NCBI RefSeq assembly: GCF_036370855.1
Contig: NW_026991408.1
Coordinates: 248,001 to 312,000, forward strand
Length of the DNA: 64,000 nt
Source of the DNA: Dromaius novaehollandiae
Taxonomy: Eukaryota > Chordata > Aves > Casuariiformes > Dromaiidae
Direction: 5' to 3'
Shown here: piece after piece, positions 1 to 64,000 of the stretch
Position numbering within the stretch: the stretch's first letter is position 1
How the letters are laid out: every line of letters begins with the position of its first letter
Notes under the pieces: generated by a model
Told to the model about the DNA's origin: nothing
Seen by the model: only the letters and a program-made list of their open reading frames with translations
The model's database searches: none
Program-made: the position numbers and the translations under genes

Positions 1-2874
1 CAGCACGTCTTGGGGTTGCCCGTCAGCGTCCTTGCATCGGTGACCAGTTTGCGAGCCTCTGGACCGGCGTGCGGTGTGGTGCCGAAATTGCCGGGTGTGG
101 GGATGGTCAGGCAGCAGACGGGCCGGGGCCACCGGCAGCGGGAGCTGCCGCAGCGCTTGCTTTCCGCAGTGCTGCCTGGCCGCAGCCTCCTCCGGAGGGG
201 CCGCAGGCTCCCCGAGGCCGCCCGGCCGGAGACTGCAGGCAGCGCGCGTGCCGAGTGCTGCAGTTGGTGCCAGATGGACCTTCTCCTCCTCCCCGCTTGC
301 CCTCTCCGCGTCTCCTTCCCTGTCCTGCTCCCCTCCCCCTGCAAGCGGTTCGGCAGAGCAATTGGGCAGGCGCTGGGACGGCAGCGCTGACATAAATCTC
401 TCCCGGTGTGGAATGAGGGGTATAAATATCCAGAGAGTGATGTGATCTTTCCAGCTGCTATTAATAGGTCCCTGGAGAACGCGAGCGAGCGAGCGAGACT
501 GGCTGACACTTAAAGGGCTAGCAACTCCCTTATGTGCTGTGAAAATTAATCAGCACCGAGCCTCACCGTCTTCCTCGAGGCTGGAGCAGAGCCCTCGGCG
601 AGGCGTGCGGAGAGGCGGAGGAGGAGGGAGCAACTAACGACTTGCTAGTTAGGAGGCAGCGATAGGCCAAGCTGTGCACGAATGATCCCACTAACTAACG
701 AGGAGTGCTTGGGCGGGCTGTGCCGTAGTGCTGCTCTTGCAGGCTCCTCTCAGTCGGGGTTCGCTCTGTGCCGGCTCGCCGCTGGCTCAGCCTCACCTCG
801 CAGGGAGGCAGGTGCCGAGATGTCCGTTTTGCTGGCAGGGCGCTCGCTGGGTTAACTGGTGCAGGGTGCAGCCCGGGCCTTGCGGCGATGGCCGTCTTTC
901 GGAGATTACGGGTCTGCAAAGTGTGGTTTGCTCTGCAGTCGTGTTTTGTGCTGGGCATGTCCTGCCCTAGCTGCACACGCGCTTGGCTCTTCCTGATGGT
1001 ATGTCTTCAGGTCTGCTTTTAGCAGCTCGGCAGCCGTGTGCATCCTACTGCTGAGCTATTCCAGTTCTATTTCGAGACTCGGGGTTTGGTCTGGAGCTGG
1101 TGCCTCCTCTCCCTGGATGGCAGGAAGACCTGTGCGCGGCGTCTGGCCTGCTCAGCGCACTCAAAAGGAGCAAACTGGGCCCAGTAACCACTGTGTGCTG
1201 GGAAACTTGTCTGCCTACGTAAGGAAAAGGTTCCCGAGTGTGTTGAGGGGGTATCGCGCAAAGCACCTAGCAGAAGTGAGCAAACAGAACGTAATGTATC
1301 AGCGTGCACAAAGAGTGGGTTTGCAGTGTCCTTCCCCCACCAGGAAACGAAGATGCCTATGGCAGGTAGCAGGGCCAGGGGTGTCTCTGCAGCTTCAAGG
1401 GCAGCGTCTCGAGTAGTGAGGAAGCTGTAGCAGGGGAACGTGAGGCCCTGATACAGGGGAGCTGAAGTTCTCTCACTGAAGACAGCTCAGGAGCAGTTCT
1501 CATAGGTACGTGCTCCTTTCTGCGCCAGGGCCATCTCAGAGGACCTAGGTGGTACAGGCTGGGAAGACACCACGTCTTAAGAGCTGTCTTCCGAAGGTCG
1601 GAGGCAGGGGCACTAGAGAGAGGTCCTCTGCCTGTCCCCGTGCTACCTAAAGTGAGGCCGAGTGATGTCCCACACCGGAGTTGCCTGTTCCATGCTGAAG
1701 AAGCTCCTTGCAGGACGCAGGAGGTAGTCATAAGCCAGGAGTGATGCACACTGCAGCTACCAGGGTTGCTCGTTGGATTACGGGTTGGCAGCAGCCCTCC
1801 GGAACATGCCGTGCGCTCAGGTGATGTGGAGCTGCGTCCCGGTCATCCGTAATGCCTGGGCAGAGCTCTGTGGGAAAGAGTCCCAGTGCGAGCGCGAGAA
1901 ATTCTGTTAAGGCACGTAGGTGCTGCAAAAGGGCTGCTGCAGCGTTTCTCAGCTACATGTACGCTCTCTACCCCACGTGCGCCACGTGCATCGCCCCAGC
2001 ATCATCTTCCCTGACATGTTCTGCCTCGGCCTGTGGGGCCACTCAGAGAGCTGGGCTGGGTGTGGAAGGGGAGAGCCTCACCCCGCTGTCCCAGCAGGCC
2101 TGTGCCATGTTGCATCACGCTGCTGTGCTGGAAGCTCCGGCGGAGATGGAAGCTCCCCCCTCCAGGAGCCAGAACAGCCCCTCAGGCCCCCGAGGGAGAT
2201 GGTGGTACTGCTTAGGCGGCGAGTGCCCTCACGCCCTGGTCACCCCTGGCCTCGTAACCCGCTGCCTTTGCTTCCTTCTCTTCAGCCTGCTCATCAGCTT
2301 AGTTCCCCTCTGTGCCTGCTGAGCTTTCGCTCCACGGGCTTGTATCAAGACCGACTTCTGTCTGCACGGTTGTCTTCTGCGTGTTTCGCAGAGCACAGGA
2401 AACCAGTGTAGTGGCACTTGTGCTTGGGTTGGCCGGGCGTCAGAAGGGGCCCCGAAACCATCAGGGCACCACGTTTCTGTTCAGGGTCGCAGAGTTGTTT
2501 GAACTCTGGAAACACCTGCGAAATAGCGCTGAGGATCCTTCCGCTCCCCGCAGGGCGAAGCTGGCATGAAGCGCCCGGGTGCAGTCGTGACCTTGTAACT
2601 GCTGGCTCCCGTGTCTGTGCCTTTGAGCCCTGGTAAATCTGTCCCCACCGGACGGGAGCTGCTGCTTGCGCTCGTGCAGCTGACGGTGCGGGAGGATCCT
2701 CGCTGTGCTCAGACCGGGCCTGGTTCTCGGGCTGGGCCGCTCTGGGCTCGGCCTCGCCGCAGGTTCCACCTAACCGCGTGCAAAGCAGCAGCCCCCGTGT
2801 CCCGGGCAGCGCTGGCCGCCCAGCCGGGGGGCAGGCGGGGTGCCGCCCTCCCTCACCGCCCTCCTCTCTTGCAG
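1..2874 (+). promoter_or_regulatory. BCL9L 5' region: GC-rich upstream/5' UTR/first intron
   Basis: No protein-coding exon is recognisable here. Positions 60-400 and 550-660 are rich in G, C and CpG. A TATA-box match (TATAAATA, 421-428) is followed by an E-box (CAGCTG, 452-457) that abuts a MEF2-type site (CTATTAATAG, 458-467). The region ends in a splice acceptor (AG at 2873-2874) before the first recognised BCL9L exon, so it must contain upstream non-coding exon(s), intron and promoter sequence. I cannot fix the transcription start or the upstream donor. Open frames in this stretch overlap one another in several frames and resemble no known protein; they reflect the lack of stop codons in GC-rich DNA. 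Confidence 0.45.
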
Positions 2875-2937
2875 GTTTCCGACCCGAGGGCCCGGGAGCT
2901 CCCTCCCCTGGCGCTGTGGGAAGCGTTAGCCAGTCAA

Positions 2938-5900
2938 ATGCACCCTGACAACAAACTGCCCAGCCATGGCAAGGCAGGCAGCAGCGGTGCCCCGGCCCAG
3001 CACCACAACGTGAGCCAAGCGCCCACCTGCAACCTGGGCTCCAAGGGTGTGGGGGCAGGCAGCCATGGCGGCAAGGCCACCCAGATCTCCCCTGGCAACT
3101 CTGGACTGAAAAACAGCCAGAACGCTGTCCCCAGCTTCGGATCCTTGAAGGGCAAAGTGAAACGGGAACGAAGCATCTCGGTGGACTCGGGAGAACAGCG
3201 CGAAGCCAGCACCCCTTCACTGGACGCTGAATCAAAAGGTAACGCTCCCTTAAACCTTGCTTCGGCAGCTTGCTCTCCCGGTTACTCCAAGCATCCTGGC
3301 AGGACCTGGGATGGGAGCGGCTGAGAGCGCCCGCTGCGTCTCGTGCTTCCATACTGCTGCTTCCCTCTGGGCTTGCCTCGGCTGCCGGTTCTCCTGCAGC
3401 ACTGCTTGTCGCATCCGCAGTTTTGGGACCAGAGTAGCTGAGCCCGGTCTCCCCTGTGTTCCCGTGTTATTCCCTAGAACATGCTGAGAACCCGGGACGC
3501 TGTTTTTCACGGGCTGCTGTGGCCTGATAGTCAGGAGCGCGGTTCACTGAAACCGTAGTGAACACGCCTGCTCTGTAATGTGCAGAGTTTCCATTTAGGA
3601 CTGAGTTTGGTTGTTTTCTGTCTCCCTGCTGCTGGCCAAGCGCTGCCTTTGCGGTGTTCTTGCAGCTGCCCAATTACCCAGTCGTGGTTAGTGAGGAGGT
3701 GCTGTCAGGGTCGCTGTCAGAACAGTCCTGTGGTTTTGTCAGCAGTGGATGGCCCTTGTGTCAAATCACATGGTTCCTGGAAACGGGCTGAGTCAGTACT
3801 TGCAAACCCTTTTGCTTCCCTGCCATAGCCAGTCTCGCCTGTAGCCTCTTGGGCTCCGCAGAGCTCTGTGCGCAGTGGCTGCGTGTGACCCTCCACAGCA
3901 GACAGCACAGGACATCTTGCCAGGCAGAGAAATACCAGCGGTGTCCTTGGTTCTGACCGAGACTTGCACCTGGTCACCTGAGTTGCTGTCCCCGAAAGCA
4001 GCACTGCTGCTCTCACCCGTAGCCCCAAACCACTTGGGTTCACAAAGCCATGTTGCCCGACTGGCTGAGGCCAGAGCCATGCCATGCCATGGAATAAAAC
4101 GCAGAACATAACTGAAGAGACCTCCTGCCCCAGGAAAGGTCTCTTTCTGATTGTGCTGGGAGGAGGTTAGTGTGTGCCATGGAACATAAGCATTTTTGGT
4201 GTTATCTTAATGCTGCCTTGCAGCCCCAGCTTCTGCAGGAAGGTTATTAAAATGAGTTGATCGAGGTCTGAATCTCCTACGCTGCTGCCACGATTCACTG
4301 ATATGTCATACGGATACGGCCCGTAAACCACTAGATGACGTAAAAAGGGCAGCCATATAGTATCGTTAGATGACATAAAAAGGGCGGCCATATAGCGTTG
4401 CATCAGAGTTCGCGCACAGGACTGAAAGCTGTCCATCCCGCGTCTGCTTACCCTCCCTGAGTCCCCGGGTGCCCGTGGGCAAGTCGCTTCCTTTGAGCCC
4501 CACCACCACCACCTGTGACATGAAGGGAGCGCGTGGGTTTACAGAGGGCACAAAGACCTCTGCTCGATGGGTGTCTTCAAAGGGCAGAGGCTGTGTCCCT
4601 CGTTGCTGCAAAGGATATGGAGATGCCCTTCCACTTCCAGCTTTTAATTCCTAAATCACAGGCCCCTGGAAGTTACAGCTAATGCCAAAAGCCCTCCTGT
4701 TTAGAGCAGCAGTTGGCTGTGTCCTGTGTTTACAGACTCTTTTCACAGACTAAGAAATACCTCTCATTTCGAGCTGCCGGTCTCGCAGAGGAGGCTCGCC
4801 TGCGCTGGCAGTGAGGAGTAGGTGCCCAGGCTGAGCAGATGCTTCAGGTCCTTTATCAGGGCTCGGCAGATGTCGGTGCAAGGCTTCCCATCCAGCACAT
4901 CCGTGCTGGGTTGGCAGAGCAGGCCCTCAGAGCACACTGACAGGTGGGGATCACCCGCGCCACATTTTCCTGCGCGTTTGACGGGAAAACACAGACACGA
5001 CAGAACACGAAGAGAACAGCCACTTCCCTGACTTGCTGGGAAATTTGTCAATCCGTGAGGACAGGAAGCCGCTTGCAAATGAAAAAACACAGCTCTGTCC
5101 AGCACAGCCTGTGTCTGCTGGCTGGGCCAGCAGAGCAGCTCTGTTGCGAGTGTCCCCCACAGTTGTACTCTGGTCCCACCTCTGCTTTAATTCTGCTCTG
5201 TTCTGGGGTCTCTCTTCCCTCATTTGTGGTGCTGGGGGTGGGGACAGGACGGGCAACGTTGCTGTTTAATGATCTTTTTCCCTGCTGGTTGCTGTGTGAA
5301 GCCTTTGGCCAGGCCAAAAGGCAGAGCATCTCGCTGCTGGGTCTAGAGGCCGGTGCGTCCATGTGCGCCCGGGAGGAGGGATGCTCGCGCGCACAGGGGC
5401 ACCGACCCGCGGAGGCAGCGGAGCTGGGGCAAGTGCAGAGAGGGAGAGGCAGGGTGAGGCTGGGGGTGTTCCTGAGCGCTGTCAGCGTAATGGGGAGCTG
5501 CGGGATTTAGTGCCTGGCCGGTGCTGGGCAGGGCAAGCCCCTGGGAGGTCCCCTCTTAGGACCTCTGCTGCCGGAGCGAGTAAGGGAAGGGGGGGGGAGC
5601 CAGCAGCCCTCTCGCAAGCTCCCCGCCTGTCTGTTGTGCCAGACTGGGTTTTTGTGAATGGCAGACAGCTACAGCATCGACTGTGCTTTCCCGTCAGCGC
5701 TCCAGCAGGCGCTCTGCCTCCCCGGCGAGCGAGCGTCTGGGCTGCGGCTGCAGGGCGGTCCTGGGGTTCCGGCAGAGCTGCCGGAGCCCTGGCGAGGAAT
5801 CCTGCGCCGTCGTGGACGGCCGTGGGGAGCAGCTCGGGCCTAACGCGGGCTGCGGTAGGCCTCCGGAGAGCAGTGCCTCCGGCCGAGCGCTGGTGCTGCT

Positions 5901-8900
5901 GAGAGGCCTTCAGCCTGGGCCTCTGACCGCTGCAGCCCGGGCCTCGCTGGAGGGATTGCGCGGCAGCTCTGCCCCAAGCGCTCCGAGCAGAGGAGGCCAC
6001 GCTTCACCAGCGCACGGTGAGGACAGGCCCCGCGCGGAGCCCTGAGCCGCTCGGGGTCCTTGGCATGCCGCAGGCCGGGGCGGCTCTGGCTGGCAGCAGA
6101 CTGTGCCTCGGTGCCAGCCGGGATAGCTGCGGGACGCAGCTGGAGAGCCTGGGTTCAGGCGAGTGCCAGGATGAGGACCCTGGCCTCCGCACGCTTGCTC
6201 CTTAGCGCGCTGTGCCTGCCCAGCTGCTTTCCCAAGGGTGCAGCGTGCAGCCGGGCAGGGCCCCAGCCCACGGCCAGGCCTCCGCAGCCCTGCTGATAGT
6301 TCTGTCCCATTGCAGGTGAGGTGGCTCCCCGTAGCAAGCGACGGTGCGTGCTGGAAAGGAAGCAGCCGTACAGTGGGGACGAATGGTGCTCCGGACCGGA
6401 CAGCGAGGAGGACGACAAGCCTATCAGCAGTGCACACAGTGAGTGTCCACCTCCTTCACCAGCCCAGGACCTTGAATGCGTGCAGGTCTGTCCTGCAGCT
6501 CGGCGGAGCACACGGCGCTGGGACCCCCAGCTCTGCCCGTGTGTGCTGACGTGGCTGGCAGCACTGTGCGGCAGACTGTGACAGCTGTGGTCACTGTGCT
6601 GTGAGAGGATTTGGGGCCGTACAGTGAGGTGTGGAGCCTATTTTGCGGAGGTGCCGCTGAGATGCGGGAGGGAGGGTGTCGAGCTTGGGTGTCCTTGCTG
6701 TCTTCCCCTGGTCACACCGGCAGCAGCAGGAGGATGGTTGTCTCGAGCCTGTGCCTGGCTGGGTTCCAGCGTGGACCATGCACACACACCTCCCTTGGTC
6801 ACAGTATTAGCCAGACCGTGCTGCACGCACTGCCTGTGTCTTAGCAGCAGCAGCGCAGTCCTCATCCTTGGTGGTCCGTCAGGCCATCCGCCCGAGTCGC
6901 TGCAGCTGTGTGTTAAAGGCAGCCGATGCTGAAGGGGCTCTCGGGTTCTTGACAAGGGTTCAGGCAGGGCTGAGCTAGCTGAAGCACACAGCGAGTTCTT
7001 TCAGCTTCCAGCCAATGCTCGTAGTTCAAGCTCAGCTCATCCCAAAGCCTTGGCTGATCTTTTATAAGTCTTTGGGGAACAGTGAAATTCTGTAAAGGCT
7101 TTTGTGAACTTTCAGGATCCAGTTCCTTCAGTTTCCATCTCCTCCTGTTCACTGGAGTTCAAGATGTTAGGAAGACCGTGGCTATTTCTCTCTGTGTGGA
7201 AGCTGTGCTCTCCCTTGTGCGGCAGTTCAACAGTGCAGCGAGCCAGCAAACGTGCATATTTTGTGAGGGTTTTGGACAACAAACTGTAGGTCTCTCCTGT
7301 TGTCCAAGGGCATCAGAACTCCTTGATTTGTTGCATCTAGAATTTAGTTTGCTTTCAAACCGGAGAGGGAGGATATCTCTGAGGCCGCAGGACCAGGTCT
7401 GTGCAGTTGATCCTTACTAATTCATCTTGCCTGATCTTGCCGGGGCTCCCCTGGTGATGGAGGTCAATAGATATTTTTCCCAGCCACGGGACAGGAAAAA
7501 GCTAGCCTGCGAGCCTCCAGTCGTTATCTCTTCTGTAAAGACTTTTGTAGTCTGGGTTTTGCCTCTCGATGACGTTGTTGTACAGGTCCTTACAAAATGT
7601 GCCAGTTTGAAATCTGTGGCTATCCCATGCAGAGACCTGGAACACCGTTTGCAGATACTGCTTGTGAGGTCTCCAGATACCTGGAGAGCAGCTATAGCCA
7701 GGGGAGGTAAAGCATGGAAAACATAGGACTGTGTAAAACCCTGCTGAGGTCAGCCTCCGTGCCTGACGCTGCCCCGTAACCGTCCTCTCCAGGGGGTCTC
7801 CTCCCCATTCCCCGGACGGGTCACGAGGGCCGGGTCGGAAGTCAGGACTGCTGGACCCTACCGCCAGTGCGTTGGGTGATCTTGGGCTGGTCGCTTCCGC
7901 TCGGTGGCTCAGTGACCGCGCTTGCGGGAAAGGGTAGCACCACCTCCCCTTCGCAGCCTGCTCCGAGGTCTGCCTGGTTAGAGCTGGGCAAGGTGGGACT
8001 GCCAGGGAGAAGGGCCGGTAGTGAGGCAGCGGCCGCGTCCCCACATCAGGCCTCCAGTGGTGTCTCTTCCCCTTAACCGCCGCTTTGCCGGGGACTGACC
8101 GCTGGTGTAGGCGTTCAGCAGGTCTGCGGTGAGGTCCTCGGCGAGGGGCTTGCAGGACAGCGAGCAGGACTGGCTTGGTGGGGCGCGGTGCGTGCCTGTG
8201 AGAGCCTGTGCGCGTGCAAGGGGCTGTGCAACAGGGAAGTGCTGAATGCTGCTGTTAATTACAGTGCTTATTAATATTAATTAGGGATATTATTAAGTAA
8301 TTGATGATGATTAATAATTATCGCTGCAGTGAGTAGCGTCTCCCCTTCCCCTGCCACCTGGGTTTCTGCGGCTATGGCTGTGGGAAGGGAGACGGGACGG
8401 GCCACCCTGTGCTGAAGGGGGGACGGGGAGCTGGGCCCCTGGGGCTCCTGGGGACTGCTGCTTCGCTGCTGCCATCTGCCGGCGTCGGGCACGCCGAGCC
8501 CCAGCCCCTCGCCGGGCAGGCAGCGGCCTTGCCTCCGCCTTCGGGAAGCGCCTTTCGGAAGCAGCGCCCTGGCACCCCAGCGCAGCCCTCTGTCGCACCC
8601 AGCTCTGCCGTCCCCGCAGGTCGCTGCCGCGGCCGCCGTTCAGAGAAGACTGCTCGCTCTGCTGCGGCTGCAGGCCCTGCTACCCGGCCTTCTGGTTGCC
8701 CTGATCCCGCCTGCTAATTCTCCCGGTGGAGACGGCAAGGCTGTTCTGCAGAGGCTGCTCGGGTTCTCCCGCTTTGCTGGTTGTCAGTAACTTCTGTCCC
8801 CTGTGCTCCCACAGATTGTAATGTAGCAGATCCTGCGATGTCCACAGCCTCGCAGCTTGGTCCAGGGTCCAACCCGCTGCCAAACCTGAATGAGACCAGT

Positions 8901-11900
8901 TCTTCCAGCGCACCTCATGGTGCCGCCCCGGGCTTACGGCCGGATGGTGCAGGAGGCGGAGGCGGTGGAACGGGAAAGCAGCCTTCGCAGTTCGTTTACG
9001 TCTTTACCACGCACCTTGCTAACACGTAAGCAGTAAACCCTGTCCGTCCTCCGCTGGTAGGACTGACCTGTCACAGCTGCCCGCTGTACACTGCGCTTGA
9101 CTAGAGGAGATCTGGGCAGGCCCTGTGCCTCTTCAGTTGCACTGAGCAACTGAGGTTGCTCAGGTTGGTCCTGAAACAGGTTCAGGAGGTTTGCCGGCAG
9201 CTACTGCTGATGGATGAACTCTGTCGGAAACGCACGTTTCCTCCCAGCAGTGCCCATCACGGCTTTCTGCACGGAGCACTGCAGAATTTATCTTGTCAGC
9301 ATCTAATTAAAGGATTTGTCCGGAGCAGTGTGGACTGCTGGTCTGATTTGGAAGCACCTAGGGGGTTGGGGAGCCGTGGGGACTGCCCTGCAACAACCGG
9401 CATTCTCAGCTCCCTTCCCCTCTCCTGCCTTGCGTGGTCTCAGCCGTGGAGCCGTACGTAGACCACTTAGTTTCAGAGCCCTTTGCTGCATCACAGAGTC
9501 TGTGTGGTGGGTCCCAGAGCGTCTCGGCTACAGACAGCCTCAGGGCAGCGTGCAGCAGCAGGCGCAGAGCAGAGAGCCCAGCACAGGACGTGGGAAAAAG
9601 GAAGTTCTAAGGCAACTGATCTTCAACTGGGGAAGCTCCCCGGGGCCCGAACAGGACCGATAGGCAGTCTCTGAGGATATTCCCCTTTTCCCGCAGGACC
9701 GAAAAGCGGAGGCGGGCCTGGGGCCTGGGAGGAGGGGATGGGACACAACGCTTGTCTGTTCTTGAGCGGTCTGTGTTCTCTCCCCAGAGCCGCAGAAGCT
9801 GTCTTGCAGGGCCGAGCTGACTCCATTCTGGCCTATCATCAGCAGAACGTCCCACGGGCAAAGCTAGACCAGGTATACCAGCTGTGAACCAAATGCTGCT
9901 GTCGGCACACGCTGCTGACCGATGTCCGCTCAGCTCTGACATGGCCGTCCTCACCCTACCTCCTGGCTCGGCTGTGAAGGGAGGGCCTGTCAGAGTCCCC
10001 TTTCAGTGGTGTGAGAAGCCGCTTTTCTGCAGGACCTCTTTGGAGTGACTCCTGGCTGCTGTCAGCTATGCTAAATTTGGGATGGGGGCACTGTCTGTGG
10101 CCCTGCGAGCATGTGGGCAGAACACCCACTTGTGCATTTCCGTGGCACCCGGGACATGCAACAGGGCCTGCTTCTTCCCCACAAGGAATGAAGGCAGAAC
10201 CGCCATGTGGCATGTTTCTGGGATACAGTGGTCTCCCGCAGGGTGGAGGGAAGAACACCTGCCTAGAGGTTTTCCTGCTCACTTTGGCTTCCCCTTTCTC
10301 TGTCAGGCGCCAGCTCCTAAAGTGCTGGGGGTTGCTGAGCAGCTACCGATTAACCCGCCTGCTGCCAACACTCCGCAGTCCCAGCCGCCAGCACCGCAAG
10401 CTAGTCAGCCACAGCCGCAGCCTCCCCCGCCGCAGCCTCCGCCTGCGCCCCCGACCATCAGCCAGACAGCTTTGCCCGCGCCCAGTGCCCTGCCGCAAGA
10501 AGGGACAGGCGAGGATGTCCGGAGGGATTTGACTCCCAACTCTCTGGGGAACAGCAGCAGCAGCAGCAGCACCCAGCCTGGGAGCAACCACCCAAATGCA
10601 CCCACCGCCTCTGCCAACACCATGCAGCCCGGGCAAGTGGACTCCTCTGCCGCTTCCAGCTCCGGCCTCCTGGGGGAAGGCCCGGGCTCGGGGATGCCGG
10701 GGAACGGGCAGGCAGGCTTGGGCTCCAGGAACCCCCTGAACTCAGAAGGGCTCTCTAAGGAACAGCTGGAGCACCGGGAGCGCTCCCTGCAGACCCTGCG
10801 GGACATTGAACGTCTGCTGCTGCGCAGCGGGGAGGCCGAGCCCTTCATGAAGTCCAGCCAAAGCACAGGCGAGAGCGGACCTGCCCCTCAGCCACAGGCC
10901 GCCCCTGCACAGCCCCCCGCGCCCCCCGCCAGCATGAAGAAGTACGAAGAACCCCTGCAGTCCATGATTTCCCAGACACAGAGCCTGGGCGGCCCCAGCC
11001 TGGAACACGAAGTCCCTCATCACCCAAGTGCTGACATAGGGCAGCAGATGAACCTGATGATGCAGAGGCTGAACCAGGACAGCCTGACCCCGGAGCAGGT
11101 GGCCTGGAGGAAGCTGCAGGAGGAGTACTATGAGGAGAAGCGGCGGAAAGAGGAGCAGATCAGCATCCATGGCCGGCCCATGCAGGAGATCATGATTCCA
11201 CAGTCTATGGGAGGCATGATGATGCGTGGGCCGCCGCCGCCCTACCACAGCAAGCCCGGAGAGCAGTGGCCGCCAGGGATGGGCAGCCAGCTGCGGGGAC
11301 CCATAGATGTGCAGGACCCTATGCAGCTGAGAGGAGGGCCGCCCTTTCCCGGGCCGCGATTCCCTGGAAATCAAATGCAGAGAGTCTCTGGCTTTGGGGG
11401 GATGCAGAACGTGCCCTTGGATGCTCTCGGGCCCATGAATGCCATGCAGAGGCCGGTGAGGCCCAGCATGGGCTGGAGCGACGATATGCCTCCTATGGGA
11501 GGCCCCGGGACCTTTCCGCAGGGCACCCTGCCCTACCCGTCAGGGCAAGGTGACCCTGAAAGGTTCATGAATCCCCGTGCCAGGGAGGAGATCCTGCGGC
11601 ATCAGCTGATGGAGAAACGCCCGGTGGCGATGCAGCGGCCCATGGGGATGTCCAGCAACTCCATGAGCCAGGGTATGGAAATGGAGAGGATGATACAGGC
11701 TCACAGGCAAATGGATCCGTCCATGTTTGCCGGGCAGATAACGGGGGACAACCTGAGCAGTGCCCCGATGGGCATGGAGTTTGCGGGCACTCGGGGGATG
11801 CTGAGCCCCCCTATGAGCCAGTCGGGCCTTCGGGACATGGACGCGCCCATGGGCCCCAGCAACCTCAACATGAACATGAACGTGAACATGAACATGAACA

Positions 11901-14900
11901 TGAACCTCAACGTCCAAATGACCCCACAGCAGCAGATGATGATGTCGCAGAAGATGAGGGGCCCCGACATGATGGCGCACCAGGGCGTGAGCCCCGAGGA
12001 GCTGGCCAGGGCGAGGGCCCAGAACGGCAATGGGGGTGCAATGCTGGGCGGGCCCCAGAAAATGATGATTCCCTCCCAGTTCCCCAGCCAAGGACAGCAA
12101 GGCTTCTCAAGCGGACAAGGGCCTTACCCCAACATGCCCCAGGAGATGGGCAGCGCCTCGGACATGTTCAGCCCTGAGCAGGGTGCCATGCCCGTGGGGA
12201 GCATCAGCGGCACCACCAGGCTCAGCCACATCCCCCTGCCTCCAGCCTCCAATCCCACCCCTGCGCAAGGGGGCAACCTGGCCACCATGCACCCGGCGCC
12301 TTCCCGGGGGCTGGGCCGCCGGCCTTCTGACCTCACCATCAACATCAGCCAGATGAACTCCCCCAGCATGGGCCACCTCAAGTCCCCCACGCTCAGCCAG
12401 GTGCACTCGCCGCTGGTCACCTCCCCCTCTGCCAACCTCAAGTCCCCGCAGACGCCCTCGCAGATGGTCAGCATGCCTCCTTCAAACCAGTCTGGGCCCC
12501 TGAAGTCCCCCCAGGTGATGAGCTCCTCGCTCAACGTCCGGTCTCCCACTGGCTCACCAAGCCGCCTCAAGTCTCCTTCGATGGCCGTTCCTTCCCCTGG
12601 TTGGGTGCCGTCTCCCAAAGCCACCATGCCTAGCCCTGGAGTCAACCAGAGCAAGCAGAGCCTCAGCATGAACTCGTCTGCTTCCATGGGAGGACTGGAT
12701 CAGGGTATGCTGGTATCCTGCGTGCGAGTGTGCATGTATGCTTGTATTTGGCGTGTGTGGAGATCCAGGATCCTGGAAGAAACTCAAAGGCTCCTTAGGA
12801 TCAGCTCTGGCCACTTCTGCACCTGTGGTTTCCATCCCCTAAATCCAGTCAGCTCAGACTGGTTGCAGTCACATTGTCAGCAGCAGTCTAGTGCTTTCTG
12901 AACCTTAGGAAACACGTGCCCTGCTCTCCTTCCCCCTCTGCTTGCTTTTGGCTGCTTGCTTCAGGCAGCCCGGAGTGTTTTTGCAGCCATTGCCGACTGG
13001 CACAACTGCACGGTTTGTGTCCCGACAGTCGGCAGAGGTGACAGACACCAGCCTGGGGAGATGCCTACGTGCAGGACAGGTTGTGGACACCGTGGGAGTG
13101 ATGTGGTGTATCTGAATGTTACAGGGACTGTATTCTCAGTGGTCTGTCTGCCCGGTGGGTTCTGCCACCCTTTTTTCAGGCCCTTTTTCCCCCCACAGTG
13201 CTTCTGTCTAACCCGCGTGCTCCCGCAGGTTTGGGGAGACGCTCATACTTGTGTGTGTGCCCGTGGTTTACGTTCTCCCGCTTTTCATGAAGTAGACCTT
13301 TTTCCCAGGAGTCCAAATAGGGCTTTTCAGATAGGCGGAATAGCAAACAGAGCAGCTCCTACTTCAGTCTCAGCTGATCCCCTGTGACGCAGGTAGTGAA
13401 GGATCTGTCTGAGCTGGGAGGTCAGGAGCAGTTTGAAATGGAAGTCCGGTGCGGTTCTGGAGCAGGGTCTCTGCACGGTTCTTCCTCAGAGTCCTGAGGG
13501 CTCTGTGTTTTGCAGCCGCCTCTGATCGCTGCAGTTCTAAGGAGAGAATGCGTTTGCCGTCTGACAGGAGCAAGCTGCGGTTTGCGGGTGGTACTAAGCT
13601 GGTCTCTCTCTTGCTTACAGGTTCTCTCCCTTCTGGGCCTAGGAGCAGTTCTTCCGCACCAGCCAGTAACACCTCTAGCACCATGAATCCCAATATGCCT
13701 TTTACTTCCTCTCCAGATCCATCCCCCTCCCAGAACCCCCTCTCGCTGATGATGTCCCAGATGTCCAAGTACGCCATGCCCAGCTCCACACCGCTTTACC
13801 ACAACGCCATCAAAACCATCGCCACCTCTGATGACGAACTGCTGCCAGACAGGCCTATGCTCCCACCTGGAAGTATGTCAGGTATGTACTTCTGGAGCCG
13901 GGCTTTGGAGCGGTACGATTGCCTTGTGGCCCTCAGCAGCCCGATGGACTGTGCGGAGGAGGAGAGGGCAGCTGCAAACTTAGAGCAGGCATGAGAAACT
14001 CTGTTCTCCCATTGACTTCTTGGTCAGATAGCTTAAATTTGCCCTCGTTCTTGGTAGTCTGCTTGCCCAGACTGTCTGCCAGCTTTCGGCTTGGGTGCAC
14101 TGCTCAGAAAGATGTGACCCAGTCTGGCGTTCTGGGTGCTCTCTTTGCGTGAGCTCTGGAAGTTCCTGCAACTACCTTTATCCCGTTTGGATGTGTTGGC
14201 CCTGGATTTTCTCTGCTCTTGGAGATGTCCCAGGACTTCCAGGCAGATGTCTCTTGCTTGGAAGCCCTGTTTTCTTCTGGAGGACGTGGCCCGCTGGGAC
14301 AGGGACACTCTGAACAAGGTTTGGAAGTCTGACGGTTCTGAGTAGAGCCCAGGTGCCTGCACAGGCAGGGCTGTGTCGTAGCAGAGTGTGAATCCTCCTC
14401 AGTTCTGATTTCAGTATGCGAGAGCCAGATCTGCTTCGCTAGCTGGTGGCGCTGATGAGGACAGCTAGGCAAATGATTGTCTCTTATCGTTTGGTGACCG
14501 GCCTAAAGGGGAAGGGGAATTCCAGCAGACTGTGCCGCTTGATTTGGGGGTTTTAAGCTGTCTGATAAACACTTTTGGTGGTTTTCAGAATGAAAAATCA
14601 GCTTTTTGACTCTCTTGCTCCCAAGTACTCTGTTTGACCCAACATGCAAATACGCTTGCTCCCTCTTAAGCCGAACCTCTCTGCATAGGCTGATCACTGC
14701 TGTATTGATGAGCACTTTCCTCCCTGCCAGACGACGCCTGTGCCGGGCTGCAGACTCTCGTGTCCTACTCCTCCTTGCCACCCGAGGGCGTGTGGTCACA
14801 GGGAGCTTGCTGGATTGCTAGCCGTGCGCTCAGGCGGTGGGGAAGGGTCGCTGCTCTGTGCCTTCAGGGTGACCGAGTACCTTGCTGAGATCCTCTCGTC

Positions 14901-16488
14901 TCCCTGTAGGGCTGTCCGGACATACAGAACCAGCTGGGACTCTAAAATTAGTGGGCTACAAGAACTACAATTCCACGTGTATCTCAGCCGTGCGTGCGGG
15001 TAGCATCCCCGCAACTGCGCTGCTGCAAGTCAGGCCTTGACGTCCTAACCGCCTCTCCGCGGCAGGCAGTCCTGTCTGACAGCCCGGGAGCAGATGGAGC
15101 CGGAACAGCTTACTGCTGTTCTCAGGCTCAGGGAGCAGGAGTTGGGGCATTTCTCTCTGGTCTTGGCGCTTTGCAAACCCTTCTGGCAGCCCCTTGCTGT
15201 GAATCTCGCTTTGAGCTCAGGGCTCTTTGAGCGGAAATGCTGGGCAGGCTTTGTGGGGTGTGGACTTTTCAGCCTTGAGAGGTGTGTGGGCAGAAAGCTA
15301 ATTCTCCTCTCCTTTTTTCTCTCGTTAGGTGTGACAGGGAGTCAGCCGAATCAACTGCACTTGAACTCGGTGGGGCCTGGGTCCTCCCAGAGCCCCATGG
15401 GCATGAACCTGCCCGGTCAGCAGCCTCTCTCCCACGAACCGCCCCCCGCCTCCATGATGTCGTCCCCCAACCCGCTGGGCTCCAACATTCCTATGCACCC
15501 CAGTGCACCGGGGGCGGGCGTGCCCCCCCAGAACCCCATGATGCTGCCCCCGGGGCCCCAGGACTCCTTGAACCAGCAGTGCGGCCCCGTGCCGAACAGC
15601 TCGCAGATGATTCCCTCCAACCAGCTGGTGTTCCCCCGCATGCAGCAGCCCCACGGTGCCATGCAGTCTCCCGCAGGAGCTATGCCCATGGCCCCAGGAG
15701 GCGGGGGCGGCCCTGGGATGCAGCAGCATTACCCGCCAGGAATGCCCTTGCCGCCCGAGGACCTTCCCTCCCAGCAGCCCGGCCAGATGCCCCCTCAGCA
15801 GCACATGATGGGCAAGAACATCCCTCCTCGGATTGGAGAGCCCTATCCCCCCGTGCTTCCCGGGGTGGCCTCCGTGCTGAATGACCCCGAGCTCAGCGAG
15901 GTCATTCGCCCCACGCCCACGGGTATCCCCGAGTTCGACTTGTCCAGGATCATCCCGTCAGAGAAGCCAAGCAGCACCTTGCAGTATTTCCCCAAGAGCG
16001 ACAGCCAAGCGCCCAAATCGCAGCCTTCCAACCTCCACCTCATGAACCTGCAGAACATGATGGCTGACCAGCCCGCCGTGCGGCCGGCTATGAGTGCCCC
16101 CAGCCTTCCAGGACAGCCGGGTGTGCAGCGGGGGCTCAGCATGCCCATGTGCCATCCTGGACCAGTGCCCATGCTGGGCAGGACAGGCATACCGCCCCAG
16201 CAAGGCATGATGGGCAACAGCATGCACCAGGGCATGATGTCTCCGCAGCAGAGTCTGATGGCCCAGCAGAATTTCATGCTGATGCAGGCCAAGCAGAGGA
16301 GCATGTCCGTGTCAGGGGAGATGTATGCGCAGACAGGACACATGATGTCACCCCAGGGCTCGCTCATGGGGCCCCCGCCCCAGCAGAACCTGATGGTCAC
16401 GCACCAGATGAGGCAGAGAAGCGTCTCCCTGGACAGCCAAATGAGTTACATCCCTGGGCCTGGGAACATGGCAAACCTGCCTTTCTAA
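2938..16488 (+). CDS. BCL9L: BCL9-like transcriptional co-activator (7 coding exons)
   Basis: Nuclear adaptor of canonical Wnt signalling that bridges beta-catenin and Pygopus. Coding exons: 2938-3238 (exon begins 2875), 6316-6438, 8815-9025, 9788-9872, 10307-12704, 13621-13881 and 15329-16488. All introns are GT-AG and the phases join to 1512 aa (human about 1500). Visible parts: basic NLS-like stretches (near 71-78 and 105-115); HD1, the Pygopus-binding segment containing FVYVFTTHLANT (about 198-235, split by an intron); HD2, the beta-catenin-binding helix with LEHRERSLQTLRDIE (about 389-417); HD3, with TPEQVAWRKLQEEYYEEKRR (about 500-524); a Met/Asn run (about 759-776); and a conserved C-terminal block with TGIPEFDLSRIIPSEKP (within 1307-1350). 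The end is MANLPF then TAA. The start at 2938 is chosen because similarity to BCL9L begins at MHPDNK; its Kozak context is weak. Mammalian proteins have an N-terminal extension, and the in-frame upstream codons here (from 2875) do not resemble it. The large HD2/HD3 and proline/methionine-rich exon favours BCL9L over BCL9. Confidence 0.97.
3239..6315 (+). other. BCL9L intron after first coding exon
   Basis: GT-AG intron of 3.1 kb (gtaacg...ttgcag). The upstream exon ends in a single G that completes a Gly codon with the next exon (phase 1). No exon-like sequence is seen inside. It contains an imperfect direct repeat of 29 bp with a 35-bp period at 4332-4395 (listed separately). The rest is unremarkable GC-rich sequence. 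Confidence 0.85.
4332..4395 (+). repeat. Two-copy 29-bp direct repeat (period 35 bp)
   Basis: Copy 1 is 4332-4360 and copy 2 is 4367-4395, separated by 6 bp. They match at 27 of 29 positions, the differences being two G/A changes. Each copy contains TGACRTAA followed by AAAGGGC and GCCATATAG. The first copy has the ATF/CREB-like core TGACGTAA and the second has TGACATAA. The function is unknown; it lies in a BCL9L intron. Confidence 0.85.
6439..8814 (+). other. BCL9L intron 2 (2.4 kb)
   Basis: GT-AG intron (gtgagt...cacag) between the exon ending in SSAH and the exon starting in NCNVADPAM; an Asn codon is split. No coding sequence is recognised inside. Its one distinctive part is a sharply AT-rich patch at 8255-8321, described separately. 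Confidence 0.85.
8255..8321 (+). promoter_or_regulatory. AT-rich TAAT/ATTA cluster (candidate conserved non-coding element)
   Basis: About 67 bp made almost only of A and T inside a GC-rich intron. It contains many overlapping TAAT/ATTA homeodomain-type cores (TTAATTA at 8255-8261, TTAATATTAATTA near 8271-8283, GATTAATAATTA near 8309-8320) and a TGATGATGATTA stretch. The contrast with the flanks is plain. A regulatory role is inference only. Confidence 0.4.
9026..10306 (+). other. BCL9L introns 3 and 4 with the 85-nt exon between them
   Basis: Intron 3 is 9026-9787 (gtaagc...cccag) and intron 4 is 9873-10306 (gtatac...gtcag). The short exon 9788-9872 encodes the second half of HD1 (AAEAVLQGRADSILAYHQQN). 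The large exon starts with APAPKVLG at 10307. An open frame runs back to 10082 through intron 4, but that upstream part has no similarity to BCL9L and is not coding. Confidence 0.85.
11861..11915 (+). repeat. In-frame AACATG hexamer repeat coding a Met/Asn run
   Basis: Tandem AACATG/AACGTG/AACCTC units encode alternating Asn and Met/Val/Leu within the large BCL9L exon. The same kind of run is present in mammalian BCL9L, so it is an old protein feature rather than a recent microsatellite. Confidence 0.85.
12705..15328 (+). other. BCL9L introns 5 and 6 with the 261-nt exon between them
   Basis: Intron 5 is 12705-13620 (gtatgc...ttacag) and intron 6 is 13882-15328 (gtatgt...gttag). Both are phase 1 and split Gly codons. 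The exon 13621-13881 encodes the conserved segment with FTSSPDPSPSQNPLSLMM and SSTPLYHNAIKTIATSDDE. Because both flanking introns have the same phase and the exon is 87 codons long, skipping it would keep the frame; whether that happens cannot be told from the sequence. Confidence 0.85.
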
Positions 16489-16786
16489 CCACGGCTGGCA
16501 CACCGCGACGGGGAGGGCCAGGGGCTGATTGTACAAACTTTTTTAAACCTTTCTGTGGGGGAGGGTTGGGGGCCAATGCCAGTGGAGGATGCCAAGGAGG
16601 ATGTTTTTCATATCGGATTTGCCTCTATACAGAAAACCAGATGTGCAGTAAACTTGATGTGAATTGGGTTTCTTTTTCCTTTCTTTTTTGGGGGGAAGGG
16701 GGTGGAGGGACGGGGGAGTGGGGCTGTTAATTTTGAAACCTGAGTGGTGACCAGGGACTTCCAACCCTGTGGCAGTTTGTAAAGTT

Positions 16787-16862
16787 TTCTTTTTTTTTTC
16801 CCCTTTTCTCTCTCTCTCTTTTTTTCTTTTTCTTTTCTTTCTTTTTTTTTTTTTTTCTTTTT
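16787..16862 (+). repeat. Polypyrimidine (T/C) tract
   Basis: About 76 bases of T with interspersed C, including a (CT)n stretch near 16805-16820, in the BCL9L 3' UTR. It is a candidate PTB-binding or triplex-forming tract; length variation is expected. Confidence 0.85.
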
Positions 16863-19326
16863 GGCAACCAAAATGTGCAAGAAGGTTTTTGGAACTAGCT
16901 GTAAATAGGTCGCTGGGAAAGGCAAAACTTGTGCTGGTTTTTAATTGTTCTGTATTTCTGTGTTTTAATAGAAGCCTCAAAACATGTTTTAAAGAGACAA
17001 AAACAAAAAATAAGCTAAGGAAGATGATGTACAAGGGTTCAAAACTCTCCTTGGAGGAGGCAGGAGGATCCCCCAAGGCGTGCAGGGCATTGAGAGATCC
17101 CATTATAGAGCAATTCCTTGTCGAGCCGGTGGCCTTCACGCATCCAAGCAGTCTGCGGTGCGGGGTGCGTAGTTCCACGCAGATCTTAGGCCCCGTGGAG
17201 GCTGTGCTGAGTTCCAGACCTGCCGGCCCCGGAGGACCGTCGGGAAGGTCGGAGCTGTGGTCCCGGTGAAACGTCGCTGCAGTAGCGATGGTTCGGCAGG
17301 GCAGAGGCAGTCGCTTCTCGGGATGCAGCTGTCGCTGCTCCGTGGGGAAGCTGCTGTGGCTGCGAAAGGGAGGATGCCAGCCGTGTGGCTAGAGAAACGC
17401 TGAGGATCTGGTCTCTGCTGGTAGCAGCTTGCTGGGCCTGGAGGTCTCGATGAGCGGCTCTTTGTAGTCCCCTTCCTCTCCCTTCGTGCTGTGTGTCCTG
17501 TGGGCAGGGGTGCGGTGTGTAGGGACGGGCAGGCGCTGAGATGACCTGGACGATTCAGTCCTGTGCTTATAGGAGAGGCTTCTCGGGAACCCGGTTCTTT
17601 CGCAGGCTTCCTACCCCAGTCCTTTTCCCCTCCGTCGCCCTAGGCCACCACCCCATGTCCCTGCTGCTGCCACCGAATGGTCTCCGCGTCTTCCTCGCCC
17701 CTGTCTGTCCTCCGCGCGCCGTGTGTGCTCACGAGCCGTGTAGCTTGCCCGCGGGATGCAGCCGGCTTGCGGCAGCAAGGCGGGAACTCGGTCATCGGAG
17801 CAGCCAGGTGTTTTGTCGGGCGAGGGCGGCGCATCCCCTTGCAGCGGTCTGCCGGGGTCCCGGGGGCAGGCTGCACGGTTTGCCCTGAGCTACCTGCAGC
17901 AGCCCTGCCCCGTGCAGCGGAGGTCCGGCTGTGGAAGGTAGCCTGTCCCTGTGTGCTGTACCGCGTGTCGGTGTAAGAGTTGTTTGGTGCAGCGTCGGTC
18001 GTGTGGTGCTGGAAGTCGTGAGCCAGCCTCTCCGCAGGCTGTTCCGCGTTGCTGAGGGAAGAGGCCAAGCTTGCGTTTCCGCCCCGGCTCCTCGGCTGGC
18101 CCAAGCACGGCCGCTGATCGCCTCGGGCTTCTCTGGGCGTGCTGCACCCCCGGGGTGGTGACTGCCGCCCCGCCAGGTCTTCTGCGCACGGCACTGGTGG
18201 GTTTTCCAGAGTTTACTCGTTGAAGGGACTGAGGAGTTAAACGCGCGCGCTCCCTCCTGCACGCGCAGCGCCTCTGGATTGCAGCAGGGACCTCGTTGCG
18301 GCATGGGGAGCCCGGTGGGCGTCCCACTGCGAACAAGGCGTGCGGCTGCCAGATGAGCACCAGCTGGAGATGAGCTCTGCAAAGCCAGGCTGAGCACGCT
18401 ACCTCTCTTGTAGCAGAGCTCACCTTTCCCTTCCTGCTACCGCAGGGAGGAGAGGGCTTTCGCAAAGGGACGTAGCGAAGGAGGGAGGGAAGGGCGAAGC
18501 TTTTCATCGCGTCGCAAGCTGTTGGAAAGGCCAGCGGGTGCTGAAGTGTCATCTCAGTGGCTGTGTGGATCAGACTGGTAACAAGATGGAGCCACAAAGT
18601 CTAATTGGGAATATCTTGAAGTATTGGGGCGTTGTGTAGAGCGCGTTAAGGGGTGGGAAGTGTGAGTCCAGATCGAAGGAGGGATGTCACTCTGGTCTCT
18701 TGCTTTGTGTGGTTTGGTGCTTAGAGTGCGACTGAGTAACATTGTCAAAGGCGGGGAAATAGGAACAACCCTGGGAAGTGCTTGTCCCCTGCCTTGGCAG
18801 TTAGGGCCAAGAGGAATAATCCTCAGCCCAGGCTAAATAAGCCCGCTTTGGACCTGACATTGTGTGCTCCGTCCTCTCAGAGCGTGTGCTTCGCGTGGGA
18901 GGAGCTGGCGTGAGCAGACGTAGCCTTTTCTAGGCTCGACTTGCTTGAAAGGCCCTGGCTTCTCCTGGCTGCACTTTGGGACGTTGGCTGCTGGTGTTTC
19001 CTTGTAAGCAGTGAAGCACCAGTGCCAGCCCCCAACCTTGTCCATCGCCCACCAGCTAGACTCGGTTAATTTTAAGCCATAAGATTTTCTATTAAAAAAT
19101 GGGGTTTTTTGTTTGTCTGTAGACAGCTGCTGTCCCGTTGTTGTCCCTTCGCGCAGCCCCACTGAGAACTTTGCCTGGGGCTTCCCGTCGTCCTTGGGGC
19201 AGCAGCCGTTCGCTGTCGCCGTGTCGGCCGGAGCCTGCAGGCTCGGTACCCCTCTGTGCAGGGAGAGGGAGGTCGGTGCTGCTCGTTCGCAGGCTCGGGG
19301 CAGCGTGCTGCTGTTTCTGCCTCATG

Positions 19327-19361
19327 GGAGGAGGAGGAGGAGGAGGAGGAGGAGGAGGAGG
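19327..19361 (+). repeat. (GGA)n microsatellite
   Basis: About eleven or twelve uninterrupted GGA units inside the presumed BCL9L 3' UTR. No coding frame of a known protein runs through it. Confidence 0.9.
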
Positions 19362-20117
19362 ACCTGTCCCGCGGTGGCGAGTGAGTGAGAAGCAGCTGAG
19401 CCTTTTAATTCAGCAGCCCCGGCTGCAAAAGGGAAATCCTGACCTAATTTCAGAGCAGCAGATAGGGCTCTTGGGCAGAGTCCCGCTGCCCTGGAGCCAG
19501 CCCTGCCCCTAGTTCTGTGACGGCTGAACGGCAGGGAAAGGACGTGCTGGGTGACATCCCTCTGCCCTGGGCACCGCTCCCAACCGTGTCTGCTAACAGC
19601 GATGCAGCAGGAGCGTCTCTGGAAGCGGGGTAACAGCCGACCCTTGTCAGACCCGGGCAGAGAGCTCGCCGTCGGCCAGCTGCCCGCCGCCGTGAGCTGC
19701 GTCTAGTCTCGTGTCTTGTAGTTTATTGCTCGGCTTCTAAGCTTGAGTTCTGTGTACTGACTCCGCCTAATCACAGTAAAAAGGTTCGCCCATGTTTTAG
19801 CCATGACTTCACGGTGTTTTTCCTGCTCCAAAAAAAAGGTAAACATTGGGAAACTGCATCTTTCAAAATGTCAAACGATCACACACCCGGAATTAGCTTT
19901 CACGTCGAGGTAATGGTGACTGACCCGTTCTCTGTCATCCCATGGAGAAACTTCCCCAGTCATTTTGTACCATTATATAAATATATATATAAATATAAAT
20001 ATATAAATACAATATGTGAAGACATCTTATTGGTTTTTATTTGAAACAATTTTTAGGCTTGTTTTTGGGTATCTGTGCTGCCTGTAATGTATTGACCTGT
20101 TTTATAGGTGCCTTTTT

Positions 20118-20123
20118 ATTAAA
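20118..20123 (+). terminator. Candidate BCL9L poly(A) signal ATTAAA
   Basis: ATTAAA follows an A/T-rich region (19975-20120), and the sequence turns GC-rich directly afterwards. It is the strongest signal-like site between the BCL9L stop codon and CXCR5 on this strand, but the cleavage site is not proven. Confidence 0.5.
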
Positions 20124-20140
20124 AAGACAAATTTCAAAAC

Positions 20141-23100
20141 CTGATCCCTGCGCCTGTCTCCAGTGGTCCGTGCGATTCTCTCCGGGCTCGCAGGCCGGCG
20201 CGCTCAGCCTGCTCTCTGCGCGCTCGGGCAGCATCCCCTGCAGCGGGCCGGCACCGACCGGGAGCGCGCAGCCGGCTGCAGCGCAAGCAGCGGGCTTTGA
20301 GAGGCGAGGGCCTCTCCGGAAGGAGCAAGAGGTTGTCTGGGCCCAAGTTATCCTGACGTGCGCCGGGCTGAGATTTTATTGCAGCCGAAGTTTCCTTCCT
20401 GTGAAAGTCAGGGCAGCGTCTGTTCTTAGCAGCGCTCGCTGTTGGGTGCCGGCTGTGGTCCGTGAAGGGGGGGTGCTTTGCGTCTCTCCAGCTGTTTGCG
20501 TGCTGGCTTGGCTCCCTCAGGATCAAACAAGGCCCTGCCGCGCAGCTCCGCCGGGCCGTTACCGCGTCGTGCTCAGAAGCTTGGGCCGCGCGGCCAGGCT
20601 GTGCCGGCTGCACCTTCCTGCGCCCTTGCGCCAGCGCCTGCGCTGGCCTCTGTGCCTTGAAGTGGTTCATCTGCTTTAACCGGCTGCAAACAAGTAACAG
20701 CCAGGAGAGAAACGGCCTCCTTTCGCTTCCTGCCTGCCGCCGGTCCCTTCTTCCTCCCTGTAAATCCCGTCTCTCCGCTTGTTCCTGAGCACGCCGGCTC
20801 CCAGCCGCTTGTGCTCCCCAAGAGCCGCCAGCGCTCCGGCGGGGATGGGTGACGAGACGGGCCCGGCTGAGGCGCGAGTGCTGCTCCGGTCGCGGCTGCT
20901 GCAGCTCTCCAGCAGCTGCTGCGTGCCTCCGCCTGAAGGAGCGTTCCTGCTCTTCCCGAGACGCCGTGGGCTCCTCGGGGAGCGGGGATGCCTGCGCTCT
21001 GTGAGCAGCTGCGCGTGACCACCGTGAGGCCGCTCAGTGCTCACCAGGAGCCACGGGAGCTGCAGGCCAGGGCTGGCGGCACCAGCAGCGGAGACGAGAT
21101 GCCCTGGACGCGCTCCCGGGGAAGGGGAAGCGAGTCCCCGCAGAGGCGCTCCCCGGGCCCAGGTGAGTCCTCGTCAGGCCGCAGCTGCCCTGCACCGAAG
21201 GGGCGAGGGTGGCAGGTACCCAGCCGGAGCAAGGCAGCTTCGCTGGCGTGTGGCCCAGCAGGCGCATGGGGCTTTTGGTTGCACCAAGTAAACGGGAAGT
21301 CAGAACAGACGAGAAGATACGGGTAGCTGGTCAGTAACCCCAGGAGACAAACTGTGAGCTGAGTACAAGTTGCTCCAGGCCAGGCTTCTCAGGGGGTGCG
21401 AGGGTGCCAGACGGCAGGAAACAAAGCCAGGTCTGCAGTGCTGCTCTGCCTGAGTCAGGGCAGCGGCACGCGGCGCTCGCCGAGCCGCTCAGCCTCTGCC
21501 GGGTGCGCGCCGAAGTGCACGAGGCGCTGCCGAAGCGCTGACCTCTGAGGCCCTCCTGACTCGAAACCAGAGCTTGTGGCTTGGTGCCGCGCTGACTAAT
21601 TCGAGTCTAACAGACCTAGCCCGGCTCATGCAGCTCTGCTACGTGGTCGGGCCTGTCAGCATCCAGAGGCCAGGGAAATACGGTGCCTGCTCAGGGGCTG
21701 AGCAGAATGGGAGAGGAGCTGTCGTCCTGTCAGCCGCTGCACCTTGCTGCATGGTGATGCTGTTCCACGCGCCGCGCTGGAGCCCTGGGGCTCCGCCGCC
21801 CCCAGCCCCTTGCTTTGTCCTTTGGCCTCGCTGAGATGCAGATGTTGTGTTTGCTGTGGCTGTAGGAAGATTTTGTTTGCATCATGTTGTTTCCAGCTAA
21901 CCGGTGAACTGGGGTTATGTTTGTGGGGAATTTTTAGTGACAGAAGGCTGCGAGAGCCGTCTCGAGTGAAGTGTGAGTTGTATTTCGCAAGTCCTGCCAC
22001 AGTTTCCTGCAGGACTTGCCCTATCCTGCACGCTGCCCAGGACCTGAAAACATGGGCCGTGGCAGTGCGGTAGGTCCAGAGCCACCTGTGCTCAAAACAA
22101 GGAAGATGGGGCAGTCGGTAGTACGGACACTGAGGTGCTTGAGCGGTTGTTTGGTTCTGGGAGCCCGGGGTGAGGAAACGGCCCTTTTTCTTGATGAGGA
22201 AAGTGAAACCGTGTTTGAGTCACGCTAGAGGGGATGTTAAAGCTGCCAGAAGATGTGGGAGGGCGCGGGGAGAGCCCCTTCCACGCAGCACTCCCAGGCA
22301 CGCGTTCATTCATGCGTTCCCTGGCTTGCACTCGTTCATGCATGCTTCACTGCCCGCCGGGGCCACGTGACGATGGTGAGTAGCAGGATGCTCTGCTGAA
22401 ACGCTCCAGTTATTTCTCTCGAGTCTCGGTTGTGCCACAGGAAACACACGGAGCGTCATGTTGCGGCGGGAGGCGTTCTGGGACCCCTTCCCTGGGGCAG
22501 CCTTCAGGGGGCTCGGGGCTTTCCCTGGCCTGGCTGCTCCAGCCCTGGCTGCAGACCGTCGCCCAGGCCTGGGGTCGCGTGGGCAGGAACTGCGGACCGC
22601 GGTTGGCACGAGCCCCCGGCACCTCCCCACTCCCCGCAGGGGCTCCACCAGAGCTCCTGTCGCTTGGTGCCCGCTGCCCCTTGCTGCAGGGCGCAGAGCC
22701 TCCCTGTCTCGCACCGCCGGGCTGGGCTGGGGTCTGGAGGTGGGAAAAGCTCCGCGAGGGAGCCGGGCCGTGGTCCGGGGGCTGCGGCAGCTCAGGCGGG
22801 CGAGCCGGGCAGCAGGGCTGCCTGCTGCGGCAGCCGAGTCTGGGCCACGGCGTGCGACGTGCCTGAAGCCCCGGGGAGACGCGGCGGGGTTTGCGGAGCG
22901 GAAAGCTGTGGGAGAGGTCCCCTTGCTGCCTTACCGTCTCCGTACAGGAGACATCTCCGGCTGCTCCTTAAGGAGTCCAGGGCAGAGAGGAGAATCGTAG
23001 CGCGTTATAGGAGTTTGTTAACGAGAATTAAGACGTGGTCTCGTCTCAGGGACCTTAACGAGAGCGCCGTGGATGTGAGCCTTTTACTGCGTGCCCGCTT

Positions 23101-23585
23101 CTCCCGTAACCGCGCGGGGAGGCTCGGCGCTCCGCAGGCTCCCGCGCGCTCCCGGGTCGCTGTGCAGTTTGCTGCGCTCCGCCGCCGAAGCATCTGCCCG
23201 GCTCTGCGCCTCGCCTCGCCGCAGGCCGGCGAATCCAAGCCCTAGTTAAAGGTAGGTTTTCGCTACGGTTAGTAGACGCTGTAAAACTGCGGTAGGAAGT
23301 GCTGCAGTTAGAGGAAGAGTCTCTGTAAAGCAGAGCGCTAAATACGGGTCCTGACTGTCTTCTCACCTAGCGGAGCCTCCTGCAGCGCTGATGAGCAGAA
23401 GTCTGAGGAAGTCTTACGTAAACGCACGAGGTCTGTGGTCTCCGGGTGCGAACGGGCACGCTTGTCAGGGAGGTGCCACCAACCCACTTGTGCTCTGTGC
23501 TGCACTTCCCTTCCAAAGCGACAACTGCAGCCAACTGCACGCGAGCGTGATACACGGGGAGAAGAGAAAACACGTTATTTAGCTC
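20141..23585. other. GC-rich intergenic spacer between convergent BCL9L and CXCR5
   Basis: About 3.4 kb with no recognised gene, RNA or mobile element. The parts near 20,160-20,700 and 22,440-23,230 are CpG-rich and have long open frames in several frames at once (for example 22430-23245), none resembling a known protein. A direct TGC/ATTCAT-rich stretch lies at 22303-22347. Confidence 0.5.
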
Positions 23586-23591
23586 TTTATT
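23586..23591 (-). terminator. Candidate CXCR5 poly(A) signal (AATAAA on minus strand)
   Basis: TTTATT on the plus strand reads AATAAA on the minus strand. It lies 2.1 kb beyond the CXCR5 stop codon, a plausible 3' UTR length for this gene. Other, weaker signals could be used instead. Confidence 0.35.
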
Positions 23592-25725
23592 GTAGATCAC
23601 TTAGAAGTTTACCACGATGCCAGTACTAAGAACTACAGGAAAAGTAGATGCGTAACCCGTTCACCCGTATTTTGTGTGCAAATTTCCCTCTTACTTCACA
23701 GACACTGTAATAATTTACAATCTGACTGATCGTTTTTTCAGTACCATTTGCATGTGGACACAATTCCCGTCTGAACCGGGGGTGGTGAGCGAGGCGCTTA
23801 CAAGACATCTGCAATTGCTTCCCTGGCCAGTGCTAACGCAGAGGTGAAAAGGACTGACTTCAAAGGGCTTTTCCTCCTCTGCTGTGCACGCGTGCTTGGA
23901 CGACCACAGCCACCATCACCCGAAGGTTTCAGCATCGAAGGTGCAGCGCTGCAGGAAATGGTGGACTGTCCCTGCTTTGTGTAAGACCCTTAAATTTGGA
24001 GAGTTTTCTCCTCACATCAGAGGTTGTCAGCAGCTTGCTCGGATCCCCTCCTGAGCTGGACAGGTCAAACGCGACTCCTCACATAACAATTAGTCTCTCT
24101 AGAGGGCCCTGGGATTTGGCAAAGTGAGGCTGTAAGTGAGCATTTTGTTAGTAGGCTGAGCTACAGAAGTGATGTTTAGCACAACAGTCTTGCTGCAGCT
24201 GTAGAATTAATACTGTTCTGACTTTGCCTAAAAGGTGAGGTGACTTGCAGAGCTGCTTTTAAAGTGTGCTTGTGGTCAGGTTCACGCTAGCGTGAAGGTT
24301 TGTACCTATAGCACAGTTTGGGCCAAAGTAACGTTTAGATAAGGAGAAAACGTAAGGAAGTAGCACTGTACACGCACTGCTGTGACAACACCTGGTAGCG
24401 AGCAGCCGGCTAAGCAAGTCTGCCCGGTATGCCAGCTTGCAGTGGGAAAATTTATGATGGCGTAAAACTGCCGCTCTCATTTTGGAGCAAGCTGTTATGG
24501 AGCAGCCCTGGTCTGGGCAGTCGCAATACCCACGGTTCAGGGCAAGATCAGTGCCCAAGTTCGTTCTGTGTAAACCTGAACGCGTTATAAACTTCTAAAA
24601 GCCTTTACAGATGCAGGTAGAGCAAGAGTATCTGAAAGCACAGTGCGAAGCAAAGCAAAATGTTACATTCCCTCTCTGCCAGGAAAAACAAACAGAAATG
24701 ATGCAGATTGGCTCTTTTCCTCCTGCGGTCTGCCTTACTCGGGGGTAATGGCACTCCTCGCTCTCAGAAGCCACGCGAGTTGTCCGACCTGCTGCAAAAG
24801 AAACGTCACACCTTCAGCCTCGCAGAGGTAGGTGGTTCATCTTCTCTGCGCCCCGTCGCAAGACCGAAGCCATCTGTTCAGACAGTATTTTCTTCCTTGA
24901 AAGAAAACCTCTGCATACTCAGGCACTCGCTTCAGCAAGTCCGCTCACTGCAGCTATTAACAGCAGCAGGACAGGGAAAGCAAGCGGGACAAGGTGCGGC
25001 TGGCAGCAGGAGAAGGGTCCGCGGCAGTCGAATCCCTGCGTGGGCGGCAGGGCCTGCTGGCGTGAGCCGTGCTGGGAGAGCGGTGTGCCACAGCCGGGGG
25101 CTGTTGTGCAGCAGGGCCGGACGGGGGGACCCCCCGCAGCGGGAGGAGCAACTTTCCAGCCAGGGACTGTCCTGCACCGTCCGCCCGTATTACTGGCCTT
25201 AGCTCTACGTCCCCCTCTGCTCCTACCCGCGTCCCTCGTTCCGGCTACCTGCGGTAAGCGACCCGCACTGCTTCCTTTGTGCGCGTCTCCGAGGACCCGA
25301 GCGGGTGCAATGCTGCTGTTCTCGGTCCTCGCTGGCTGACGCACGCCCACCTTTCCCCGGCTGGTCCTTCTCGCTGCTCCCCCCGGCCCAGCCCGGCGTC
25401 CGGCTGTGCGCGCAGGGTCCCGCAGTCAGTTCTTCCAGGGAGAGGGGCCGGGTCGGGTTTAACTTGCCCGGGGTCGTCCAGCCCTGCCGGAGGGACCGCG
25501 AGACAGAGCCAGCGTTCGCCAAGAGCTGCCGGGCAGATTTCTCTGCGCGCTTGAACCCGCTGAACCAGGGAGCGTTTGGCAGAAGTTGGGCGTTAGGTGG
25601 CTGTTAAACCTCAGCTTCCTGGGGAGCAAATAAAGTGGTGGGGACGCAGGGCTGAGAGCGCAGCACGCGTGCCGTTGGGAAGGCACGACCCAGGCCGTCT
25701 CCACCCCGCGCTCAGCCCTCCGCGG
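23592..25725 (-). other. Probable CXCR5 3' UTR
   Basis: Sequence between the CXCR5 stop codon and the candidate AATAAA on the minus strand. No coding potential of a known family is seen on either strand. The assignment rests only on the position of the poly(A) signal. Confidence 0.35.
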
Positions 25726-28700
25726 TCAGAAAGTGGAGATGGAGGTGGTGTTGTCGGATTCGATGCCGCTGCCCTTCCTCGCCACCTCCAGAATCTCCTG
25801 CAGGGTCTCCTGGCTTATGCAGCTGAGCTCCTGCAGGATGCGGAAGAAGTCGTTCCGGAACTTGACGCCGATGAAGGCGTAGAGCAGGGGGTTGAGGCAG
25901 CAGTGCGTGAAGCCGACGGCCTCCGTCACCATGATGGCCGTGTCCAGCCGGTCTTCCAGGAGGCAGTTCTTGCTGAAGGCTTCCAGCTTGGCGAGCGTGT
26001 TCAGGAAGATGACGATGTGGTAGGGGCTCCAGCAGAGCAGGAACACGCCGGTCACCAGAATGGCTACTCTGACGGCTTTCTGCCTCTGCAGGCGCTGGGA
26101 CTGGCACAGGGTCCTCACGATGGCCATGTAGCAGTAACCCATGACCAGCAGGGGCGCGAAGAAGCCCACGGTGTGGTACAGGAAGCGGGTCGCCAGCCAC
26201 GCGTTGTTGCCGTGGATGCCAACCTCTGGGAAATAGCAAATGCTGCGATTGCTCTCGTCTGTCCAGACTTCCATGAAGATGAGATCGGGTAAGGTCAGGA
26301 GCACAGAGCAGAGCCAGACGCCCGCGCAGGTGAGGTGAATGGAGCGAGCTCTGCGCTTCCGGTAGGTGTGGATGGCGTAGACGATGGCCAGGTAGCGGTC
26401 CACCCCGATGCACCCCAGCAGCATGCTGCTGCAGTAGAAGTTGATCTTGTGGACGGCGCTGAGGATCTTGCAGAGGAAAGTCCCAAACACCCACCCGGCC
26501 AGGCTCTCCACCACGCTGAAGGGGAAGGTAAGCAGCAGTACCAGGTTGGCCAGGGTCAGGTGGAAGAGGAAGTTTTCGGTGGTAGTGCGAGAGCGCTTGA
26601 ACCTCTCCAGGATGACTAGGACCAGGGCGTTGCCCGCAGTCCCCAACACAAACATCAGCAGATAGATGAGGGGCATGAAGATCTTTCTGAAAGGGTCTCT
26701 CTGGTTGCCGACGACAGAGGAGGCTGGGTTGAAGCAGAAGTAGCCGTCCAAAGAAGGGGTGGTGTTGTCAGCTTCGTAGTAACCGCTCAGCTCCACCTGG
26801 CTCTGGGGGGGCAGAGAGAGAGAGAGAGTCTGGTTACAGCAGGGGAGTTTCTGCGCAGAAAAGGTCCGGTCCGTCGACTGCGCCTGGCGGGACGGGCGGC
26901 CTGTCCTGGAGCAGAGCATCCCCTGCTCCCGCGGCCCGGCTCTGGCGACAGGCAGCACTCGCCCGTCACGGGAGGAGGTGGTGCCCGCCCTCTCCGCGGG
27001 GACCTGGGAGGCCCCTCCGGGCCCAGCCCCGCGCAGAGCACTGGTGTGCGGGCAGGGCGGTCTGGTTCCTAGAAGCGGGGCTGCTCCTATCCCCTGCTGC
27101 TCGGTTTCTAGTTCCTAGCTAACACCTTTTGGGAGGTTCTGGCAGCCGGGTAGACGAGCGGTTCGTCTTTGGCTTCTGCTGAGCTGGCAGGTGCCTTGCT
27201 GCACGGTGCGGACCCCTCCCTTTATCCCTGCCCTGCTGCTTCCGCCTGTTTGCGGCGCAGACGGTGCGTGCCTGGCGCGGGCACCCGGAGCCTCGCCGTC
27301 CCTGCCCGCCGTTCCCTCTTCCTGCCCGTCTCTGGCCCCGGTAGCTGCTCTCCGAGGCAGCCTGGCCGCAGCCTCTCCGAGCGGAGCTGGGGACTCGGCG
27401 TCGCGGCCCCCGGGGAGCCGCGGGGGACAGCGGCGGTGCCGGCGCCCCGGGATCGCTCTCCGCACGCTCGGAGACCTTCTGGGGCAGGTGTGGGAGCGCG
27501 GCTTGGGCCGCGCGTCCGGGGCGCCTCGCGGGCCGCGGAGGTGGCGGACGGAGGCCGGGGAGAGAAACCTGTGCTGCTGGTGAACGCCGCGGTCACCAAC
27601 AGCGCAGGGAGGGATCTGGTCGATCCCCAGCGAGGAAAGAGCGACGCAGCTGCTGCAGGCGCGATTCGCGCCGGGCGCGGGGTGACTGCCGGCCGGGCGA
27701 GCGGCCCGTGCCCAGAGCTGAGCCGGGACGCGCGGGTCGGGAAGCTGGCAGCCCCGCGAGGGGGGACACCCCAACGGCGGGCGGGCCCCGGCTGCCCTCA
27801 GGCGCTGCGCGGAAGCCGAGCGCCAGCACAGGGCTCCGACAGCCCAGCAGCGAAGAAAGCAGCACGGGGGGCTCGTGGCAAGCGCGGAGATTACTGACAA
27901 AATGGGAAGGGCTCCTCGGCAGTTACCGTGAGCTCCCCGCCCACAGCCTCGCCGGAGACCGGCGCTGAGGCTGCAGCCTCGACCACAGCGGAAGTCCCTG
28001 CTCGCTGCTTTCATGCCTTTCACTGCCAGCTGTAGCCGCTTGCACCTGCTGCTCCTTCCCCCAGCAGCCAAAGTTCCCATCTAAAAATATTAGCCCCGCT
28101 TTAAGCAGTTTTAGAGCTAATTTTATTTATTTACGATCACTTTTCCCCCCCCACCGCCATGTGCTGGCAAGCCAGGGGAGTGACTAGCCTCGAGTGCTGC
28201 GCTGCCCCAGCAAGAAGAGGAGGCGGCGGTCCCCGCCCCCCGTCAGAGGCCTCCGCAGGCGCTTGGCTGGGCTGGAGGGAGGGATGGTCTCGCAGTGTGG
28301 CAGCGCCCGTCTCTAGCTGCTGCTCTGCCAAGGCCGCTGACGTGCCTCGGGGGTGCCTGGGCGCGTTCAGGGGAGCGGCGGCCGCCGAGCGTTCCCGAGC
28401 GCGCAGCAGATGCGGCTGGCTCCGGCAGCCCCTGGCGCTGGGTGGTGGGAGGCAGGCAAGCCCAAGCCCCTGGGGAAAGCACAAGATAGGCTTCCCCAGT
28501 TCTTACTCTCTGCCTTCACCAGAGACAGCGCGCTGAGCCAGGTGCAGCCGGCTGCCGAGACACCCGTGGACTTGCCGGGGTCCCTTCTGCTGCTGGCTTT
28601 GCGCCTCTCGGCGCGCTCGCTGCGCTGCGGTACCGCGGCCCTTCCTCCTGAAAGGTGAGAGTCGATTCTCTCGGGGGCCAGGAAACCTCCCCCTGCCCTC

Positions 28701-31700
28701 CGCGGTGTCTCAGACCAACTGCCCGAGGTGGTCTTCCTCTAAAGGGACAACCGGACTGCAGCCTGGGGCGAGCAACAGCCGTACGCACAAAGAATAGCTC
28801 TGTTTCCAGTTTATTTTGTGGTTCTGAAGACTGGCGGTTAGTGCTGAAGAAAAAAAGCCTTTAGAAATCCCTCCCAATGTGTTTTCTTCCTCTCTTGAAA
28901 GCATTTCCTATCCAGCGCCCACCTAGACACTGTGTCAGGAGATACCAGTGCACGCAGAGATGCGGTGATGTGCTGGCCAGGGCAAGACCCTTGGGTCTGA
29001 AGCAGGACTTTCTCAGCGATCCCGCAGGTACGTGACCTCTGCCTTGGCAGAGCCGTCCTGGGCGCGGCGGGGGCTCCCGCTTCTCAGCGTCCTTGGCCAC
29101 GTGCAAGAACAGCTGTTCTGCGCTGGCGGTGCTGTGGATGCAGCCAGCCCGCGGCCACGTGCCGCTGGAGGGCCTTCTCCACGCCCCCCCCCCCGGCCGC
29201 ACACAACCTCAAACCAGAAATCTCTGCAGTTTGGTACAGAGATTGCTCCGGACTCGGGGTGACCACGCGGGAAAACACTGAAGGAAATGTGTGCTCGAAT
29301 GGGTAATTTCGTTGGGGAGAGGTCAGAAGGTTCACGTTTAAAGGGAAAAAGGAAAAGATGGGTAGCGGTTGGGCCTGCTGGGTCGGTTGCTGGCGTGGTG
29401 CCTGCTGTGCATCAGGTATTTTTGTAGGTAAGGGGCAGTGCGCAGAGAGCTAAGCGGCGTCGGTTGGGGAGCGTTTTTCATCACCACCTCGTAGTCAGAG
29501 CTGGAGATGCAGCGGCTCAGTGCCGCTATCAGCCACCATCTGATTGCTGATAAGATGACAGGTAGGGCTGTTACGGTAAGCTACTCGCCTCGGGCAGGGG
29601 AAACGCGCGCCGAGCTGTGTCTAAGACGCCCTCTCATGTGCATCTCCGAGCAGCGAGTGTGGGTGGGAGCGGACAGAGACTATAGTTGGAGACAAATACG
29701 AGACTACAAAAAGCAAGCGTCCAGGCTGCGATGGGCAGGGCAGGGATCAGAGCGACAGGAGCTATGTCGAACGTGACGAGCCAAGGCTTTTGGGGCACGC
29801 TGCTCTGAGCCCCACTGCTAGGACTGGAAGCGGACGGCGGCGGCTGCTTGCGCTTGCCACTTGCTGCATCTTCAGAGACCTGGTCTAGGGTGGGAGAAGG
29901 GAAGTGCGTGCATGCAGGCAGGTTTTGCACAGGTCTCCTGCAATGCAAGAGCAGCCAGAAACGTGAGGGGGAAGATAAAGCGGAGCCTTTCCCTGTAACC
30001 GAGCAGCACAGCGTACGCCAGGAGCCACAGCAGTGGGAAGTACATCCCTCCCTGCTCCTTGTCCAGGGATCCCATTCTTCCCTCCCGCCCACGCTTCAGA
30101 GTTAGTCAGGTCTCTGAACGTCAGCTGCTTTTCTCAGTTCCCTGCAACTGCCAACAACCAAAGCAGTCGGCTGTAAAAGGGAAGCACCTTGTACGCTATT
30201 AGGGATTGTCCATGCGAGTCATTCCCTTCTAGTCCCTGCCAGGGCCTGGAGGAGCATATTTCATTCCCAAAGAATTGAAACTGAAATTTCCCCCGCCAGC
30301 CCAGAACGCTGCAAGGTACCGGCAGAGTTTCTGCCCCTCGCCTCTCTGGCTGCTGAACTAAGGGAAACCGATGTACAGAAGCAAAGCTCGTTGAAGTGCC
30401 ACGTTACTGAAATGCAAGTGCCCTCGCGGCTCTTGAGTCACGTAGGTCCTACCATAACAAAAATTGACCTTCAGCACCTCACGGTACGTTGGGGAGATCT
30501 CGGCAGTCTTTCTGCGGTTTGATTCCCTAATGTGCAGCTGAGGAAGGTTAAACTGGCAAAGATTTTTTTCTACAGAGAAACGGAGTTACGCTTTTTGGTA
30601 TGTTACATTTCCACAACGTTACATAGAAAATTGGTCCTGCAGAGAGGCAGGTTTTAGGCTAGGCCCTTGCTGTGCGTGCTGGGAGCCATGCGCGGAGGAG
30701 GTTTATTTCACGGCCCCGATACAACAGGTAGGAGCCTTTTCTGCCCATCTCTCAGGGCAGGCGGCTGCTGCAACCCCAGAGCACAAGCAGGGCAACGTAC
30801 GGCACCGCCAGAGCAAACGTGGCATCGCCCGCGCGCGACCCAAAGAGCCTCTTCCAGAGAGGGAGCCAACCCGGGGAGGTGGGAAACGCGTGCCGCAAAC
30901 GCCCAGCCACAGGAGTGCTGAGGAAAGATGTGAAAATGTGCTTAGTGCGGCACATGACTGTTCACCCTCGGCCCCCAGATTAGCTGAATTCCTCCTTTCA
31001 GGTGGGGTCTCTCATAACTTGGAATGATTTACGGTGGAGGTAAAGTTGCTAACCGAGGGTTTGGGGAAGCATTGTACACAAAGAACAAATCCCAGCACTG
31101 TTTAATTTCCCTGCATTAAAAACTACATAGTTTTGCCACAAGCAGCTGCTGGTTTTCAGCCCGTGACGTGCTGAAGACAGCTGGGCAGCACAGTGAATCT
31201 CGGCTGATTTTCTGTTAATAGGATAGATTCCAATGGAGAGTCCAGAGGAAGTAACGAACCAACACGGAGCTGAAAAAGTGAACTTGGTTTTAACCCCTCG
31301 CCAAGCATTAGTGCTGCCACTGAACTTCAGCAGAGCTCAGTGAGAAGTGTTTTCCGCAGAGAACAAGGAAACAAGAATTGTTCACAAAGGATTTTTAGAC
31401 AGCGTGAATCAGAAAAAGTGATGGGTTTAGGGATTTTTTTTTCCTCTCCCATCTTCTCTCTCTTCCCTGACGTGTGAGAAAAAGAAGGGACAGAAAAACT
31501 GGGAAAAATTAAGTCTAGCTTCTTTCTTTTAACAGAAACTAAACAAAAACTGAGGTTTTCTGCAGAGAGCCACTGTATTAAGATATAAGCTCTGAGCTGC
31601 AACATTTGAAAGCCGGGCTAATGATAGCACTGCTGTGGACTTCCCCTTGGATGGCATGACATGCTCTAAAAGATACAGCTGGTGTCTGTCACTGACAAAC

Positions 31701-32612
31701 GTAGGGGAGAGAACTACGGGGCAGATGATATGGTGTCATCAGTCCCGATTAGAAGAAACGTTTTCAGTTTATCTTCCCCTCTTTAAAGTTCCTCTCTCAT
31801 ACATGTACTGTGTATTCCTCCTCCAGCAGGGTCTAAGGCAGCCGGCTCATGGAGAAAGGAAGCAGGGGCAGGAGCGTGTACCATCGCACAGAGGCTTTTC
31901 ACACGCACAGAGATATCACTGTGGCTTGCCTTGTTATTCCTGTTATTTAAAGATACTACATGAGATTTCCAGGGCTCTGCACTCTGCACAGTCATTTATG
32001 CCACTGAAAGTTGGTACAAAGCGCTCCCGACTCAGAATTCGAGTGTTCTACGCCCACACCGTGCCGATGTGCATGACTGCGCAAAGAGCGAGGTGGCAGA
32101 GGGTGAAGACCGCTTTCTCCCTGGGATCCCGAGGAAGCGCGCTCGGGCAGGCTGGCAGCGCAGGGCCCAGCCCCGCTCCCCGCGCGAGCCCCGTGGCCCT
32201 TCCCACGGGGGCTGCGGTCTTGGCCCCCGTGTGAGGACGGGCTCGGGCTCAGCACTCGCGAAAGCACGTTAAACGCGTGGTCCCAGCAGCCATGCAGCTT
32301 CCCACGGGGCAGTATCGTAGGGCCACACTAGCTATAACGACATTACACCAGTTCGCCACAAACACAGCGTTGCTGCTTGCAGTCCCCTCATCGGTCAGGT
32401 GCAGGATTAGGGGACGTGCGGTCCAGCCGCGTTGGCGTGATTGCTCCAGCTCCGTCTCTTCTCAGAGGACGGGGCAGAGGATGGACACACAGAAAGTCGG
32501 GTCTCCCAGCCCACCCAGCGCTGCCTGCTCCCCCCGCTATCCGCTCGCATGAGCAAAACCAGGTCCAACTCACCAAGTCGTAGGTCTCTGAGGAGTAGCT
32601 GACAGGCCCCAT
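25726..32612 (-). CDS. CXCR5: C-X-C chemokine receptor type 5 (two coding exons)
   Basis: Seven-transmembrane receptor for CXCL13 that guides B cells and follicular helper T cells into lymphoid follicles. Exon 1 is 32612-32574 (13 codons, MGPVSYSSETYDL, donor gtgagt) and exon 2 is 26802-25726; the join is phase 0 and gives 371 aa (human 372). Family marks: N-terminal acidic/Tyr segment (sulfation candidates Y21, Y22, Y34); N-terminal Cys36 and Cys293 in extracellular loop 3; Cys124 and Cys202 for the usual disulfide; DRYLAIV at 148-154; CWSPYH at 270-275; NPLLY at 317-321; and a Ser/Thr-rich tail ending TTSISTF, like the human tail. The segments FYCSSMLL and QRQKAVRVAILVT identify CXCR5 rather than CXCR3 or CXCR4. 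Oddity: the Asp normally at position 2.50 is Asn99 (codon 26547-26545). The start has a strong Kozak context (A at -3, G at +4). The open frame above 26802 is intron and polypyrimidine tract, not protein. Confidence 0.95.
26803..32573 (-). other. CXCR5 intron 1 (5.8 kb)
   Basis: Donor gtgagt at 32573; acceptor CAG at 26803-26805, preceded by a run of C and by a (CT)n tract that reads as (GA)n on the plus strand at about 26812-26829. No nested gene is recognised. A CpG-rich patch lies at about 27,220-27,900, and other open frames in it look like GC artefacts. The part 30,100-32,000 is less GC-rich and featureless to my eye. Confidence 0.85.
27220..27900. promoter_or_regulatory. CpG-rich patch inside CXCR5 intron 1
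   Basis: Dense CpG and very high G+C, with open frames in several frames and both directions and no family match. It could be an internal promoter or enhancer, or simply GC-rich isochore sequence. The boundaries are by eye. Confidence 0.35.
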
Positions 32613-32760
32613 GGTTTCAGGGGCAGGATCTCTCTCCTCCAGCAGTTTCGGCAAAAGTTCTTCTTTTTTGGGGTGGAGTTAGTCATTTAAGTGAGTGGGG
32701 AGGGACCCAGCATGTAACAATAGAGTATTTGCAAGGCAAATGAGCTCCAAGCATAGAGTG
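32613..32760 (-). promoter_or_regulatory. CXCR5 proximal promoter/5' UTR with Oct-type dyad
   Basis: Sequence directly upstream of the CXCR5 start codon on its strand. It contains the 15-bp dyad ATTTGCAAGGCAAAT (32727-32741), an inverted repeat of ATTTGC with a 3-bp centre, 115-129 bp from the ATG. This resembles the PORE-type element bound by dimers of Oct factors. No TATA box is evident. The transcription start is not determined. Confidence 0.4.
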
Positions 32761-33579
32761 ACCTATTTGATGTGAAGATTAGTATCTAGCTTGATCGTCC
32801 TTGTTTTAAAGTGGTGTAAGTTGAGTTTTAAGGTAAAGTTGGGGAATCCATGGTTCCTTTGATCTGTGACAAAGACGCCCCAAAGCACGCATCAGTTGGG
32901 CCGAGCAAACGTCGCGGGCTCTTGGCGGCTGCCTTCCTGGGGCCCCAAGGCCAGAACAACCTGGCAGGGTCTGGAGAGCGCTGTGCTGAGGGATGGGCTT
33001 ACCAGAAACCCCCCCGGTTCGGGCAACTTCCTGGAGCTGTGCCAGATGTTCAGGATGCCTGAGGAAACGCAGAAGTCCGGTCTGCGTGACTGTTGCCCTC
33101 CGGCTCCGGCTCCTACGCTCTGCGTTAACCCCAGTGACCTGCGGCTGCTCTTCCTCCCCTTCAGCCCTCGCCTTGGCTCGGGTGGCGGTTGGGGCCGCGC
33201 TGGACAGCACTGCCTCGGCGGCCGCTCCGCAGGGCCGGAGGGTGACGTTACTTAGCGGCAGCTTGTCTAGCGCTGTGACAGCAGCGAACGATCTGCCGTG
33301 CGATGTAAAGAAAAGCCCAGCGTTCTGCCGTAATAAAGATAACTTCTCTGCTCTGGGAAATGGGTGTTTCGTCCCAGGACGGCTGTAGCAGCAGATTCCT
33401 GGTGTGCAAAGCTCAGCCCAGGCGAGCAGCGTGGCGTCCCATCCCCACCCGGGCTGCTTTGGGCAGGGCTCTGGCTCCGTGTGAGCAGACCGAATGGCCT
33501 GGCGCCTGCAGCGCGTGCCCTCCGCGCGTGCCAGCGCGGCTGCAGCGGAGCCGCTGTGCTGGGAGGGATGCTCGGCGGA

Positions 33580-34260
33580 GCAGGCGTCGCCCCGGTGAGC
33601 ACCAGCCCAGGTTATCCGCTCCTGGCGCTCCCTCGAGGGGAGCCGCGGCCCTGGCCCGGCGGGGCATCGCCTCGGGGCAGCCGTGAGCAGCGAGGCGGCT
33701 GCCCCGAGGACGGTGCCGTCCTCCTCCCCATCGCCCTCGGGCGCCCCGCGAGAGCGGCGAGGGAGAGGGAGGCCCGGGAGCTCGCCCCGCGTGCCCGGCT
33801 TCGGGGGCGGAGGCGCCGCGCCTCGTCCCGCGCGCCCCACGTGTGCCGCGGCACCAAGCCGCCCGCGCGGCAGGGCGAGGAGCGAAGCCCGGCGCCTCGG
33901 CGTCGCCGAGATGGAGATGTTAAGGAGGATGTTTTCAGGCAGCCAGCCGCGGAGGTGGAGCACTGCATCACTGACTTCCTCTGCACCTTGTCCCGGGGGG
34001 GGGGGGGCGTGCCCCCCCGGGCTGCACTTGCCACCCGCTCTGCCCTGGGCCCTGCGACCGCCAACAGATTTTACCCCGCCTCTGCCCCCGCTGCCCCCGA
34101 GCACGGTGGAAGCCGCGTGCAAGTGCAGTACTGCGGCTTCAGAGGTGAAAGCGATACCGCGCACGTGGTGCACCCGCAGCCAAGGGAGGAAAGGCCCCGG
34201 GGGGCTGTGGGCTGGAAACGGCTCCCCGGCCGTGCGCTCGGCCCCTGGACGAGTGGCGGG
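33580..34260. promoter_or_regulatory. Orphan CpG-rich patch upstream of CXCR5
   Basis: High density of CpG, similar to the DDX6 and VPS11 promoter islands, but with no recognised exon beside it. It includes a G13 run (33995-34007) within a perfect 10-bp inverted repeat. It may be a distal CXCR5 or lncRNA promoter. Confidence 0.35.
33992..34021. repeat. G13 run within CCCG7/C7GGG inverted repeat
   Basis: CCC, then 13 G, then CGTG, then seven C and GGG. The outer ten bases of each side are exact reverse complements, so a very stable hairpin or a G-quadruplex could form. Such runs are also prone to length errors in assemblies. Confidence 0.8.
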
Positions 34261-36346
34261 AGTGAAGGGGTCGGGGAGCCCATCCCAAAGCGACAGGCAC
34301 GAGGGGTTTAAACTGCGAATACACACGACACTGAGCAGACGACTGCTGCCAAACAGCCGTGACCCCGAGGGTCTGCGTGCTGCTGCAGTGCGAAACGCAG
34401 GAAATGCGATACGAAAGACGAGAGCGTGGAAGAAAGATTAACAAAGAGAAAAGAAATTCAGATTCAGAATCACGTCACTTCAGAGGATGCCAGCACGTGG
34501 CTAAGCTATTATGGAAGAAACTCTTACCAGCGTTCAGACACACGTTTGAGGCAGGCGTTGGTGCCTGCACGCGGGACCTCCTGGCCGAGCGCTGGGTCTG
34601 CGCCACGGGGACCTCCCCTCACTGCAGAACCGCTCCTGTAGCACCACTGGCGTAAAATTACGTTAATGTGCATGTGCTGATAACATTGAATTATGCAGAT
34701 TTACATAAGGGTGACAAAACGCACCGTTCGCATGTTATTGCCCTGCTGCGTATAATGGACAAACGTATCTACTGACTGGTTTGATGGTGTGTTGACTCCC
34801 TGAGCTCTGCTGGAGAAACCCAGCTCCCTTCTCACTGCTCAGTCTTCCCACGTCTGATGTGTTCCGGTCATCTTATTTGCTGCCATCATAACTAAGCGAG
34901 CCATGTGCTGCCCACAGACGGTGCTCACATTTACTAATGCGTTACTTACAGCGTCATTTATTCTTTCTCTTAAGGTTACTGCGTACTATTTCCTGTAACT
35001 CTCACGGTGAAATAGGATGCTTAGAGCTACCAAGCGTTAAACTGAAACGCCACAGCAGGGTCCGAGAGCCAAGCAGGCGCTGCAGAAGTCAGTGCTGGTC
35101 CTGCACAGCGTGGACCGTGCAGCCCCGGTGCTGGGAACGGGCCCACGAGGACGTCCCCAGCTACCACCGCCGCAGCCACCGCGGCCAACAGGCAGCCAGC
35201 CGGCACGGCGAGGAGGAGGAGAGGCACAGCTGTTTCATGCCCTTGGCATTCGAAAGGCACAAAACCCGCCTTTTTGGACTTCTTTCTCTCCTGTGCCGCT
35301 TGGAACAGAAACTTTAGAAACAGAGGGACAGCTTCGGGTGTGGGAGAGGCTGAGAACAGCTTGGCGCTGCGGGAGTCCTCTGTGCTCCGGAGTGACCGTT
35401 CTGGACACGGCGACAGCTCCGCAGCGAGGTGGTTTGGGCGTGAATGAAAGAAACAAATGAACAGCGAGGCGGTGCTGCTCTTACATGCTATGAGAACGGG
35501 GCAGGAGCACGTGGAACGATCAGAGCAAAGCGGGGCGCGCGTTACCGCAGAGCTGCCAGGTCTGAGCGAGACGCCCGTGCCGTGCGCGCGGGGCAGGGTG
35601 TGTGGCGCGGCTTTTCCCACGGCCGCCACACGCGACCGTCTCCCGGGCCTGCCGCTGCGGAGGCGAGGCTTAGTTCGCATCGCCCCTCGTGCAGGGCGCG
35701 AAGAGCTGCTCCTGCTCCCCGAGCCCAGGGGCTCCAGATGGCAATAGAGCAGAAGAAACTCTGCGGCTGAGATTCTCTGCTTCGAGCGGATGCTTCGATG
35801 GGGGTCGCGTCCTTTTGGCCTCGCCGTATCTTGGCCCCAGCTAGACTTTGCAAGGAAGCACACTAAAAAAAAAAAAAAAGGAAAAAGAATTTTAATTGTT
35901 CTGGGGAGAAAACAGAGCAGCAGAAGACTTTTCGTGTACGTTTTACAGCTGGGGGTAGGGATAAACAAAGATCTAAAAATAGCTGTAAATGTGAGTGCCT
36001 GGAAAAAACAGCCACGTGAGGAAAACAAATGTTTTTCCATGTTTCTTTGTGTTAGTTTAGAAAAACTGGGACAAAACTTTGGCGGGAAAAGGCTGAAATA
36101 ATTTCAGAATTAACAGCACTTTAGGCTAGTGTTTAAGATTACATGAATACCGCGCTTCAGTTCTTCGAGATGCTTGTGTTAGTAATAGACATATTGAAAG
36201 GAAATAACTAGTTCAAAAGTGCAATATTAGGTGATTCCAGCTCCCGCATGCTGTGGGTTCGTCTCCTATCCCTAACAGTGTGTCCGTGTTAACTCTGGAT
36301 AACAACGGGTCATGTTGGGTTTCCAGGCTTTTTCTCAGGAAACAGA

Positions 36347-36370
36347 TTTTTTTTTTTTTTTTTTTTTTTT
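36347..36370 (+). repeat. Poly(T) run (24 T)
   Basis: Uninterrupted run of T upstream of the DDX6 promoter island. No retroposon body or target-site duplication was recognised beside it, so it is listed as a simple homopolymer. Confidence 0.9.
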
Positions 36371-36479
36371 GGCAGCTCTGCTGTCAGGTCTGAGGTAGAT
36401 TCTGCTTCTTAACCTGAGACGTCGTGGGGGCTGGTGGTCTCTGTGTTCAGCGCCGTGTTGCCCCCTCCTCCCTACGTTA

Positions 36480-37620
36480 GCGGTACGTGAATGGGCCGAA
36501 ATACTTGTGCCGCGCCGGGGGCGCGTGCGGCGTCACCCTCAGCGCGGTGTGCGTGTAAGCGTTGGGTGGGTGTGTCCGTTGTTCACCCCCCCGCACTGCC
36601 TCGGCCTCTGGGAACCTTCGCCTCTCCGGCGGCGTCCCGAGACCGAGCCGGTGCTGCTGACAAGAGCAGCCGCAGCGGCAGGGCGGCGGCTGAGGAGCGA
36701 GGCTGCGGGGACGGCAGGTGCCCCGCCCCCCGCCCCGCCCCGCCCCCGCCCCGCCCCCGCCGGCGGAGAGCTCCGCCCCCCGCCCCGCCCCGCGGTGACG
36801 CAGCCGTCAGCGGCGGGGCGGGGCGCGTGCGTGCGTGCGTGCGTGCGTCCGCGCGGGCGGGGCGGGGCCTGGCTTGCCCTGCCGGGAGGGGGAGGGCGCA
36901 CGGGAGGAAGGAGGAAGCCGCCATCTTGGAGCGTCGAGTCGCCATAACAAGGCACCAAGGGGGAGCGAGAGGATTTTATACCTGGGCGAGGGGGGAGCGC
37001 GGCTGGTGGCGGTGAGGACGGGCCAGGGCGCCGGGACGGGCGCGGGGCCGCGGGGAGCGGAGCGGAGGCCGCCGCCGCCCGGCCGAGCCCTGCGGCCTGC
37101 GCCGCGCCGCGTCGCGGGAGCGGCGGGGCCTGGGCCGGGCCTGGCGGCGCTGAGGGGCCGCGGGCAGGGCGGCGGCGGCGGCGGCGCTCGCTGCCGCCCG
37201 GCGGGGCGGCGGGCGGGGGCCGCCCCATTGTTCGCGGCGGGAGGCGCCGGTGTGGCGCAGCTGCGCTTCGCGGGCGGCGCGGCCCGGCCGCGGGGCCCGG
37301 GGCGACGCCGCACTGCGGGCTGGCCCGGGCGGCGGCAACAATGGGCGCCGCGGGGGCTCCCGCTTTGTGCCGCCGCGGCTGCCGGCGGGGGAGGGAGCGC
37401 TGGGGGGCGGCCGCTGCGCCTGCCTACGTGGGCTGCCTCGGGAGGGGAAGCCCGCGGCGCGGGGCCGCTTTTCGGTCGGGCCGCCGGTTTGCGAAATGGT
37501 GGCGCTGCTCGCCTTGGGACGCGGAGGTGTGCCGGGCCCGGGGGGTTGTGCAGCCTTTCGGGGGATCGGCACGAGGCGGGAGGCCGAGGAGCTGGAAGGC
37601 TTCTTTAGGAAAAGCGCCGG
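36480..37620 (+). promoter_or_regulatory. DDX6 CpG-island promoter and non-coding exon 1
   Basis: Extremely CpG-rich, TATA-less-looking promoter. It has repeated CCCCGCCCC Sp1/KLF boxes (about 36720-36765 and 36776-36792), a GTGC tetranucleotide run (about 36825-36848) and a YY1-type GCCGCCATCTTGG (36917-36929). A likely non-coding first exon ends at 37011 (GGCG followed by gtgagg). The island continues to about 37.6 kb, where the sequence becomes A/T-rich. Exon 1 limits are inferred from the donor and need transcript support. Confidence 0.7.
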
Positions 37621-39157
37621 AGAAACTTGTTGGCGTATCTGGGGTTTTTAGGTGACTTCGTGGTTTCTTTTCTGACTCGTCTGTTTTGGTACGGAAGTAA
37701 GGTGAAGGAGGGAGTGTCTTTTCAGAGGAGGCATTGAAGCCGCGCTTCTAGCCTGGAAGTTAACTGGGAGATGATCTTAATTCTAATAAGCTTAAAATTA
37801 TGCTGTGAAACGCTAATCAGTATGGTGGGACACGTCTGGGAAATTTGAGAAGAGTTTGAATTCCTTTTCCATCTACTTGACTGAAGTGTAGCATTTCTGT
37901 CACTTTAAATTTTGCATACCGGTATTGTTTTAAACCTGTATTTTAGCCAGCAGGGGAATATGTGGGTTTTTTGGACACTGAACTTGGTGATCAACAATCT
38001 GTTGTTTTTCCCTTTGCATTGTCCTAAGATGCAGATGCTTTGCAGTGAGAAACTGTATGTGTAAGCCTACTTTCTCTTCCTTTGGAAAAGTTTTAAGACT
38101 AGGAGTGTCTCGGCTCACCCTTACCATCATGGGGAGAGTTTTTCGGCTCTGGCCATGATTACGTACATTCTGTATGTAAGATGCAAGCTTTGTATTATCT
38201 GCTTATGTTTTTGCTAACTTTTTTGTTAAGCGCGGTGTTAGTATTAAGTTACGTGTTCTGAATGTTATCTTTTGAGCGCAATACGGATTGTTAGTGACAG
38301 CTGGAATGTAACGTCACGCAGAACACAAGCAGGAAGCTGTGTATCTAGTGTACGTGTGTTTATTCATTGCTTCAGACTGTAGATGAACGAACAGTTTAGG
38401 CACAGTCATTTAGACTTAACAAAACAGGAAGCTGCTGTCAGTTCAGCTTGATGATGTCATTAGTTTCACTATTCTGGATGACTTGTAAACTTTTAAATTG
38501 GATGTTGGTTTAAAGTAAGCTGACTAAGCTAATTCTGGGGGGTGGAGGAGGGAAAACTTCCACGTTACTCCTGTGTGGGGTTTTTTGTTTTTGTCTTTTT
38601 TTTTTTTTTTTTAAAATCATGTGTCGTCATTTCTATTTCCCTTCCTAGTCGAAAGGACAGTCAGAGTATCTTAAGGGTTTCTTCAATTCTACCTGTAATA
38701 TCTATTTGACATTATGGTCTTGCTTCCTGTCATAAACTTCTGTGTAACGTTGCTTAGTGTTTTATGGGCTGCCTTGTTGTGTCCCAAAGGTGGGTGCATT
38801 TCAAGGATAGGCAAAGCAGCAGGTGTAGTTCATGCCTACTTTACAAGGGGGCTAGGTAGTAATTTTTTTCAGATGATTAGTCACAGGAAGGCTGCTGAAA
38901 GTACAGTTGTGTACAAAATGGTCTCTGGTGACCTATGGTGTTCTGCTCAGCTTTATAGCAAAGGAAAACAATTTGGTGTGCTTTTGGTACTTAAACTGAG
39001 GAAACAGGACAGCAGGTACTTTGTGTTGCATGTTGCCTGAGAAGAAATGATTTTCTTGATAATATATGTTATTGCAGGCTGCTTTACAGTATAAACTGGT
39101 GCAAATTCCATAGACAAAAATCCACGTATTAATTGTTGTCATCTGCTTCTCTTTCAG
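37012..39157 (+). other. DDX6 intron 1 (5' UTR intron)
   Basis: It runs from the proposed donor gtgagg to the acceptor tttcag at 39152-39157. Apart from the GC-rich first 600 bases it is A/T-rich and holds nothing recognisable. The proposed exon 2 leader (39158-39421) has no upstream ATG. Alternative acceptors (TTACAG ending 39271 and ATTACAG ending 39362) would only shorten the leader. Confidence 0.6.
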
Positions 39158-39397
39158 ATTGAAGCAAGTGAATTCTGATATAACTCAACTTTGTTAGAGG
39201 GCTTTTTTTAAAAAAAAGTTGATCCACAGTGCATCAGAGCAAGTTACTACTTTACTTTTGAGTGACTTACAGGTGCTTGCCTGCATTGCAATAAAGGACT
39301 CATATATTGAGCAAGACTTATTTATCTCTTCATTTTGGAGAGTCTAATAAACTGTTATTACAGTTTCTGTACTGACTTTCAAAGTTTTGAAGTCTAA

Positions 39398-49917
<10,520 letters not shown>

Positions 49918-52900
49918 CCATGTGCGTATGTAAATGCCTTCCTGAGTGCAGAAGTCGTGCTGGATGAAAGAAGAGCTGACAAATATGAATGTTGTTGGAA
50001 GGGAAGAGGGGAAAGTGATGCGCTGAAGAGGGTCTGAATGTGAAAACAAAGAGTTTGAGATATCAGTCTGTCAATGCAAGGGATTCTGTGAGTGTGGTGA
50101 AGCAGGGTGGGGAGGAAGAGTAACTTTTAGTGGTTTTAATTGAAATGCTGAGCATGTGTTAAGGAGACTAAGGGGGCAGGGAGTGGAAAGGCCAGGATGG
50201 CATCTAGCAGCCTCATGAGTTCTTTTCTATATGGCATAGCTAAAAGGAGAAATAGCTGAGGGGCAGAGGGGCAAGCAGTCATGAGAAAGGTGAAGAGAGA
50301 AGACTGCTGATTTGAGAGCATAGCAGCAACAACAAAGCCTAAACACCTCATCAGTTAAAAAGAACAGGTTCAAGTTAAAAGATGCTTCTTAAATCATTTG
50401 ACTTGGGCCTCTTGCAATTAAAGGGTGGGTAGCAAAGGTGTAATTCATCCTTGTTGCCACTTGAGGTCTACTTACCTTAAAAAGAATATGAGGTGTTACT
50501 GTAGGGTACCGTTAAGTGCGACTCCTCTGATAACTTTTGGGGAAGAATTGCTGAGTCAGTTCCTTTTATAAGAAGGAAAATTGCCTTGGATTGCAGTTGA
50601 GCAAAATGGTTTTAGAGGGTGATGTTTGATCTGTTTTGGTTAAGACACTATATTGTGTAAGATGAGAGATGATTCAGTTTGGGTTGGAAGAAATTTGTGT
50701 GTGTACCCTTCTGTTACAAATCATGAATCAGAGAATCCTGAGAAGGCTGCTGAAATTCTTCTCAACTGACAAAAAGTTGCTGCAAAAGCAGGCTGCTGAA
50801 TTTAGTTAAAATGAACATATGTCCGTTCTCTGAAAACGTTGAAGGAGAGCCCTAACCAGTCATGCCAAGCTGACTTGCAGCCTCTGCTTTCCTGGCTGAA
50901 TTGTCTGTGTGTGCGTGTGGTTTTTCTTTTCTTTCTTTCTCTCTTTTTTTTTTTTTTTTAATTAAAACAAACTTGGGAAAGGTTCCATGATTTTGTGGAG
51001 CAGGAAGCATTGTTGAAGCCAGGCTGGTCCAAAAGATTCAGCTTCAGTTTGCTTTTCCAAAGCTGCTACATAGTCAGTGTGATTCATTTCTTAAGTTCGG
51101 GTTATGTGTAAAAAGGATTTAACTGTAGGTGTTGTGGGTTTTTTGTTTTGTTTTTTTAGGCTTTGATTACACATGCCAGAAGGTGAAGCCCTTTGATCCA
51201 GATCTGTGACACATCGTTTCTTTGGGGATACCCTTCTCTTTGTGGGTTTTTCTTCGTCTTTTCATTTTGGAACTATGAAGACTAAAGAGCTCGGCCTTTT
51301 TTCTTTTTAAATTTGGCAGCAAGGAAGAAAGAAGATAAAAGGAGGAATATCTTTTTGTTTTTCCACTTGTTTGCACTGTGTGCTGATTGAACATTAGTTG
51401 CACTAACTGCTGGTTTTAAATTCTTTTTCTTTGGGTGGGAGGGGCAGCAAGGGAAGAAGAGAAACCCTAAAAAGAGAAGAATCTTGATGAACACAAGCTT
51501 GTCTGCTATTTCAAATTCTCCAACCACCGACTGAGTGCATTTCAACTTCTCCCTGGTTACTCATCTGTTTTTAAGCTAAAGAGCTTGTTACTTATTCGTG
51601 CAAAGTGCCTTATGCTATGAGACCATTCAGAATATTCCCCTTTCCGACACAGCCCAAGGAATCAACAGCTGTTTTTTTTCAGGTCAAAGTTCCCCTTTCT
51701 TCCCCTTCTCCTCCTCCCCAAGTACTCAAGCCCAGGGCTGGGAGGTGAAACGTATTGGTAATACTACTTTTTTGTTCAACTTTTTTTTTATTTGGAGGAG
51801 TTGATATGCATCTGCAGTTCACCCGCACTGTAAATACCTGTATTTAAAACAAAACCAACTAAAAATCTGGGCTGATTAGGTGCAGCATCATAGCTCCAGA
51901 AGGAAAGAGTAGCCTGCCATCCTTTGCAGGAGCCATAAGAAAAGCCCTATGCTCTAGCAGAACACTAAAGACTGGTTTCCATAAGTCTCCATTAGTAGTT
52001 ACAGCACTTGATATGTAGACTTGTTTCAGAGCCATGGCCCTCTTTCCTCTGGTGCAGTGTGTCCCATAGAAAATCAGATGTGTATATTGTACAAACTTTG
52101 TAAATATGATTTTTTTTTTCCTGTTTGGGTTCATATATAACTTTTTTTGATGAAGGTTGCTGGGGTTAAAGGGATTTGACTGATTATGGGAGCAGCTAAA
52201 GATGAGAGGGGCTCAGTTTTCTGCAACACTAAACAATGAGAAGTGCTCTGACCTCCGTGAAGAGCAGGCCTCTACAAGTGTCCCTTGTCAGGGTGGGTTT
52301 GCTCGAGTGCTGGCAACACTGTCCTGTACCGCTCTTACAGAAGAGATTACTTGCGGGGCTGCGAGGCCTCAAACTCCGTAGCTCAACCTGTTTGAGATGC
52401 TCTTCGATTTCCCCCTTAGAAACTTCAGGAACTTTCCAAGCTCTGAAGGGGGCCAAGATCTGTGTTCCACCATGGCGCGAGGGAAATCCAGCAGTGTCAG
52501 TGTTGCTGAGCAGTATACGCGTAAGGCGTGGATCTGGGTTTAAAAGAAACCGTAGAAAACCAATTTACATGCATAAACTGACAGTTCTGGAGCTTTATGG
52601 GATTGATTCACCTCCTGCAGTGTTGTGCATTTTCTGCCCAAAACAACCTCTGTAGAGACTCGTAAGCAGGTAAGGGCAAGCCCCTGTTAATGTCAGAAGC
52701 TGCAGAAAGCTGCTTGCCATCTTCTCTGTTTTGGCATGAATTGCTGTCTGTCATTCTGCGTTGTATATTGCTGGAAAATGCTTTCTGGTCGAGTAGTGTT
52801 GCTTTAAATTGTGCCCCTCCCAACATGCTTGATGTTTGGCCTGATCTACAGGCAAGAGGAGTGAGACAAATCAAAAACCGTAAACTTTTTAAATTCCCTT

Positions 52901-53493
52901 TTAGCCTGTTCAACAACACTGTCAGGAGGCACCTGGATGAATGCAGTTCCTTTTGCTCAGTCATTTATTGTGTATACAGATGCTGCACTCACACCATGCT
53001 TGCTTACCTGGATGCAGGAATTAATTTTCTTAATTTCTCCCCACTTTGACTTTTTTTTTTAATACAAGTAAAATTGGAACTACCAGGCAGACTTACCCAC
53101 CAGTTTCCTTGAGGATCATAAATAGAGACCAGGTGCCTCCTGGCAGCAGCTTTTCAAGATGGAAAGGTTTTTTTTTTTTCCGGGGTTTTTTGTTTTGTTT
53201 TGTTTTTTGTTTTTGTTTTGTCAACAGTGACTCCGTAATTGTAGCAAATGCTGCACTAGAGTACAAACTCAAGAGCTTGGTCACAGACACTCTGTGAGCC
53301 ACGCAGCTACATCTGACTGGCAGGTACTAAATGTAAACAGTTTTGGGGTGCTTTTTTGGGGTGGGGGGTGGGAGTTTGTGGGTGGTAACTTTGACCAAAA
53401 GTAAAATCTTGCTCTTGTACTGCAGCCAGCTTATGATTTTCCAGTGAGACAGAAGAGGGATCATTTTAGTGCAACAAAGACATGGAAAATGTA

Positions 53494-53499
53494 AATAAA
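53494..53499 (+). terminator. Candidate proximal DDX6 poly(A) signal
   Basis: AATAAA followed within 10-25 bases by a GT/T-rich stretch (GTTTTGTATCTTGT). It overlaps a TGTAAATA Pumilio-type site. It would give a 3' UTR of about 3.6 kb. Confidence 0.5.
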
Positions 53500-55389
53500 A
53501 GTTTTGTATCTTGTCAGGGCATGCACATATAACAAGAACAAGATAGCTGTGTTGAGTCAGATGTGTGTGCTCTGCTTGGATTTGTCGTAGGTTAGCCTGG
53601 TGCCATGCTTTGATGGTCCCTCTTGAAGCACAGAACTTTTCAATTGAAAGTATTACTTTAAACTTGGCCTCTAACTGAGGATTGGCACTTACCTAGACTA
53701 TCGGGGGCACCATTTTTAGGTGGCTTCCAGTAAAGAAGGAAGCAGCCTATTTTTGGTGCTAATAGGCTATCTCTAACAGATGCGATCTTGCAAATGGAAA
53801 GATGCTCCGGATGGCTAGGATAATCCTAGCCTTTTTTTTTTTCTTTTTTTCTCCCCCCTCTCCCCTTCCCCCCCTTACCCGTATAAGGAGTGTGTATAAA
53901 CCTTGGCTTCCTCAGAATCCTGGTGACCTCCTGTTCCTAGTGGTCACGTAGCAGCCATTACATTTATGCACTGATTGGAACTAGTCTCTGCCTTCAGTGA
54001 TGAGTGAAGGTCAAATATTTCCTCTGACAAAGATGATGAGATTCTGATGTACTCTGCATTTTTCCCCTCAGAAGTCTAAAAGTATCACCCGATGAATCTG
54101 ATGAAATGGAACTTCACAGCTGGGTGAAACCTCTGTGAAGAGGGTGACACAAATCTTCAGTCAATTTATTCTAGATAAACTATAGGGTGGCCTCTGGGTG
54201 CATGCTCTGAGTGCACTACAGTTGCTTAGAGGGCTTTTACCAAAGGGAGGGGGGTGGGTTGGTCTCAAATACGTATTTTAATTTCCAGAATGAGATGGGA
54301 GCATCTTTCCTTTGCCCTCTGTGACATTTTAGTGGGTAAAAACGCGGAAGCTCAAACAAATGTTGTGTACGTGTTGGTATCAAATCATCTCATTCTGATC
54401 CTGTGTTCTTTATTTTTACTGTGGGATGGGGGAGGGTGTCTGCACCAAGAATTTAAAAATGCTTCGCACACGTGATTTTCAAATGACTGGATGCAAATGT
54501 GAGCAGGCAGCTGTCCTGCATCTGATCCTGTTCTAGAGGTTACAGAACTGCCATGCCGCACCTCCGGTGTCACCTTCATGGTGGGTCTCGTGCTGGCGCT
54601 GGACTGGGTAATGCTGTTGGGGCCAAGCAGCTGTAGGTTTCTGAGGGCAGAGTGAATTTTGTTCCCAGGAACTCTAGCAGTACGACTGCCACTGTAAAGG
54701 TTGGCAAAAGTAGTCTGTGCAAGGAATGTTCTGATTGCTATGAACTTCTAGTCCATTTTCTTTTTTTGAATCAGGATTTCTCTTCATAATAAGCCAAGTC
54801 TCTGGAGCAAAGAGCATGCATCCAAGCTTAAAAAACAAGGCTTTGGCAAATACCATCCCTTAGGTTTTGCTCAATTCACTATTGTGTTGCTAACGTCCCC
54901 ACGTGGAAGCATTGTTAAATTCTGCTGTAGACAAGTTAGGGAAGGGTAAGGAGGGGTGGGGGGAGGGATGGGTTTATTAAGATACAGCTTTGCTGTATTT
55001 TAACCAATAATTACGGGAAAGGGGTGTCAGGAGAAGAAAATAGTCACTGTTCCCTTTATTGAAAGAAACTGGAACTTTATTTCAAGGAAAAAAAAAAACT
55101 GCAATTCAAGTGAGATGTTATAATCCACTGGTCCCTAGTCAAGAGGTTGGTATTTTACTGATAACCAGTGAACAACATGGACTAGTCCTTCAAAACATTC
55201 AGGGGAGGGAGGGGAAAATTGGCTTTCTGTTAAATCGGTAATTGGCAAACTCTCCAGTGGAGCTGAAATTTTGTTGAGAATGTGTTTCTGTGGATGTATG
55301 TGCGTCACAACACTGACTTGTGAAGAGCTTCATGAGTTCAGAGTGCAGAAAAGATGAATGGTAAAATCCTGATTTTGTTAATTAAACTC

Positions 55390-55395
55390 AATAAA
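55390..55395 (+). terminator. Candidate distal DDX6 poly(A) signal
   Basis: AATAAA with a T/G-rich downstream segment (TTTGTTTGGGTATTCC) about 20 bases later, a good poly(A) context. It would give a 3' UTR of about 5.5 kb. Confidence 0.55.
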
Positions 55396-55400
55396 AGCTC

Positions 55401-56640
55401 CCTGGAACTCCAGATTTGTTTGGGTATTCCTTTCTTTTAACTGTGCTGAGCAAAAGGCTTGCTTACCTTTCCTTGGTACAGAAGACCTCCATACATGTCT
55501 GAACATTCAGAACTAGCTTTGGAGAGATGTGTCAGGCAGAGGAGTCAATCTTGAGAAAAGGAAAGGCTCTCCTAGCTCGAGTGATGACACATCTGCAAGA
55601 GGCATTCATTCGCTCTTTGTACAGACTGTCCAGCCTAGATGGCATGTGCTCTTCCAGGGTATAATGCCCCACTATCTAGTTTCAGCTGGACTAGAAAACT
55701 TTACTTGCCTTTTGGTTACAGTGCTGTCTTAGCCCTAACTTTCAGAGTGTGAGAGGTTTCTTCTTTGAGGTCGTTCCCATTGTGCTCGGTTTAGATAGAT
55801 TGACTTGTAGTTGGTGGGATGGCCTCCTCAGCTGTTAGGCCTGAATTTATATTAAATAAATCACTCTGAAGCAGACTGAAGTCAGTGCCAACCTTATAAA
55901 GCATCTGGGTTCTGACTTACAGATGTGAAATAGATTTAAATCCTGGTAAAACTCATGGCACCTCTTCAGGCTGATGTGCTGTATTCCTGGTCACGGACCT
56001 TGCAGAAGGCACGTGGAAGAGCTGATTCAGGTTGCTGAATGGAGCTGCTTAATTGGAGAGTACTTAAAGGGAATTGGCATGGGGCTCTGGGTAGTTACAG
56101 AGTACTTCAGTGTGGAAAGGGCATCTGGACCAAGGGGGGCTTCTGTCATTTCTCTGACGTTTGAGAAGCATAAATGTGCAGTCTCAGTGTAAATACTTGT
56201 GAAAGGGGCACTGCTTTTTAGTCACTTATGTATAAGAGGAAACCCAGCTAGAAATGGCTGAAAAATTGTTGCCAAGCTTCAGCGCATACTTTAATAGCAG
56301 ATTCCCAAACCATTGTCAGTTCCTTTTTTTTTTTTCCTCCAACCACAGCAGGTGATTTAAAGAAGGATTTTTTAAAAATTTAAATGCATCAGCATTTAAA
56401 CAAGGAGTGAAGTTAAAAACAATCAGATATCCCTGTGAAAAAAGAGGGTGCAGAGAGATGGAGTGTGGTGTGAAACAGCAGAGCAGATTCCAAAAGCAAG
56501 GCTGCAGCTTTTGGTCTGTGATCTCTTTAAGTCCAGTGGGTAGGCGCAAAAGGGTTGTCCAAAGCAGTACGTGAACCTAAAACCAGCAGCGCTGTGAAGG
56601 CTCTGAAGCAGTTTGTGCGCTGAGCCCAAGCCCGTGCGGA
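55401..56640. other. Spacer between DDX6 and VPS11
   Basis: About 1.2 kb of unique A/T-rich sequence. It has an additional AATAAA at 55855-55860 and no recognised gene. The sequence becomes abruptly GC-rich at about 56.6 kb, where the VPS11 promoter begins. Confidence 0.6.
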
Positions 56641-57180
56641 AGGGAGCAGTGCGAGGCCTTCCCGACGCGCCTCAGGCAGGAACATGCCCTCGCACATGCG
56701 CAGTCCCATCCGCGGCGCGCGCCCTGACCGCCGGTCACGTGAGAGGCGAGGGGCGGGGCGCCGCCCACATGACCCCTCCCACGGCCCGGCTCGGCCCCAA
56801 AATGGCGGCCTACCTGCAGTGGCGGCGGTTCGTCTTCTTCGATAGGGAGGCGGTGAAGGAGCCGCCGGGGCCCGACGGAGCTGGCGGGAAGCCCTTCGTG
56901 CTGCCCGCGGGCATCGCGGTCTGCGACTCGGGCCGGGGCAGCCTCGTGTTCGGGGATATCCTTTGCGGCGGCGAGAGGCGCCTCGCCGGGCGCCGCGGCC
57001 TGCGCGGGGGTCGGGGCCGGAGGCGCGGCGGGTCGGGCTGGGCTGCCCCGCGGGGGCTGGCGCGGCCCGGGCGGGCGGGCGGGCGGGCTCGGGGCGCGGC
57101 AGCCTTGGGACCGCAGCGGCTCTCTGCGCTTCTGCGGCCCCTGCACGCCCAAAGTTTGGCGCTTTCGCTGCCTGAGGAAG
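56640..57180 (+). promoter_or_regulatory. VPS11 CpG-island promoter
   Basis: Dense CpG around the first exon. Upstream of the ATG are an NRF1-like element around 56694-56703 (GCACATGCGC), a near-perfect CLEAR box GTCACGTGAG (56734-56743) and Sp1-type GGGGCGGGGC (about 56750-56759). A YY1 consensus AAAATGGCGGC (56799-56809) covers the start codon. No TATA box is seen. These are typical of housekeeping and lysosomal gene promoters. Confidence 0.7.
56734..56743 (+). promoter_or_regulatory. CLEAR-type E-box (TFEB/MITF family)
   Basis: GTCACGTGAG matches nine of ten positions of the published CLEAR consensus GTCACGTGAC and lies 59-68 bp upstream of the VPS11 ATG. Binding is inferred from sequence and gene function only. 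Confidence 0.6.
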
Positions 57181-60100
57181 CACACCTACTGCAAGCTTGG
57201 TAGGGGTCCGCGGCGGGGAGCCTGAGGGTTCGGGTAACGACGTGCCTGGTGTGTTCCTGTCTTGGTGTGCCTTAGCTGTGATCTACATATGGAAGGTCAG
57301 ATCTGGTTTTTGCCCCGCTCCCTTCAGCTTACTAGTTTCCAAGCTTACAAGCTAAGGGTAACGCACCTCTACCAGCTGAAGCAGCACAGTATCCTGGTTT
57401 CTGTTGGTGAGGATGAAGAGGGTATTAATCCTTTGGTAAGTCAAACAGCTGAGAGAGGAAAGCTCATTTGTATGATGAATCTTTATAAAGACTATTGTGG
57501 TTACTTTGCCAGGGGCTTCTTTCCTTAAGTAGCTTGCTGGTCCTTGGCTCTGTGAACTCTGATGTCCATTCTTCACTTCCTAACACCTGAGCTTTCACCT
57601 GTGCCTCCTCTGTTGTTTGTAGGTTAAAGTGTGGAACCTGGAGAAACGAGATGGTGGTAATCCTCTCTGCACACGGATTTTTCCAGCGATACCGGGTAAC
57701 AAGCCCACAGTCGTATCCTGCCTAACCGTCCATGAGAATCTTAATTTCATGGCGATTGGTAAGTAAAATTTAACTGGAGTAGTTAAAGAAAAATCTTTTG
57801 GTGCTAAGATGTAGGGAGAATAGATGGGTAACACAAAAAGTCAGGACTGATCATTCTGACTTTTTTCTTTTGTTCTCATCCAGCTTTTACTTGCAGAGGT
57901 AGTGTGTCTCACTGCTGGAGAGCTTGAGAGGATAAATGTGTATGCTTAGTGTGCATCTATATATATTACTGTATTAACTTTGATATTTAGAAGAGAGGCA
58001 TGTATTTTTAGTTGATGTAATTTTTTTCCTATAAATCAGTAGATTTCAAATTTAATGAACTTATTATGAAATTTGGCTTTCATTGTGGCACAGAAAAGAT
58101 CATGGATCGCATGATACCTAAGGTTGCAGAGATGTTTGTTTCTCAGTCACTGTGTAAAAATCTTTTTAAAACGAAGAAAAAAGGCTAGTTTCTTTGCTTG
58201 GATTTAAACACTCTTTTATAGTATTTGCTTAAACACTGACAAAGTAAGACAAGTAAGGTTTGTGAGGCTACAAGCTATTTCTGTGGGTTGATCCCTGCAC
58301 TGAAATCAGAGTTTCCATATGTGTATTGTGGCCTTTCCCCTTGAAACAGTTTGCAGGATCAGGGCCCTAAGCAAGTTGTAGAAACCTAATGTTTTACTCA
58401 GTTTTAGGGATCTCCCTCTAGGGCTTTAAGAATTTAGATTTTAGAGTTTTAGGAATTCTCCCTTTAGGGTTTTTTGAGTGTGTTGTGTATTTTAAATGAG
58501 CAAATTAACTAAACTGATAGCTGTTCTTTTAAAAACAAAACAAAACAACAAAAAAAAAACCAAAAGAAATCAACCTGCAAGTGAAGTTTGTGTGGGGAAG
58601 ACAAGTTGAATGTCACTGAAAAGTGGCATCATGTGTGCAGCCAGGAGACAGCTATGGACTGTAATAAGACTAATCGAGGATAGTCTGGTATGTGCTTCCA
58701 TGAAGTGAGAACCTGCAGCGATCCCATTCCTTAATATCTTGTTGGCTAGCAAGGTGTTGTCACTCACCAGAGCTGCCATAACTTACACTGGATAATGTTT
58801 CAAGTGTGCCATATGAGTAAACAGTTTTGTCTGTCTCCTTCACCAGGTTTCGCAGATGGCAGTGTTGTACTTACAAAAGGAGACATCACTCGAGACCGGC
58901 ATAGTAAGACCCAGATCCTCCATGAGGGCAGTTATCCAATTACTGGCCTTGCTTTCCGACAGTCTGGCAAAACAACGCATCTGTTTGTGGTGACCACAGA
59001 GAACATCCAGGTGGGAAGTTACTTATTAAAAATGAGAATCTGGCTTGCAAGTTGCATTGGCTTCAGAGTCTAGTTCAAAGTGATTCCCAAAATCTTGTAT
59101 CTCCTCTGTAGTCTTATACACTCTCAGTGAAAGATTATCCTCATCTGGAGTTGGACACTCATGGTTGTGGATTGCGCTGTTCTTCTCTCAGCGACCCCTC
59201 CCAGGATCTCCAGTTCATTGTGGCGGGAAACGAATGTGTGTACCTTTACCAACCAGACGAACGTGGCCCATGCTTTGCCTTCGAGGGACAAAAGCTAATT
59301 GTTCACTGGTATCGGGGGTACCTCATCATTGTCTCCAAGGACCAAAAGACTTCTCCGAAGTAGGGCTCCTTGGAACAGATGAGTTCTTTTCACTTTTGTG
59401 GCTTCCTGCTTTCCCTTCTTCCCTGGGAGGCTTCACTGTGGGGGCTGATTGCAACTTTGTCAGAGGCTGTCAAAATTCATCCAAACCCCATACAGCCTTA
59501 ATCTGTATTGAGGGAGTAGCACAATCATGTATGCTGAACCAATGGAATTTTTTTTCGGTCATATGAATGTGTCTAACGCATGGATGGAATTCCTGCATAA
59601 GTATTGACCCACTTAGTTTAATTGTCTGAATGGAACCCACTCGACTTTCTCCCTGGCATCGCTAGTTTGCATGGGTATCAAAAGCAATCAAGTTACGTTC
59701 TCTTGGATTTCTAAAACTTTCTTCTGCTTTCCAGGTCAGAGTTTGCTGGGAGCGAGGCACAGAATTCAGACAAACAAATCTTGAATATCTACGACTTGTG
59801 CAACAAATTCATTGCATACAGCTCAATCTTCGATGATGTAGTAGATGTCTTAGCAGAGTGGGGGTCTCTGTATGTACTGACCAGAGATGGGAAGATTCAT
59901 GTCCTGCAGGAGAAGGATACACAGACCAAACTTGAGGCATGTAAATCTGTTTTGTTATTAGTCTCTGCCTTATGTCTGCAAGATTGTACTGCCTTGACAG
60001 ATTGAAAAGTTGAAGAGCCAGCATTCAGGTAAGTGAGTAACATAACAAATGACTGGATGGCTTCTCCGCATAACCAGTGTTGTAAGCGTTTGATATTTAA

Positions 60101-63100
60101 AAGCCTGCATGTACTTACATGTGCAGCACTGAAAAGAAAGAACTTGTTTTCCGGGCATGTTTTAACCTTGTTTTGGGAGGTGATGTTTCCCTCATGCTGC
60201 TGTTATCCCATATTTAACAGATGTTATTCAGAAAGAACTTATTTGAAATGGCTATTAACCTGGCCAAGAGTCACCACTTGGATAGCGACGGCTTGTCAGA
60301 GATTTTCCGGCAATATGGAGATCATCTGTACAACAAGGGGAACCATGATGGAGCCATTCAGCAGTATATCCGGTGAGCAGGGGTTGTATGGAGCCGAGAT
60401 AATGTAGCACAGATAGGCGCTACGGAGGCCTTGATATTTGTCTCAAATATCAGAATACCAGAAGAAAAGACATTGACTCGAGGCGAAGGATTCTACCAGT
60501 AGAGAGAAGCAGTTCAGTCAGATTAAAAGTCTCAGAAGAGTTGCTTGGTAATCACTGCCTACACCTTAGTGTAAGCTTCTTCTCTTTGATTGTGTCATAA
60601 CATGGATTATGAAGCTGCATATAAGAATGGAATGGGGCCTAATAATGTCAATATAAACAAAGGATTGTCTCGTTTGGAATCTTGTGCCATTCTGGCTATC
60701 CCGTGTCCAAAAGCGCACTGTGAAACTGCAGAGGCTCACAGGAACATGACAAACCAGATTAAGGGTTTGTAAGGCTATCCACTGAGGCAAATATAAAAGA
60801 TAAGTTTTTGTGTCCTACTGAGGAAAAGAGCAAATGCTAATGTGATGTAAGTAAGGTATAATAGAGGGTGGTTCAGAACCTTCTGTTCTTCTTATCTTAA
60901 AACAGAAGGGGAAGCAATTCAGTGTAATTTCAAGATGGTATATTAGTTGACTGATAAGAAAAAAACTTTTCATGCAATGCAAAAATAGAATTCTGATAAC
61001 CCAGCACTAACTTTATTTGCAATTCATGGCATAATTGGGTACTATCTGGAAAAAATGCTATTTAAATGTAGGCAAAGCTTTTGAAGAGCTGACAAGAAAA
61101 CTATGTAGTACACTTGCCTCCTGTGATAGCTGTAAGGCTAAGGATGAAATTTTCTTCTGTTGCTTTTCTTGTATCTTTCTTGGAAATACTAACTACTGGC
61201 TGTTGTCAGAGCCAAGGCAGTAGATAAGATGGATGATGTGATTTGATCAGGTATGGCAGTCTTGGAAGATGCTCAAACAGATTAACTGAAGTCTGTTGTA
61301 AAACTTCTCAGGTTTTATAAAACTTCTAACACTGTAGTGGGGCTTACTGACAACTTCATGTTTAGTCCCTTTAAAACACTATGAAGTGCAGTATACTTGT
61401 ATAGCTGAAACTTTGCTCTCTGGAATCTTGACCTGTGGTGAGAGTTGGCATGTATTTTATTGTGGACTTGTCCGCGATAAAGTAAGTGTCAGGGTAACTG
61501 TGGCTAAACTGCTCAGATGTCAGCAAGAGTTTTGAAAGTAAGACTGAGTATGAGGCTGAAATTAAGGAAAACATGGCTGCTGTTCCCCTTTTTTTGGGCT
61601 TCCCGGTTAGCTGTGGTCAGTGTAGTCTTACCTTCTCACTCTTTCCTTAAAGGAATGTTAACTCCTTATATGCTGCCACCATCCTTCCAATTTGCAGCCT
61701 TTGTTGTAGAGGGGATTGTTTTTTTCACTGTGCATACAGATGGGTGTTCTGGTTATACCATAACTAGTTGCTTCTTCTGATATGTAGCTGGGTGGTCCCT
61801 AATGGGTTAGTGTCTGCTGAAGTTGTGTTCTGCCTGCTCCATTATTAATTTCTCCATTTGTGACTCACTGGGTATCTGGACTCTCGTGAAATGACTCTTC
61901 CCCTCCCAGAACTATAGGGAAGTTGGAGCCGTCTTACGTTATTCGGAAGTTCCTGGATGCTCAGCGTATACACAACCTCACTGCTTATCTACAGACTCTC
62001 CACCTGCAGTCCCTGGCCAATGCAGACCATACCACACTTCTGCTGAATTGTTATACCAAACTCAAAGACAGCTCCAAACTGGAGGAGTTTATCAAGGTAA
62101 TTGTGGAAGGTAAACTAGAAATAATGCAAAGTGGTTAGGTTATCGTGAGAATTGAAAAGCGGTAATGGTGGCAGAATAAATTGGCTCCTGGGAGGGGGAG
62201 GAGCTATTTTTATTTAAAAAAAGGCAGGGGGGGAGCAGACAGAATGAGACTTGTACCTCAGTACCTTTGTCTTTGCTCCTTTGTTTCCAAGCTCTCAGCT
62301 TCATTCTGGGTTTGGCTGACTTGCCATTTAAGTTTGGAGTGTGCTGGCTTTGGCCAGTGTGGCTAGCAATCTACTTGAGAGGTGGTTAGACTGTTTCTAT
62401 TCTGCGTGTGTGACCTTTCCCTTGCATGAGAGGTGCTGAGTTGTCAATGTTTTGGTTTTCCTCGGTCTACGTAAATGATTGCTACTTGTGGATTATGGGA
62501 ATAATGAGGGGGGCTGCCTTTCTGCTTCTGTTTTTGTAGACTAGTGAGAGTGAGGTCCGCTTTGATGTGGAGACAGCAATCAAGGTGCTTCGTCAAGCAG
62601 GTTACTACTCGCATGCTGTGTACCTGGCAGAAAAGCATGCACACCATGAATGGTACCTCAAAATCCAGCTAGAGGACATCAAGGTGAGGAGATGCCATTG
62701 CTCACATTCCTACTGGTTTTGTCAGGGGTGTGACTTCTCTATGGACCATTCTGTGGACTCTGTGGATATGGACTCCCCTAGGACTATTCAGGCGGCGATA
62801 AAAACACCTGCTGCTGCTTGTGCATTGGTTCTCTGCTTCTGGTTTGTACAGTAGACTGAGGGTGGAAATCAGAAGGGTTAACTGTTTTATCTCGGCGATG
62901 GCTTTTTACAGAGCCACTTAAGAGAAGGGAGGATCTTTAGCGACAGACTGAGCTAAATCACTCTCTTCTTCCCCTGGGCTAGGGCCAACCTTCCTCCCTG
63001 AGGAGGAAAATCAGCAGGAGTTGTGAGCTAGGTGGTAATTCAGAGCAAATTAAAAAATGAAGTATACCTTCATGGTATAGTTGCAGTGTGTCTTCAGTGC

Positions 63101-63847
63101 TCTCTGTAGCCCAAGTAGCGGTGTAACCTTGCAATGGATAACAGGTGCCAGTGTCATATGATTCCTGCTGGCTGCCCCCACAGAACTACCAGGAGGCCTT
63201 GGGGTACATTGGAAAGCTGCCTTTTGATCAGGCAGAGAGCAACATGAAGCGGTATGGTAAAATCCTGATGCACCATGTCCCTAATGAGACCACGGAATTG
63301 CTGAAGATACTGTGCACTGATTACCGGCCATCAGGAGACAAAGAAGGCCCTGGGATGCTGGAAGGAAAAAAGGTATGGTTTGCACTGACTGAGAATTGTT
63401 GCTGTAGAGTAGCAAGTTTGCAGCAAGTGGATGCTCCCACGTGCTTTCTGGTGCAGGCCTGATGTCTTAAATGTAGTGAGGAGACCTGCCCTGGTGTTAC
63501 CACCAGAGACAAAATACTCCCTGATGCTATTGCTCAGCACTGATTTCTGCATTAATTGGAATTCTGTACTGAGTATTCCTCTCGTGCCAGAGACACTGGA
63601 AATGAGCATGTTACGTGTTGGGAAAGAAGCACCTGTCTGGCTGTGGCTGGTCTGGGTGCTTAACTCTTCCTGGGCTCTATTACAGGCTAATTCTGAGGAG
63701 TTCATTCCAGTCTTTGCGAACAACTCTCGAGAATTAAAGGCTTTTCTGGAGCACATGACTGAAGTACAATCTGACTCCCCACAAGGTGTCTATGACACAT
63801 TGCTGGAACTTCAGCTTCAGAACTGGGCACACGAACAAGATGAACAG
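56802..63847 (+). CDS. VPS11: VPS11, core subunit of HOPS and CORVET (5' part, 11 exons)
   Basis: Class C Vps tethering subunit needed for late endosome-lysosome (HOPS) and early endosome (CORVET) fusion. Exons: 56802-56955, 57287-57435, 57623-57758, 58847-59010, 59112-59359, 59735-59936, 60221-60372, 61910-62096, 62540-62683, 63184-63372, 63686-63847. They join in frame to 629 codons and follow human VPS11 from MAAYLQWRRFVFFD to LQNWAHEQDEQ. The first about 400 residues are the N-terminal beta-propeller (CDSGRGSLVFGD, HENLNFMAIGFADGS, YQPDERGPCFAFEG). The alpha-solenoid with the clathrin-type repeat follows (LFEMAINLAKS, LNCYTKLKDSSKLEEF, AIKVLRQAGYYSHA). The remaining about 300 residues, including the C-terminal RING-H2 zinc finger, lie beyond the right edge. 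Intron 1 is an AT-AC intron and intron 6 appears to have a GC donor. Residues after VKEPP are shorter than in human. Confidence 0.97.
56956..57286 (+). other. VPS11 intron 1: AT-AC, U12-type
   Basis: The 331-nt intron begins ATATCCTTT, the consensus of U12-dependent AT-AC donors, and ends CTAC. CCTTAGC (57270-57276), one mismatch from the U12 branch-site core CCTTAAC, lies about a dozen bases before the end, the usual spacing. The splice leaves G|AT and so rebuilds Gly-Asp-Met-Glu-Gly-Gln, the conserved protein sequence. No GT-AG choice preserves both conserved flanks. Confidence 0.88.
57436..63685 (+). other. VPS11 introns 2-10
   Basis: Introns are 57436-57622, 57759-58846, 59011-59111, 59360-59734, 59937-60220, 60373-61909, 62097-62539, 62684-63183 and 63373-63685. 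All are GT-AG except 59937-60220, which needs a GC donor (gcatgt). The larger ones (57759-58846 and 60373-61909) are A/T-rich and hold nothing I recognise. Confidence 0.85.
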
Positions 63848-64000
63848 GTTTGAACTCCTCCAGCTTTGTATTTTGAGAGGGAACTTTTGTGTCTGGTGAA
63901 TATATTTGCATTCCTGCTGACCTGTAACCTATCCACGTGGGGGGTGTTAACATGAAGCAATACATGTGCTGTCCTGGACAAATAAATGGGAAAGCAGTCT
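63848..64000 (+). other. Start of VPS11 intron 11, cut by window edge
   Basis: Donor gtttga after the Gln codon of HEQDEQ (weak beyond the GT). The next exon, expected to encode KEKLHAEA-like sequence, is not in the window. Confidence 0.75.

Follow-up and report, generated by a model that had tools for sequence, protein, structure and literature searches.

The CXCR5 gene of this bird assembly encodes asparagine (Asn99) at position 2.50, a column occupied by aspartate in nearly all other receptors of the same genome that were aligned with it. On balance, our analysis favors a real and uncompensated D2.50N replacement in an otherwise functional bird CXCR5, in which the sodium site would be weakened and the response reduced or leaning towards arrestin.

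Identity of the gene

The minus strand of the window (the whole stretch of DNA that was analysed, 64,000 nucleotides long) contains a two-exon gene with a GT-AG intron and an open reading frame of 371 residues (Table 1). The whole protein matched the Pfam family 7tm_1 over residues 70-321 with a score of 204.6 bits (cut-off 30.5; E 2.5e-60). Its closest relatives of solved structure, among the best 60 of 770 matched sequences, were chemokine receptors, CXCR3 being the first and CCR7, CXCR2 and CXCR4 also appearing. No CXCR5 was present among these best 60 of 770, and the name CXCR5 is based on synteny and on the residues that the protein shares with the CXCR5 entry in Table 3 of PMC6037435.

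On one flank of the gene lies an open reading frame with a BCL9 domain, and on the other lie helicase motifs of the DDX6 type, giving the order BCL9L - CXCR5 - DDX6. The agreement of these flanks with the neighbours of human CXCR5, which we take to be BCL9L and DDX6, lends support to a putative orthology. In two collections that are not meant for vertebrates, a pattern scan for orthologues matched 35 stretches of the GTDB genome contigs and 24 of the IMG/VR viral contigs, and 0/35 and 0/24 of them, respectively, encoded a relative. The name proposed in the sequence-only reading is supported by the 7tm_1 match, the chemokine-receptor relatives, the synteny and the residue set of Table 3. The gene was also considered as a pseudogene, which is not supported as its open reading frame is intact. 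Cells expressing the chicken CXCR5 bind variants of CXCL13, according to the available part of PMC5736565.

Table 1. Features of the CXCR5 locus, in coordinates of the window
Feature	Position	Strand	Basis
CXCR5 exon 1, coding part MGPVSYSSETYDL, 13 codons, then GT donor	32574..32612	-	sequence alone; joined in frame to exon 2
CXCR5 exon 2, remaining coding sequence and stop codon; AG acceptor just upstream	25726..26802	-	sequence; Pfam on whole protein
Open reading frame with BCL9 domain, one flank of CXCR5	10082-12901		Pfam domain
DDX6-type helicase motifs, other flank of CXCR5	43658, 44962, 48867	+	3 of 6 patterns found
AAC codon, Asn99, position 2.50	26545..26547	-	spliced open reading frame and panel alignment
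Asn134 (3.35), sodium-site residue, kept	26440..26442	-	alignment; role from available part of PMC6037435
Ser138 (3.39), sodium-site residue, kept	26428..26430	-	alignment; role from available part of PMC6037435
DRY motif, residues 148-150, kept	26392..26400	-	open reading frame and alignment
Trp271 (6.48) in the CWSP motif, retained; its CXCR4 counterpart packs against His7.45	26029..26031	-	alignment; available part of PMC6037435
His313 (7.45), retained; binds sodium in chemokine receptors	25903..25905	-	alignment; available part of PMC6037435
Asn317 (7.49) in the NPLLY motif, retained; compensating Asp absent	25891..25893	-	alignment

Position 2.50 and the sodium site

The claim that residue 99 is an Asn at position 2.50 held, since the codon read from 26547 to 26545 is AAC and the alignment with 66 receptor open reading frames of the same genome placed it in the Asp column. 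This column contained Asp in 65 receptors, Glu in one and Asn in none, and it was Asp in all 18 members of the chemokine-receptor-like subset, which we sorted ourselves. The panel comprised 66 of the 112 matches in the genome other than CXCR5, with six apparent assembly copies and 40 others left out. The same column was Asp in 5/5 printed alignments to solved receptors (four CXCR3 constructs and one CCR7 construct). The TM2 motif of human CXCR5 is LAVADL according to the sequence-only reading. In the available parts of two papers, Asp2.50 is conserved in 94% of class A receptors (PMC12462484) and is described as fully conserved in this class (PMC6037435). The bird CXCR5, with Asn99, departs from this hallmark of class A, which is not strictly defining.

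The deviation of CXCR5 from the other receptors was not limited to this residue. Where at least 90% of them share a residue, it differed at 3/17 columns, and among the other 66 panel receptors only L059 did so more often (4/16), while L072 did so as often (3/16). Two of the 17 columns that are invariant in the 18 chemokine-like receptors were changed in CXCR5, namely those of Asn99 and Phe106; the latter is position 2.57, also in TM2, and is Leu in 18/18 of these receptors. As CXCR5 departs at several otherwise conserved columns, a general loosening of constraint is possible. Judging from the alignment, Asn99 does not appear to be noise in a free column, though CXCR5 seems a little less conserved than the majority of the panel receptors. 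Among the titles listed for the avian CXCR5 literature none treats residue 2.50 in a bird, and no paper with the TM2 strings of this receptor was found in the literature text.

Within the panel, the sole receptor with Glu2.50 was L084 (G000:C5:10306584-10307744), which we take to resemble GPR132. Two chemokine-receptor-like genes, L030 and L031 (G000:C2, about 51.01 and 51.00 Mb), had equal scores and are encoded on different strands at a distance of about 10 kb; they are perhaps a pair originated by recent duplication or conversion. Another chemokine-receptor-like gene, L035 (G000:C2:3849182-3850336), encodes Met at the 3.50 column, which breaks its DRY motif; it might perhaps be an atypical, non-signalling receptor.

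In CXCR5, by contrast with position 2.50, the surroundings of the sodium site are conserved. The earlier statement that Asn134, Ser138, DRY148-150, Trp271 and Asn317 are retained was confirmed at each position, and the protein contains the DRY, CWxP (CWSP) and NPxxY (NPLLY) motifs. As a list of sodium partners, however, it omitted His7.45 (His313) and included Asn7.49, for which the available part of PMC6037435 reports no sodium contact in simulations of CXCR4: sodium touches D2.50, N3.35, S3.39 and H7.45 in 98-99% of the frames (99% for Asp2.50, where the bird CXCR5 has Asn), and N7.49 in none. The same source names CXCR5 among three receptors capable of offering four ligands to sodium, and the N3.35, S3.39, H7.45 and W6.48 of the other two, CXCR4 and ACKR3, are also found in the bird CXCR5. 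Furthermore, A2.49, N3.35, S3.39, W6.48 and H7.45 of the bird protein are the residues tabulated there for CXCR5 (Table 3), the bird receptor differing in having Asn and not Asp2.50. The match of these five residues indicates that the pocket is otherwise maintained.

The bird CXCR5 therefore keeps three of the four sodium ligands and has lost the charged one, and none of the other sodium-site positions checked is acidic. GnRH1R also has a natural Asn2.50, but there it is paired with Asp7.49 (PMC7576152, available part); as position 7.49 of the bird CXCR5 is Asn, a compensation of this type is absent.

Expected effect on signalling

According to the mechanism that we propose, the Asp2.50 of CXCR5, the B-cell homing receptor for CXCL13, would have been swapped for Asn by one G-to-A transition, for which a CpG is a plausible site, and Asn2.50 would lack the carboxylate that receptors of the CXCR4 type use to hold sodium. 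With no carboxylate at 2.50 and no acidic residue at the other sodium positions checked, the site would be weakened or lost. The receptor would still be expected to fold and to bind CXCL13, its sensitivity to sodium would be small, and its signalling would be damped or arrestin-leaning, and not highly active at baseline.

The available parts of several reports bear on this prediction. The human GPR17 D105N is the same Asp-to-Asn change at 2.50, also caused by G-to-A; in contrast to Asn99, which belongs to a chemokine receptor and is the allele present in the assembly, it is a rare human variant of a receptor with Asp7.49 (PMC8267566). This natural variant is impaired in cAMP and calcium signalling and keeps agonist-driven arrestin recruitment, its basal cAMP being unchanged and its basal arrestin signal lower (PMC8267566). 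Mutation of D2.50 abolished the signalling of the A2A receptor and switched the delta-opioid receptor to arrestin bias (PMC12462484), and in its accessible text a survey of D2x50 lists only loss-of-function disease or inactivating mutations (PMC6954041). Most D2.50N mutants show a lower agonist affinity and a weaker response (PMC4286134), and such a lower affinity would count against a normal binding of CXCL13.

The KSHV ORF74, a chemokine-receptor homologue that like the bird CXCR5 lacks Asp2.50, is highly active without ligand (PMC12462484, available part). This strong activity with Ser2.50 counts against a damped signalling, although ORF74 is also altered at 3.39, 3.49, 6.48, 7.45 and 7.49, where the bird CXCR5 keeps the usual residues. 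The part of the literature that we covered contained no experimental data on D2.50N in any chemokine receptor. Taken as a whole, these precedents would make a reduced or biased G-protein signalling better supported than a high basal activity. The sequence-only reading had anticipated that the change often lowers sodium sensitivity or alters coupling, which agrees with the reported mutants; the unusual basal activity that it also considered is weakened by the behavior of GPR17 D105N.

It is rather doubtful, if conceivable, that Asn2.50 is fixed in the CXCR5 of a bird lineage, perhaps a palaeognath one, which would provide it with a sodium-insensitive CXCL13 receptor that is attenuated in G-protein signalling or leans towards arrestin. 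If this were true, the anchor of the sodium ion would have been lost naturally in a receptor that is among the three chemokine receptors with the tightest predicted sodium binding, in a family whose evolution has been argued, in the available part of PMC6037435, to be driven by mutations elsewhere in the sodium site. As the partners for tight binding are kept and the anchor is dropped, it would also be a natural test of the need for sodium in CXCR5 signalling and in the positioning of bird B cells.

Origin of the Asn codon and alternative explanations

The codons for 2.49 and 2.50 in the bird CXCR5 are GCC-AAC, one G-to-A step away from GCC-GAC, which is the commonest pair at these positions in the panel (10/66); a CpG at the junction of the two codons was present in 12/66 panel genes, 10 of which have GCC-GAC. 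Transitions occur frequently at CpG sites. Given a presumed ancestral Asp codon, the change to Asn by G-to-A would plausibly have taken this simple route.

The short distance from the commonest codon pair and the frequency of CpG transitions are also what would be expected if the sequenced bird carried Asn as a rare or recent allele, which may be segregating or heterozygous and perhaps slightly harmful, and the species as a whole were not characterised by it. We regard this as possible but rather unlikely. In its favor, the same change in the human CXCR4 (D84N, rs368016542) is called damaging by predictors, according to the available part of PMC11665994, and the second copy of the region in the assembly lacks the appearance of a separate haplotype; against it, the remainder of the CXCR5 reading frame is intact. 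An allele of a single bird would be of little importance.

The second copy is contig C168 (430,225 bases), which matches in inverse orientation a part of C21, the contig containing the window, and is identical to it wherever compared. With respect to the window, 63,833/63,833 comparable bases were identical and the other 167 read N; at the first end of C168, 9,000/9,000 bases were identical to C21, and a run of 200 N in C21 starts at the next base. This identity looks like one contig placed twice, and on these grounds C168 was rejected as a second haplotype. Being likely the same contig, the copy neither confirms nor refutes the AAC base.

It is quite unlikely that Asn2.50 is functionally near-neutral, with the polar network formed with N3.35, S3.39 and H7.45 working without sodium. 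These three residues are kept, Asn has almost the same shape as Asp, and the efficacy of GPR17 D105N for cAMP inhibition was preserved with a sixfold lower potency (PMC8267566, available part). However, the inactivating or loss-of-function outcomes that make up the D2x50 survey (PMC6954041, accessible text) argue in the opposite direction, and so does GnRH1R, in which changing N2.50, its partner Asp7.49 or both nearly abolishes signalling (PMC7576152, available part). A genuine D2.50N with consequences for the response continues to be the reading that we favor.

An error of sequencing or assembly, GAC being the true codon, appears very improbable: the presence of the region twice, as identical contigs, is an assembly blemish that would speak for it, but C21, a contig of 13.1 Mb, begins in telomere repeats, as would be expected of a good assembly, and the CXCR5 frame has no frameshift. 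Extremely improbable, and not supported by our analysis, is the restoration of Asp in the mRNA by A-to-I editing, which would turn AAC into IAC, read as GAC. In its favor, AAC to GAC is what such editing would produce, and the A of the codon was paired in 3/3 local folds (P 0.72 to 0.88). Against it, shuffled versions of the 601-base region fold just as well as the region itself (z +1.52; 19/20 shuffles at least as well), and the codon is covered by no inverted repeat among the 13 of at least 14 bases found in 24500-28600.

Two of six globin exons of the genome were compared with PDB chains for a lead on the lineage. For the alpha globin the best chain with a single globin was 3wtg_A (144.3 bits), and the six fused double-alpha constructs that ranked higher did so only through the summing of two stretches; for the beta globin 2zfb_B (157.3 bits) came before 3wtg_B (153.7 bits). 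As 3wtg is from the emu and 2zfb from a parakeet, these matches may hint at a palaeognath. Elsewhere in the assembly, contigs C33 and C35 both carry the same four receptor genes, with equal scores and a near-constant offset of 13.70 Mb; they are possibly little-differentiated Z and W chromosomes, such as a palaeognath would have, or two haplotypes.
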